From the IMG/VR virus record IMGVR_UViG_3300010403_000013, positions 1 through 42,345 of that record: a stretch of DNA of 42,345 bases. The stretch is one strand, 5' to 3'. Made by a program: the position numbers and the translations under genes. The notes beneath the pieces are model-generated. The model was not told the origin of the DNA. It did not search any database and saw nothing but the letters and a program-made list of their open reading frames with translations. This DNA comes from a virus. Every line of letters starts with the position of its first letter. The first letter of the stretch is position 1. This document shows positions 1 through 42,345 of the stretch, piece after piece.

Positions 1-123
1 GCTCTAAAAAGGCCCTTTTTAGATGAAAATTCGCAGGTTTTGAAAGTATCGCGCATAGTACATAGAATTCTCTATGACTCAATAGTTTAAACCTTACAGC
101 ATCAATGAGTTCATCGGGGAACC
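1..123. repeat. Terminal direct repeat, left copy
   Basis: These 123 bases are identical to 42223-42345, the last bases of the window. A gene crosses the joint in frame, so the copy is best read as the overlap left when a circular or circularly permuted molecule was assembled. A true physical terminal repeat is less likely because the repeat starts and ends inside a coding region. Confidence 0.95.
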
Positions 124-322
124 CAGTCCACTGTCCTCGCTTCAACATATCGTCTTGATGATGAATATTACGTCTCAAACTCAAATCGGGAATTTTGCTT
201 TTCGGTGCCATGCCATATTCGGCATCAGTGGCTAATTTCTTTCTCGAAACTTTATTTTGTTCGCTGGATTCAGATTTAGATTGAACAGTGCTTAGAGAGT
301 TGCTAGAAGCGGCTTCAGACAT
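1..322 (-). CDS. Replication initiator / helicase loader, N-terminal part (continues at 42222 on the circle)
   Basis: This is the first 107 codons of a 300-residue protein whose remainder lies at 41642-42222. Translation from the ATG at 320-322 gives a Ser-rich, probably disordered leader (about residues 1-60). It then reads WTGFPDELIDAV and a compact helical segment that resembles a winged-helix DNA-binding domain. An upstream start fits better than the TTG at 42304, because the frame stays open and the domain would otherwise be cut. The seven-base overlap with the small gene upstream suggests translational coupling. The role is inferred from the domain order and from the DnaB-type helicase gene downstream, as with lambda O and P or DnaD-like loaders. 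Confidence 0.75.
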   Translation of the reverse strand, partial: MSEAASSNSLSTVQSKSESSEQNKVSRKKLATDAEYGMAPKSKIPDLSLRRNIHHQDDMLKRGQWTGFPDELIDAVRFKLLSHREFYVLCAILSKPANFHLKRAFLE

Positions 323-527
323 AGGTTACCTCGTTTTTAGAAGCGACGTTGGTAATGTGTGCATATGGATAAGGGCACTGGTTCTCATCGATCTGACGAG
401 CCAGTGTTCGAATTAAAGGTGATAGGACTCCAAAATAGCTTGGGGTCTTATTTTTTTTCAAAATATAATTTGGATAATTATTAACTTGTAGATTGTCTGG
501 CGAGTTGTTAAAAACGGCACTAGGCAT
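315..527 (-). CDS. Small hypothetical protein, 70 aa
   Basis: The ATG at 527 opens a 70-residue frame whose stop overlaps the start of the replication initiator by a few bases, the pattern of a leading gene in the same operon. The product is rich in Asn, Pro and Tyr, has no membrane segment and resembles no family I know. The Shine-Dalgarno sequence is weak. A divergent small frame begins 11 bases away at 539, so the promoters of both must be very close. The reading is moderately supported by position only. Confidence 0.5.
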   Translation of the reverse strand: MPSAVFNNSPDNLQVNNYPNYILKKNKTPSYFGVLSPLIRTLARQIDENQCPYPYAHITNVASKNEVTYV

Positions 528-538
528 GGATTACACCC

Positions 539-712
539 ATGTTTAAATATGTTGAGAACATGGTTTGCGTCATGTTCGAAATCCCTGGGCTTCAAGATCG
601 ACAAATCTTGGAGCTCTTACTTTTTAAGGTTTATCCTGAAGTAAAAACAGAACTTATTCCCCAAAGCAACATCAGTGCAAGCTTTAAATTCCTAGCCATG
701 CCATTTCGATAA
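539..712 (+). CDS. Possible small protein, 57 aa, opposite strand to its neighbours
   Basis: An ATG at 539 opens 57 codons that end at TAA 710-712. The translation looks protein-like, for example FEIPGLQDRQILELLLFKVY followed by PEVKTELIPQ, with a plausible amphipathic helix in the middle. A weak GGA lies nine bases before the ATG. It would fill the otherwise empty stretch between two minus-strand genes, divergent from one and convergent with the other. I do not recognise the product. It could be a small regulator of the replication operon, but nothing seen proves that. Confidence 0.4.
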   Translation: MFKYVENMVCVMFEIPGLQDRQILELLLFKVYPEVKTELIPQSNISASFKFLAMPFR

Positions 713-713
713 A

Positions 714-971
714 CTACCATCGAAAGTGCTTCTTCGATCGATCTTGATCTGTTCCGAGCAATTCCCAATGACCATTAGCTAGGACAACGTAAACGCAATA
801 GCCGTTCTGATGATCGGGAAACTCTCTGGTAATGAATTTTTTGATCTTACTCGCATCGACAAGCCAACCGAGAACTTCCACCTTGGTCTCTTCGGCGCCG
901 CTCTCACCATTGAAAATGATCATGAAATGTCTGGTTGAACCCAATATTTCATTTTGGCTTATCTTAAGCAT
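714..971 (-). CDS. Small hypothetical protein, 85 aa
   Basis: The ATG at 971 follows a strong purine-rich ribosome site (GAGGATCAGAGGA). The 85-residue product has a mixed beta/alpha pattern, with KVEVLGWLVDASKIKKFI and YCVYVVLANGHWELLG as hydrophobic strands, and no signal or membrane segment. It is the first gene of the leftward replication operon and faces recE/recT across a 160-base divergent region that carries a 17-base palindrome. A regulatory or accessory role would fit the place, but no DNA-binding fold is recognisable. Confidence 0.65.
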   Translation of the reverse strand: MLKISQNEILGSTRHFMIIFNGESGAEETKVEVLGWLVDASKIKKFITREFPDHQNGYCVYVVLANGHWELLGTDQDRSKKHFRW

Positions 972-983
972 TCCTCTGATCCT

Positions 984-1000
984 CTAATCGAGCCGATTAG
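984..1000. promoter_or_regulatory. 17-base palindrome, candidate operator in the divergent early region
   Basis: CTAATCG-AGC-CGATTAG is a perfect inverted repeat with 7-base arms and a 3-base centre, 13 bases upstream of the start codon at 971. A TATAAT lies just beyond it at 1007-1012. The site sits between the leftward replication operon and the rightward recE/recT operon, where an early operator is expected. The protein that would bind it is not identified. Confidence 0.5.
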
Positions 1001-1131
1001 GCGCAATATAATCCAAATCCAAAGAAATTTCAACAGGCTTCAAACCCGCATTATGCCCTTTCTTTTTGCTTATAAAAAGGCTATAAGTCGGTCACAGCTT
1101 GATTTTGCCCAATATTGAAAGGATCAAATCC

Positions 1132-1980
1132 ATGCTGATACGTAATTTGAGCAATGCCGATTATCATAAGCACCCGTCGATTTCTTCTTCAAATCTTAAA
1201 AAATTCCTCAGTTCCACGCCGAAACGAGTTCGCTATCTAATCGAGAATCCAGATTCGGAGCCATCTGATGCTTTGATTAGAGGATCCATTCTGCACGCTT
1301 TGATTCTTGAACCTCATACGATCGATTCATCCTTCATCATTGAGCGAAATCCTCTTTCTGATAAAACAAAAGCTATTCGAAACGGCGGCTCAAAAGAGAC
1401 CTGGGAGGCTATGAAGAAAGAGGCTGAAGCCAAAAAGATTCCGATAATCAAACATGAAATCTGGCTTGAGGCCTTAGAGATGCAAGCCAGCATGAGCCAG
1501 CATGAACTCTTTCCTATTTTCCAGACCTCCGAGAAAGAGGTGAGTCTCTTTGCTAAGATTGATGGCGTTCCATGCCAAGCCAGATATGACGCCTGGAATG
1601 GAAAGATTGGTGCCATCATCGATATCAAGACAACGCGCCTTACGCTTACGACGAAAGCTATTCAATCCATTATTGCCAATGAGGCCTATCACCTATCAGC
1701 TGCCATGTACCTTGCTGTCGGACAAAAGCTCGGCCTTGGCGTGAAGGATTTCTACTGGTGTTTCATAGAAAATTTCCCTCCTTATCAATGCCGTTTCGTT
1801 AAGGCTTCGAGGAAAATGCTCGATAAAGGTCTTTTGGAATTCAATCATTGCCTTGAGATCTATAAGCGTTGCAAAGAGGAAAATCACTGGCCGAGTTATC
1901 CGCGTGCTGATGATGCTGAAGAGATTGATCTTCCGGATTGGTATATAAACCGCGACAGCGGCCTCTTTGGTGAGATATAA
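1132..1980 (+). CDS. recE: RecE-like exonuclease (DUF3799 / PD-(D/E)XK type)
   Basis: This 282-residue protein matches the C-terminal nuclease part of RecE (exonuclease VIII). That enzyme digests one strand of linear DNA 5' to 3' and hands the exposed strand to RecT. Visible features are the N-terminal SISSSNLKKFLSSTPKRVRY helix, the GSILHALILEP segment, and the core SLFAKIDGVPCQARYDAW then AIIDIKTT. The Asp and Lys of IDIKTT fit the catalytic D...(D/E)xK pattern. An AYHLSAAMYL helix follows. I prefer the ATG at 1132 because GAAAGGA stands eight bases before it; the TTG at 1099 has no such site. recT follows after 24 bases, so the pair forms one operon. Confidence 0.9.
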   Translation: MLIRNLSNADYHKHPSISSSNLKKFLSSTPKRVRYLIENPDSEPSDALIRGSILHALILEPHTIDSSFIIERNPLSDKTKAIRNGGSKETWEAMKKEAEAKKIPIIKHEIWLEALEMQASMSQHELFPIFQTSEKEVSLFAKIDGVPCQARYDAWNGKIGAIIDIKTTRLTLTTKAIQSIIANEAYHLSAAMYLAVGQKLGLGVKDFYWCFIENFPPYQCRFVKASRKMLDKGLLEFNHCLEIYKRCKEENHWPSYPRADDAEEIDLPDWYINRDSGLFGEI

Positions 1981-2004
1981 TACATATTTTTATGGAGTTA
2001 TGGA

Positions 2005-2958
2005 ATGAGTGAAGGATTGATCGCTTTTGTGAATGGCGATGTGATGAAGCGTGAGTTCAAAAAGGTCTTAGGCTCAGAAAAGATGCTATCGCGTTTTCTA
2101 AGGCTTGCAACCTCCACAATAAACCAAACCCCTAGGCTTAAGGATTGCTCGCAAGAGAGCATCGTAGGAGCCCTCTTAAAGTCGGCTCAACTAAACCTCG
2201 AGCCTAATACAATCCTCGGCGAGTGTTATCTCATACCACGCCAGAATAAAGGTAAGTGGGAAGCTAATTTTGAGGTTGGCTATAAAGGCCTTATGAAGCT
2301 TGCCTATCGCTCGGGTGATATCAAGCTCATTCAGGCTTATGAAGTCCATGAAGGCGATAAGTTTGACGTTGATTATGGGGAGAACAAAGTCGTTCATAAA
2401 CCGCTCCTCGGAGGCAATGGCGGTGAGATCATAGCCTATTGGGCTCGCTATACTCTAAAAGATGGAACCTCTGATTTTAAGGTTTGGAATAAAGCCGATA
2501 TCGAAAAACATCGAAACCAATATTCCAAGTCGGCATCAAGCGATTATTCTCCTTGGAATACGGCCTTTGATCAGATGGCTAAAAAGACCGTCATTAAAGA
2601 CGTTCTAAGGTATGCTCCAATCTCGGTCGAAGACTATGCTCACGCGATGGCCTCCGATCAAACCGTCATTGACGTCTCGGTGAAAGAGCAAGAAGGGATG
2701 AGCACGAGCGATCTCTTTAAGATTGCCTCTCAGCCAGAGGAGCCAAGGCAGCTAGTTGAGTCAGGAAAGAGCCAGGAATGGATTAAGGCCTTCGATACGC
2801 TACAGGCTAAGATTGCCGAGAGGATCGGCGATGGGACGCCTCCCGCTGAACTAGAAGCGCAGATGGGAATGAGCTTTAACGATTGTGAGTCGGCTTCCGT
2901 TGAAAAGCTCAAGCAAGCGCTGAAGGATGCTTCCTTGATTAGAAAGAATGGGAAATAA
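2005..2958 (+). CDS. recT: RecT-family single-strand annealing protein
   Basis: This 317-residue protein is a clear RecT-family annealing protein, the partner of the RecE-like nuclease just upstream. The conserved stretch runs from SIVGALLKSAQLNLEPNT through ECYLIPR and VGYKGLMKLAYRSGDIK to SPWNTAFDQMAKKTVIKDVL and RYAPIS. The last 90 residues are variable and acidic, as is usual for the family's C-terminal tail. The start ATG has GGAG seven bases upstream. It would pair complementary strands during recombination-dependent replication or concatemer formation. Confidence 0.95.
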   Translation: MSEGLIAFVNGDVMKREFKKVLGSEKMLSRFLRLATSTINQTPRLKDCSQESIVGALLKSAQLNLEPNTILGECYLIPRQNKGKWEANFEVGYKGLMKLAYRSGDIKLIQAYEVHEGDKFDVDYGENKVVHKPLLGGNGGEIIAYWARYTLKDGTSDFKVWNKADIEKHRNQYSKSASSDYSPWNTAFDQMAKKTVIKDVLRYAPISVEDYAHAMASDQTVIDVSVKEQEGMSTSDLFKIASQPEEPRQLVESGKSQEWIKAFDTLQAKIAERIGDGTPPAELEAQMGMSFNDCESASVEKLKQALKDASLIRKNGK

Positions 2959-2960
2959 AA

Positions 2961-3260
2961 ATGGATCCAGAAATCCTTAAAAGGTTAGAGGAATTTTGGA
3001 AAACTCAATGGTGCGGATGTTCTATTTGCGATTCATTTCCAGATTTTCATGAGATCAAAGACTTCCTGGTGGCGACAAATACGCGTGGCTTATATTGGTG
3101 TCCATGTATCAATAAAGGTCATCATGATTTACGAGATCACCACGGGCATTTCGTGGCATGGAAGGAAGAATATAGTCGCGGCGGAGTTGAATATTTAGAA
3201 CGAGTTATGACAGATTTAAAGGAAAATCATCCTGAAATTTTTGAGCAGATTGGGAAATAG
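2961..3260 (+). CDS. Cys/His-rich small protein, 99 aa
   Basis: The ATG follows two bases after the recT stop, so the gene is cotranscribed and probably translationally coupled. The product has a WCGCSICDSF cluster near residue 17, a second CPCINKGHHDLRDHHGH cluster near residue 48, and a helical C-terminus. The Cys and His spacing suggests metal binding, probably zinc, but matches no named family I can recall. A DNA-related accessory role is inferred only from its place after recT. Confidence 0.75.
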   Translation: MDPEILKRLEEFWKTQWCGCSICDSFPDFHEIKDFLVATNTRGLYWCPCINKGHHDLRDHHGHFVAWKEEYSRGGVEYLERVMTDLKENHPEIFEQIGK

Positions 3261-3262
3261 GA

Positions 3263-3484
3263 ATGGATAGAACTTATTTCAATTTTGATATTAGTGAATA
3301 TGAACGAGCGAACAATTTGAAACTTGGCGAAGCTGTAAATGATTTCGATGAATCTAAAAAATCTTTGATTATTGGTATGGTTGGGATTGGCGGCGGTAAG
3401 GTTGCGGCATGGCTCCCTAGAAGCGAAGCAGATTCTTTTATCGAAGCATTCGAAAAATCATATAGAACATTATGGCCTGAATAA
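3263..3484 (+). CDS. Small hypothetical protein, 73 aa
   Basis: The gene begins two bases after the previous stop, so it belongs to the recE/recT operon. It is acidic at the N-terminus (FNFDISEYERANNLKLGEAV) and has a Gly-rich strand-turn (IIGMVGIGGGKVAAWLP) followed by a helix. There is no signal peptide, membrane segment or recognisable domain. Codon use and spacing resemble its neighbours, which is the main support. Confidence 0.7.
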   Translation: MDRTYFNFDISEYERANNLKLGEAVNDFDESKKSLIIGMVGIGGGKVAAWLPRSEADSFIEAFEKSYRTLWPE

Positions 3485-3529
3485 TGAAAGCAAGTAGTTT
3501 TACATATTAATCTAGAAAGGACTATTTGA

Positions 3530-3745
3530 ATGAACATTGATGATTTAGCGGAAGAAGATTTGGCGGTTATTAAGGAACTATTTGAAAAACATCCGCTTAT
3601 AAAATCTACGATTTCTACTACATTGAACGAGATCTGCATAAGATATAAATATGACGATATTAGTCTAGAGGATTTTGTAAATCGTCTTTTCTGTATGGCT
3701 ATGGCATCGACCGTTCGTCTATATAAGGATGGGATTTTGAAATGA
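3530..3745 (+). CDS. Small acidic helical protein, 71 aa; paralogue of the gene at 4042
   Basis: The ATG lies after a good AAAGGA site. The protein is all-helical in appearance and ends with STVRLYKDGILK, which matches the end of the 79-residue protein at 4042 (GFKLYRYENGIKK). Both also share an acidic N-terminus, a middle helix with an invariant-looking Leu/Ile pattern, and the same length class. They look like a tandem duplication separated by one unrelated gene. The function is unknown. The stop overlaps the next ATG (ATGA). Confidence 0.7.
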   Translation: MNIDDLAEEDLAVIKELFEKHPLIKSTISTTLNEICIRYKYDDISLEDFVNRLFCMAMASTVRLYKDGILK

Positions 3746-4032
3746 AGCGAGTGGGTCTATTTATACGAAATCAAATAGAAGATATTCGAACGACTATAAT
3801 AATCCAAGATCATACCTGGATCACCCTTTGCCAAGTAAGTAAGGATTTTGTACCTTGTTATATATTGGAAAACGCTTTCGAAGATGATGAGGTTCGAACG
3901 ATTATTATTGGTGTAGTCAGAAAATCCAAATATGATTGTGATATTACTTTTAATACTTATAAAAGAGCCTTGACCGATCAGCATATAGTTGAAAAGGGCA
4001 AAAATTTTTTCAATGTTAGAAGCCTTGGGTGA
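3742..4032 (+). CDS. Small hypothetical protein, 96 aa
   Basis: The start overlaps the preceding stop by four bases (ATGA), so translation is probably coupled. The product is rich in beta-type segments (TIIIQDHTWITLCQVS, RTIIIGVVRKSKYDC) and basic at the end. It sits between the two paralogues at 3530 and 4042, so it may have been duplicated around or inserted between them. I do not recognise a family. Confidence 0.65.
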   Translation: MKRVGLFIRNQIEDIRTTIIIQDHTWITLCQVSKDFVPCYILENAFEDDEVRTIIIGVVRKSKYDCDITFNTYKRALTDQHIVEKGKNFFNVRSLG

Positions 4033-4041
4033 GGGTTTTAG

Positions 4042-4281
4042 ATGAATCATAGCGAAGATGAAATGGAAGAATTTTGCGATATAAGCTCAGATAAAATAAA
4101 AGAATTCATGGAAGATAGACCAGCTCTTTGTCAATTTGTGGAAAATTCTCTAATTGAAGCTATCGCGTTATTTGAATTAGATCTTACGGAACTAAATATC
4201 GCAAAAATGCGTGGACTGTTTTTTGCTAATTTGCTTTTGGGTTTCAAGCTATACCGATATGAAAATGGGATCAAGAAATAA
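4042..4281 (+). CDS. Small acidic helical protein, 79 aa; paralogue of the gene at 3530
   Basis: This frame starts at ATG 4042 and gives an acidic helical protein. It shares with the 3530 product the order acidic head, hydrophobic helix (NSLIEAIALFELDLTELNIA against TTLNEICIRYKYDDISLED) and the closing LYxxxxGIxK. The resemblance is by eye and modest, yet length, layout and position agree. No known domain is visible. The next gene begins one base after its stop. Confidence 0.65.
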   Translation: MNHSEDEMEEFCDISSDKIKEFMEDRPALCQFVENSLIEAIALFELDLTELNIAKMRGLFFANLLLGFKLYRYENGIKK

Positions 4282-4282
4282 C

Positions 4283-4510
4283 ATGCCTTTAAATAGACAA
4301 ATGATTCGAAAGCTATTAAAAGAGAATAATTCACCTGAAATAATCGAAATGCTCTTTGCCGATGAAGGCTATCATAGAGGAGCCGTAAAGCAGGTAATTA
4401 AGATTGTTCAAGCGCATGAGGAAAGAAGGAATGCACAAAGAGACAAGTCAACCAATGAATTTAAAATTCGAGGTTGGTCAAACGGTAGTGATAACAAGGG
4501 GAGATCTTAA
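4283..4510 (+). CDS. Small basic helical protein, 75 aa
   Basis: I take the ATG at 4283 rather than the upstream 4211 start, which lies wholly inside the preceding gene. The N-terminal half (NRQMIRKLLKENNSPEIIEM and then AVKQVIKIVQAHEERRN) could form a small helical bundle with a basic surface. The C-terminus is Gly, Ser and Asn rich and probably disordered. It overlaps the following gene by about 55 bases in another frame. No family is recognised. Confidence 0.55.
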   Translation: MPLNRQMIRKLLKENNSPEIIEMLFADEGYHRGAVKQVIKIVQAHEERRNAQRDKSTNEFKIRGWSNGSDNKGRS

Positions 4511-4637
4511 GATGGCTGGCGTCATCTTAAAGAGAAAGCCCGAATACCGCCTCTATCTTATCTCACCAACGGATTCTCTTCCGAAATGGATCCACGAAGA
4601 TCAACTCATCAGCCTTGAAGAAGCCAATATGCTATAG
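4455..4637 (+). CDS. Small beta-rich protein, about 60 aa
   Basis: The conserved-looking core is LKFEVGQTVVITRGDLKMAG followed by VILKRKPEYRLYLI and a WIHEDQL segment. This reads like a small SH3/KOW-type barrel of the kind seen in many short phage proteins. The start is uncertain. ATG at 4455 places the barrel at the N-terminus; ATG at 4431 directly after GAAAGAAGGA would add eight residues; ATG at 4418 would add a few more. It overlaps the previous gene. The function is unknown. Confidence 0.6.
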   Translation: MNLKFEVGQTVVITRGDLKMAGVILKRKPEYRLYLISPTDSLPKWIHEDQLISLEEANML

Positions 4638-4654
4638 CACGATTTGTCTATGAC

Positions 4655-4780
4655 TTGATTTTTAAATCTCATTGGGATAGGGTTTTTGAACTATCCTCTG
4701 ATGAAAAAACGTGCTTTGACCGTAGTGAACGCCATCGGGCTTTGCGCCGGTCTTTTTGCGAAGGATTTAAAAATGAGTAG
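4655..4780 (+). CDS. Possible small basic protein with unusual start, about 41 aa
   Basis: The frame that stops at TAG 4778-4780 is open from 4619 and reads like protein: FVYDLIFKSHWDRVFELSSD, then a Cys- and Arg-rich end CFDRSERHRALRRSFCEGF. There is no ATG; TTG at 4655 is the only common start and lacks a clear ribosome site. Its stop overlaps the ATG of the next gene in the ATGAGTAG pattern usual for coupled phage genes. That overlap and the composition are why I list it. Confidence 0.4.
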   Translation: MIFKSHWDRVFELSSDEKTCFDRSERHRALRRSFCEGFKNE

Positions 4781-4955
4781 AAGTTTATTTTCGCTTTTAA
4801 AAATCCCATTGCCAAGTCGGATACTTCTCATGTCGATGGATCATGGCAAAGACAAGTATGAAAAAATCGATACAGGAAAACACCTTAAGGATAGGGATCA
4901 AAAGAAATACGAGAAAGACCTAATGCCTCAAATCCTTATGCGTATTGATCTATAG
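4773..4955 (+). CDS. Small basic/acidic charged protein, 60 aa
   Basis: The ATG at 4773 has GAAGGA eight bases upstream. The product begins with a short hydrophobic stretch (SLFSLLKIPLPSRILLM) and ends in a highly charged tail rich in Lys, Asp and Glu. It is the last gene of the recE/recT operon. Its TAG stop lies inside the palindrome CTATAG (4950-4955), which also supplies the stop of the convergent haem/barrel gene. The function is unknown. Confidence 0.6.
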   Translation: MSRSLFSLLKIPLPSRILLMSMDHGKDKYEKIDTGKHLKDRDQKKYEKDLMPQILMRIDL

Positions 4956-6065
4956 CCAAAGATGGCTCATCAAAAGATAGCTGATGGCTTCTTCTTCTTT
5001 CCTCGCCTCAATGCGAAATTCGCTATGGGGGATGAGCATAAGCTGAAGAGATAGGGCATGCCTTGAAATATTTTTTGACTCTAAGAGCCTTGAGCCAAAA
5101 TCATAATTGACGACAATTCCATGATAGATCTCGCTTCCGCTCCTTAGAAAGAGGAGTCTTTCATCGGGTTGGTCCAAAGTCTCAACATGATCAAACTCAG
5201 CCAGAAAATAAAGCCGATCCTTAATTGGAGCGCTTCCCAAAAAGGCCGCCAGCATTTTTTTATCATGATCATAATAACAACTTCCTCCCACGTAGTGGCG
5301 GGCACTAAGTTTCACCGTTGCGCGAAAGAGCGTGGCTTTCTCATCGGCGGAATTGACGTTTAGCTTCTCCCGGGAATCTTCTATCACAACGCTATGGCCA
5401 AAGGTTCTCGTCAAGGTGAGAGAGCCTATTTCCCCTTCAAGGTGAGCCTCAAGGTTTACGCTTTCCCTCCCCTGAGATATCCCGCTCGCGGATCTAACGA
5501 AGGCCGTGTGATCGTCCAAGTTAAGGCCAAAGGCTGGAAGAAAACGACCAGCCCTTAGCTGTAAGTGTTCACTTGTCCTCGTCTGGAGGTAATGCGTTCT
5601 GGATTCTTTGCTTTCCCCTGGTCCATATTTACCATATCCGAAAACTAAGTCAAACTGATCTCCAACGTGGAATGCGCCTTCAACAGCAGTCTGCATAGGG
5701 ATTTTAAGATAAAGGCTAGGCTGATTCTTAGTATCAATTCTCATATTAACTTGACGCCATTCTGGCTGGATGTTGAATTTCACATTGGAAAAAAGCATGG
5801 TCGGATCCTTAATGCTTTCAAGAGAGGGTATACCAAAAAACTCTCCAGCACCCTCATAACGAAAGGTCGAAAGTTCCGATGATACGCCACGACCATAAGA
5901 GGTGAGCACGCCGCCGCCGGCGGGGGATACATGGCAGGCAAGACAAGAAGTATATCCCTTCCTTATTAAATCGGGAAAGGCAAAGCCGGCGGTCGAGGTG
6001 AACCCGGAAAGGATAATGATTAGGAAGGGAATATTTTTAAATTTCGAGCGAAACCTTAATATCAA
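4950..6065 (-). CDS. Exported haem-motif protein with outer-membrane-barrel-like body
   Basis: The 371-residue product has a signal peptide (basic RFRSKFK, hydrophobic core IPFLIIILSGFTSTAGFA) and then a single c-type haem motif CLACH at residues 41-45, followed by a Gly-rich stretch. About 300 residues of alternating polar and hydrophobic strands follow and end in HLWL. This is the look of an outer-membrane beta-barrel, with GRFLPAFG-type turns seen in porin-like proteins. The start is TTG at 6065, overlapping the YceI gene by 29 bases; no ATG lies upstream of the signal. It is not a normal phage gene. A redox or envelope-modifying cargo role is inferred. Confidence 0.8.
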   Translation of the reverse strand: MILRFRSKFKNIPFLIIILSGFTSTAGFAFPDLIRKGYTSCLACHVSPAGGGVLTSYGRGVSSELSTFRYEGAGEFFGIPSLESIKDPTMLFSNVKFNIQPEWRQVNMRIDTKNQPSLYLKIPMQTAVEGAFHVGDQFDLVFGYGKYGPGESKESRTHYLQTRTSEHLQLRAGRFLPAFGLNLDDHTAFVRSASGISQGRESVNLEAHLEGEIGSLTLTRTFGHSVVIEDSREKLNVNSADEKATLFRATVKLSARHYVGGSCYYDHDKKMLAAFLGSAPIKDRLYFLAEFDHVETLDQPDERLLFLRSGSEIYHGIVVNYDFGSRLLESKNISRHALSLQLMLIPHSEFRIEARKEEEAISYLLMSHLWL

Positions 6066-6537
6066 CTATTTTCCCGACCGTTAAAAGTTTATAGGTAGGG
6101 ACCTTGATCCCATAGGCAGTGACGTCGACTTGAAACTTGGCGACCGCAATCTTATCGCCTTTAAACTCCACTTCACCTTTGACTTCTTTCACAACGCCGT
6201 GAAGAGTGAAATATCCTGTGAATTCTTTTTTTGAATCTTTCGCAATCTCTATAGGATCAAGACGAAAGCTTGCTTCTGGAAATTTTTTCTCTTCTAGGTA
6301 TCCTAGCATATGACCATCGCGCTCTTCTATACCAGTCTTTAATTGACCGATCGGAATCGTGAAAGTGCCAGCGATTTTATTATTCATAATAGTGGCCTTA
6401 GTTGCATCGACCTTTCCACCCTTACCCTCAATCTCTAAAAAGCCAGGCGTTGCCTTTGCAATGAAATCGGACGTTGCCTTGATCGCAGACACGTTCACAT
6501 AAGCTAGAGACAGAATGAAAAATAGTTCCTTTTTCAA
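6037..6537 (-). CDS. YceI-family periplasmic protein
   Basis: The 166-residue product has a signal peptide (MKKELFFILSLAYVNVSA) and a YceI-like lipocalin fold. Recognisable parts are the first strand with DFIAKATPGFLEIEGKGG, the segment KTGIEERDGHMLGYLEEKKF then PEASFRL, and the closing FQVDVTAYGIKVPTYKLL with KIVDIKVSLEI. Family members bind isoprenoid-type lipids, and some occur with b- or c-type cytochromes. Its start overlaps the zinc-ribbon stop (ATGA-type overlap) and its end overlaps the haem/barrel gene, so the three form a tight operon. Length fits a complete YceI protein. Confidence 0.9.
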   Translation of the reverse strand: MKKELFFILSLAYVNVSAIKATSDFIAKATPGFLEIEGKGGKVDATKATIMNNKIAGTFTIPIGQLKTGIEERDGHMLGYLEEKKFPEASFRLDPIEIAKDSKKEFTGYFTLHGVVKEVKGEVEFKGDKIAVAKFQVDVTAYGIKVPTYKLLTVGKIVDIKVSLEI

Positions 6538-6737
6538 AGGCCTCCCTCCTTTTGTGTTCTAATTTTTGGTTCCCAATGAATGAAAATATAAAAAGACAAA
6601 TAGCATAACTTACACGTTTTCTTTTTTCCAATTATATCGCCTAACATCATAATTGGAAATAAATTATCTTGATGGCAGTAAGGGCAAGGGATAGCTAGGT
6701 TATTTGGTTTTCCATATTTTCGATTCGAATCACTCAC
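6534..6737 (-). CDS. Small zinc-ribbon protein, 67 aa
   Basis: The start is GTG at 6737, six bases after a strong GGGAGGAG ribosome site; the ATG three bases upstream runs straight into a stop. A CPYCHQDN knuckle near residue 18 and a CKLCYLSF knuckle near residue 42 form a four-cysteine ribbon. A Lys-rich C-terminus ends where the YceI gene begins. It may be a small regulator or a chaperone-like factor of the operon; only the metal-binding ribbon is visible. Confidence 0.75.
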   Translation of the reverse strand: MSDSNRKYGKPNNLAIPCPYCHQDNLFPIMMLGDIIGKKKTCKLCYLSFYIFIHWEPKIRTQKEGGL

Positions 6738-6750
6738 ATAAATCTCCTCC

Positions 6751-6763
6751 CTGCGAGACGCAG
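6751..6763. promoter_or_regulatory. Small hairpin upstream of the zinc-ribbon/YceI operon
   Basis: CTGCG-AGA-CGCAG is a perfect 5-base-pair hairpin directly upstream of the GGGAGGAG ribosome site of the minus-strand operon, so on the mRNA it sits in the leader. On the plus strand it is followed by TTTT. It may limit ribosome access, but it is short enough to be accidental. Confidence 0.3.
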
Positions 6764-6856
6764 TTTTATAAGAAGATCAATAATAGATTCTATGATTATG
6801 CCAAAGAATATTAATGCCTTTACCAAGAGTAGATCTACCACTATCTGACTTCCATT

Positions 6857-6884
6857 TTGATTTGGGTAATTGTATTCTTATAAA
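6857..6884 (+). promoter_or_regulatory. Candidate sigma70-type promoter
   Basis: TTGATT (6857-6862) and TATAAA (6879-6884) are separated by 16 bases, 52 bases before the ATG at 6936. This is the best housekeeping-type promoter seen in the window and would drive the single plus-strand gene that follows. Confidence 0.6.
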
Positions 6885-6935
6885 AAGAAATCTATTAACA
6901 CTAAAAGTCAAAGCTTTTTTCGGAAGGTTAAAACC

Positions 6936-7478
6936 ATGCTGGGAATGCTGAGATCACTTACGTATGGCCAGAGGCTTAAGCTTTCGGAGCGTTCAGTGGT
7001 GATCCCAACTGAACCTGAAAATATAGAGCCATGGGTTAAGCGAGCAGAGGAAAGACAGGAAAAACTTGAAAAAAAAGTAGAAGAAAAATTGAAAGAAATC
7101 AAAGCAAGTAATAATACAAAACTTTTAAGAAAGGAGAAAGTGATGGGAGCAGGAACGCCTAATGGAGAATGTACAACCCCTCAAGACAAGGGCTATCTAT
7201 CGGTGGATATCCCAAAGGTACCAAGACAATCAACCCTCTACTATTTCGAAACTTGTTGTTGCGAAGACGACACAGGTGCTCTTTTGGAGGCCCTCTATCA
7301 ATTCGTTCTAGCCAAAAAACTCTTGAATCCAGCCATACTCAAAGTCATCAAAAAATATAGTCCAAACCGAGCATGTAATGCTCTCCAAATCGATTTCAAT
7401 CTTTTAGCTCTTTCGACTCAGACCGAGACCGATATGAAAGATATCTGGCTAAAATACATTTCACTCTTGATGATCTAA
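6936..7478 (+). CDS. Coiled-coil hypothetical protein, 180 aa
   Basis: The ATG at 6936 has GAAGG eight bases upstream; the longer frame from TTG 6870 would begin inside the promoter. Residues about 30-70 form a charged coiled coil (WVKRAEERQEKLEKKVEEKL). A Pro/Gly-rich hinge follows. The C-terminal half carries a TCCCEDDTG cluster and hydrophobic helices (GALLEALYQFVLAKKLLNPA). It stands alone between two leftward operons with its own promoter and terminator, the layout of a moron gene. I do not recognise a family. Confidence 0.7.
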   Translation: MLGMLRSLTYGQRLKLSERSVVIPTEPENIEPWVKRAEERQEKLEKKVEEKLKEIKASNNTKLLRKEKVMGAGTPNGECTTPQDKGYLSVDIPKVPRQSTLYYFETCCCEDDTGALLEALYQFVLAKKLLNPAILKVIKKYSPNRACNALQIDFNLLALSTQTETDMKDIWLKYISLLMI

Positions 7479-7534
7479 TCTCCTCTAGTGAAGTTTTGGG
7501 TATTTGACTCTCTTTTGCGATAGTCCTGGTGTAG

Positions 7535-7567
7535 AAGCCTCCCTAGTCATCGACCGGGGAGGCTTTT
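7535..7567 (+). terminator. Intrinsic terminator between convergent genes
   Basis: AAGCCTCCC (7535-7543) pairs perfectly with GGGAGGCTT (7557-7565), followed by a short T run. It lies 57 bases after the plus-strand gene and before the end of the leftward operon at 7610. The T run is on the plus-strand side, so it chiefly ends rightward transcription. Confidence 0.8.
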
Positions 7568-7609
7568 GTGCAAGGAAAATCTTCGTCTAACACTTACTCT
7601 ACCTGCTGC

Positions 7610-7876
7610 TCAAACGGGCGGGAGAGAACTTGGATAGATAGCTGTGAACGAAGTATACTGCAGAAACCCTTTTTCACCTAGCTCCTGAAGCGCCGTCGTT
7701 ACTTCTGCAGGAGAGATGCCGCCGCCGGATTGCCCTGAGATAACGTCAAAGGCATCGATACTGTTATAGGCCTGATCATAATCTGCCATCAATTGCCAGA
7801 CGGCTTTTGCCTGATCACCAAGTTCGGCTTCAGATAGAGCCCAGACGGCCTGCTGCTGTGGTTGAGAAATTGGCAT
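7610..7876 (-). CDS. Small helical protein, 88 aa
   Basis: I choose the ATG at 7876, eight bases after GGAG, over the TTG at 7888. The product has two helical stretches (QQQAVWALSEAELGDQAKAV and SPAEVTTALQELGEKGFLQ). The second looks like the recognition part of a small winged-helix, with a hydrophobic end (FTAIYPSSLPPV). It is the last gene of the leftward accessory operon. A DNA-binding or structural role is possible, but none is recognised. Confidence 0.65.
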   Translation of the reverse strand: MPISQPQQQAVWALSEAELGDQAKAVWQLMADYDQAYNSIDAFDVISGQSGGGISPAEVTTALQELGEKGFLQYTSFTAIYPSSLPPV

Positions 7877-7897
7877 GCGATACTCCAAATTTAAAAA

Positions 7898-8266
7898 TTA
7901 GATTTTCACCCAAACATAAATACAAATCCAACGCCAACAGACACAGATCCTAATGTAGCGAATCCTTACATTCCCTGGGAGCGTCGCGATCTGATCGAGC
8001 CAAGGAAGATAAAGAAGTGATGCTTCTTTAACAACGTCAGAACCTTGCTGAGTTACCTCTTGAACAAAGCTCTTAAAGTCAACCCCTTTATGCCTTACCT
8101 CTTTCTCCCAAATCGACTCAAGATCATCGCGGTCAATAACAAGAGAACCACGAAGAGTTGAAGGATCATAGACTGCGTGGCCATTTGCAGAATAGATTCC
8201 AAGAGTTTCATCGGTTGGAGGAGTGCTCGGTGGATTGGCATGCGTACATTCAGTTTTATTTGTCAT
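7898..8266 (-). CDS. Hypothetical protein, 122 aa, with probable frameshift near its C-terminus
   Basis: From ATG 8266 the product starts with a Thr/Pro-rich region, then charged helices (LVIDRDDLESIWEKEVRHKG and SFVQEVTQQGSDVVKEAS) and LLYLPWLDQIATLPGNV. After that the zero frame reads RIRYIRICVCWRWICIYVW, an odd Cys/Trp/Arg-rich tail. The +1 frame from about 7965 reads GFATLGSVSVGVGFVFMFG and stops at 7906-7908, a credible Gly-rich membrane helix. I think the original protein ended with that helix and one base was lost or gained near 7966-7975. The function is unknown; a small membrane protein of the lysis or envelope group would fit. Confidence 0.6.
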   Translation of the reverse strand: MTNKTECTHANPPSTPPTDETLGIYSANGHAVYDPSTLRGSLVIDRDDLESIWEKEVRHKGVDFKSFVQEVTQQGSDVVKEASLLYLPWLDQIATLPGNVRIRYIRICVCWRWICIYVWVKI

Positions 8267-8290
8267 AGGTATTTCCAAAAAAAATGAAAA

Positions 8291-8686
8291 TTAGCAATTC
8301 GGCTCAAACTTAATTTTGATCGAGCTTGGCCAGCCTTTGTAGCTGAAGTCGCGAAGATAATAGCTAATATCGTTTAAAACTTCATCTTGATAGTACCTAG
8401 AGAAGTCTTTTAGCTTCCACCAAAAAAGCGTGGGATAGACATAATATTCGCGGCCATAGCTATCATAGCGACTCTCGCGGTGGGAGAAACAATAGCTCGA
8501 TGGTTGATACTTCGAGGTATCGACACGATACCATTTAGCCCTCTGTCCGCACCAACCGTTCACATCGTTAACAGATCTAAGATCACCCACCCAATCGTCA
8601 GCAAATACAGTAGCTTTGCAATCTGCGAATGCAGCGGTAGATCCAAAGATCGACAGCACAGCGAAAAATAAAGCATTCCTTAACAT
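8291..8686 (-). CDS. Exported small Tyr/Trp-rich protein, 131 aa
   Basis: AGGAGG stands eight bases before the ATG at 8686; the ATG at 8692 is too close to it. The first 22 residues are a clear Sec signal (LRNALFFAVLSIFGSTAAFA) with an AFA cleavage site. The mature part is very rich in Tyr, Trp, Phe and Ser and has four cysteines (DCK, GWCG, SYCF and the final PNC), enough for two disulfides. It should be periplasmic or secreted. No catalytic motif of an endolysin is visible. Its neighbour upstream is the two-helix membrane protein. Confidence 0.75.
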   Translation of the reverse strand: MLRNALFFAVLSIFGSTAAFADCKATVFADDWVGDLRSVNDVNGWCGQRAKWYRVDTSKYQPSSYCFSHRESRYDSYGREYYVYPTLFWWKLKDFSRYYQDEVLNDISYYLRDFSYKGWPSSIKIKFEPNC

Positions 8687-8704
8687 CTCCATTTCCTCCT
8701 TAAA

Positions 8705-8862
8705 TCATCGAACAAAGAAGACCATTAGAACCACAGTTATCAAGAGTAAAACGAGCAAAGTCAGAATATGCCAGTTCCAACCAAAGTAGAAGTTTGGAAC
8801 AACACACACCATGACTAAGGTGAAGAGATAAAAAAAAATACGAAAAGATTGCGAGAAAACAT
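8705..8862 (-). CDS. Two-helix membrane protein made by -1 frameshift (candidate holin)
   Basis: The stretch has no long open frame. The ATG at 8862, five bases after an AGGATGG site, reads 11 codons to a run of nine T (8830-8838 on this strand). In the zero frame it stops soon after. A -1 slip on T_TTT_TTT continues to TGA 8705-8707 and gives 52 residues with two membrane helices: NLFVFFFYLFTLVMVCVV, a short FYFGWNW turn, and HILTLLVLLLITVVLMVFF ending in VR. This is holin-like in size and shape. The same heptamer is used by the tail chaperone gene of this phage. A one-base homopolymer error is the main alternative. The exported protein gene begins 18 bases downstream. Confidence 0.6.
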
Positions 8863-9025
8863 TAACCCATCCTAAGGTAAACTAGCCACAGCACCAGCAA
8901 TTGGTGCCATAGCTTACTCAAAATAACTAAGGTGTCGTTGGCTATAAACTTTGAAACAATACTAGTCAGTTTGTTATCCCAAGGCCAGCTTTAATTAACA
9001 ACTGATCCCAGGATAGCAAACAGCA
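8863..9025. other. Stretch without a recognised gene
   Basis: I see no frame worth calling in these bases. The only near-coding part is 8995-9027, which can be read as a frameshifted extension of the upstream haem lipoprotein. CAGCACCAGCAATTGGTGC near 8887 contains a short imperfect inverted repeat around CAATTG. Confidence 0.4.
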
Positions 9026-9376
9026 TCAAAAAAAAGTGAGCATCTCAGTTCTCACATTATCTGGCAGAGCCTTAGGAGCATTCGAAGGCGGCATCTTCTT
9101 AGACCATAGATAATTCTTGGCCTGTGAGGCCCTCAATGCATTCTCTCCCTGCATGAATTGAGCAGTGGCATGACAACTCTGGCAATAATTTGCGAGATAG
9201 GTCTGCATCTTTTGGTAGCTTATCTTAGTTCCAGTATCAGGGTCATCGCCAGGATCTGTACCTGGATCAGTTCCCGGTCCAGGCGAGGGATTATCGGAAG
9301 TCTTTTCAACCACTCTTTCTCCACAGGAGAAGCACGCCAAAACTAAAAAAGTAATACCAAGTTTTTTCAGTTTCAT
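9026..9376 (-). CDS. Small c-type haem lipoprotein, 116 aa
   Basis: From ATG 9376 the product has a lipoprotein signal with VLAC at 12-15 and a second cysteine at 18. An acidic Pro/Gly/Asp repeat linker (GPGTDPGTDPGDDPDTG) follows. The rest is a small cytochrome-like domain with CQSCH at 65-69 and a later MPPS (95-98) whose Met can be the distal haem ligand. It should sit in the periplasm tethered to a membrane. It lies 19 bases after the larger haem lipoprotein. Its stop directly follows a T8 run, so a longer form by slippage cannot be excluded. Cytochrome cargo is very unusual in a phage. Confidence 0.8.
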   Translation of the reverse strand: MKLKKLGITFLVLACFSCGERVVEKTSDNPSPGPGTDPGTDPGDDPDTGTKISYQKMQTYLANYCQSCHATAQFMQGENALRASQAKNYLWSKKMPPSNAPKALPDNVRTEMLTFF

Positions 9377-9395
9377 AGTCCTAGGCCCTTCCTGG

Positions 9396-10877
9396 TTAAG
9401 GCAAATTGGCATCCTCATAGGCAGCCGTCTCGTCCACTAAAGTCTGAAAGTTTGCTGAAAGTGTAGCAAGGTTGATGGTTCCCCCTGAGAGAAGATTTCC
9501 GAACACCTGAGAACTCACCGCCGCTCCTTGGAGTCTTTCCCTAAACGTCGCAGCATCGAACCAGAGGAGCGATGCGACCTGTTCTAGGCGCATCTCGGTT
9601 CTAAGCGGCAAAGCCACAACGTTCCAAACGGGATCTTTTTCAGCCGTTATCCCAAGGTCTGCCATTGCTCGCGCATGGTTTCGATTGAGTTCTTCGATTT
9701 GAGCCGTGATCTTATCGAAGCGAAAGAAGATATCGGCCAACCTTTTTTCGTCTCGGTTATAAGCGGTATTATTTAAGATGTGAGCCCGAAGCTGATCGCG
9801 AAAAGCGATTGCGACGCCTTGGTTAAAGTGGCAATTACCGCAATCACCGATCCTAATAGTTGCGTCAAGTTGTGCTGCAGCTCCTGCTAGGTTGATAACG
9901 ACGTTATTTGGCGCCGCCACCTCGGCAGTATCGTTTGCATTATTTAGTCTATAAAGTGACCATAGGCCATTATTCTGCGTGCAAATATGCTCTTGAGCAT
10001 TATGGCGGAAGATCTTGTTAGTAATTTTATTTCCATTAAGCTGACCGGCTTGAGCAAGTTCAACAGTGAAGCTGTTTTTAAAGATATCGTCGCCGCCGAG
10101 GACCGTGTCATAAGTAGAGATACATGTGCCATTTCTGCTTTCAAATACCGCAATCATCCGCGTTTTACCTAAGGCAATCTGGCTCTGGCTGAAGCCACTG
10201 AACATCGCCTCTTCATCATTTACCAGCGCCTGCCTATCGACTCCCTGCTGCGCAAAAAAGTTAGCGGTAAGCCTATCTTGCTTAACAAGCGAATAATAAA
10301 CGGCACCCTTCTTATCTGCTACCGCATCACCTTCGAAGGCTGTTATCAAAGACGATGCCGCGTAAACATAGGGACGCTTTGCCTGCGTTAGAAACTGAAT
10401 ATTGCGATTTCTGATCGTCTTACTTTCAAACTTTAAGATATCGGCACTCGATAAAATCTCCCAATCTTTCGAAGTCCAACCGATCGCCGAAAGGTCGATC
10501 CGATAGATACAGTTTCCAGGACCAATCGATGGAGCCTTATAAAGTTCCCGCTCGGAACTCAGCTGATTGAACCCTCGATTTACTCCCTGCTCAAATTCGG
10601 CCATCTGATCGCCAAGGTTATATCTCTCGCAACCGACAACGTAGCGCGTATTCTGGCGTTCGGTGTCAGAGTTCAGATTTTGAAGATCGAGGAGAATGCT
10701 ATCTTCTATCGTATCTATCGTTTGAAATCCAGGTCGCGGAGGATCGCGTGGCTCAGGGATTGGCTCCGATGGTTTTTCAATTATGACGTTGTTATTCACT
10801 TTTTTAGTTTTTGTTTTTTGACAATTAAATGAAAAAACAAATGCAAATAAAGTAAGAAAAGAGAAAAATTTAACCAT
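9396..10877 (-). CDS. Large exported lipoprotein with c-type haem motif, 493 aa
   Basis: The ATG at 10877 follows GGAGG by nine bases. The signal peptide ends in FSFNC (Cys 19), a lipobox with an unusual Asn at -1, followed by a Lys-rich then Pro-rich linker. The body has several cysteines and one haem motif, CGNCH at 346-350, preceded by IRIGD. The C-terminal 140 residues are helical (LADIFFRFDKITAQIEELNR). It resembles the haem-binding lipoproteins of predatory and other delta-type bacteria rather than any phage protein. It is cotranscribed with the small haem lipoprotein, which suggests that the two act together. Confidence 0.75.
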   Translation of the reverse strand: MVKFFSFLTLFAFVFSFNCQKTKTKKVNNNVIIEKPSEPIPEPRDPPRPGFQTIDTIEDSILLDLQNLNSDTERQNTRYVVGCERYNLGDQMAEFEQGVNRGFNQLSSERELYKAPSIGPGNCIYRIDLSAIGWTSKDWEILSSADILKFESKTIRNRNIQFLTQAKRPYVYAASSLITAFEGDAVADKKGAVYYSLVKQDRLTANFFAQQGVDRQALVNDEEAMFSGFSQSQIALGKTRMIAVFESRNGTCISTYDTVLGGDDIFKNSFTVELAQAGQLNGNKITNKIFRHNAQEHICTQNNGLWSLYRLNNANDTAEVAAPNNVVINLAGAAAQLDATIRIGDCGNCHFNQGVAIAFRDQLRAHILNNTAYNRDEKRLADIFFRFDKITAQIEELNRNHARAMADLGITAEKDPVWNVVALPLRTEMRLEQVASLLWFDAATFRERLQGAAVSSQVFGNLLSGGTINLATLSANFQTLVDETAAYEDANLP

Positions 10878-10973
10878 AATAAACCTACCTCCAATCGAAG
10901 GCTGAAAAGGACGTTTACATTGGCTAGGGATTCAATGAAAAGAAGAACACAGAACGGATTAAATTGCAAATTA

Positions 10974-10991
10974 ATCGAGCAGCTACTCGAT
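10974..10991. promoter_or_regulatory. Inverted repeat in the divergent region 10878-11056
   Basis: ATCGAG-CAGCTA-CTCGAT is a perfect repeat with 6-base arms. It lies between the leftward haem lipoprotein operon and the rightward fibre cassette, just after a TTGCAA at 10964-10969. The left arm shares TAATCGAGC with the palindrome at 984-1000. A common regulator is possible. The rest of this 179-base region shows nothing else I can call. Confidence 0.35.
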
Positions 10992-11056
10992 ACGTTGTAA
11001 TGATAACGGAGTAAAGTTAATATCAATTTCACCGGAAATATTAATTCGGAGTTTAC

Positions 11057-13180
11057 ATGGCTTTATTACACCCGCCTGAAACTGGACCGGAAGGTCCCAT
11101 GGGTCCAGAGGGTCCGATAGGTCCCGAAGGTCCGAAGGGAGATCAGGGTATCGATGGTGCCGTTGGACCGGAGGGACCTCAAGGACCAACAGGATCGCAA
11201 GGCATTCCAGGTCCTCAAGGTATTCAAGGGCCTCCAGGATCGATAGGGCCTCAGGGACCAGCAGGAGCTCAGGGAAATCCAGGGCCTGGCCTTCCAGTCG
11301 GGGGAACTACTGGTCAGACAATAAGAAAATCAAATAATACTGACTTTGCAACCATCTGGGCAGATGCTTCCAATATTACAAAAGAACCAACCGGATTTGT
11401 TACGAGAACAACATCAACAATTTCCTTCGTGGACGCAACGAGGACATTTACAATTACGCCAGTTGGCGGAATGTTTTCTGTTCATCAGGCTGGGCTAAGA
11501 TATGAAAAATCTGTCGCTGAAAGCATTGTTATCCCTGACGTTGAGGGATCGCATTGGATCTATTATAACCAGGGAGTTTTGAATTCTAGCCAGGTTTTTA
11601 ATAGGGCACTGTTCGAATTTGCAATGGTTGCTCTCCTTCATTGGGATGCAACGAACAAAATAGCTATACTATTTGGAGACAAACGCCATGGCGTCGTCAT
11701 GGATAAGGACACGCAATATAGTATCCTCATAACGGAAGGGGCTAAATTTGTAACAGGGTTTGCTCCTACCGGATATAATGCATCAGGCGATGGCAGTAGC
11801 GATGCGCATGCACAGCTTTCAATTGACGATGGAATTTTGCTTAATCAAGATATTGACTATATTATTTCGCACGCAAATCCTGTCACGCAGCCTTATCAGC
11901 AAATACTAGACCCATTTTCACTTATTCCAGTTCTTTATCGAATTGGAACAAATGGTCCTTGGAGAAAGGACACGGCAACAGGGTTTCCAGTAAAACAAGG
12001 CGCGTCGAGAATCCAATATAATGCCCTAGCAGGTAACGTCTGGTCTACTGCAGACGTAAGCAATGGCACATACCTTAACATGTGGATTATCGCGACCTTC
12101 AATCAGCGCGAACCAATAATGGCAATCTTGGGTCAGACAAACCATAGCACCTTGGCAACAGCACAATCAGAGCAACCTGTTGCCGTTAATTTAACTGGCC
12201 TTCCGCTCCAAAACGGAAAGCTCATTTGTAAAATTATCTATCAGGCATCAAATTCATACGCTAACGTTCCGCATGCGCGCATACGCGAAGTGCAGGATTA
12301 TCGCTCATCAGCCCTGATTGGTAGCACCATCCAAGGACCAGCTGGCGTCGGAATTCCAGCTGGAGGCCTTACAGGTCAGGTTCTTAAGAAAAACTCTAAT
12401 GCAGACTTTGATACAGCCTGGGGGACCGATACGCTATTGGGAGTTGATCGCTTCATTGCATCATCGGAGCAATTCGATGATGTGATTATGGGGGGCAATT
12501 CCATTGGCCTTTTGGGGGAGAATTTTTCTAAGAGCAATGGAAACGCGATAAGACGCTATGGACCTTCTAATGGTGCCTTCGGCTACCTTGAGCTATCCCT
12601 AGGGCTAGAGGATCAAGCTTATGCTGGAACCTCGCAATCTCCTTTAGATGCACCTTGGATGAATACTTATGCGGTTGGTGGCGAGTCGAGGTTTTATTCC
12701 CTTCCAGGATCAAAACTAACCCATGAGGTTAGATTCAAATTCCACGAAGGCCGTGTATCGGCGCAAGGAACCCTCGGAGCTTTCATCGGATGGACGGAAT
12801 GGAATACGGTCTTTACTGAAGATCAAAGAGCTAAGATGAGCTGTGGCCTCGTCACTGGCTCAACTACGCCTGATCAAACAAAGTTTTATATTCTTCATAA
12901 AAAGCTAGGCGATTGCATAAGACGCTATAATAGTACTGGCATTTCGCTCGATGGCAGTTGGCATCGCTATAAGCAGGTTTTAACCTTCGGTGTCATAAGC
13001 GCAAGGATCGAGCATTACTTAGATGGAATTTTGGTGGAGATAACAGAGGATGTACAGTTTCCTACGAAAGACATCGGCTGTGTTTTCGGCATGCACGTAA
13101 GAAATGTAATGAAGGCAAATACGAGAGTGGAAGGCCTTTGGATTGACTGGCACTATCTTTCCGTGGAGAGACCCATATGA
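11057..13180 (+). CDS. Collagen-like tail fibre protein, 707 aa
   Basis: Residues 10-78 are 23 uninterrupted Gly-X-Y triplets ([20 protein letters not shown] and on), which should form a collagen-like trimer stalk. Two copies of the fibre motif GGxTGQxxxKxSNxDFxTxW follow: [20 protein letters not shown] at about 82-101, and [20 protein letters not shown] near 435. The last 250 residues look like a lectin-type beta-sandwich ([20 protein letters not shown] and [13 protein letters not shown]). GGAG precedes the ATG by six bases. It is on the plus strand, opposite to the late operon. The role is host binding. Confidence 0.85.
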
Positions 13181-13569
13181 GCATTCCTATAAGCGAGGGA
13201 GATCCTCTGCCACTCATTGTCTATTGGAGCGATAAGACGAGAAATGACCTCATCGTCAAGGCTCAGCTTTATCAGCGATATCCATTCTTAGTCTTAGAGA
13301 CTGATCTAGCTCTTGATTATATTCCGCTTTCAGAAGGTATTTATATAAATACCACGATCCTCATGCCAAATACTGAGATAGTTGATGCGCGCTATGATGT
13401 ATATGAACCCGATGGAACAACCTTGATAACGAGCGGCGATGAGGTATTCATCCTTCCTCAAGATTCCGGCGGCGGTGGAGGCGGATCTGCACCATCCGCT
13501 CAACCCGTTGCTGGCATCGTGAGATCTCTTTCAATGGTATCTGGCACAGTCACTTGTGAATCAATTTGA
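13177..13569 (+). CDS. Fibre-cassette accessory protein, 130 aa
   Basis: The start overlaps the fibre stop (ATGA). The product is beta-rich ([40 protein letters not shown]) and has a Gly/Ser linker ([12 protein letters not shown]) before a short C-terminus. Small proteins of this form often follow fibre genes and cap, extend or attach the fibre. No precise family is recognised. Confidence 0.65.
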
Positions 13570-13579
13570 GGAGAAAGAC

Positions 13580-13933
13580 ATGGCATGCTTAAGTGATGGA
13601 ATCGTGGAAGTTATTACTGGCACCGATCATATCCTTCGAATTGAGCTTGAAAGTGACGATGGAACTGCATTTGATCTTACCGGCACAACTGAAATGACGG
13701 TAGCTTTCCCTAGCACAGGTCCAGCTGGATCTGGAAATCTCACCCTGGCAGATGGCCTATCGATTCTTTCCCCAAGGGAATTAGGCGCCATAATTGCTAA
13801 CCTTAGCGCGGCTTTTACGCTTCAGCTAAGAGTCGGCAATAAGCAAGGGTTTGAAGTGAAATTTTTGAAGAATGCTAGGACCTATAAGGTGCAGTTCAAG
13901 GAAGTTCTTAACGTCATCAAATCCAGCATATGA
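13580..13933 (+). CDS. Fibre-cassette beta-sandwich protein, 117 aa
   Basis: I choose the ATG at 13580 behind GAGGAGAAAGA, since the longer frame overlaps the previous gene. The product reads like a single immunoglobulin-like or BppU-type N-terminal domain: GTDHILRIELESDDGTAFDL, TEMTVAFPS, LTLADGLSILSPRELGAII, then FTLQLRVGNKQGFEVKF. Such domains decorate baseplates and fibres. It is the last gene of the plus-strand fibre cassette and converges with the late operon. Confidence 0.65.
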   Translation: MACLSDGIVEVITGTDHILRIELESDDGTAFDLTGTTEMTVAFPSTGPAGSGNLTLADGLSILSPRELGAIIANLSAAFTLQLRVGNKQGFEVKFLKNARTYKVQFKEVLNVIKSSI

Positions 13934-13938
13934 AAGAG

Positions 13939-13956
13939 GCCGCCGGGAAAGGCGGC
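13939..13956. terminator. GC-rich hairpin between convergent operons
   Basis: GCCGCC (13939-13944) pairs with GGCGGC (13951-13956) around GGGAAA, between the ends of the rightward fibre cassette and the leftward late operon. There is no long T run on either side, so it is a weak or bidirectional terminator at best. Confidence 0.45.
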
Positions 13957-13963
13957 TCATTCA

Positions 13964-14176
13964 TCATTTGATCGGATTGACCTTAGCCAATTGATGATGA
14001 TCTTCTGGCTTTGGAACTGATTCAGATTTCAATCTCGCCAGTTCAGAAAGCGATTCTCCAATCACGTTGATACATGTCTCCCAGAATGCATGCTCATTTC
14101 TCGTGGCCTTATAGCCTTGAATTACTGGGATCAATGACTGCAAAGATTGCTCTGCCGTTGGCAATGGTTGATTCAT
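13964..14176 (-). CDS. Small protein after the S74 fibre, 70 aa
   Basis: The ATG overlaps the stop of the S74 fibre gene (ATGA). The product is a short helical protein (TAEQSLQSLIPVIQGYKATR, ACINVIGESLSELARLK-like helix) with a polar end. It closes the late operon and could be a fibre assembly helper, but this is inferred only from position. Confidence 0.6.
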   Translation of the reverse strand: MNQPLPTAEQSLQSLIPVIQGYKATRNEHAFWETCINVIGESLSELARLKSESVPKPEDHHQLAKVNPIK

Positions 14177-16329
14177 CTAATGGCCTCCAAAATTTCTATT
14201 CTTGATTTAAGTTCTTGAACTGCAGATACTAATGGCACAATTATTTGCGTATATGAAACAGAATCTGGAATATATTCACCATCAATATCAGCATAGATTG
14301 TGAGTATTTTAGATATCTCTGCCATTTCTTCGGCAATGAATCCGTAATTTATTCTGTTCTGATCTTCATGGGATAATTTGGATCTATAGGTAATTGGTCT
14401 CATGGACCAAACAGGATTCATTCCTTCAATATCTTTGATATCTGTTTTATATCTCTTTGAAGAAGTAACTTTCAAAAGATTATTTGATCCATCGAGAGTA
14501 ACGTTGTTTACTAATGCTCCAGTTATTATATTTGGCATCTGGATATTACCTGTGCCACTAATGGTAATACAGCGCTGCATACCGCCGCCAGCAGCGCGGA
14601 CTCGCCATTCTGCAATGCAGTCAGGCGATGCCGCTGTTCCATTATTTCGAACGGCAAGTTCGGTAACAGATGTATCACCGCTCGTGCGAGCTTTATTTAC
14701 AGATATTGCTGAATAATTTGTTACATCCGTAAGAGCGAAAGCTTGATTAGCTGCGAAGGTCATGATGGTAAGCTGAGGGACTCCGGAAAAGGCCGCTGCC
14801 TGTCCATAGGCTACATGAGTTACGGAGGCTCCTCCAGTATTTGCTCCGAATGTCCAAGCGCCATCGACAGTGCAATTGCCAACACTTATTGTTGATGCTA
14901 CTGCTGTATCAGCTGTTTGCGCTGAAGCGGAAGTTTTAAAATCAAATGCTGTTGCTGTACCGGATCCTGAAGATGCAACAGTCAGAAAACTTGTTCCAGA
15001 AGCCGTGGACATCGCTCTATCGGTGTTATCGCCAGATCTATAAACATTTGCGCCTATTTTTATATTGGACGTAGAATTAATGGAACCGCCAGTGCCTGTC
15101 CCATTTCTCACGAATATGGCGCCATAGGAAGTATGATAGCCAGCTGTATTGCCTAGGCCAGCAGTTCCACCGAAAGTCCAAATACCGAGTCTTGTTCCCG
15201 ATAGAATTGCTGTTCCTGCGCCTGTCCTGAATCTAAATGCATCAAAGGTTAATGTCGTATGGGCAAGATTATCTTGCTGCCGAACGTCAAACAACATGTC
15301 GCTATTGCTGTTTCCGTTATCGGTCATAGCGTAAAATGAAAGGCCTCTATTGGTGCTTGCTCCGTTATTTGTCCTTCCGATTATTTGGCCGCCACCGCTA
15401 CCATCATTTCCAATACGTAATGTATTAACTGTTGCAGCAGTAACGTCACTGGGATTTGCAGTATATTCAGTATTTGATGTAGCAATATCTATTGTAATTG
15501 CGCCGTTTGGAAGTGTGGTTTTATTAAAACCAAGCTTTCCAAATATCGTATGGGAAATATTTCCGGTTGTAGGACCAAAGACCCATGATCCATCGACTGT
15601 GCATGATCCTTTGGATCCAACTGAACTTACTGTAGCATCGGCTGTTTGAGCAGTAGAAGAAGTCACGAAATCAAATGCAATAGCAGTTCCAGTTCCTGCA
15701 GAGGAAACCAATAAATAACTAACACCCGAAGCAGTCACCATTGCTCTATCTGTATTATCGCCTGCACGATATATATTAGAACCAATCTTAATATTCGAAG
15801 ATGAATTTACGGAACCACCTGTGCCTGATCCATTTCTAATATTAAATGCGCCATATGAGGTATGATAACCAGTAGACGTGCCAAGACCTGTTGTAGGACC
15901 AAAGATCCATTTTCCAGGGGAGGAATAGCCACCAACGTTTATGCCATTGGCAGCAAATCCTAAAGAATTTGGTCCAGGTCGATAAAACCCTGTTCCACTT
16001 CCATCATCGTCTGATGCAAATCCGATAGAGGGAACGCCAACAGTTCCATTTGGAAGCAATACCTTTGTAGTAAATGATGGGGAATCGATAGGAGCTTGCT
16101 CGGTATCCTCATCGATCAGTTCATCAGTTACACTTTCAAGGTAATTAATCCAAAGCTTAACGTTATATTGCCATCCATTCTGATGCTGAAGGGTTGGCTT
16201 TTCTGGAACGCCAGTCACAAGGTTGTTGTGAGTTGTCCATCCCCAGGTCTTTTGCTGCGCTGTCGGCTGGAGTTTTAAGGCAGTAAAGCCAGTTGCCCAG
16301 TCGACCGATTCTACGGGTTTTATTGCCAT
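14173..16329 (-). CDS. Tail fibre with S74 intramolecular chaperone, 718 aa
   Basis: The C-terminal 97 residues are a typical S74 (ICA) domain. SSKRYKTDIKDI at 623-634 contains the Ser-Lys region where the chaperone cuts itself off. GFIAEEMAEI at 663-672, the SVSYTQIIVPLVSAVQELK helix and a final coiled coil are also typical. The middle has two copies of a 115-residue Gly/Ser/Thr-rich unit at 141-256 and 384-498. The N-terminus (VDWATGFTALKLQPTAQQKT) probably joins the baseplate. The fibre should fold as a trimer and shed the chaperone. It lies just after the DUF2612 protein in the late operon. Confidence 0.9.
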   Translation of the reverse strand: MAIKPVESVDWATGFTALKLQPTAQQKTWGWTTHNNLVTGVPEKPTLQHQNGWQYNVKLWINYLESVTDELIDEDTEQAPIDSPSFTTKVLLPNGTVGVPSIGFASDDDGSGTGFYRPGPNSLGFAANGINVGGYSSPGKWIFGPTTGLGTSTGYHTSYGAFNIRNGSGTGGSVNSSSNIKIGSNIYRAGDNTDRAMVTASGVSYLLVSSAGTGTAIAFDFVTSSTAQTADATVSSVGSKGSCTVDGSWVFGPTTGNISHTIFGKLGFNKTTLPNGAITIDIATSNTEYTANPSDVTAATVNTLRIGNDGSGGGQIIGRTNNGASTNRGLSFYAMTDNGNSNSDMLFDVRQQDNLAHTTLTFDAFRFRTGAGTAILSGTRLGIWTFGGTAGLGNTAGYHTSYGAIFVRNGTGTGGSINSTSNIKIGANVYRSGDNTDRAMSTASGTSFLTVASSGSGTATAFDFKTSASAQTADTAVASTISVGNCTVDGAWTFGANTGGASVTHVAYGQAAAFSGVPQLTIMTFAANQAFALTDVTNYSAISVNKARTSGDTSVTELAVRNNGTAASPDCIAEWRVRAAGGGMQRCITISGTGNIQMPNIITGALVNNVTLDGSNNLLKVTSSKRYKTDIKDIEGMNPVWSMRPITYRSKLSHEDQNRINYGFIAEEMAEISKILTIYADIDGEYIPDSVSYTQIIVPLVSAVQELKSRIEILEAIR
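14836..15180 (-). repeat. Internal repeat unit 2 of the S74 fibre
   Basis: This codes residues 384-498, from WTFGGTAGLGNTAGYHTSYG to GAWTFGANTG, and aligns along its length with unit 1 at 15562-15909, sharing NIKIG-N-YR-GDNTDRAM-TASG and CTVDG-W-FG. Confidence 0.85.
15562..15909 (-). repeat. Internal repeat unit 1 of the S74 fibre
   Basis: This codes residues 141-256, from WIFGPTTGLGTSTGYHTSYG to GSWVFGPTTG. The two units are about 140 residues apart, so the fibre shaft seems to have grown by duplication of this block. Confidence 0.85.
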
Positions 16330-16343
16330 GAGCTTTCACTCCA

Positions 16344-17441
16344 TTATGAAATGAGGACGGAGTATCGACCGCCACCGGAAGTTGCATATATATCGGGAAA
16401 ACCAGAACTATCTTCTATAAAAGTCTTGCCAAGTCCAGACGGATTATTCGTCGTCCAAAGCGCTGCATCGGCTTCTGTGTAAGCGACGAATTCAGCATTT
16501 AAAATCTCTGGCGTCACAATAGTAGAATTGATTTGAACCGCAGACTTGGTTTGTCCAGAAGAGACAACGGCAAATGAATGCTGCTGATAATTGCCGATAA
16601 CCGTCATTGTATAAACGTTAACGGCATCTAGGACAATCAGCCTTATCTTGTTTTGCGCCGTATCTTTATTTGTGAATTCAAATGTCCCTCCGATAACAGC
16701 GAAACTTAACAGTAGCTCAGCATTCCACGTTAGATTGGCATTTGATGTAATGATGTTAACCACTAAATCCTGCTTTGGATCCCCACTCACGCTTGTCAGA
16801 AATACCCTATTAGCAGTTGTGATGGAGGCCGGAAGCGGGAATACATAGCCGAGGTAAAAGCTATCTGGGACTGAAATCGGAACCGCTACGGCATAGCCTT
16901 CCGAGTTAGGCCTATTGTCACCCACAAAGCTAAAGGTAGGATCAGAAAAACTATCTGAGATAATAAAGGAAATGAATTCAATTCCTGCTGACTTTGTTAA
17001 ATTCACAACGTCAAAGACAACCTGCTGGCCGAAGGTGAAATCAGGCCCGAAAATCGTGACAGTGAATTGCCCTTCTGCCGGTGTCTCATCAATAAAGACA
17101 TCTTCTGCTGAAACCGTGAGCATGATGACAGCCTTGACGTCTTGAGCTGTTCCATTTGAGTTATAGGCGGCAGCAAGAGCATTGAGCAAAGCTCTAAATA
17201 GATCGTCATTGGGAGGCCTGGTCTTTGAATTTAAGATCCTCCCAATTCCATTTAATTGAGCTCCATCGGCGGTCTGAAGGGATGTTTCCGTAAGAAACAA
17301 AAAGGCTTGCGCCTCAAGCTCATTTATCTCTCTTAAGAAAGATTCTATGAAAGCCTTAAATACTGGAGATTTTCGATACTGATAGAGAATGTTCTCCTCT
17401 CCATCAGTTATATGATCAACTATTTCTAGCTCTTTAGTCAT
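16344..17441 (-). CDS. Baseplate protein, DUF2612-like, 365 aa
   Basis: Residues 1-120 match the DUF2612 pattern found just after baseplate J in many contractile phages: ENILYQYRKSPVFKAFIESF, then LQTADGAQLNGIGRIL, then RPPNDDLFRALLNALAAAYN and SNGTAQDV. The remaining 240 residues are beta-rich and look like a fibre-attachment part. It probably links the baseplate wedge to the fibre encoded next. The spacing to baseplate J is 11 bases. Confidence 0.8.
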   Translation of the reverse strand: MTKELEIVDHITDGEENILYQYRKSPVFKAFIESFLREINELEAQAFLFLTETSLQTADGAQLNGIGRILNSKTRPPNDDLFRALLNALAAAYNSNGTAQDVKAVIMLTVSAEDVFIDETPAEGQFTVTIFGPDFTFGQQVVFDVVNLTKSAGIEFISFIISDSFSDPTFSFVGDNRPNSEGYAVAVPISVPDSFYLGYVFPLPASITTANRVFLTSVSGDPKQDLVVNIITSNANLTWNAELLLSFAVIGGTFEFTNKDTAQNKIRLIVLDAVNVYTMTVIGNYQQHSFAVVSSGQTKSAVQINSTIVTPEILNAEFVAYTEADAALWTTNNPSGLGKTFIEDSSGFPDIYATSGGGRYSVLIS

Positions 17442-17452
17442 CTCACATCCTG

Positions 17453-18925
17453 CTAAGAAATATTGACTATAACGTTTCCAGCCGTTATTTGAGCCACTTC
17501 AGTTGGATCGATAGGCGTATTTGTTGCTGCTGGAGTCCCTGCAGCTACGGTCGTCTGAAGGATCGTCAATGTTAAGATTCCTGGAATTGTATTAACAGGT
17601 GAATAAAGCATGTGATTCAATACGTCGTCGCCAAGCTCAAGCGTTGCAAAATAGGCAACAATGGAATCTTTGATCTGTTGGATACCATCGGTTGGAAAAA
17701 GGATGGCATTAATTGTGATATTGACAACGACCTGCATAGGCACTGGATCAGGTGAACTGAAGGCAAGCGTATCCGCTAGACCATTAACATCGGTTATATT
17801 GCCAACCCTAACAGCTTCTGGATCCACCGTTGTGACAACGCCTATACCCAATGGCTTTGAATTATAGATAGTCTGAGCAATGACGTCATCATCTCCACCC
17901 GTGACAAAGATCTCGAAGCTATGGGGAGGCCTTCCATCGGCATCGGTAGAGCTCGTATCGTTTTCAATGATCGATACGTTGGTGACCTCTGGGATGAGAC
18001 TCACCGCCTCTTTGATACCGCCAACGGTCGAGGTGCCGACCTTTTGAAGCTCTTCCGACCTTCTTTCCCTGAGCTGGGCATCGGTCTCGCGATCAGTTCC
18101 CACTGCTCCCTCGTCAATATTGATGACTTGGTTAAGACCCGTGACGGTTGAAACGATGGTCGCAATGCTCCGAATGGGTGCTGTCAGATAGCCTGGAAGA
18201 GTTGCAAGCGTTAAGGCTGACTCTTCATTTGAAAAGTTAGCTGTGACCGTCAAAAGGCTACCGGAAGAACTTGTTAGAACATTGTCCGAAAGAGTCGGCT
18301 CAGTATCAGGGAGAGTATGAGCTCTAAAAAATATATGCACAGCACCTGAAACATTGAATTGCCCCCTTACCTCGACATCAGTCACAAGCGGAATCTCAGC
18401 TAGGATAGCCGACTCTATTTCCGAAGGCGTATCGTCCCAGTTGATGACAACTTCATAGCTTGGATCAATATTTAAAATGATCGTCCCAGAGGCCGCGATG
18501 CCATTTGCCAATAGGAGTAAGGCGTTCCCAGAGATCACGCTTTCCGTGGTAGGGATAGAAAATGTCCTTCCAGTTCCCGTCTTTTCAAAGACGGCTCCAA
18601 CCGGGACGACGGTATCTATGACTCCACTGAAATAGAGCTGCGCCTGTGCCGATGTCTCAGCCTTTCGCACCGTATTGGTGATGGCCGAAACATTATCAAG
18701 GGAGGTTCCACTCGCCGTGTCTGGATAGAAGCTATTATAGGTTGCCTCCAATGCCTCCCAAGCCGAGAATAATTCATTGCTCACTATATCGACAAATTGC
18801 CCTACTCGACTCGTAGGTGAGGTATCGATATCAGCTGAAACGCTGTCTCTTAGATTATTAGCGATTGTCGTCCTTATCTCACTCAAGGTCTTTATTTGAA
18901 AACCTGTATCGGTCAATCCAGCCAT
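17453..18925 (-). CDS. Baseplate J-like wedge protein, 490 aa
   Basis: This is a typical baseplate J (P2 gpJ / Mu gp47) protein. The N-terminal GFQIKTLSEIRTTIANNLRD is followed by DTSPTSRVGQFVDIVSNELF and WEALEATYNSFYPDTASGTS, then the barrel with VPVGAVFEKTGTGRTFSIPT. The conserved GTDRETDAQLRERRSEELQK segment lies near residue 270. It forms the wedge that opens on contraction. One base is shared with the gp25-like gene upstream, and length is normal. Confidence 0.95.
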   Translation of the reverse strand: MAGLTDTGFQIKTLSEIRTTIANNLRDSVSADIDTSPTSRVGQFVDIVSNELFSAWEALEATYNSFYPDTASGTSLDNVSAITNTVRKAETSAQAQLYFSGVIDTVVPVGAVFEKTGTGRTFSIPTTESVISGNALLLLANGIAASGTIILNIDPSYEVVINWDDTPSEIESAILAEIPLVTDVEVRGQFNVSGAVHIFFRAHTLPDTEPTLSDNVLTSSSGSLLTVTANFSNEESALTLATLPGYLTAPIRSIATIVSTVTGLNQVINIDEGAVGTDRETDAQLRERRSEELQKVGTSTVGGIKEAVSLIPEVTNVSIIENDTSSTDADGRPPHSFEIFVTGGDDDVIAQTIYNSKPLGIGVVTTVDPEAVRVGNITDVNGLADTLAFSSPDPVPMQVVVNITINAILFPTDGIQQIKDSIVAYFATLELGDDVLNHMLYSPVNTIPGILTLTILQTTVAAGTPAATNTPIDPTEVAQITAGNVIVNIS

Positions 18926-19317
18926 TAGACAACCACTCCTATTTCCCCAGCAATGAGCTCATCACTTGTCGAACTATTACAGACAAACCTAACGCGCATC
19001 TCACGCGTCGTCCGTTCGAAATCAAATTCTAAGGTCTCAACCGCAACTATACCCTCAACGGATAGGATGGCATTGCGAAAAATCGTATCTGCTAATTCCA
19101 GAGTTGGAATCTTATCAGCAAAAAGCGATTGGAAATAGGGTACTCCTACCGTTGGCGAATCCTTTGAGTCGAGGAACCATTCCCCTAAAAACGTCTTTAA
19201 ATAGGCCGTTACGCGTTGCCTTAGGACCTCCGATCTTGAATGATCGGAAGTAAAATATAGGTCATTATCGCGCAGCTCGATATCATTCAGTGTTTCATTG
19301 AAAAATATATCTGTCAT
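18925..19317 (-). CDS. gp25-like baseplate wedge protein (Mu gp46 type), 130 aa
   Basis: The small protein has the W/gp25 layout: DIELRDNDLYFTSDHSRSEV, then LRQRVTAYLKTFLGEWFLD with a conserved Leu-Gly-Glu-Trp turn, then VPYFQSLFADKIPTLELADT and a closing beta pair (IVAVETLEFDFERTTREMRV). The EWFLD region corresponds to the conserved lysozyme-like/EPR surface of gp25 that starts sheath assembly. It lies between spike and baseplate J, the usual place. Confidence 0.9.
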   Translation of the reverse strand: MTDIFFNETLNDIELRDNDLYFTSDHSRSEVLRQRVTAYLKTFLGEWFLDSKDSPTVGVPYFQSLFADKIPTLELADTIFRNAILSVEGIVAVETLEFDFERTTREMRVRFVCNSSTSDELIAGEIGVVV

Positions 19318-19324
19318 AATGCAC

Positions 19325-20107
19325 CTATTCTAGTTTGACGATTTGGGAGTTTTCATCAGGTAGCGCCGACTTTACTGATGCTAACGCTGATTCAACGGGA
19401 GTTGTCACGATTGTGGATACGATTGGAGCACCGGGGCCTGGCGCAGCTGTTACTAAAATAGATCCAGCAGTTATCAATGCAACAAGGTCATTAATAGCAT
19501 CTATCAAATCCTCAAGATTAGCTTGCAATACAGAACCCAGGACCGCTGGATCAGTCGGAGAGCCTTCCTTGGAAAGATTGATATGCTCAGATTTGATATC
19601 GACCTTATTAGGCGCCGAGATCTCTAGCTCTTCTCCTCCCGAGAGCTTGAATTTCTTCGTTGCTCTAAAATCAACGCCATCAGGAGGCGGGTCAAGTGGC
19701 TCTGAAATCGGATAAGCGCCAGGTATAGCGAATGCGTCCGAAATATCAAAGATTCGGTTATCTGATGGAGGCAATCCAGGGCCCTGATCTTTCCACTTAT
19801 CAAGAGAGCGCTGTGAAAAACATAGGAGAACATGGTCACCCTCTGCCAATGGAAAACTAAACGATCCCGCTGCTGACCTCTGATAAATGACTGGAACGTC
19901 GCTGAGCAAAGGAAGCTTTACGATAGTCTTATCTTTTAGCTGCCTATCGATTGACGGCTGAACTGATATGGTCTGCGTCGCAGGGTCGAAGGTCTTAACA
20001 ACGCCAGGTAGATGAACAAACATTTCGAGCTGAGCTTTCCTAACAGAGGCCATCACGGCATCAGCTAGGGTTATATTGGTTCCAGAATTGGCTGAGTTAT
20101 CTCTCAT
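19325..20107 (-). CDS. Baseplate spike protein, Gp138 N-terminal-domain type, 260 aa
   Basis: I start at ATG 20107, which overlaps the hub stop as ATGA and has GAGGG seven bases upstream, rather than the in-frame ATG 27 bases earlier. The OB-fold reads LPGVVKTFDPATQTISVQPS, then VPVIYQRSAAGSFSFPLAEG, DHVLLCFSQRSLDKW and FDISDAFAIPGAYP, the Gp138/gpV-like spike base. A repeat-like shaft (KFKLSGGEELEISAPNKVDI KSEH) and a Pro/Val-rich end follow. It is the central spike that pierces the outer membrane. Confidence 0.85.
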   Translation of the reverse strand: MRDNSANSGTNITLADAVMASVRKAQLEMFVHLPGVVKTFDPATQTISVQPSIDRQLKDKTIVKLPLLSDVPVIYQRSAAGSFSFPLAEGDHVLLCFSQRSLDKWKDQGPGLPPSDNRIFDISDAFAIPGAYPISEPLDPPPDGVDFRATKKFKLSGGEELEISAPNKVDIKSEHINLSKEGSPTDPAVLGSVLQANLEDLIDAINDLVALITAGSILVTAAPGPGAPIVSTIVTTPVESALASVKSALPDENSQIVKLE

Positions 20108-20955
20108 ACGAAAGCCCTCACCGTCGTGATCCAATCGCCTGAAAAGCTATTGCCAGAAAATGTTACTGTAGAAATAGTATATCGACCGCTGGCTTTCTTA
20201 GAAGTCAAATTGAGAATTCTTCTGGGAGCGAAGTTATGATTCAAGATCGATTTTACTTCTACGCCTTGCTTTTTTTCATCTTTGCCTTTTATTTCTTCTT
20301 TGATTTGGTGTGGTGATCCTATCATCCCATTCGATGGCGATAGATTTATTACCGAATCCAAAACAAATCCACCTGTTGGCAAAATAGTTATCACGCCATT
20401 GTCAACAATATAAATATGCTTAATAGGCGTTAAATACTGCAACAAGATCTCGTATGGATCTCCAACGAGTGTGACGGCTGATTTATATGAAATGATTTCT
20501 GGAATAACGTAGGGGTTTTTGCCTTCCACTTCTGGAAGATTATCTATAATGAACTTCACCAATTCATCGATAATTTGAATATTCGTCGAACCCTTTGACA
20601 AAGATTTATTAATTTGAATAGGAACCGGTGGCCTGGTTTCTACCTCTATCGTTACGGCCACTTCAGATCCATTTATATCGACGCTTGTATTATTGATTCT
20701 TCCAATGAGAATGATACCGGTTTTCTTATGATATCCTGCTTCAAGTCGAAGGAACTCTGACGCCTGGATCTTAGCTATGGTTGATTCATTTGGGTTATAT
20801 ATTTTCACAGTTGCTGGGTTAGATTGCTCTGTATCACTTTTTTGAATATTGAATTCAATAGCTAATCCAGGAGTATCTCTATTCTGAATTAGAGATAGAG
20901 CCTTTCCTGATTTAGGCGAAATCGTTAAGTCATATGATCTAAAATAACTAGACAT
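20104..20955 (-). CDS. Baseplate hub protein, 283 aa
   Basis: The protein has the fold of P2 gpD / Mu gp44-type hubs as far as motifs show: RSYDLTISPKSGKALSLIQN, LAIEFNIQKSDTEQSNPATV KIYN, a barrel with GYHKKTGIILIGRINN, and DPYEILLQYLTPIKHIYIVD. The last 50 residues form an ordered domain (RRILNLTSKKASGRYTISTV). It should connect the tube to the spike encoded downstream. One base is shared with the plug-like gene upstream. Confidence 0.8.
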   Translation of the reverse strand: MSSYFRSYDLTISPKSGKALSLIQNRDTPGLAIEFNIQKSDTEQSNPATVKIYNPNESTIAKIQASEFLRLEAGYHKKTGIILIGRINNTSVDINGSEVAVTIEVETRPPVPIQINKSLSKGSTNIQIIDELVKFIIDNLPEVEGKNPYVIPEIISYKSAVTLVGDPYEILLQYLTPIKHIYIVDNGVITILPTGGFVLDSVINLSPSNGMIGSPHQIKEEIKGKDEKKQGVEVKSILNHNFAPRRILNLTSKKASGRYTISTVTFSGNSFSGDWITTVRAFV

Positions 20956-21284
20956 TAGAATAAACTCACATAAAACATTGAAACATCTAAACCAAAATTA
21001 TAAAACGTTGGATCTTGCCCAAAGTTATTTACATCCAAAACTATCGTATCGCCAAATGGCAATAGGTCATCAAACTTGAACCTAGTAAACATATTTTCAA
21101 CGTTTGTAAGGCATGGTATGCCAGCGATCAGAATGTTTTTGTCGGAATCCTTGAGCGTGACAAACCAGGTATCTATTCTTTTGTTATAGTGAAACTCAAG
21201 ATAATGCCTAACCCCATCCAAAACCAAGGAGAATTCATATTCTGTCACCGATGCAACGACTAGTGGGACTTCTTTTAGACTCAA
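20955..21284 (-). CDS. Baseplate plug-like protein (DUF6983 type), 109 aa
   Basis: The sequence YEFSLVLDGVRHYLEFHYNK then RIDTWFVTLKDSDKNILIAG IPC is typical of the small baseplate plug proteins that sit between the Dit-like protein and the hub. It is beta-rich and has no signal. The expected role is to close the tube end before contraction. Order and length fit the family. Confidence 0.8.
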   Translation of the reverse strand: MSLKEVPLVVASVTEYEFSLVLDGVRHYLEFHYNKRIDTWFVTLKDSDKNILIAGIPCLTNVENMFTRFKFDDLLPFGDTIVLDVNNFGQDPTFYNFGLDVSMFYVSLF

Positions 21285-21288
21285 TTTT

Positions 21289-22008
21289 TTATCCTCCTAG
21301 TACGCTGCGATACATATTTTTCTTCGCCGTATCATCCCTTAGTTCCGTAAGCGTCCTCTTTTGAGCTTTATTTTTTTGATCAGCAGTATTGGCTTTATTA
21401 TTAGCCATAAGCGTTTGGGCGCCTTTATCCAAAATTCCTGCTATTACTTCAGCACTCCCTATTGTGACTATAATAACCTGCCTGAGAGACAGCTCAAATC
21501 TTATCGATTGTCCTGTTGATTTATCTCTAGGAACCGTAAGGGATTCTATAACAAATGGAGCATTTTCATCTAAGCCTAATGATTTAAAACCATCCTTAGC
21601 ATAATGGCTCTTTACAATTACTGGGGTTGCTTTAGCCATCCATTCCTGGAGCTTATCAAATGCCTTTTGACTTTTGGTCCGAGTATTTGATCCAACAAAC
21701 CTTGCTCCAATTGCACCTATTGGAGAACCTAGAAGGGAATCAAACGTATCGGCATAGCTCATTGAAGCATCCGATATCACGCCACTCATTGAAATTCGAA
21801 ACGATTCCCTTGAAGCATGTTCTCCTAGTTGAGCTCCTTGCTCTACTGGGTAATTGGTTACTGATGCGCTTGTGGTATACGATTCATTTAGAACGACTTC
21901 AGCCTGAATGAATTCGGTTCCCTCGATCAGGTTATTATCTAAATCATAGACCATCTCGATAAGTTTCATCGTCTGAGTGTCAAATAATACGTTCTTTAAA
22001 AATGCCAT
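21289..22008 (-). CDS. Dit-like tail protein, 239 aa
   Basis: The N-terminal half is a Dit-like domain of contractile phages: NVLFDTQTMKLIEMVYDLDN is followed by FIQAEVVLNESYTTSASVTN YPVEQGAQ and HASRESFRISMSGVISDA. The pattern of defining a ligand protein with PVE-G is usual. The central part (KAFDKLQEWMAKATPVIVKS) and the FVIESLTVPRDKSTGQSIRF segment complete the fold. The C-terminus is charged and helical. It follows the tape measure gene by two bases. Confidence 0.8.
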   Translation of the reverse strand: MAFLKNVLFDTQTMKLIEMVYDLDNNLIEGTEFIQAEVVLNESYTTSASVTNYPVEQGAQLGEHASRESFRISMSGVISDASMSYADTFDSLLGSPIGAIGARFVGSNTRTKSQKAFDKLQEWMAKATPVIVKSHYAKDGFKSLGLDENAPFVIESLTVPRDKSTGQSIRFELSLRQVIIVTIGSAEVIAGILDKGAQTLMANNKANTADQKNKAQKRTLTELRDDTAKKNMYRSVLGG

Positions 22009-22010
22009 CT

Positions 22011-23834
22011 CTAATTACTCCCTGCTGTCATTTGGCTATAATGGAGAGAATTAATTTGTCTTTGAATAGCTTCAGCAGGGGAATTGGTATTTATCTTAAC
22101 ATCTAAATTATTCGTATAAGATCTTTGGTCGTTTTTATTAAGAGTTTGATCGCCAGGTGCCGTAGCATCTGCTCTGGCCCTATTTTCACTCGTAATGGTT
22201 TTAGCAAATTGATTGGCACCCATATTCTGACTATTTTGGTATTTTTCCGCATATTTTGAAATTGACGGTAGCAATGTTTCAGACAGCGTCAATATCGGAT
22301 TAGCAATTGGCATAGGCGAGTTAATAGGTTCTAAGATTCTTCCGCCTTCAGGCATTGATGTAGGTGGAAGTTGCGATCTACCTTTAATTGCTGGTCTTGG
22401 CGAAGCTCCCGTGCTTCTTTCTTTTTTTCTTTTAAGGACTTCTTCATCAGACAGATACATGTCGTCATATATTGTTTGAATGCCTTCCTTATCTGGAAGT
22501 CCTTTGGCTACCTTGTCTAATCCGATTCCCTTGCCATTCGTATAAGCAGCAATCAAGTTATCTGCAAAAGGCAATGCCTCCTTTAGGCCTTCAATCACTG
22601 CTGTTACGATCGCCTTTGGAATATTTATAAAAATTGCTTTAATAGCGCCTGGAATAAAACCTTCTAAAAATCCTTTTAAAAGATCAAAGATAATTGGAAT
22701 AGATTTGAATAATATATTTAGAAGGAGTTCAGGAAGATTTGCTAGACCCTTGCCAAGGATGCTTCCGATCAATTCACCTAGGTTTCCAGCACCGGTCAAT
22801 TCCCCTAGAAAGCTTCTTTCGCCTTTTAGGAAAAAGAAAAAATCTTGAACTAAAAGCGCCGCATCAATGATGAAATCGCCTATCGTGTCTAACGCTTTCT
22901 CGGCTCCACCGCCAAGATCAAATGCACCGAAGAATGATTTTCTAACTATGTCAAATGAATCAGCAACCTTTTCACCAAAGGCCGTGAAGCTTGGCAGAAG
23001 CTTATTAATGGTGACCGTTAGGTCTTTGAAAATCGGGATCAAAGACTGAATTATAGGTCCACCAATATTATCAAATATGTCCGACCAAGCATTTCCTAAT
23101 TGAGCCGCAGCTCCAGCATAAGTATTTAGATTCTTAGCAGCCGAGCCAGAGAACCTTCTATTCATCAGCTCTACTGCCTTGCCGGCTTTGAGCTGCTCGT
23201 CGGTCAGATCTTTGATTTCTGGAACATACTTTTGAACTTCTTTGGTCATCCCAGAAAAGGATGCCGTCATTGCCTGGACGCCTTCGGGAATTGACTTACC
23301 CGTGGCAGCCGCAAAATCAATTCCTGATTGAACTGCTAGTTTAGCTTGAGCATTAGTAAGACCAAGGGCTTTAGCTTGAGCTAGCATCGAAATCGTCGTG
23401 CCGGTGGAAGCAGTGGATGTCTTTTGCATTTCAGATGCAAAGGCCTTCATGTCCTCCATCGCACCTTCGCTATTTTCACCCGTTATGCTAAGCGCCGTGG
23501 AAAGATTTCGTAAGGCTTGCTCCGAGCCCGATGCCTCATCAATAGCTCGATCGATGGTTCCAGTCAGGGAATCTATTGCTTTATTGGCAAGGTTAAAACC
23601 AATGCCTATTGCTTGGCCTATTACCAATCCTTTAACGAGATTCGATATCGTCGATAGAGTCGAACCCATCTGACTGAGTTTTGCACTAAGACTATTGGCA
23701 GCGCCGGCCTGATCTTTCAGTTCCTTGGTTGCCTTGTCGGCACTCCTCCCGAGAGCATCCTCATCCTTCTTGGCCTTTTCAGCGCCTTGAAGGCTTACCT
23801 TTATGACGAGTTCTTTTAGGACGTTATCTGCCAC
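22011..23834 (-). CDS. Tape measure protein, 607 aa
   Basis: The gene starts at GTG 23834, inside the end of the frameshifted chaperone extension. The product is mostly helical, with a coiled-coil head (LQGAEKAKKDEDALGRSADK), Ala/Gly-rich hydrophobic helices (LVKGLVIGQAIGIGFNLANK, and 350-400), and a TMP-like core (EVQKYVPEIKDLTDEQLKAG KAVELMNRRFSGSAAKN). At about 0.15 nm per residue it would set a tail of roughly 90 nm. No lytic transglycosylase motif is visible. It is the only long helical protein between chaperone and baseplate. Confidence 0.9.
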   Translation of the reverse strand: MADNVLKELVIKVSLQGAEKAKKDEDALGRSADKATKELKDQAGAANSLSAKLSQMGSTLSTISNLVKGLVIGQAIGIGFNLANKAIDSLTGTIDRAIDEASGSEQALRNLSTALSITGENSEGAMEDMKAFASEMQKTSTASTGTTISMLAQAKALGLTNAQAKLAVQSGIDFAAATGKSIPEGVQAMTASFSGMTKEVQKYVPEIKDLTDEQLKAGKAVELMNRRFSGSAAKNLNTYAGAAAQLGNAWSDIFDNIGGPIIQSLIPIFKDLTVTINKLLPSFTAFGEKVADSFDIVRKSFFGAFDLGGGAEKALDTIGDFIIDAALLVQDFFFFLKGERSFLGELTGAGNLGELIGSILGKGLANLPELLLNILFKSIPIIFDLLKGFLEGFIPGAIKAIFINIPKAIVTAVIEGLKEALPFADNLIAAYTNGKGIGLDKVAKGLPDKEGIQTIYDDMYLSDEEVLKRKKERSTGASPRPAIKGRSQLPPTSMPEGGRILEPINSPMPIANPILTLSETLLPSISKYAEKYQNSQNMGANQFAKTITSENRARADATAPGDQTLNKNDQRSYTNNLDVKINTNSPAEAIQRQINSLHYSQMTAGSN

Positions 23835-24443
23835 GTTTAGACCTCGCTCTTTCCATTTCCTCGATGCGTTCTTTTATATTCAAAATCTCATGAGCATCGA
23901 AGAGATCTTCTATCGTCATCCGTTGAAGGTCCGAAAATGAAATAAGGCCAGCTGTGACTGGCCTCCATAGAAATAGGTCAACCTTATGACTATGGATGCC
24001 GTAGGCGCTCAGCCCTCCGCCTTCAGCTGCTGGCCAGTAGCGACTATTGCTTCCATTATCTGGGAAAAAAAATCCCCAAAATTATGCTTAACGACCTCCC
24101 CACAAAGCTGGAGCGTAAAAGCATACTGAGACAGATCCTTTTCACTTACCTTTACCCCATCCACGAGACAGACCGAAGTCAGCTGCCTTATAAGCGCGAT
24201 GAGCTCTTCGGCTGTCAGGTCACTGAAAAAATCAGAAAACCCCTTGGCGATATCACCCGATTTAAATGAACCAAGGAGCGGACTAATCGACTTTGAAAGC
24301 TTATGGATTATCTTCCAGCCTTCGATGGCTGAAAACTTTCCTATGCTGCATTGTCTGTCCATGATTGTGATCTCATGGAGAGCCATCTTGCTTGGTTCAT
24401 CGATCAAGGTTGAACGTTTACTATTAACCTGGCGTTGAGACAT
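23824..24443 (-). CDS. Tail assembly chaperone, long form made by -1 frameshift, 206 aa
   Basis: Ribosomes that slip -1 on T_TTT_TTT (24066-24072) leave the 144-residue frame after residue 126. They add 80 residues beginning FPDNGSNSRYWPAAEGGG and ending MERARSKRGR, stopping at TAA 23824-23826. The added part is protein-like throughout (VDLFLWRPVTAGLISFSDLQ, then IEDLFDAHEILNIKERIEEM). It overlaps the start of the tape measure gene. This is the known G/GT (lambda) or E/E' (P2) arrangement, in which a short and a long chaperone coat the tape measure protein. Confidence 0.9.
24009..24443 (-). CDS. Tail assembly chaperone, short form, 144 aa
   Basis: From ATG 24443 (GGTGG six bases upstream) the product is an acidic helical protein with LHEITIMDRQCSIGKFSAIE GWKIIHKLSKSISPLLG and SDLTAEELIALIRQLTSVCL, the look of DUF-type tail chaperones of DUF3383-sheath phages. 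It lies between tube and tape measure, and its frame contains the slippery run near its end. It ends at TGA 24009-24011 when no slip occurs. Confidence 0.85.
   Translation of the reverse strand: MSQRQVNSKRSTLIDEPSKMALHEITIMDRQCSIGKFSAIEGWKIIHKLSKSISPLLGSFKSGDIAKGFSDFFSDLTAEELIALIRQLTSVCLVDGVKVSEKDLSQYAFTLQLCGEVVKHNFGDFFSQIMEAIVATGQQLKAEG
24065..24072 (-). other. Slippery run for programmed -1 frameshift
   Basis: The coding strand reads GAT TTT TTT TCC, so a perfect T_TTT_TTT heptamer lies in the zero frame. The -1 frame stays open for 81 codons to 23824. A GC-rich stretch with possible pairing (TGGCCAGCAGCTGAAGGCGG) follows 25-45 bases downstream and could form a stimulating structure. Confidence 0.85.
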
Positions 24444-24861
24444 TATTTCCACCAATAAATGCTAGGAGAGTATCGGTTCTAATAACCCATTCCCTCGTTT
24501 GAACTGTTTTACCAAAGGCAGCATCAGGGAATTTTTCAATAAAACATGTGTCTGCCGTAAATAGCGTTGTCCCCAAGTTATCCTTAATGAGCATCGGAAA
24601 AAGGCCGCTGTTGGTAGCCTCATCTGCTAAGGCTAGCGTTGAAAGCTCATCGTTAGATGGTGATGTCTGTTGAAGGGAAATTGTGATGGTTCCACTTCTG
24701 TCATTTGATTTGACGCGAGTCCCCTCGCCATCGGCACCAACCACAAGCTCATAAGCCGTATTGGTTCTAGCCACGGTGACAAGGTTATCGGCAAAGCCGC
24801 GCATGATATAGGGACCTGCGATTATCGAAAGCTCTTTAGGATCAAACGTGAAGAGCGACAA
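24424..24861 (-). CDS. Tail tube protein (DUF3277 type), 145 aa
   Basis: The sequence FTFDPKELSIIAGPYIMRGF, then DNLVTVARTNTAYELVVGAD GEGTRVKSNDRSGTITISL and SPSNDELSTLALADE is the DUF3277 tube signature found after DUF3383 sheath genes. The later TREWVIRTDTLLAFIGGN is the usual closing strand. Its last 20 bases overlap the chaperone gene. Many copies would form the inner tail tube. Confidence 0.9.
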   Translation of the reverse strand: MSLFTFDPKELSIIAGPYIMRGFADNLVTVARTNTAYELVVGADGEGTRVKSNDRSGTITISLQQTSPSNDELSTLALADEATNSGLFPMLIKDNLGTTLFTADTCFIEKFPDAAFGKTVQTREWVIRTDTLLAFIGGNNVSTPG

Positions 24862-24873
24862 GATACACCTCCC

Positions 24874-25905
24874 TTAGGCTATGATGGTTCCGTGAATTTT
24901 GACTGTGTGGATAGCTCCAGCAGTTTCGGCTACAAACTCAATCGTCTGAAGGAGTCGGTTGCTCTTATCCACAGGATTTACCTCGCTTGCAAGAGGCGCC
25001 GTCACGACTGGTTTTGGATTATCTGTTAGATATCCATCCTTCACTGATTGACCAAGGCGAGCATAGACCGTGTTAACGATAAGATTGATCCCGTTGTTTG
25101 TGAAAGGGATTTTGAGCTGAGCTGCCATTACGGCAAAAACGTCCTCAGCCATTCTCGTCTTAAGGTAGAGGGCTCCGATGTAGGTATCGATGAAGCCAGA
25201 GGTAGCGCCGTAAGCCCACCCTTGATAAGTAATGGGACGTCCGGCCACAATCGGATAATAGTTAATATGGTTAGCTAAAAGTATTGTTTCATCAGTGGAT
25301 GAAGGGTTAGCTGCTTCAACGTTTTCAAGGGTCTTATAAGCACCCGTATAAGAGCCAGGGATATACGCCAAAAGCCTTGATGCCGTTGCTACGTCAAGAT
25401 ACTTTAAATTTGGACTTACCGATTGACTGAAAAAGAGTGCTGAATAGCTGGTGACAGCAATCGGCAAATCGGCGGTTGAGGTAATCCTAAAGAATCCGTA
25501 CTTATCATTAGCTCCAACCCAAGCGATCGCATCATCAATGGCATCAGGGTCGGTCGATTCCATCGAAACACCAAACCAATCGCTATTACTAGAGGCAGCT
25601 AACGCTAGATCAGTTGAAGGCGTCAAGGCATTCGCGGTCAGCTGCTTTGCAATATAGAGAGTAGGAATCGAAGGCTTTTGAGCAAAGGCCGTTTGAGCCA
25701 TTTTCTCAACTGGTGAAGCCGTCACGATCAAAGGATCATCAGCTACGTCTTGATAGGTGCTATAGCTTTTCACCAAGCCGTCAGTCCAGCCAACTGCAAA
25801 GGATGGCTCAAGACCTAAGATCAAAAGGCTATTAAATCCCTTTCTAGCCAGGGAACTAGATTGAACGTCAACCGTGATTTGAACTATATCCGAAATTTCT
25901 GGCAT
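24874..25905 (-). CDS. Tail sheath protein (DUF3383 type), 343 aa
   Basis: A DUF3383-type sheath is shown by SSSLARKGFNSLLILGLEPS, the YSTYQDVADDP element, a central alpha/beta domain (DDAIAWVGANDKYGFFRI) and the late NHINYYPIVAGRPITYQGWA segment. The C-terminal strand ETAGAIHTVKIHGTIIA would link sheath subunits. At 343 residues it is near the shorter end for the family. It is the best evidence that the tail is contractile. Confidence 0.9.
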   Translation of the reverse strand: MPEISDIVQITVDVQSSSLARKGFNSLLILGLEPSFAVGWTDGLVKSYSTYQDVADDPLIVTASPVEKMAQTAFAQKPSIPTLYIAKQLTANALTPSTDLALAASSNSDWFGVSMESTDPDAIDDAIAWVGANDKYGFFRITSTADLPIAVTSYSALFFSQSVSPNLKYLDVATASRLLAYIPGSYTGAYKTLENVEAANPSSTDETILLANHINYYPIVAGRPITYQGWAYGATSGFIDTYIGALYLKTRMAEDVFAVMAAQLKIPFTNNGINLIVNTVYARLGQSVKDGYLTDNPKPVVTAPLASEVNPVDKSNRLLQTIEFVAETAGAIHTVKIHGTIIA

Positions 25906-25920
25906 CTGACTGCCTCCAAA

Positions 25921-26424
25921 TTATGGTGAATTTATCCAGTCGATAGGAGAAACTTTGTCAAAGTAGTCACTCGAAAGCTCAACGCTCGAACCATCCTCAA
26001 GATTTGCCAATATGAAGATGTCGAACGACGCTCGCTTTTCAAAGCTATCGCTCATAAGAAGACTAAGGTCTCTAACGAGTCCCTTAGACATAATACTTGC
26101 CGATACGATTGACCTTAAAAGATCTCTATGCTTTTGCCAAGCCAATCTCGAATTAAGGGAACAGGCCTCCTCGAAGGCATTGTCACCATAGCAGTTAATG
26201 GAAAATATGAGCTCGCGGAAGCCGTACCATGCGGTCTCGTTTTTTTGCTTATCAAAGACGGTCCAATCAAATTGCTCGGCCGTAGCAGAAGAAAATTTCA
26301 CTGCCGTATATGGGAGTTTTGGCCTTGGTGCATTCGGTCTTTCTATGATGACCTGACCGTTAGTTCCAGCCTGATTTATAACTTGATAGAGAGCGTTTTC
26401 AATTTTTGATATAGGCATTGTCAT
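25921..26424 (-). CDS. Neck terminator / tail-completion protein (LIC_12616-like), 167 aa
   Basis: RPNAPRPKLPYTAVKFSSAT and the segment AWYGFRELIFSINCYGDNAF EEA fit the Gp12-like neck-terminator family that lies just before the sheath gene in this phage type. The start overlaps the upstream stop (ATGA). It should cap the tail and join it to the head connector. The C-terminal half (FEKRASFDIFILANLEDG) gives the closing beta-hairpin. Confidence 0.75.
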   Translation of the reverse strand: MTMPISKIENALYQVINQAGTNGQVIIERPNAPRPKLPYTAVKFSSATAEQFDWTVFDKQKNETAWYGFRELIFSINCYGDNAFEEACSLNSRLAWQKHRDLLRSIVSASIMSKGLVRDLSLLMSDSFEKRASFDIFILANLEDGSSVELSSDYFDKVSPIDWINSP

Positions 26425-26957
26425 TTTGCGTCTCCCTTCACGACCTGATAGGAGATCGAAGCACGGAGCTGACCAGTATCAATGAGTGGTTTTGCATTTC
26501 CTCTTTTATTTTTCCCGCCTCGAAATGGATCTTTTAAAGCCTCCCAGGAATTCGAGGTGAATTTAGCCTTAACCTTATCAGCCATCCATTGTCCCACGAT
26601 GGAGAAAACCTTAACTTGTTCGGCCTCGGATGCTCCATAGGTTTCCCCTTGCATTTTTAAGGCTTTCTTAAATACCTGAAAGAGCTTCTCATTGTTTTCA
26701 TTAAAGGTAGACCTCAGATAACTCCGTTCAGGAATATTCTTTGGCTCGTAGCCATACTCATGGACAGCGGCAACTTTGAGGAGTGACCCAGCATCAGGAG
26801 CATCTCTTCGTTTTTTCGATGCAGCCGATGAGTCAGGTCCCGACATGGCTGGATCAGCTACGATTCCAACATGGACGGTTCTGTTCGAGGTAATAAGCTC
26901 CTGAAGCCATCTTTCGACTTTCTTATGCTCTATTACTTCTACAGAATTTTCAGCCAT
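26421..26957 (-). CDS. Head-tail joining protein, gpG/HK97 gp10-like, 178 aa
   Basis: VAAVHEYGYEPKNIPERSYL RSTF in the middle and PLIDTGQLRASISYQVVKG at the end are the signature of the virion-morphogenesis (Mu gpG, HK97 gp10) family. The N-terminal part has VHVGIVADPAMSGPDSSAAS and a basic stretch. It binds the tail end or the connector during joining. It overlaps the next gene upstream by eight bases. Confidence 0.85.
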   Translation of the reverse strand: MAENSVEVIEHKKVERWLQELITSNRTVHVGIVADPAMSGPDSSAASKKRRDAPDAGSLLKVAAVHEYGYEPKNIPERSYLRSTFNENNEKLFQVFKKALKMQGETYGASEAEQVKVFSIVGQWMADKVKAKFTSNSWEALKDPFRGGKNKRGNAKPLIDTGQLRASISYQVVKGDAK

Positions 26958-27300
26958 CTTTGCCCACCATCGTTACTTTCCAATGAGGGATAAGAAAATC
27001 CCATCGCTCCCAAGCGAGCATTGCAAAACGTTGACCTCTATATAAAAACTCCGCTGCATCAGTTAGGCGATCATTGATCAAGGTCTGAATCAAAGGCGTT
27101 TCGGTATACATCTTATAAGTATCCTGGGTCCGAAAGCCTTCCGGCAGGAGCTGCCTCTCTGCCATAGATAGCCTCTGCATCGAAGCCATTATCCTCTCTT
27201 CCGTTTCCGAGCCAGCAACATAGAGGCCATCCTCGTATCGATCGCCTGAGCGATAGTAGACTTTGATTTCCTCTAGGATCCTCTTTGATAGCTTTCCCAT
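26950..27300 (-). CDS. Head closure (stopper-like) protein, about 116 aa
   Basis: The product reads TQDTYKMYTETPLIQTLIND, then AAEFLYRGQRFAMLAWERWD FLIPHWKVTMVGKDG, the beta-barrel pattern of head-closure/stopper proteins that follow the adaptor. Either ATG 27300 or GTG 27306 may be the start; neither has a clear ribosome site, and both depend on coupling to the upstream stop. Its position between adaptor and gpG-like gene supports the call. Confidence 0.65.
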   Translation of the reverse strand: MGKLSKRILEEIKVYYRSGDRYEDGLYVAGSETEERIMASMQRLSMAERQLLPEGFRTQDTYKMYTETPLIQTLINDRLTDAAEFLYRGQRFAMLAWERWDFLIPHWKVTMVGKDG

Positions 27301-27302
27301 GG

Positions 27303-27749
27303 TCACGTCACAATGGGAGTTGGTTTAGAGGTTTTCATGAGTGCCATGAATTGCCTTCCGTAAACGCTTTCCCCTAGCCACCCAGCCATGATTGAATCAA
27401 TCGCAGATCCTCCCGAGGAGTGCGATGAAGAGTCACCATAGCTAAATGAAATATCCCCTACCGACTCCGAGGTAACTGGACCAGAGGCCGTATCCGAAGG
27501 AGTCGATCCAGCGCCTGATCCGCTTGAGGTATCAGAATCTTTGGGTCCGTAGGTATAATAGTGAGCTATCAAAAGACCTAAGCCATGAGTGAACTTTCGA
27601 TCAGGAAGATAGCAAGGATTGGACGATAGCCATGCCTCTGAGAGCATCGTTTTCAATGCATTGAACTCAGTAGGATTGCTGGTCCTAAGCGTATATTGAC
27701 TGTTTGTGATCAAGTCAACGTAGGTTGGCGTCACCTGCGCTAATCCCAT
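27303..27749 (-). CDS. Head-tail adaptor protein (DUF4054-like), 148 aa
   Basis: I use ATG 27749 (GGAG six bases upstream) rather than the TTG at 27761. The C-terminal WLGESVYGRQFMALMKTSKP with GPVTSESVGDISFSYG before it, and the HGLGLLIAHYYTYGPK helix, fit DUF4054 adaptors. A Ser/Gly/Thr-rich insertion lies near residues 70-105. It binds the portal ring and receives the stopper. It overlaps the previous gene by 35 bases. Confidence 0.8.
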   Translation of the reverse strand: MGLAQVTPTYVDLITNSQYTLRTSNPTEFNALKTMLSEAWLSSNPCYLPDRKFTHGLGLLIAHYYTYGPKDSDTSSGSGAGSTPSDTASGPVTSESVGDISFSYGDSSSHSSGGSAIDSIMAGWLGESVYGRQFMALMKTSKPTPIVT

Positions 27750-28089
27750 CCTCTTCTCCAATCATGACCTTTTTACTTTTTCCAGGTTCACTTTTCATGA
27801 TTTTCAGCTGCTCGAAAGCCGCAGCCCTTACGGGTCCCTTGACGTTCTTTTCATCCGATAGCCAATCTTCTAAAAGCTTAATTGAATAAGTTTTTTTGAT
27901 AACGGCTACAGTTGGCTTTAATGTTTTATTGATAGCCAGAATGCCTTGATCAATAAGATCTAGGATTGGTCCACCGTAACTAGGTTGGAGCTTATCCCAT
28001 ACCTCGGGATCGACCTTATTCATTCCAGGTATCAAAATAAGAGGACCTAATGTCCTCACACATGCCTCAGTGTTTTCAATTAAGAGCAT
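27715..28089 (-). CDS. Hypothetical head protein, 124 aa
   Basis: The gene lies between capsid and adaptor and shares one base with the capsid stop (TAATG). It reads TLGPLILIPGMNKVDPEVWD KLQ, then a helical middle and a basic, Gly-rich end. Small proteins with the LIPG-N-V form occur at this place in many head modules, but no role is known to me. It may be a capsid-associated or connector-assembly protein. Confidence 0.65.
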   Translation of the reverse strand: MLLIENTEACVRTLGPLILIPGMNKVDPEVWDKLQPSYGGPILDLIDQGILAINKTLKPTVAVIKKTYSIKLLEDWLSDEKNVKGPVRAAAFEQLKIMKSEPGKSKKVMIGEEDGISAGDANLR

Positions 28090-29012
28090 TAGATCCCGTT
28101 TCCTTGAGCAATTGATTTTGGATAATAAACAATTGTTCCAGCCGTTCTACCGTGAACGGGTACTTCGAACATGAGAGCATGCTCTTGCACTGGCAAAAAC
28201 TCAGTCTCTTGTGGAACCTCAAGAGTTAGCTTATCTGGGTTTCTATCGTATAGAATAGCAACGTCAACCCCTGATGGTCCTGCGCCTTTAAGGTTCCAAA
28301 CAGGAATGATTTCTCTCACCCAAGGATTGCTTGAAAGGATGAAGTTCAAAATCGTCGTATCACTCGTAGGAGATCTAGGAGTGGTGGCAATATGAGTATA
28401 TTGGCCTTCTGGCAATAGAAGGGTATTTGGAGTTTCAATTCCATTGGTTGTATCGCGAATTGCAGCAACCAAAATTCCAACATCAGCAATGATCTCATCG
28501 GGGGTTTTTGTTACCCAGGTTGTAAAGGTGCTCGCGCCAGCCGGAATGGTTGGTTTGATGGTATTTGGATGATTGATGAAGGGAACAATATTGGTGCTCG
28601 TATCACCATAGAACGCTAGGTCGTTCTCAAGCTTGGCCATCTGATAGCGCGCAGCATTGGCTTTGCGCTGCTCCAAAGGCTTACCTGCCATGCGTGCCGA
28701 ACGGATATCTTGTATCGAATAGCCAAAGGAACACCCAAGTGAATAGATCTTCACCGTGGTCTCATGACCTGTGATCTCAATATTAGGCAGGTCCTGGGCA
28801 TAGGCGTGAATGAGTTTCGCGATCCCTATGTGATCATAGGATTCGTAGGTGATCGTCTTAGCACCAGTATCAGCAGTAGAATCCACAGGAAATAACTGAC
28901 GAGCCAAAAGCTGAGGATATTGCACGTCATAGCTTCTAGCCTTAACGTAATTCAATTCACGTTCAAAAAAGATTGTCTCATTCGCATCCAAATTCAAATA
29001 TTGCCGTCCCAT
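28089..29012 (-). CDS. Major capsid protein (DUF2184 type), 307 aa
   Basis: The DUF2184 type is shown by FERELNYVKARSYDVQYPQL, the segment KIYSLGCSFGYSIQDIRSAR then MAGKPLEQRKANAARYQMAK, and LENDLAFYGDTS. The end has VHGRTAGTIVYYPKSIA. It has the HK97-type arrangement of a long helix followed by A-domain strands. The length (307) is typical for the family, and the gene lies after protease/scaffold and cement genes. Confidence 0.9.
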   Translation of the reverse strand: MGRQYLNLDANETIFFERELNYVKARSYDVQYPQLLARQLFPVDSTADTGAKTITYESYDHIGIAKLIHAYAQDLPNIEITGHETTVKIYSLGCSFGYSIQDIRSARMAGKPLEQRKANAARYQMAKLENDLAFYGDTSTNIVPFINHPNTIKPTIPAGASTFTTWVTKTPDEIIADVGILVAAIRDTTNGIETPNTLLLPEGQYTHIATTPRSPTSDTTILNFILSSNPWVREIIPVWNLKGAGPSGVDVAILYDRNPDKLTLEVPQETEFLPVQEHALMFEVPVHGRTAGTIVYYPKSIAQGNGI

Positions 29013-29025
29013 TTATTTTCTCCCC

Positions 29026-29493
29026 TTATTGAAGCTCAATCATAACAAGTTGGCCTGCACCGGTAGTGGTTCCACGGAATTTTGCATATAGGTTTATATT
29101 CAAACCACCTACGTTGGCATTCGAGAATTGGCCTGAGCCATCAGGCAGAGCAAATGCATCTTCGCCAAATTCAACGGCTCCTGCAGAAAGAACCCATACG
29201 CGGCCTTTACTCATGACAGGCACCTGATCGGTTAGCTGGTAGTGGCATTCTCCCGTCAGGATATCATGAACATTAAGCTGATGAGCAAAGACTGAGATTC
29301 CAACAAAGGTATCTGACGGTGAAGTTGCTACGACAACTTGATCTGGATCAGTCGAAGAAATGGAAACCGGAAAGCCAAAAGGAATCTCGCCTCCAGCTAG
29401 CCAGCTGTCGATTTGCCGAAGGCTAAACATCTCGGCGATCATTCCAGGAATTGCCACGGCGGGCTGAGCGTTATAGGTCAGTTGTGCAACCAT
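29026..29493 (-). CDS. Capsid cement/decoration protein (Gp24-like), 155 aa
   Basis: The beta-rich product (SWLAGGEIPFGFPVSISSTD, TFVGISVFAHQLNVHD, VPVMSKGRVWVLSAGAVEFG) resembles the structural cement proteins that lie just before DUF2184 capsid genes. It shares a base with the protease/scaffold stop. It should bind the outside of the mature shell and stabilise it. Confidence 0.8.
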   Translation of the reverse strand: MVAQLTYNAQPAVAIPGMIAEMFSLRQIDSWLAGGEIPFGFPVSISSTDPDQVVVATSPSDTFVGISVFAHQLNVHDILTGECHYQLTDQVPVMSKGRVWVLSAGAVEFGEDAFALPDGSGQFSNANVGGLNINLYAKFRGTTTGAGQLVMIELQ

Positions 29494-30683
29494 TAGTTGA
29501 TCTCCTTAACGTTGGTTTTCCAGCGATTTCTAGCGTTCTGATAATGCCTAGCTTTGGCCTCTTCTAAGACCTTCTCGCTATCGTCTAAATTCACTGAGTC
29601 TCGATTAGAGATTTGCTGACCGAATTCTCGTTCGAGTTTTGGCCTATTGTTAAATGACGATAGGTCCTCAATGCAGCAATCAAAACGTACGTTGACGTAT
29701 TCGTCTGATTTTCCATCAAGAGAGATTGAAGGCCGAAGCTTTTTAATGACGGTGACCTTGATATCTCTATCTGTTTTTCCTCGAAGGTTTTCGCTTTCGC
29801 CTAAGACTTTTCTAGCCGATACCTCAAGTCCTACGCGGGCTTCAACAAGCTTATCAACGGAATCTGTCTTAAGGGATTCCTCGAGAGATTTAACCTTGTC
29901 TTGGCTTTCATCAAGCTTAGCCGCCAAAGCGTCCTTTTCCCTAGTCTCTACTTCCAGGCTTTTTTGCAGCTCTTCATTATCTCTTTGCAGTGAATTAAAG
30001 ACGATGAAGCTTGCATCATCGACTTGAAACGAGCTCCCTTTATAAGTTATCTGTTTCATTTTCTCTTTCTCCAATGGTTTATTTTCAGCAATGAGCTCGA
30101 GCCCATCACAAAGAAATTCACTTCCTTCGGCATCTAAGATGACCTTGCACTCGGCTCCTCCGCGTGCCCGATCGACTAGAGAAAGATGGTTATACCTAAT
30201 GTTTCTTTGGATGAAGTCATATGGCTGACCTTTCCAAACTCCTGGTGTTTCATCAAGGTCACAGGTATAGCCAAGAGATAGCGCTGTTTTTTTTCTAGTC
30301 TTAATTAAATCGATAGCATCAGGATTGAAAAAAGTCACCGTCTGGCGAATATAATCTTCACCGTCGCTCGTCCCTTTGACCTGGACAACCTTTGGTTTGT
30401 CGGAAGTCATCCCAACCAAATAGTTTTTTGCGTTGCTAGGGCTAACAAGCTCTGAAGGATGGTCTATCGTCGCGGGAAGGCCGATCAAGGTCGATAGGGA
30501 ATCCTGATGAAACACTTCGTCATGGATCCTCAATTGTCTGATCGGTTTTATCTCCCCGCTGTCTGTCATGGTTTGATAAGTAAAGACGCCAGTTCGCGTG
30601 AGGTTTGCCGGCACTTGGAGAAAGCCATTAGGAAGGCGCGGGAGCTCTCTTTCGTCCAATGCGATGAAGTCTCGGTTTTGCAT
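29493..30683 (-). CDS. Prohead protease fused to scaffold (DUF2213), 396 aa
   Basis: The N-terminal 190 residues match DUF2213 proteases: VPANLTRTGVFTYQTMTDSG, the IDHP box with the catalytic His, TALSLGYTCDLDETPG with the likely catalytic Ser, and YDFIQRNIRYNHLSLVDRAR GG. A linker follows, then a coiled coil of about 60 residues (LQRDNEELQKSLEVETREKD) and a charged tail, which would act as the scaffold. GGAGG lies nine bases before the ATG. Confidence 0.9.
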   Translation of the reverse strand: MQNRDFIALDERELPRLPNGFLQVPANLTRTGVFTYQTMTDSGEIKPIRQLRIHDEVFHQDSLSTLIGLPATIDHPSELVSPSNAKNYLVGMTSDKPKVVQVKGTSDGEDYIRQTVTFFNPDAIDLIKTRKKTALSLGYTCDLDETPGVWKGQPYDFIQRNIRYNHLSLVDRARGGAECKVILDAEGSEFLCDGLELIAENKPLEKEKMKQITYKGSSFQVDDASFIVFNSLQRDNEELQKSLEVETREKDALAAKLDESQDKVKSLEESLKTDSVDKLVEARVGLEVSARKVLGESENLRGKTDRDIKVTVIKKLRPSISLDGKSDEYVNVRFDCCIEDLSSFNNRPKLEREFGQQISNRDSVNLDDSEKVLEEAKARHYQNARNRWKTNVKEIN

Positions 30684-30765
30684 CCAGCAAGGCCTCCGAT
30701 CATTTTGTTTTTTTCTTCTGTGACTTTACCTCACGTTGAAGTGAATATGCAATTGCTGCGGCTTA

Positions 30766-31620
30766 TTAGTCTTCTAATTCCGGAATATATGCTAATGCGA
30801 CGCATCTGCAGTTCCACGGCTGACCAGGGAAAGTCGGTGAATCGCTATACTGCTCGTCAACGGCTGGCTTATAAGTTTTCCGGCCAACCTTCACATTACC
30901 GTCCCACGAGTAAATGTTCTGGCCATGCCTTCCGAGTTCCTCATGAGTTGGCCTCACGCGATCATCCTCGGCCGTCTGCCAATAGTAGAGCTCAATCCCA
31001 AGGGACTTTTGCCGTTCCATATTGATTTCACCAAGAGCCGTGGAAACCGTATTTCTAGCAATAAATTTTGCCCGATTTACGGCCGATCCCTCTTCCGATC
31101 CATCGTCGAGCATTCCCCTAATTCCCTTGGCAATCGATTCATGGCGCTCGCCAGATACGATGCCGGCCGTGATCCTTCGAGCAAGGTTCTTTTCGGTTTG
31201 CTTACCGACATCTTGAAGGCCAGACACCGTGTCTTTTACCGATCGTTTTATTATGCCATCGATCTCTTTATTAAAGACGGCAAAGACCTCTTTTCCCGCT
31301 ACCTTTTCAACTTCGACAAGGCTTGTCGCATCGATTCTTTTCATTACATCTTGAATCTTTCTTTCAAGCTCTCGGCGTTGAAAGGCAGATAAACCTTCCC
31401 TTGTTGTCTTTTCTAAAAGACTCCTGAGGCGTTCAATCTCTTTCTCATCGGCATCAATAGTAAGGTATGGGAGCTTTATATTTGGCAGGAAATTTTCTCT
31501 GTAGAATTCCCTCATGAATCCGAACTGGCGCTTTCCAAGGCGAATGATCTCACGCTCAAAGCTATGGATCTTTTTTGAAGTCTTTCGAGGATTGAATCTA
31601 TTGTCCCGCCTCTTAGCCAT
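30766..31620 (-). CDS. Minor head protein, Mu gpF / SPP1 gp7-like, 284 aa
   Basis: The C-terminal domain is typical: FIARNTVSTALGEINMERQK, then YYWQTAEDDRVRPTHEELG RHGQ and FPGQPWNCRCVALAYIPE with the closing Cys-x-Cys. A helical N-terminal half (RLRSLLEKTTREGLSAFQRR) goes before. These proteins enter the prohead with the portal. The 82 bases between it and the DUF2213 gene carry no gene. The start shares a base with the portal stop. Confidence 0.9.
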   Translation of the reverse strand: MAKRRDNRFNPRKTSKKIHSFEREIIRLGKRQFGFMREFYRENFLPNIKLPYLTIDADEKEIERLRSLLEKTTREGLSAFQRRELERKIQDVMKRIDATSLVEVEKVAGKEVFAVFNKEIDGIIKRSVKDTVSGLQDVGKQTEKNLARRITAGIVSGERHESIAKGIRGMLDDGSEEGSAVNRAKFIARNTVSTALGEINMERQKSLGIELYYWQTAEDDRVRPTHEELGRHGQNIYSWDGNVKVGRKTYKPAVDEQYSDSPTFPGQPWNCRCVALAYIPELED

Positions 31621-33050
31621 TATTCATTAACCTCTGGCTCAAGATTGATTGGCTCCTCAATCGCAGTCCTCGGTGTATTAGGACCTTGCTCAAGATGAGT
31701 CTCATAGCTATAGGTGCCAGAACCAAATCTTGAGGAAGCAACCTCAAAGCTATCGATGACGCCATTACGCATATAGATATCGTCGATATTTGCTTGGATG
31801 AGCTCAGTCTCTTTGATTTCTTTTTGCGTTGGGACTTCTAAAGGATTGAACTTAAATGACCATTTAACTGGCTCCTCAAATGGAGACTCTGCCTGGGAGA
31901 AAATCATTTTGGTGAGGCGAACCAATGGATCATATAGGTATATCTTTTGCTGAGAGCCGATGAAGTCATAATAATCAGTTAGCTCTGATCTTCCGCTACC
32001 TCCTAGGCCAGCAGGGGATTCCCCCATCAGTCTCGTATGCGGTATGTGTGAGGCAGCCGTGAGGCGATCAATTGTCTTTTGAACCAGCGTATCAATACCC
32101 GAAGTCTGAGCTTCCACGTTCTCAAAGCTATCCTCCGAATCTATGGCAACGGCCCGTGCAACGCTCCGAGAGAGGTTGACCTGTTGGAGCTTTTTGACTA
32201 CCAATTCATCCTGATCCTGCTGAAGAGCTGTCGCAAGACCTGTGATCTTAAAGACGGGCTGATTGAATTCTTGGAGCATGGATGCTACAGAATTATGAAC
32301 CATCGTATAATTTCTTAGTGGCTCATAGAGCTTTCCAAAGATACTATCATGCCAATATTGGTTCATTTTCCAAAGTCTATTGGAGAGGTGAACTCCATCG
32401 AATCTTATGACTCTTGAGCGATGGACCCTATAGAAGCCATTGCTTGCAATGTTGTTGAACCTACTTCCATAGCTTCCAACGTCATCGCCAACGTAAACAT
32501 AATATTCGGGCTGACCATAATAAGGAGATGATGGATCGCCATTTATATCCTCTTGCCTGATTTCCCATTGCCAGCGATCAAATACGTTCAGGGTATTGAG
32601 CTTATTGAATTTCTCCGTATCAAGCGGCTGATCTAATTCAAGCCCGTCATCGACCGAGAGGACAATGATAGAGCCACCAAATACCCTAGCCCAAACCCAT
32701 GCCTCATAAAGCTTCGTCCAGACTTTAAGACGGGTGAACTCATCATCGAGCCATGGAATTATTTCATCATTTGTTGCTGCGTCTTGAATATTCCAACTAA
32801 TTCCAGCCCGGACACCATCGAAAGGAATAATGGAAGCAATTTTTCCACCTAGGTCATCGCCTGCATAAAGGCTATCGGCTTGCTGCCTTGGTGTTGGCGT
32901 CCAGGAGACTTCAGAATAGGTTATCTTATCGCGGCTTGACCCGATGCCGGTCAGTATATTGAGCCAGCCATCAAGCTGGGTCTTTCGTTTTATAGCAGCG
33001 CTGGTTCCCTGAGAAATGCTCGATAGTTTTGGTACTTTTTTATTTACCAT
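31620..33050 (-). CDS. Portal protein (DUF1073 type), 476 aa
   Basis: A DUF1073 portal is shown by KTQLDGWLNILTGIGSSRDK, DDLGGKIASIIPFDGVRAGI SW, WVWARVFGGSIIVLSVDDG and LAASHIPHTRLMGESPAGLG GSG. The last is the usual conserved PxTRLMG-SPAG box. The middle GFYRVHRSRVIRFDGVHL is also typical. Twelve copies would form the DNA entry ring. It overlaps the TerL stop by seven bases. Confidence 0.9.
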   Translation of the reverse strand: MVNKKVPKLSSISQGTSAAIKRKTQLDGWLNILTGIGSSRDKITYSEVSWTPTPRQQADSLYAGDDLGGKIASIIPFDGVRAGISWNIQDAATNDEIIPWLDDEFTRLKVWTKLYEAWVWARVFGGSIIVLSVDDGLELDQPLDTEKFNKLNTLNVFDRWQWEIRQEDINGDPSSPYYGQPEYYVYVGDDVGSYGSRFNNIASNGFYRVHRSRVIRFDGVHLSNRLWKMNQYWHDSIFGKLYEPLRNYTMVHNSVASMLQEFNQPVFKITGLATALQQDQDELVVKKLQQVNLSRSVARAVAIDSEDSFENVEAQTSGIDTLVQKTIDRLTAASHIPHTRLMGESPAGLGGSGRSELTDYYDFIGSQQKIYLYDPLVRLTKMIFSQAESPFEEPVKWSFKFNPLEVPTQKEIKETELIQANIDDIYMRNGVIDSFEVASSRFGSGTYSYETHLEQGPNTPRTAIEEPINLEPEVNE

Positions 33051-34522
33051 TTCGTGCTCGCCTTCAAATGCTGAATGCCTCTTTGTGCGCTGAAATGCCT
33101 TAGGCCTTGTGATATTGCGTCAACTATATCATCATTGGCAGAGTTAGGAAACGACTGGAGTTCATGGACGGCATCTTTTGTCCAGACGGCATTCATTGGA
33201 AAATGAACAAGGCCTTGCTCAAAGAGGGGAGCCACGGCATGAAGCCTCTCGTCTTTGCTCGCATCAGGGGAAACCGAGATGATGCCAGGAATTGATTTTT
33301 TAAGGAGTGACATAACCGCCGGTCCATTGGCCTTATCCTCAATCAGGATCGTGGCAAATGGAAAACGCTTATGCATCACGTTAACGGCGCTCATCGTATC
33401 GACGATATCTACCTTACGCCTAAATAGATCCATTACGTAAAAGTGCTGCTCCCATTGGACAATGCAGACGCCTACCACAAAGCTGGAGCCTGTGTCTTTG
33501 AAACTCATATCCCAACTTATGACCGAGTTATGATGCCTTAGGTTAACGGCCTTAAATGGCAGCTCGGAATAGAAGTGGATCCAGTTTGATTTGATAATGT
33601 TGCCGCCATCCACCATAGGAGACTGCTGATAGAGGGCTGCCCAGGTTCTTTCCCCTACGTCCCTCTTTATTTGCTCCATTTTATCGCGTCCACCCTTCAT
33701 CTCAGGCCAAAGGGGATCCCCCTTATCTCTTAGATCAAGAGGATGCTTATAGATGGATTGAGGATTTCCAAGAGCTGGAAGGGAGATGACCTCCCATTTA
33801 GTTGCGTCAGGATCTAATTCTGATTCACTTAAGAGTTCTCCAGCAAGATCTGCCTCATGCCATCTCGTATGCATAAGGATAATATGGCCGTCTTTGCTAA
33901 GGCGGGTTTGAGCAACGGAGTTGAACCATTCCATCCTCCGCCTTCTCATCGTAGGAGAAGATGCATCTGAGTGATCCTTGATTGGGTCATCGATAATTAT
34001 CACATCAGCAGCCCTACCAGTGGTTGATCCACCAACGCCAACACTATATAGGTATCCACCAAAATCAGTTTCGATGAAATTTTGCGTCTCTTTTTTTCTC
34101 TTCAGATATTTCCTCTGAACTCTCGTAGGAAATACCTCGTAGTAATTTTCGTGCTTCATTATTTTTTGGCATGATCGATTGAATGTATCTGCGAGGTGTG
34201 AGCTATAGGATGCGAGGATAATCTTCTTTGTCGTGTCATGGCCTAGAAGCCACGCTGGGAGATGCCTTGAAACAATTTCAGATTTCCCAAATTGCGGAGG
34301 CACAAAGATCATTATCCTCTTTGAAGATTCAAATAGGAGCTTTGAAAGCCTATCGCAGATGATCTTATGGTGAATGCCGAAAGTAAATGAAGGGTTAAAA
34401 TAAGAAATGAAATCTAAGACATTAACTTTCGCCTTCAATATCTTTAGATGCCTTATCTTTTGAAGGAGCTTGTACTGCTCCTCCTCTGTCAAGCTGCTTA
34501 AGTCCAAGCCGTCCAAGTTCAC
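33044..34522 (-). CDS. terL: Terminase large subunit, 492 aa
   Basis: The ATPase has the Walker A box PPQFGKSE near residue 74, Walker B VIIIDDPIKD near residue 180 and the TRWHEADL motif. The nuclease domain shows SWDMSFKDTGSSFVVGVC (first Asp), ILIEDKANGP and NDDIVDAISQGLRHF. The start is GTG 34522 with GAGGAATTACGC upstream; it lies 101 bases inside terS, and the residues in that overlap (LSSLTEEEQYKLLQKIRHLK) look like a normal TerL beginning. It pumps and cuts DNA during packaging. Confidence 0.95.
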   Translation of the reverse strand: MNLDGLDLSSLTEEEQYKLLQKIRHLKILKAKVNVLDFISYFNPSFTFGIHHKIICDRLSKLLFESSKRIMIFVPPQFGKSEIVSRHLPAWLLGHDTTKKIILASYSSHLADTFNRSCQKIMKHENYYEVFPTRVQRKYLKRKKETQNFIETDFGGYLYSVGVGGSTTGRAADVIIIDDPIKDHSDASSPTMRRRRMEWFNSVAQTRLSKDGHIILMHTRWHEADLAGELLSESELDPDATKWEVISLPALGNPQSIYKHPLDLRDKGDPLWPEMKGGRDKMEQIKRDVGERTWAALYQQSPMVDGGNIIKSNWIHFYSELPFKAVNLRHHNSVISWDMSFKDTGSSFVVGVCIVQWEQHFYVMDLFRRKVDIVDTMSAVNVMHKRFPFATILIEDKANGPAVMSLLKKSIPGIISVSPDASKDERLHAVAPLFEQGLVHFPMNAVWTKDAVHELQSFPNSANDDIVDAISQGLRHFSAQRGIQHLKASTKW

Positions 34523-34919
34523 CGCGTAATTCCTCTTCCAGTTTTTCTATCGTTCCAGCTTTATCATCAAGATCAGATTCTCTAGATTTCAAACGCTCAG
34601 CACCGAAGTATTCGGGATGAACTCTTGCAAGCGCAAATTGGATGGATCTCGTATTGAGCTTTCTACAGCCTTTTTCCAAAAGCTTTTCCGGGATGATGCC
34701 TATTGCAGAGGATTTCAAAAGATCTTCGTAAAATGCCAAATGTTTCCAAGTGCCAATTTCTCTGGCTTGAGCAAATTCTGGGATAGACTTCTGCCACATC
34801 TTTGCCTGGCTTGGGCTTATATTAAGCTCAGCGCATGCCGAAGGGAAAGAGAGGCCATTGCTCATGATGTCGATAAGCTTATCGCAAATGGCTGGATTAT
34901 ATTCAGATGGTCTAGACAT
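34422..34919 (-). CDS. terS: Terminase small subunit, 165 aa
   Basis: The N-terminal helix-turn-helix (NPAICDKLIDIMSNGLSFPS ACAELNISPSQAKMWQKSIP) is of the kind that binds packaging sites. The centre (EREIGTWKHLAFYEDLL-like helix, then TRSIQFALARVHPEYFG) resembles terS of DUF1073-portal phages. The end is charged and overlaps terL by 101 bases in another frame. It is the first gene of the long leftward late operon. Confidence 0.85.
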   Translation of the reverse strand: MSRPSEYNPAICDKLIDIMSNGLSFPSACAELNISPSQAKMWQKSIPEFAQAREIGTWKHLAFYEDLLKSSAIGIIPEKLLEKGCRKLNTRSIQFALARVHPEYFGAERLKSRESDLDDKAGTIEKLEEELRGELGRLGLKQLDRGGAVQAPSKDKASKDIEGES

Positions 34920-34975
34920 ATAAGCTGCGCCTAATTATTCATTCCGTTGAAAAGATCAAGCATAACACGCTAAAT

Positions 34976-34993
34976 CTTTGGAATAATCCAAAG
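34976..34993. promoter_or_regulatory. 18-base palindrome upstream of the late operon, candidate operator
   Basis: CTTTGGA-ATAA-TCCAAAG has 7-base arms with no mismatch, about 60 bases before terS. On the minus strand a TTGACA lies just upstream (35003-34998) and an extended -10-like TGTTATGCT lies downstream, so the palindrome sits where a late activator or repressor would act. The region 34920-35097 has no gene. Confidence 0.5.
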
Positions 34994-35097
34994 ACTATGT
35001 CAATAGGATATCATTAATTTCTGATAATAAAAGGAAGTCTTTCATGAGGATTATAAAGATGGGGATATCAAGGAAGGGGTAAAATAGAAAGAAGATC

Positions 35098-35547
35098 CTA
35101 GAATCTCTCGGCAAAAATCATAGCTCTATCGCCAACATCCAACCAATCAATCTTATCTGAAGCAAAGCCTTTTGCTTCTATGGCGGCTTCTATGAGCTCC
35201 TGGGAATCGGTATCATTTATCGTTTCAGTCAAAACTAAAGCCACGATATCAGAGGTAATATTTTTTCGATTTCCTTTCCCCTTGCTATATCTCTCCAAAG
35301 TCTTAGCGAAACCATCAAGTTCTGCTTTCCAATGGTTAATAGCAGTATGATCAGGGAAACTTGCGACCAAGGTAAGATGAATACAGATTATGAGGCTAAG
35401 CTCCTCTAATCCTTTGATTGAATGTGATCTTCTGAAAGCGTTCAACATGACCTCACCAGTGTTTGGATACCTTTCGATATCAAATACCTTATCGGATGAA
35501 AATCGGAAAACTTCAAATATTTTTTTCGGTAATAATCCAAGGTTCAA
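35098..35547 (-). CDS. Hypothetical protein before the late operon, 149 aa
   Basis: The frame opens at TTG 35547, 8 bases after a TATAAT (35561-35556 on this strand), so the message may be nearly leaderless. An ATG near 35449 is the other choice. The product is helical and acidic (IKGLEELSLIICIHLTLVAS, SDIVALVLTETINDTDSQEL) and carries no known domain. Its place upstream of terS and of the palindrome would suit a late regulator, but this is only inferred. Confidence 0.6.
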   Translation of the reverse strand: MNLGLLPKKIFEVFRFSSDKVFDIERYPNTGEVMLNAFRRSHSIKGLEELSLIICIHLTLVASFPDHTAINHWKAELDGFAKTLERYSKGKGNRKNITSDIVALVLTETINDTDSQELIEAAIEAKGFASDKIDWLDVGDRAMIFAERF

Positions 35548-35646
35548 AGCTATCTATTATAGTCCAGATAAGGCTTTCATGGATTATTACTTCATAGTAA
35601 TAAGGCTAAAGTTTTTCCTAGTTCTCCCGATAGTGCATTTACAAGG

Positions 35647-35662
35647 CCGGGAATTAACCCGG
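35647..35662. promoter_or_regulatory. Short inverted repeat in a divergent region
   Basis: CCGGG-AATTAA-CCCGG lies 16 bases before the ATG at 35678, between divergent genes. The arms are perfect but only five bases long, and it may be a leader hairpin or an operator. The rest of 35548-35677 shows only the minus-strand TATAAT. Confidence 0.3.
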
Positions 35663-35677
35663 ATATCGGGAAAGAAA

Positions 35678-35851
35678 ATGAGCAAATACTTTATTGATGA
35701 TGAAGATGAAAGAGACGAGGACGAAAGCTTCTTTACGCCAGCCAGGGATGAAGATGAGGAAGTGATCTGCCAGTGGTGCAATGGTAGCGGCCAAGATTTT
35801 AGAAACATAGAACGTCCTTGCCTTGAATGCTTACCTAACAGGAGAAAATAA
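35678..35851 (+). CDS. Small DnaJ-type zinc-finger protein, 57 aa
   Basis: Only the part from ATG 35678 is credible; the longer frame from 35390 runs antisense through the neighbour. An acidic head (YFIDDEDERDEDESFFTPAR) is followed by CQWCNGSGQDFRNIERPCLE CLP, the CxxCxGxG...CxxC pattern of DnaJ-like zinc fingers. The gene is two bases before the lipoprotein gene. Such small proteins are common in phages, but the partner is not known. Confidence 0.7.
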   Translation: MSKYFIDDEDERDEDESFFTPARDEDEEVICQWCNGSGQDFRNIERPCLECLPNRRK

Positions 35852-35853
35852 TC

Positions 35854-36486
35854 ATGAAATTTATCCATTTAATGCTTTTAGTATCGATCACAGCTTGCGG
35901 CTCATCTGGCGGTGGCGGGGTTTCAGAAGGAACTTCAACCGGATCGACTGAAACAAATACGCCTAATAAAACGATCATCAAAGATCAGGAAACGGCTACT
36001 GATGAAACGAGATCAACGTCAGTTGAAACCATTTTACCCAATGAAGAGATCACGGAAAATGAATCAAAAAAGCAAATCATAATTCCAACTTTTGTAACTG
36101 AAGAGGATGGCGTCTCCGATGCTGAACAAGAAGCTATCGATGAGGCCGTAAAATCGGCAGTGGAAAAGGCTTTGGCTGAACAGAAGGAAGCCGAAGAAAG
36201 CGCTCTGCCAGAGGTTAAAGAGCCAATATTCAGTGTTCAATATTATGGAACATATGCTCCTAATGGAGGCTATTGGCTATTGGTTGAATATTTAGAAAAT
36301 GAATATACCAAACAATATCAAAAAAATTATGGCGAAAGCGATTGGCATAAAACTCTTGAATACATCTATTATCATCCTGTTTTTGAAGGAAAGAAAGTTA
36401 CTTGTACTTCATTTCAAACTTGGACTTTGGCTGGTGCTGTTTCCTCAAAGAACCTGGTTAACCCAGAAACTTGCGAACCAATTTGA
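35854..36486 (+). CDS. Lipoprotein, 210 aa
   Basis: The start has AGGAGA upstream. The signal HLMLLVSITAC ends in a clear lipobox with Cys 15, followed by GSSGGGG and a Thr/Glu-rich disordered region. A helical part (SDAEQEAIDEAVKSAVEKAL) and a C-terminal Tyr-rich domain with two cysteines (VTCTSFQTWTLAG, ETCEPI) come next. It would be anchored to a membrane facing the periplasm. Superinfection exclusion is a usual role for phage lipoproteins, but no specific match is seen. Confidence 0.75.
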   Translation: MKFIHLMLLVSITACGSSGGGGVSEGTSTGSTETNTPNKTIIKDQETATDETRSTSVETILPNEEITENESKKQIIIPTFVTEEDGVSDAEQEAIDEAVKSAVEKALAEQKEAEESALPEVKEPIFSVQYYGTYAPNGGYWLLVEYLENEYTKQYQKNYGESDWHKTLEYIYYHPVFEGKKVTCTSFQTWTLAGAVSSKNLVNPETCEPI

Positions 36487-36497
36487 AGGAGATAAAT

Positions 36498-36770
36498 ATG
36501 GAAGCCTTAGATTTAAAACATTATAGCTTTCCTTGCGGACGATATATCAATAATCACGGTTTTAAGGTTGAGAATGGATACCTTTATATCAAGAAAATTC
36601 ACCAGGAGCCCTTTGTTAAAATCGAGCTGACGGACGATATGGTAAATGAGCTTGAAAACATTCGCCGGTATACATTTCAAGACGACAGCATTAGAACGTA
36701 TAAGGTTTTTATATTAGCTTGGATATATAGTCCAAAGGATGAATTTGGCAGGTTAATTATGCAATGGTAA
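36498..36770 (+). CDS. Small hypothetical protein, 90 aa
   Basis: AAGGAGATAAAT stands before the ATG at 36498, so the longer start at 36471 is rejected. The product is beta-rich (GYLYIKKIHQEPFVKIELTD then RTYKVFILAWIYSPKDEF) and lacks signal and membrane segments. It lies 11 bases after the lipoprotein gene and should be cotranscribed. No family is recognised. Confidence 0.7.
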   Translation: MEALDLKHYSFPCGRYINNHGFKVENGYLYIKKIHQEPFVKIELTDDMVNELENIRRYTFQDDSIRTYKVFILAWIYSPKDEFGRLIMQW

Positions 36771-36774
36771 TAAG

Positions 36775-37200
36775 ATGAAAACTGAATACGGAAAATGCCG
36801 CCGCTGCAGCCGGCTATTTCAATCTCCAGACTTTTATGGCTATTGCTCTGATGCATGCATGAAGGATCAGGCTAGACGGTTCGGCTGGGTTAAAGATAGG
36901 CCTGGTCGCACCATTCGAGATTTTCTCATCGCAAATAAAGAGTTTGGAACGATCATTCATTGCTCCTATTGCTTTGAAAGTGGCGAGAGCTATTGGATCT
37001 TCAGTCCTCTCGTTAACGATATAGAATATATCAAAGTGATTGCTCTCAGAGGGCAATCGATATTGATCAAAAGTGGGGATGGTTCACGAAGATTATTTAC
37101 TAAACTTCAGAATGGCTCAGAGATAGCTTTCCCCTATGGTAGACGAAAGAATGCACCTATCCTTTATGCAAAAAACAAAATAGACCTCCTGCCACAATAG
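36775..37200 (+). CDS. Zinc-ribbon-containing protein, 141 aa
   Basis: The N-terminus has CRRCSRLFQSPDFYGYCSDA C, four cysteines in the order CxxC-x13-CxxxC, a treble-clef or ribbon finger. A basic helix and a second CSYC pair near residue 63 follow, then beta strands (YIKVIALRGQSILIKSGDGS). A nucleic-acid role is likely from the finger. It is four bases after the previous gene. Confidence 0.7.
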   Translation: MKTEYGKCRRCSRLFQSPDFYGYCSDACMKDQARRFGWVKDRPGRTIRDFLIANKEFGTIIHCSYCFESGESYWIFSPLVNDIEYIKVIALRGQSILIKSGDGSRRLFTKLQNGSEIAFPYGRRKNAPILYAKNKIDLLPQ

Positions 37201-37338
37201 ATATAGCTTTGCGGAAAATAAATATGCCTCTGCTTAGCCTCCCATGAACTAGAAGCCAAACGCGCCGCCGACGAAACCATCCAAGCATATCTCATAGCAG
37301 TATAACGGAAGAAAACTGGAAGCTACTGGGGATATGTG

Positions 37339-37488
37339 ATGACTAGCGAAGAATTGATTTACTTGAACCAAAGTTTAGTGGCCTATGTAGTACCAAATAT
37401 CTTTCACATGACACGACTCACTTCATTTGAAATAGGCTCGAGGCTCGATCGAAGATATCGCTATCATAGGAGACACCCTTTTTCTTAG
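37339..37488 (+). CDS. Possible small protein with the same leader as the VRR-NUC gene, 49 aa
   Basis: ATG 37339 opens 49 codons (MTSEELIYLNQSLVAYVVPN and on). The 17 bases ACTGGGGATATGTGATG before and across its start match the VRR-NUC start (39071-39087) in all but one base. Its end overlaps the convergent gene at 37418. The protein itself is not recognised and does not clearly resemble VRR-NUC beyond the start, so it may be a remnant. The rest of 37201-37417 shows no gene. Confidence 0.35.
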   Translation: MTSEELIYLNQSLVAYVVPNIFHMTRLTSFEIGSRLDRRYRYHRRHPFS

Positions 37489-37762
37489 CGTCAATGAGCC
37501 CTTGGAAATAATCGTTCATTATCTTTTCGGCTAAGAGCTGATTTAAGAGCTTTCGAGCCTCCAAACTTTCTGCTGATCTAAGAGAGGTTTTTTCCGAGAG
37601 GAAAAGAAGAATATCAAACTCTTTTTCTGGCACCTCTAGCTCTTCGACGACTATCGATCCCTCGCTTCCGATAACAGGTGTCCCCTCAAAGCTCATGAAA
37701 ATTCCTGTTATGGTCTTTTTGTCTGAATTGAAGGAGATAATTTTCCAGAACCCATCTTTCAT
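37418..37762 (-). CDS. Hypothetical protein, 114 aa
   Basis: I choose ATG 37762 after a G-rich stretch; the TTG at 37789 would add nine residues. The N-terminal half is beta-rich (GFWKIISFNSDKKTITGIFM, SIVVEELEVPEKEFDILLFL) and the rest helical and charged. It is the last gene of a leftward group with two exported proteins but has no signal itself. The function is unknown. Confidence 0.65.
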   Translation of the reverse strand: MKDGFWKIISFNSDKKTITGIFMSFEGTPVIGSEGSIVVEELEVPEKEFDILLFLSEKTSLRSAESLEARKLLNQLLAEKIMNDYFQGLIDAKKKGVSYDSDIFDRASSLFQMK

Positions 37763-37813
37763 AGTAATTATCCCCCCCCAATCTTCCAAACCCCATAAAT
37801 CCTAGCGATAAGG

Positions 37814-38458
37814 TTATAATTGATCGCACGCTTGCAGGTTAAGCTTAAGTAGAAATTTTTCGCTACTGGGATTTTCACTACACTCGCTTTTGATCGCAGA
37901 TAAGGCCTGATCTCTAAGATTTTTTAATTCTCTATTCGAAGAATCTAGCTCACCATCTCGTGCATAGTTTTCAGCCTGTTTTAAAAATCCTTCGACATAC
38001 CCTTTGGTACATTCCGAGAGCTTTTCACTTCGCGTTTGAATGCATGATTTCATCAGCTCAAACGGGATAAAGGATAAAATCTTTGTGAAGGCGTCAAGGT
38101 TCACCTCGTTAATTTTATCTATTTGATAAGACGATAAACCAAGCCTTTTTGATGCTGAAAGGACTGCCTTTTCAATTTGGGCAAGGCCTTGGACGTCTCG
38201 ATGGATATGGGCCTCTTTGAGGGAATCAGAAATGACTTGAGCTTCTTCATCGGTAAAACCTTTCTCAAGGTAGCCTTTTTTTAAATGCTGATCAATAAAC
38301 CTGAGGTTTTCCGAAATCCTTTGCTTTTCCGCGTTTCCATCTGAAACAGGAATGTACTTCATTTCCCCAGCCTTGATCTCGCCTTCGCTAAGGGCTTTCG
38401 TTTGTATATTAGGAATTGAGGAGCTCAGGATAAGAGATGATAAGAAAAATGCTTTCAT
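37814..38458 (-). CDS. Exported helical protein, 214 aa
   Basis: The first 21 residues are a Sec signal (KAFFLSSLILSSSIPNIQTK A). The mature protein is almost all helical and charged (ENLRFIDQHLKKGYLEKGFT, NLDAFTKILSFIPFELMKSC) with four to five cysteines in the second half. It follows the other exported gene by nine bases. It is periplasmic by signal; I do not recognise a family and see no peptidoglycan-cutting motif. Confidence 0.75.
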   Translation of the reverse strand: MKAFFLSSLILSSSIPNIQTKALSEGEIKAGEMKYIPVSDGNAEKQRISENLRFIDQHLKKGYLEKGFTDEEAQVISDSLKEAHIHRDVQGLAQIEKAVLSASKRLGLSSYQIDKINEVNLDAFTKILSFIPFELMKSCIQTRSEKLSECTKGYVEGFLKQAENYARDGELDSSNRELKNLRDQALSAIKSECSENPSSEKFLLKLNLQACDQL

Positions 38459-38467
38459 AGCCTCTCC

Positions 38468-38902
38468 CTATTTTCGTGAAACGATTGTGGCTCTGCCAAA
38501 TTCAAATTCAATCTTAAATTCCACTTCCGTATCTCCCGTCTTAACCTTGACCCAGGCGCTCCCCTTGGCTTGAACCTCGGTCATATGAGTCACGATATCT
38601 CTGATCGCAGCCAAGGTCTCAGAAGCTAAGCCTTCACCACCCGAGATAGTAACGGCGCTGCTCGCACCAGAGGAGCCACCGACAGCGGTTCCTATTAATC
38701 CATAGACCTGGCTTGATAGAGCCATAGCAATCGATCCGCCGCTCGTAGAATAACCATCCGTATAGGCCTCATCGCCGTATATCGATGACCAATCGGTTTC
38801 GACTATAGAGCAATCGACTTTGAAACAAAATTCCTCCGAAAAAGCCTCTGCCGAGATGGATGAGAAAATTAAGAATGAAGCGAGAGAGTTGGTGAATTTC
38901 AT
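38468..38902 (-). CDS. Exported protein with Gly/Ser-rich hydrophobic centre, 144 aa
   Basis: AAGGGAG stands six bases before the ATG at 38902. A signal peptide (KFTNSLASFLIFSSISAEAF) is followed by a Cys pair (EFCFKVDCSIV). A Gly/Ser/Ala-rich segment (GSIAMALSSQVYGLIGTAVG) could enter a membrane, and a final beta part (GSAWVKVKTGDTEVEFKIEF) closes it. It starts the leftward group and is divergent from the VRR-NUC gene. A lysis or envelope role is possible. Confidence 0.7.
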   Translation of the reverse strand: MKFTNSLASFLIFSSISAEAFSEEFCFKVDCSIVETDWSSIYGDEAYTDGYSTSGGSIAMALSSQVYGLIGTAVGGSSGASSAVTISGGEGLASETLAAIRDIVTHMTEVQAKGSAWVKVKTGDTEVEFKIEFEFGRATIVSRK

Positions 38903-39084
38903 GGAAAGCTCCCTTACGAAATTTAGAATCGAAGCGGTTTCTAGCACTTTGTTTTCTTTCAGAGCAAAGACTTAATTAAATCTTTTTGAGCTGACAGAGG
39001 AACGCTATGCACCTTTTCACTGATCGCAAATACGAAATTGTTGCCATATACTAATCGGAAATTTAATGAAACTGGGGACATGTG

Positions 39085-39402
39085 ATGCCACGCGAAAGCG
39101 AAATTCAGCGCGACATACTCGACTACCTCGAGCTCAGAGGTTTCCTTGCCTGGCGAAATCAAATCCAAGGCATAAAGGTCAACGGAAAAACCATTAAAAA
39201 TCCCAACAAAGGCCAGCCCGATATCTGGGCCGTCAAGCGAGGTCTCCTCCTAGGCGTGGAAGTCAAGACTGACCTTGGTAGGCTGTTTGATAAACAAATC
39301 GAATGGATCCATCTTGCTCAGCAATTCGGCGTTCCTATAATCGTCGCTCACTCCGTCTCTGAGCTTTCGGAAACCTTGCTCGAACTGACCCAGTTCAGGT
39401 AG
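39085..39402 (+). CDS. VRR-NUC domain nuclease, 105 aa
   Basis: ATG 39085 gives a single VRR-NUC domain: PRESEIQRDILDYLELRGFL AWRNQ, then GQPDIWAVKRGLLLGVEVKT with the PD...ExK active site, and QIEWIHLAQQFGVPIIVAHS. These PD-(D/E)XK enzymes cut branched or flap DNA. It probably resolves recombination or replication intermediates before packaging. The last 153 bases are also read antisense by the gene at 39250. Confidence 0.9.
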   Translation: MPRESEIQRDILDYLELRGFLAWRNQIQGIKVNGKTIKNPNKGQPDIWAVKRGLLLGVEVKTDLGRLFDKQIEWIHLAQQFGVPIIVAHSVSELSETLLELTQFR

Positions 39403-39600
39403 ATAAATAAGCCTTATCTCTCCAATAGTGATCCAGCTCAATCGCTTCGAAGAATGAAGTTCTTCGACGAGATATATGGCGCCTTCAATTCTCAGATTTC
39501 TAGGAAATCGAACCCAGCCGCCTTTTTCGCAGCGGGCTCTAAGCCTTTTCCTCATGGAATCAAAAACGATTTCAACATTAGCATTCTTCAGGATATTCAC
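39250..39600 (-). CDS. Hypothetical protein, 116 aa, tail overlaps the VRR-NUC gene
   Basis: The GTG at 39600 opens a frame whose first 70 residues are protein-like (IVFDSMRKRLRARCEKGGWV RFPRNLRIEGAIYLVEEL). The last 50 residues come from DNA that also codes the VRR-NUC core on the other strand. It overlaps the upstream gene by 23 bases, which supports its place as the last gene of the replication operon. The function is unknown. The domain may well end before the overlap. Confidence 0.6.
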   Translation of the reverse strand: MNILKNANVEIVFDSMRKRLRARCEKGGWVRFPRNLRIEGAIYLVEELHSSKRLSWITIGEIRLIYLPELGQFEQGFRKLRDGVSDDYRNAELLSKMDPFDLFIKQPTKVSLDFHA

Positions 39601-39853
39601 CGATATATTTCCAAGCTAAAATTTCTCTTCCGTCGATAATGATTAGCGTCTTTCTAAAGCAGGCCTCCCTTATCTTAGAAGGAGTGAAGTCCATCGCATT
39701 TTCAAGGTTTGGAATAATAGAAAATATTGCAAATTCCCTATCCCCATCAACGCCAGCTAGATCTGGAAGAGGCGTGAGCGTTTCGATCACCGCTTGATAA
39801 TTGCCGACATAGAGCCGGCCTACTTCTAAAAACATATCTCTGCTCCTCTTCAA
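39578..39853 (-). CDS. Small hypothetical protein after dnaB, 91 aa
   Basis: The ATG overlaps the helicase stop (ATGA). The product has mixed strands and helices (DMFLEVGRLYVGNYQAVIET, REFAIFSIIPNLENAMDFTP) and ends ILAWKYIGEYPEEC. No domain is recognised. The tight coupling with the helicase suggests a replication accessory role. Confidence 0.65.
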   Translation of the reverse strand: MKRSRDMFLEVGRLYVGNYQAVIETLTPLPDLAGVDGDREFAIFSIIPNLENAMDFTPSKIREACFRKTLIIIDGREILAWKYIGEYPEEC

Positions 39854-41241
39854 TATTCATCATTCAATGGAACGAGTCTTCCAATCGGAGCATAATAGGT
39901 AAATTTAGCATCAAAACGCTGCTTTTCACCGTGCCTATTTTTTCTAACTAGGAGATAGGTGATGCCGTCCGACTTCTGGGCGATGGGAATGGATCCTGGC
40001 ATCGCTTTCTCATTGCCATAGTATTCGTCGTGATGCACGAAAATAATGCTATCAGCATCTTGCTCAATTGATCCTGAATCCCTTAAATCTGTCATTTCAG
40101 GTTTTCTTTTTTCTTGGCCGGCCTTGCGATTGAGCTGACTTAGGCAGAGCATCAGAACATTTTCCGATCTCGCAATCTGCTTAATTCTGCCAGAAATATC
40201 AGACATTTTATGATATAGGTCTTTCCCCTTACTGTTGATGAGGCCGATATAATCGATCATCACGAAATCACAGCGTCCAGCCTTTAGCCTTACGCGCGAG
40301 ATCTCAGTTGCTAGGTCCTCTACTTTGAATTTTTTCCTCTCACTGAATGCAAGTCTTTCCCCTGCCACTTCATTGAGCTCGCTAGCAGCTGCGATGAGCC
40401 TATCCATATCCTCTTCACTCATATCGATTGCATTTCGAAATAGGCTCATCTTAACCGATCCGACAGATCCGAGCATTTTAAAGACAAGCTGATCGGTTGA
40501 CATTTCAAGACTTACGACAAGGCCAATGAGCTCACGGTCAGTGCGAAACATTTGAATCAACATGTTCAGAACCATCGAGGTTTTTCCCATTCCAGGTCTC
40601 CCGCCGATGATGACCATGTCTTGTCTGCTTAGCGGAAGTTCCGAATCGAGGTTCTTCCAGCCAGTGAGGATTCGGCTCACTTCGTGGCCTGTCATCATTT
40701 GCTCAAGCATGGTTAGGCCACTCACAATGGCGTCCTTTAACCAGACGATACCGCTTTTCCCGTCAACGCTATCGGTGACGAGAGTGTTCATATCGGAGAG
40801 ATGCCGCTGAAGAGCCGAGGATGGGTCACAGTCGATTTTAAGAGCTGCCGTCAGCAGAACACTCGACTCGATGATTCGGATCGCAGTACGGGCATTCTTG
40901 AGCCTTCTAGCAAAGTGTGCCATATTCTGCGTCAAGGGAGCATTCTCGGTAAGCCAAATGAGCTTTTGAGGAGTCCAGTGGGAATCGCATCTGAGAACCG
41001 ATGCTAGGCTAACGAGGTCAGGCTGAATGGATGCTTCCTGGCTTTGAAACCGAACCATCGCATCAAAAAGGCGCCTCTCATTTGGCTCTTCGAAGTCATC
41101 GGCACTGACGAGCTCTTGCTCCCCCTTCCAATTTCCTGAAAGGAAGTAGCCGAGAATGGCCTCTCCGTCAGTAAGGCCGCCGTCTTTCCTCAGGTAAAAT
41201 TCCTCTAGATACCGCTGCGATTGCGGTGTAAGCATGGACAT
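39850..41241 (-). CDS. dnaB: Replicative DNA helicase, DnaB type, 463 aa
   Basis: The N-terminal helical domain is reduced (TDGEAILGYFLSGNWKGEQE L and on). The RecA-like motor has the Walker A GGRPGMGKTS near residue 213-222, VSLEMSTDQL (H1a), CDFVMIDYIGLI (Walker B), CLSQLNRKAG and SGSIEQDADSIIFVHHDEYY, then LLVRKNRHGE (arginine finger region). All are intact. AAAGGATC lies before the ATG. It unwinds the origin and forks, loaded by the initiator encoded upstream. Confidence 0.95.
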   Translation of the reverse strand: MSMLTPQSQRYLEEFYLRKDGGLTDGEAILGYFLSGNWKGEQELVSADDFEEPNERRLFDAMVRFQSQEASIQPDLVSLASVLRCDSHWTPQKLIWLTENAPLTQNMAHFARRLKNARTAIRIIESSVLLTAALKIDCDPSSALQRHLSDMNTLVTDSVDGKSGIVWLKDAIVSGLTMLEQMMTGHEVSRILTGWKNLDSELPLSRQDMVIIGGRPGMGKTSMVLNMLIQMFRTDRELIGLVVSLEMSTDQLVFKMLGSVGSVKMSLFRNAIDMSEEDMDRLIAAASELNEVAGERLAFSERKKFKVEDLATEISRVRLKAGRCDFVMIDYIGLINSKGKDLYHKMSDISGRIKQIARSENVLMLCLSQLNRKAGQEKRKPEMTDLRDSGSIEQDADSIIFVHHDEYYGNEKAMPGSIPIAQKSDGITYLLVRKNRHGEKQRFDAKFTYYAPIGRLVPLNDEY

Positions 41242-41295
41242 GAAAGATCCTTTCTAGATTTTTTCGTTTTTCAGTCACCAAGAGCTAAATTCCGC

Positions 41296-41661
41296 TTAGC
41301 TCTTGGGCTCTCTCTTCTTTGCTGCGACGTAAAGATAAAGCCTAGAAATTATCTCTTTCGCGAACTCTGTTTCTTTAATTCCATCCAAAATTGAATTGGG
41401 ATTTAACTTTAAAACTAAACTTCTATTGTTGATATAATTATCCTCAAACCATTGCTCCTCGCCTGTTTTAACGATGGCCATTAATATCAGAGATCTCTCC
41501 CGAAAATCCTTGAATCCAAGAAAATGTTTCCAGCGCTCCTCCAATTCAATGAATTTGAGAATCTCCTCATGTGATGCACCTTTTAGCTCGCTTATTAGCA
41601 AAGGCGCAAGGTATGTCAATCCGCTGTCATTTGACTTAGCATTAATTTCCTGGTTTTCCAT
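41296..41661 (-). CDS. Small replication-operon protein, 121 aa
   Basis: I start at ATG 41661 with AAGGGA five bases upstream; the longer frame from 41772 runs wholly within the initiator gene. The product is helical and charged (SHEEILKFIELEERWKHFLG, SLILMAIVKTGEEQWFEDNY). It overlaps the initiator end by 20 bases and lies directly before dnaB, where lambda P-like loaders sit, but it is shorter than those and shows no AAA or P motif. Confidence 0.65.
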   Translation of the reverse strand: MENQEINAKSNDSGLTYLAPLLISELKGASHEEILKFIELEERWKHFLGFKDFRERSLILMAIVKTGEEQWFEDNYINNRSLVLKLNPNSILDGIKETEFAKEIISRLYLYVAAKKREPKS

Positions 41662-42345
41662 TTGATCCCTTTTTCCAAAGGTTGATGAGTACTTTGATTT
41701 GATGCTTATCGAATTTATTGGTCTTAGTGAATTTCTCCCCCATTCTGCGTTCTGAAATATAATCCTCAACATAAGAGGCGAGAGATTCTCTGTCCTCTGG
41801 ATCAGGCAACAGCCTCTCTAGCTCTTTCTCAATAGCTTCCCATTCCCCTCTTGGATCCTCAAAGCATGAACCGATCCTTGCTCTAATCGTCTTGATCTCG
41901 GACTGCTTTCCTTTCCTTGGAGGCCTGACCTTATCCCCCCTATCGTCGTCGTCGTGCCTCTTACTACGATTATCAATTTTGTTTTCTTCAATTTGGTTCT
42001 CTTCCTTTTTATTAACACCCCCGGTTTTCCGGACTCCGGTTTTCCGGACTCCGGTTTTCCGGAGATCGGCAACTTGGCTTATTATGGTCCAATGCTCTAG
42101 TGGGAGCGTGTGATGGAGGTTGCAAAACCCGCCGCCCTTCATGGGAACGCGTTCTACGTATAGGCATCCCATGGAAACCAGCTTCTCCATGACTTTGGTT
42201 ACTGAGTCCTTATCGACTAATTGCTCTAAAAAGGCCCTTTTTAGATGAAAATTCGCAGGTTTTGAAAGTATCGCGCATAGTACATAGAATTCTCTATGAC
42301 TCAATAGTTTAAACCTTACAGCATCAATGAGTTCATCGGGGAACC
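41642..42345 (-). CDS. Replication initiator / helicase loader, C-terminal part (starts at 322 on the circle)
   Basis: Joined with 1-322 this forms one 300-residue protein. Residues 82-150 hold the winged-helix-like part (SHREFYVLCAILSKPANFHL and LEQLVDKDSVTKVMEKLVSM GCLYVERV). At 162-175 there are three tandem RKTG(V) repeats coded by the 15-base DNA repeats, then a charged low-complexity linker. A helical C-terminal domain (WEAIEKELERLLPDPEDRES, HQIKVLINLWKKG) could contact the helicase. The layout copies lambda O, where the origin lies in the middle of the initiator gene. Confidence 0.75.
   Translation of the reverse strand, partial: FPDELIDAVRFKLLSHREFYVLCAILSKPANFHLKRAFLEQLVDKDSVTKVMEKLVSMGCLYVERVPMKGGGFCNLHHTLPLEHWTIISQVADLRKTGVRKTGVRKTGGVNKKEENQIEENKIDNRSKRHDDDDRGDKVRPPRKGKQSEIKTIRARIGSCFEDPRGEWEAIEKELERLLPDPEDRESLASYVEDYISERRMGEKFTKTNKFDKHQIKVLINLWKKGSNGKPGN
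41969..42063. other. Candidate origin of replication inside the initiator gene
   Basis: The three 15-base repeats lie next to an AT-rich stretch of about 50 bases (41969-42018) whose coding strand is rich in AAAA and GAAAA. Iterons next to an easily melted region within the initiator's own gene is the design of lambda ori. The claim is inferred from this arrangement. Confidence 0.55.
42021..42063. repeat. Three tandem 15-base repeats (candidate iterons)
   Basis: CCGGTTTTCCGGACT occurs twice exactly (42021-42035, 42036-42050), and a third copy lacks only the last two bases (42051-42063). The unit contains CCGG on both sides of TTTT. The period is a multiple of three, so the reading frame of the initiator is kept. 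Confidence 0.95.
42223..42345. repeat. Terminal direct repeat, right copy
   Basis: Identical to 1-123. Removing one copy gives a 42,222-base circle with the replication initiator gene intact. Confidence 0.95.

Follow-up and report, generated by a model that had tools for sequence, protein, structure and literature searches.

A putative auxiliary redox module with a predicted haem-barrel protein in the genome of a contractile-tailed phage

Genome context and gene content

The window, by which we mean the entire stretch of 42,345 nt analysed here (IMG/VR record IMGVR_UViG_3300010403_000013), carries head and contractile-tail genes for terminase, portal, capsid, sheath and baseplate proteins, as well as genes for a DnaB-like helicase and RecT, and an exact 123-bp direct repeat is found at the contig ends. 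Given the terminal repeat and the head and contractile-tail genes, the window most likely represents a complete phage genome. The genes under study lie well internal to the contig, which together with the exact repeat makes it unlikely that they derive from a host contig joined by mistake. No integrase was observed among the window proteins scanned, a subset of the ORFs, and the promoter and terminator scans returned hit numbers at chance level. Capsid and terminase searches gave no host assignment.

Two leftward operons, spanning 6737-4950 and 10877-9026 as originally read from the DNA, encode the proteins of interest (Table 1). The earlier note had described three exported proteins with a single CXXCH each (CLACH, CGNCH and CQSCH) and a YceI protein, a gene content that is borne out here: four CXXCH motifs are present in the listed ORFs, where approximately 0.02 would be expected from composition, and the YceI protein matches PF04264 with 68.8 bits (cut-off 23.7). 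Export signals were judged by eye; by this measure, the CLACH protein begins with a Sec signal and an SPase-I-like site (TAGFA/FPD), and the large and small proteins of the second operon contain lipobox-like cysteines that are conserved in their homologues from a second phage contig, G247. The YceI gene and the CLACH gene overlap by 29 bases. A fourth candidate cytochrome, the CPYCH protein of the first operon, was rejected, since it has no export signal, contains a second CXXC (CKLC) and resembles a zinc ribbon; no homologue of it was detected in the three other phages described below. Thus, the first operon contributes only its YceI and CLACH genes to the proposed system.

Two further genes in the neighbourhood deserve mention: an exported 133-aa protein with four cysteines and no family match sits between the two operons (8291-8692, minus strand), and a tail-fibre-like protein with N-terminal collagen-type Gly-X-Y repeats is encoded at 11057-13180 on the plus strand.

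Table 1. Genes of the two leftward operons in the window
Feature	Position	Strand	Evidence
Predicted haem barrel, CLACH, 371 aa	4950..6065	-	AlphaFold2, Foldseek, hhalign to Cyc2, homologues
YceI-family periplasmic protein	6037..6537	-	PF04264; YceI-barrel order in bacteria and three other phages
67-aa CPYCH...CKLC protein, probable zinc ribbon	6534..6737	-	CXXC pair, without export signal
Small lipoprotein, CQSCH...MPP, probable class-I-type monohaem cytochrome	9026..9418	-	G247 homologue
Large 493-aa probable lipoprotein, CGNCH	9396..10877	-	G247 homologue; distant Bdellovibrionota relatives

The CLACH protein is predicted to resemble the haem porin Cyc2

The CLACH protein is not covered by any Pfam, NCBIfam or PHROGs model. 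An AlphaFold2 model computed from 94 aligned sequences (pLDDT 87.3, pTM 0.83) places 16 strands after the haem segment, and Foldseek searches with this model return 16-strand porins, with OprP/OprO (2o4v, 4rjw) among the best query-normalised scores. In addition, four members of the barrel family match PF07396 (Porin_O_P) at E <= 0.01. The CLACH protein is therefore predicted to be a 16-stranded outer-membrane barrel preceded by an N-terminal haem segment, and not a soluble cytochrome.

The predicted architecture is similar to that of Cyc2, an Fe(II)-oxidising monohaem porin in which an N-terminal CXXCH domain is fused to a 16-strand OprO/OprP-like barrel (PMC8406198). As in Cyc2, a signal peptide (by eye) is followed by a single N-terminal CXXCH, with CLACH at residue 41, the barrel beyond it being known from prediction only, and the length of 371 aa agrees with the Cyc2 minimum of at least 365 aa. 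Both proteins also share A-x-P...R-[QK] ahead of the haem motif and LT-x-[YF]-G-R behind it. Using hhalign, the barrel family aligns to a Cyc2 profile with 95.6% over 44 columns, corresponding to the haem segment, compared with 49% and 31% over approximately 20 columns for two other cytochrome alignments. The probe for Cyc2, built from the published motif and the residues that follow it, retrieved Cyc2-like plasmid genes; a c-type cytochrome gene lies near each of the six that were fetched, a further similarity to the window set. In contrast, the strict Cyc2 motifs are absent: the window barrel reads AFPDLIRKGYTS ahead of CLACH in place of AXPXFAR[QK][TY], and CLACHVSPAGGGVLTSYGR after it, where Cyc2 has PXL. 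Further differences from Cyc2 are the SPxGGG motif, the YceI partner and the location in a phage. Thus, the haem segments are alike although the defining motifs are missing, and on sequence and model we regard the barrel as built like a Cyc2-type protein and do not claim membership in Cyc2 proper. The MtrAB, MtoAB and PioAB systems likewise combine haem and a barrel for passage of electrons through the outer membrane (PMC8406198), but do so with a 26-strand barrel and a decahaem protein, whereas the window protein would fuse one haem to 16 strands.

Two residues outside the selected motif, Met124 and His186 (M124 and H186), are conserved in 93 of the 94 aligned barrels and in all four phages, making them candidate haem ligands. 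A parallel subfamily of barrel length from Bdellovibrionota (ARPEFAVRHGFTSCTACHVSPSGGGPRN, L166 and others) looks intermediate. Its members (L166-L171, L173-L175) are haem-barrel-like, 400-470 aa long, read ARPEFAxRHG...CxACHVSPSGGGPRN..GK and are nearer to the Cyc2 motif than is the barrel family of the window. The longest frame of L172 encodes a 502-aa relative with two N-terminal CXXCH motifs, possibly a dihaem barrel.

The likeness to Cyc2 also bears on a role in stress or metal handling, whereby the module would oxidise or reduce iron, peroxide or another toxic species at the surface and so protect the infected cell instead of supplying respiration. Cyc2 itself oxidises Fe(II) (PMC8406198), and single haems near the surface could perform such chemistry; however, no peroxidase or metal-binding family was matched, and we consider this role quite improbable.

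A YceI-barrel operon occurs in many bacteria

Scanning viral and bacterial collections with single proteins retrieved no homologue, nor did tblastn with three of the proteins against annotated phages or with the barrel against plasmids. Motif and alignment scans, on the other hand, did retrieve homologues. A DNA pattern for CxxCHx[ST]PxGGGx4YGR, which is absent from shuffled sequence, has among the matches listed many bacterial contigs, chiefly of Bdellovibrionota, with Acidobacteriota and Myxococcota, and one viral contig. With the window barrel as query, tblastn gives matches in 117 retrieved loci, and matches to the barrel profile are present in 102 of 144 Bdellovibrionota genomes, frequently two or more per genome and in some cases over the haem segment only. 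Because the loci in alignment A1 were chosen by the motif, the invariance of CXXCH, SPxGGG and YGR therein arises by construction, and CXXCH was therefore re-tested on 20 profile-picked homologues, none of which carries the exact selection motif; all 20 retain it. Together with the nine relatives of the large lipoprotein (see below), this indicates that the haem motifs are conserved in homologues, a point on which the earlier note had made its reading depend.

In 58 of 109 loci (including the viral locus L122), the barrel gene is immediately preceded by YceI, and an ORF with CXXCH...MP lies no more than three genes upstream of the barrel in 45 loci. At one locus, a lipoprotein cytochrome fused to YceI is encoded directly upstream of a haem barrel (L116:1718-2653, minus strand). 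Pairings of YceI with cytochromes have precedent: in E. coli, yceJI sets YceI alongside cytochrome b561. A YceI-like domain likewise accompanies a cytochrome in Cbp2D of Cellvibrio (PMC12542752). Unlike the window set, Cbp2D and E. coli yceJI have no outer-membrane barrel, involve other cytochromes and are not phage-borne.

Three other phages carry parts or all of the gene set

Alignment scans identified three IMG/VR viral contigs beyond the window that carry YceI and the barrel. G001 (3300049828_000506) also encodes a Gp23 capsid and a tail sheath, G246 (3300028840_000918) has YceI-barrel beside the terminase, and in G247 (3300049828_000410) both CXXCH lipoproteins, large and small, are encoded within a few kb of YceI-barrel. 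The search of related phages proposed at the outset thus finds both operons in G247. A scan with the phage YceI proteins returned only the same three contigs, and one with the large lipoprotein only G247. The lipoproteins are absent from two of the four phages, G001 and G246, both of them fragmentary contigs, and a single metagenome is the source of both G001 and G247. In an all-against-all BLASTP comparison, the overlap between the window phage and the other three is confined to cassette genes, the small lipoprotein being recognised by alignment, and no capsid or packaging gene is common to the window phage and the others. The G+C contents of the four phages are 0.435, 0.366, 0.392 and 0.53. 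Two incidental genes, both assigned by eye, are a TnpB-like transposon protein inside the T4-like fragment G001 (L125:6173-7372, plus strand) and a NeuB/sialic-acid-synthase-like gene between the structural and terminase genes of G246 (L132:3626-4549, plus strand).

The large lipoprotein has its G247 homologue at E 7e-45, and its CXXCH is invariant in all nine relatives, among them distant ones in Bdellovibrionota. Where the N-terminus of the bacterial relatives is present, a further CXXCH is found there, in regions that score mostly sub-threshold against PSCyt1/Cytochrome_CBB3; on one reading of these sequences, the two haem domains may be divided between separate proteins in the phages. No solved fold matched the model of the large protein. 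One two-CXXCH relative is fused to an FGE-sulfatase (formylglycine-generating enzyme-like) domain (L128:223-2859, minus strand). The small lipoprotein is 29% identical to its G247 counterpart, with CXXCH and MPP common to both, and does not reach the cut-off of the class-I c-type cytochrome profiles PF13442 and PF07635 (12.6 bits against 27 for PF13442, the G247 homologue scoring 25.8 against 27). It cannot be securely assigned as orthologous to the host-operon cytochrome, as it scores 17.0 bits against that profile and the best of approximately 500 shuffles with CXXCH and MPP kept reaches 17.5.

The strongest indication that the four genes form one functional set is their joint presence in G247. 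It also weighs against an alternative in which the proteins remodel the envelope with no redox purpose, the porin and lipoproteins replacing or masking host surface proteins, with the haem being only structural, and thereby preventing superinfection or altering permeability. Lipoproteins and porins at the cell surface commonly serve in exclusion, and other phage-encoded porin-like barrels exist among BFVD matches. Yet such remodelling leaves YceI unexplained and does not account for the retention of three haem motifs across phages and bacteria or for the complete set in G247, and we judge it unlikely.

In a quick tree, the four phage barrels and three Oligoflexales sequences form one clade, with the phage sequences on long branches, within or next to Bdellovibrionota sequences. 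When each phage barrel is placed alone, those of G001 and G246 join Oligoflexales, whereas those of the window and G247 take no resolved position. Owing to the long branches, the tree does not choose between single and repeated capture. The mainly bacterial homologues and the long phage branches would also suit a neutral passenger, in which host genes picked up at random, or joined on in a chimeric contig, play no part in infection. Against this stand the complete genome with its exact terminal repeat, the phage genes that flank the cassette in all four contigs, and the fact that reading frames stay open and haem motifs persist at approximately 30% identity, leaving such an origin very improbable. 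The terminal repeat, structural genes and bacterial homologues rather indicate host-type genes in a genuine phage, as expected of auxiliary metabolic genes.

Discussion

On balance, we lean towards the view that the four genes constitute an auxiliary redox module, taken from a bacterial operon, that would allow electrons to pass across the envelope of the infected cell. More tentatively, it may be a module that recurs in otherwise unrelated phages of Bdellovibrionota-like hosts and amounts to a complete trans-outer-membrane electron conduit. Such a module is favoured by the gene content, conservation, predicted fold, Cyc2-like haem segment, bacterial operon and presence in phages with different gene sets; it is disfavoured by the division of its two halves between separate operons in the window, by a barrel devoid of AXPXFAR[QK][TY] and PXL, and by a small lipoprotein that is not clearly orthologous.

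As a model, the four genes would derive from a bacterial operon, probably one belonging to Bdellovibrionota, and the host would export the proteins and attach haem. The barrel would insert into the outer membrane, placing its one haem at the mouth that faces the periplasm, an arrangement proposed for Cyc2, and the two lipoproteins would form a periplasmic relay. YceI, a putative carrier of isoprenoid-type lipids or quinones, might link this relay to membrane quinone or supply a lipid partner. Electrons could then travel to or from the outside via the lipoprotein cytochromes and the barrel-mouth haem, such that respiration and membrane energy of the infected cell last until burst. What we infer here is haem attachment, the cooperation of the four proteins, coupling to quinone, the direction and substrate of electron flow, the benefit and the host.

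A redox or envelope role for an auxiliary system, as put forward in the earlier note, remains the best reading, with the amendment that the CLACH product is no simple haem protein but a predicted fused Cyc2-like barrel; the barrel nature, the bacterial YceI-barrel operon and the carriage by other phages are additions to that account. The earlier note named no published system of this kind, and we likewise found none in the open literature searched. Known phage genes related to respiration or photosynthesis mostly feed inner-membrane or cytoplasmic pathways. Like the cassette, phage auxiliary metabolic genes are host-derived and may sustain host energy metabolism, an example related to electron transport or haem being viral AlaS (PMC11480375); their site of action is the cytoplasm or inner membrane, whereas the products of the window set are predicted to lie at the outer membrane.

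These observations suggest recurrent use by phages of a bacterial device for electron transfer at the surface of the host cell. If so, a phage-borne haem barrel would put viral control at the outer membrane, the site of electron exchange with minerals or other outside partners. The findings also draw attention to a widespread bacterial barrel family and its YceI operon, of which we found no published description in the open literature searched, and connect YceI proteins with Cyc2-type cytochromes in a way that lends itself to direct testing.

Follow-up and report, generated by a model that had tools for sequence, protein, structure and literature searches.

The cytochrome-porin gene and its neighbours in the window

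The window, i.e. the whole stretch of 42,345 nucleotides analysed here (IMG/VR record IMGVR_UViG_3300010403_000013), carries at positions 4950–6065 of the minus strand a gene for a protein of 371 residues (TTG start, stop codon included in the coordinates). The first residues (approximately 1–28) form a signal peptide, recognised by eye, and are followed by a haem head (residues ~29–65) that contains AFPDLIRKGYTSCLACHVSPAGGGVLTSYGRG. Within this head the haem attachment motif CLACH occupies residues 41–45 (codons at 5931–5945, minus strand), where 0.0009 CXXCH motifs would be expected in a random protein of this composition. A linker runs from the head to residue 94, and the rest of the protein (residues 95–370, about 280 residues) is predicted to be a 16-strand barrel.

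In a preliminary description of this DNA the barrel had been guessed by eye from the alternation of strands. AlphaFold2 run with 63 homologues (alignment A1) gives 16 beta strands over residues 95–370, with a mean pLDDT of 84.8 and a pTM of 0.81; run on the single sequence it was uninformative (pLDDT 31.8). Foldseek returned 217 matches in the PDB at E ≤ 0.001, the best 50 of which are outer-membrane porins with OmpU, OmpM1 and OmpT at the top; the list also includes the 16-strand porins OprP and OprO, at ranks 14 and 20. Because the TM-scores of the porin matches are about 0.5–0.6, the fold class is well supported and its details are not. The outcome that could have spoken against the first guess, a fold other than a barrel, did not occur, and the idea of a single polypeptide with a haem motif ahead of a barrel is thus borne out by the motif at residues 41–45, the 16 predicted strands and the porin matches.

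The protein has no match among Pfam, PHROGs, NCBIfam or PDB sequences, nor among viral or genome contigs scanned with it as a single protein, nor among named phages and plasmids searched by tblastn. The detection of its relatives required motif patterns and an alignment query. In an alignment of 69 family members C41, C44 and H45 are kept in all 69, a count that is partly circular since 61 of them were retrieved by a motif search, the profile search described below being fairer. H186 and M124 are each kept in 68 of the 69. In the model strands 5 and 6 are separated by a long stretch that contains H186, and either H186 or M124 may be the sixth ligand of the haem. The family core, GY..C..CH.SP.GGG.L..YGR, is near-invariant, and the window protein has both this core and the homology of the barrel.

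Directly upstream, a YceI-family gene (6037–6537, minus strand; 166 residues, TTG start, ribosome-binding site AAAGGAGGG in front) overlaps by its end the start of the cytochrome-porin gene over 29 bases. Its assignment is strong, with an E-value of 8.9e-19 against Pfam PF04264 and a score of 68.8 bits for a curated cut-off of 23.7. A promoter-like site, TTTCCA-17-TATAAT, is found upstream of YceI at 6631–6659 of the minus strand (10 of 12 positions, a consensus match only). A CPYCH at 6686 is located upstream of YceI in a frame spanning about 6570–6780 of the minus strand. This frame (CPYCH...CKLC) resembles a small zinc ribbon and not a haem protein; an open frame of 80 residues outside the ORF list, it was left out of the counts.

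Two further genes of the minus strand encode lipoprotein-like proteins with one CXXCH each: one of 130 residues at 9026–9418 (CQSCH, with MPP downstream) and one of 493 residues at 9396–10877 (CGNCH). Among the window frames of at least 60 residues none has more than one CXXCH. Both proteins have a relative in the phage contig G004, with an E-value of 2e-7 for the smaller one, and of 2e-46 for the larger one at 28% identity, the CXXCH being aligned. These relatives lie at L076:5105-7100 (IMGVR_UViG_3300049828_000410). The larger gene has no relative among 99 genomes of the Bdellovibrio class searched with a two-row profile; weak relatives occur in two other genomes only, each protein having two CXXCH. 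A collagen-repeat, tail-fibre-like gene follows on the plus strand at 11057–13180. The overlapping YceI gene, the two further CXXCH genes and the three other phage contigs described below were absent from the preliminary description.

Carriage by phages and occurrence on chromosomes

The window belongs to a phage: matches to PHROGs cover terminase, portal, major head protein, sheath and baseplate, with E-values down to 4e-106. The cargo sits between recombination genes (RecT and an exonuclease, 1099–2958) and the tail and structural genes (from 11057 onward), and phage replication genes occupy the far end. Three more carriers emerged when 2.9 million viral contigs were scanned with patterns and alignments. 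G001 is a myophage fragment in which sheath/tail and head genes flank the YceI/cytochrome-porin pair on both sides; G003, 14 kb long, opens with the pair and also has terminase, portal and head genes; G004 is a 39-kb contig with matches to a primase, Erf and an endolysin, and with terminase-like and head-like ORFs recognised by eye. In G001 a lipoprotein-like gene with HELGHCELDRDH is present directly upstream of YceI (L073:3371-4018, minus strand). The phage YceI proteins used as sole query return exactly these three contigs. That a phage carries the fused cytochrome-porin, as first suspected, is therefore confirmed by the phage genes that surround the pair in the window and by the three other contigs.

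The sets of structural genes differ among the four carriers, and the phage cytochrome-porins are about 30% identical among themselves and to the chromosomal copies. In a maximum-likelihood tree the four phage proteins group with two bacterial rows only, L021 and L053 (SH-aLRT 96); the branches of the phage clade being long, a single origin is possible, not established. We considered these two rows as prophages and discarded the idea, no phage genes being recognised nearby by eye.

With a DNA pattern of the haem core, 69 loci were detected in bacterial genomes. Most are labelled as Bdellovibrionota groups, and a few as Acidobacteria, Deltaproteobacteria or Proteobacteria. The motif being part of the query, this search says nothing on its conservation. 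The profile search returned matches in 82 of the 99 genomes of the Bdellovibrio class, in some of them weak or partial only, in agreement with the early expectation of chromosomal homologues in Bdellovibrionota. CXXCH is present in the full-length proteins retrieved from the main and second groups, with the one clear exception of L114; in L113 the copy is split across two frames. Loss of the motif among homologues, which could have undermined the first description, is thus limited to this exception. More distant relatives of about 390–550 residues mostly have one or two CXXCH. For instance, in L123, L127, L128 and L131 (Bdellovibrio class, ~460–550 residues) one or two CXXCH, e.g. CAACH and CQGCHVNPQGGG, precede the region that matches the barrel profile.

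At most chromosomal loci the YceI gene ends no more than about 55 bases from the start of the porin gene. Upstream sequence exceeds 1.2 kb at 58 chromosomal loci (the window and L001 excluded); among them a YceI gene is present upstream in 45 (counted within 2.5 kb on the same strand), a small CXXCH...MP gene in 43, and both in 35. The order in Bdellovibrionota chromosomes is typically small CXXCH lipoprotein, YceI, cytochrome-porin. In Oligoflexus and Pseudobacteriovorax loci the small CXXCH gene replaces YceI directly before the porin. The 130-residue protein of the window is of the same general type as these small genes, although the link is weak: it is the second-best match of the chromosomal-domain HMM, at an E-value of 0.042, and its gene is about 2.5 kb from YceI.

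Other neighbours concern respiration and copper. In a MAG labelled Pseudobacteriovorax the cytochrome-porin and the small CXXCH lipoprotein gene come directly after a cbb3 oxidase cluster and a copper-type P-type ATPase, as judged by eye (L142:6959-15495, G134). Copper genes are found near the YceI/cytochrome-porin pair at seven loci (L022, L033, L043, L044, L052, L055 and L067), namely multicopper oxidase, P-type ATPase with YHS or heavy-metal domains, and CsoR-type repressor.

Since the cytochrome-porin family is concentrated in Bdellovibrionota, the window phage probably infects a member of this group; its structural genes are no firm guide to the host. The terminase is about 34% identical to genes in a few genomes of two Bdellovibrionota classes, which is too weak, and the matches of the major head protein come from phages with many different hosts.

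Likeness to Cyc2, proposed working and alternatives

A fused monohaem cytochrome-porin is already known in iron-oxidising bacteria, Cyc2, which is predicted to be a 16-strand porin like OprO and OprP (PMC8406198). With this precedent, and with the family widespread on chromosomes, the suggestion that the fused form is a new kind has to be abandoned; the architecture, the phage carriage and the homologues of the preliminary description stand. The window protein shares with Cyc2 a single N-terminal CXXCH after the signal peptide and a 16-strand porin body, OprP and OprO having been recovered by Foldseek. Cyc2 is further defined by AXPXFAR[Q/K][T/Y] upstream of CXXCH and by PXL four residues after it (PMC8406198). 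At the first of these places the window protein has AFPDLIRKG, which matches A, P, R and K and not F, A or T/Y; at the second, CHVSPAGGGVLTSYGR has extra residues between P and L.

We retrieved six Cyc2-type proteins from plasmids with a Cyc2-like motif consensus. Their haem head reads A-P-FARQTG-C..CH..FPELTPYGR, and several of their porin genes adjoin a c-type cytochrome gene. The later L-T-x-Y-G-R part is common to them and to the window protein. In hhalign, alignment A1 and alignment A6 (four of the plasmid proteins, identified by motif and gene context) match over 41 columns of the haem head (probability 91.6%, E-value 8e-7), while the barrels do not align. Since the upstream Cyc2 motif is matched only in part and PXL is absent, we do not file the window protein as Cyc2. 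Judged on its sequence it is Cyc2-like by architecture, and in the haem head it is probably a distant relative.

We consider it fairly probable that the gene is a phage copy of a family found on Bdellovibrionota chromosomes, in which a monohaem c-type cytochrome is fused to a 16-strand outer-membrane porin, and that it belongs to an envelope redox module working in the manner of Cyc2. YceI proteins are carriers of prenyl-type molecules, and the partner would be such a carrier in the periplasm, working with the pair. We infer that the cytochrome-porin is exported and that the host machinery attaches haem to CLACH. The barrel would then insert in the outer membrane and may supply the sixth ligand by H186 or M124, and the haem head would plug its periplasmic mouth, as proposed for Cyc2 (PMC8406198). 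The haem would connect the cell surface with a small cytochrome lipoprotein of the periplasm and relay electrons from one to the other, again as proposed for Cyc2; an inward movement is favoured by the likeness to Cyc2 and by the cbb3 neighbour. In the infected cell the phage cargo would alter the redox chemistry of the envelope, and the phage might benefit from an electron flow that is maintained, or from metal that is handled, during infection. Some observations count against a redox module: the match to Cyc2 covers the haem head only, the AXPXFAR[Q/K][T/Y] motif is partial, the small CXXCH gene of the window is distant from YceI and weakly linked to the chromosomal type, L114 is devoid of CXXCH, and the copper genes beside seven chromosomal loci also fit metal handling. 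A single haem may moreover not suffice to bridge the membrane, which counts against an electron conduit.

Metal handling is the first alternative, and an unlikely one: the module would work at the outer membrane on a redox metal, for example Fe(II) or Cu(I), and its oxidation or import would serve uptake or protection and not respiration. The copper genes at the seven loci agree with it, as does the fact that Cyc2 oxidises Fe(II) (PMC8406198), but most of 65 loci are without such a neighbour in the sequence examined, a cbb3 oxidase, which itself requires copper, is encoded next to one locus, and the mechanism overlaps with that of a redox module.

Slightly less credible still is a phage-encoded porin that mainly modifies the cell surface, for instance by replacing a receptor and excluding other phages or by altering permeability, the haem motif being inherited baggage. 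Viral Porin O/P and OmpC-like proteins, matched by structure, indicate that other phages have porin-like barrels, and the gene is present in several different phages. Nevertheless CXXCH, the SP.GGG part and H186 have been preserved in every one of the four phage copies, whose overall identity is about 30%. The YceI gene is also kept by the four contigs, and further CXXCH proteins by two of them (the window and G004), partners that a pure surface role leaves unexplained. It is very improbable that the cargo is host DNA brought in by chimeric assembly or lying at the edge of a prophage: the four carriers are metagenomic contigs and the cargo genes have bacterial relatives, but phage genes flank the cargo in the window and in G001 and the divergent phage proteins group together, with two bacterial rows only, so that four independent chimeras are unlikely.

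A larger proposal, which we put forward tentatively and with some doubt, is that diverse phages, probably of Bdellovibrionota, carry a portable redox module for the envelope, made up of the cytochrome-porin and YceI and joined in two or more of them by other CXXCH lipoproteins. It would carry electrons through the outer membrane of the infected host and be the first virus-encoded trans-outer-membrane electron conduit. Viral genes for photosynthesis and sulphur metabolism are well known. The present genes suggest that some viruses also carry parts for electron transfer across the outer membrane of their host, and if the Cyc2-like working is true, phages can alter the exchange of electrons between bacteria and their surroundings. 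The carriage of the YceI/cytochrome-porin pair by phages, seen in four contigs, appears unreported in the literature searched, outside of which most subscription journals lie; this literature held no paper on a virus-encoded cytochrome-porin or on viral extracellular electron transfer with cytochrome and porin. The phage genes also bring to light a chromosomal YceI/cytochrome-porin operon that is very common in Bdellovibrionota and apparently without a name there, no paper in the same literature joining Bdellovibrio, YceI and cytochrome.

Comparison with known systems

The chromosomal operons of Bdellovibrionota are like the window in having the same fusion, YceI directly upstream and a near-invariant haem core. 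In the window, by contrast, the small CXXCH gene is separated from the pair, and the proteins are only about 30% identical. Phage-encoded porins likewise provide a porin-type barrel encoded by a phage, whereas a haem head and CXXCH and YceI partners are added here; those porins were compared by their barrel only.

In the MtrAB/Pcc porin-cytochrome complexes the porin and a multihaem cytochrome are separate proteins (PMC4245776). They resemble the window protein by the combination of a barrel and a c-type haem at the outer membrane, the haem being here a prediction, and differ from it since the window protein has one CXXCH fused to the barrel. Cyc2 is like the window protein in signal peptide, length, haem head and the proximity of a c-type cytochrome gene. 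It differs by its PXL, in place of which the window protein has the GGG insertion. The YceI partner, the distribution in Bdellovibrionota and the carriage by phages further separate the two systems, as does the oxidation of iron known for Cyc2.
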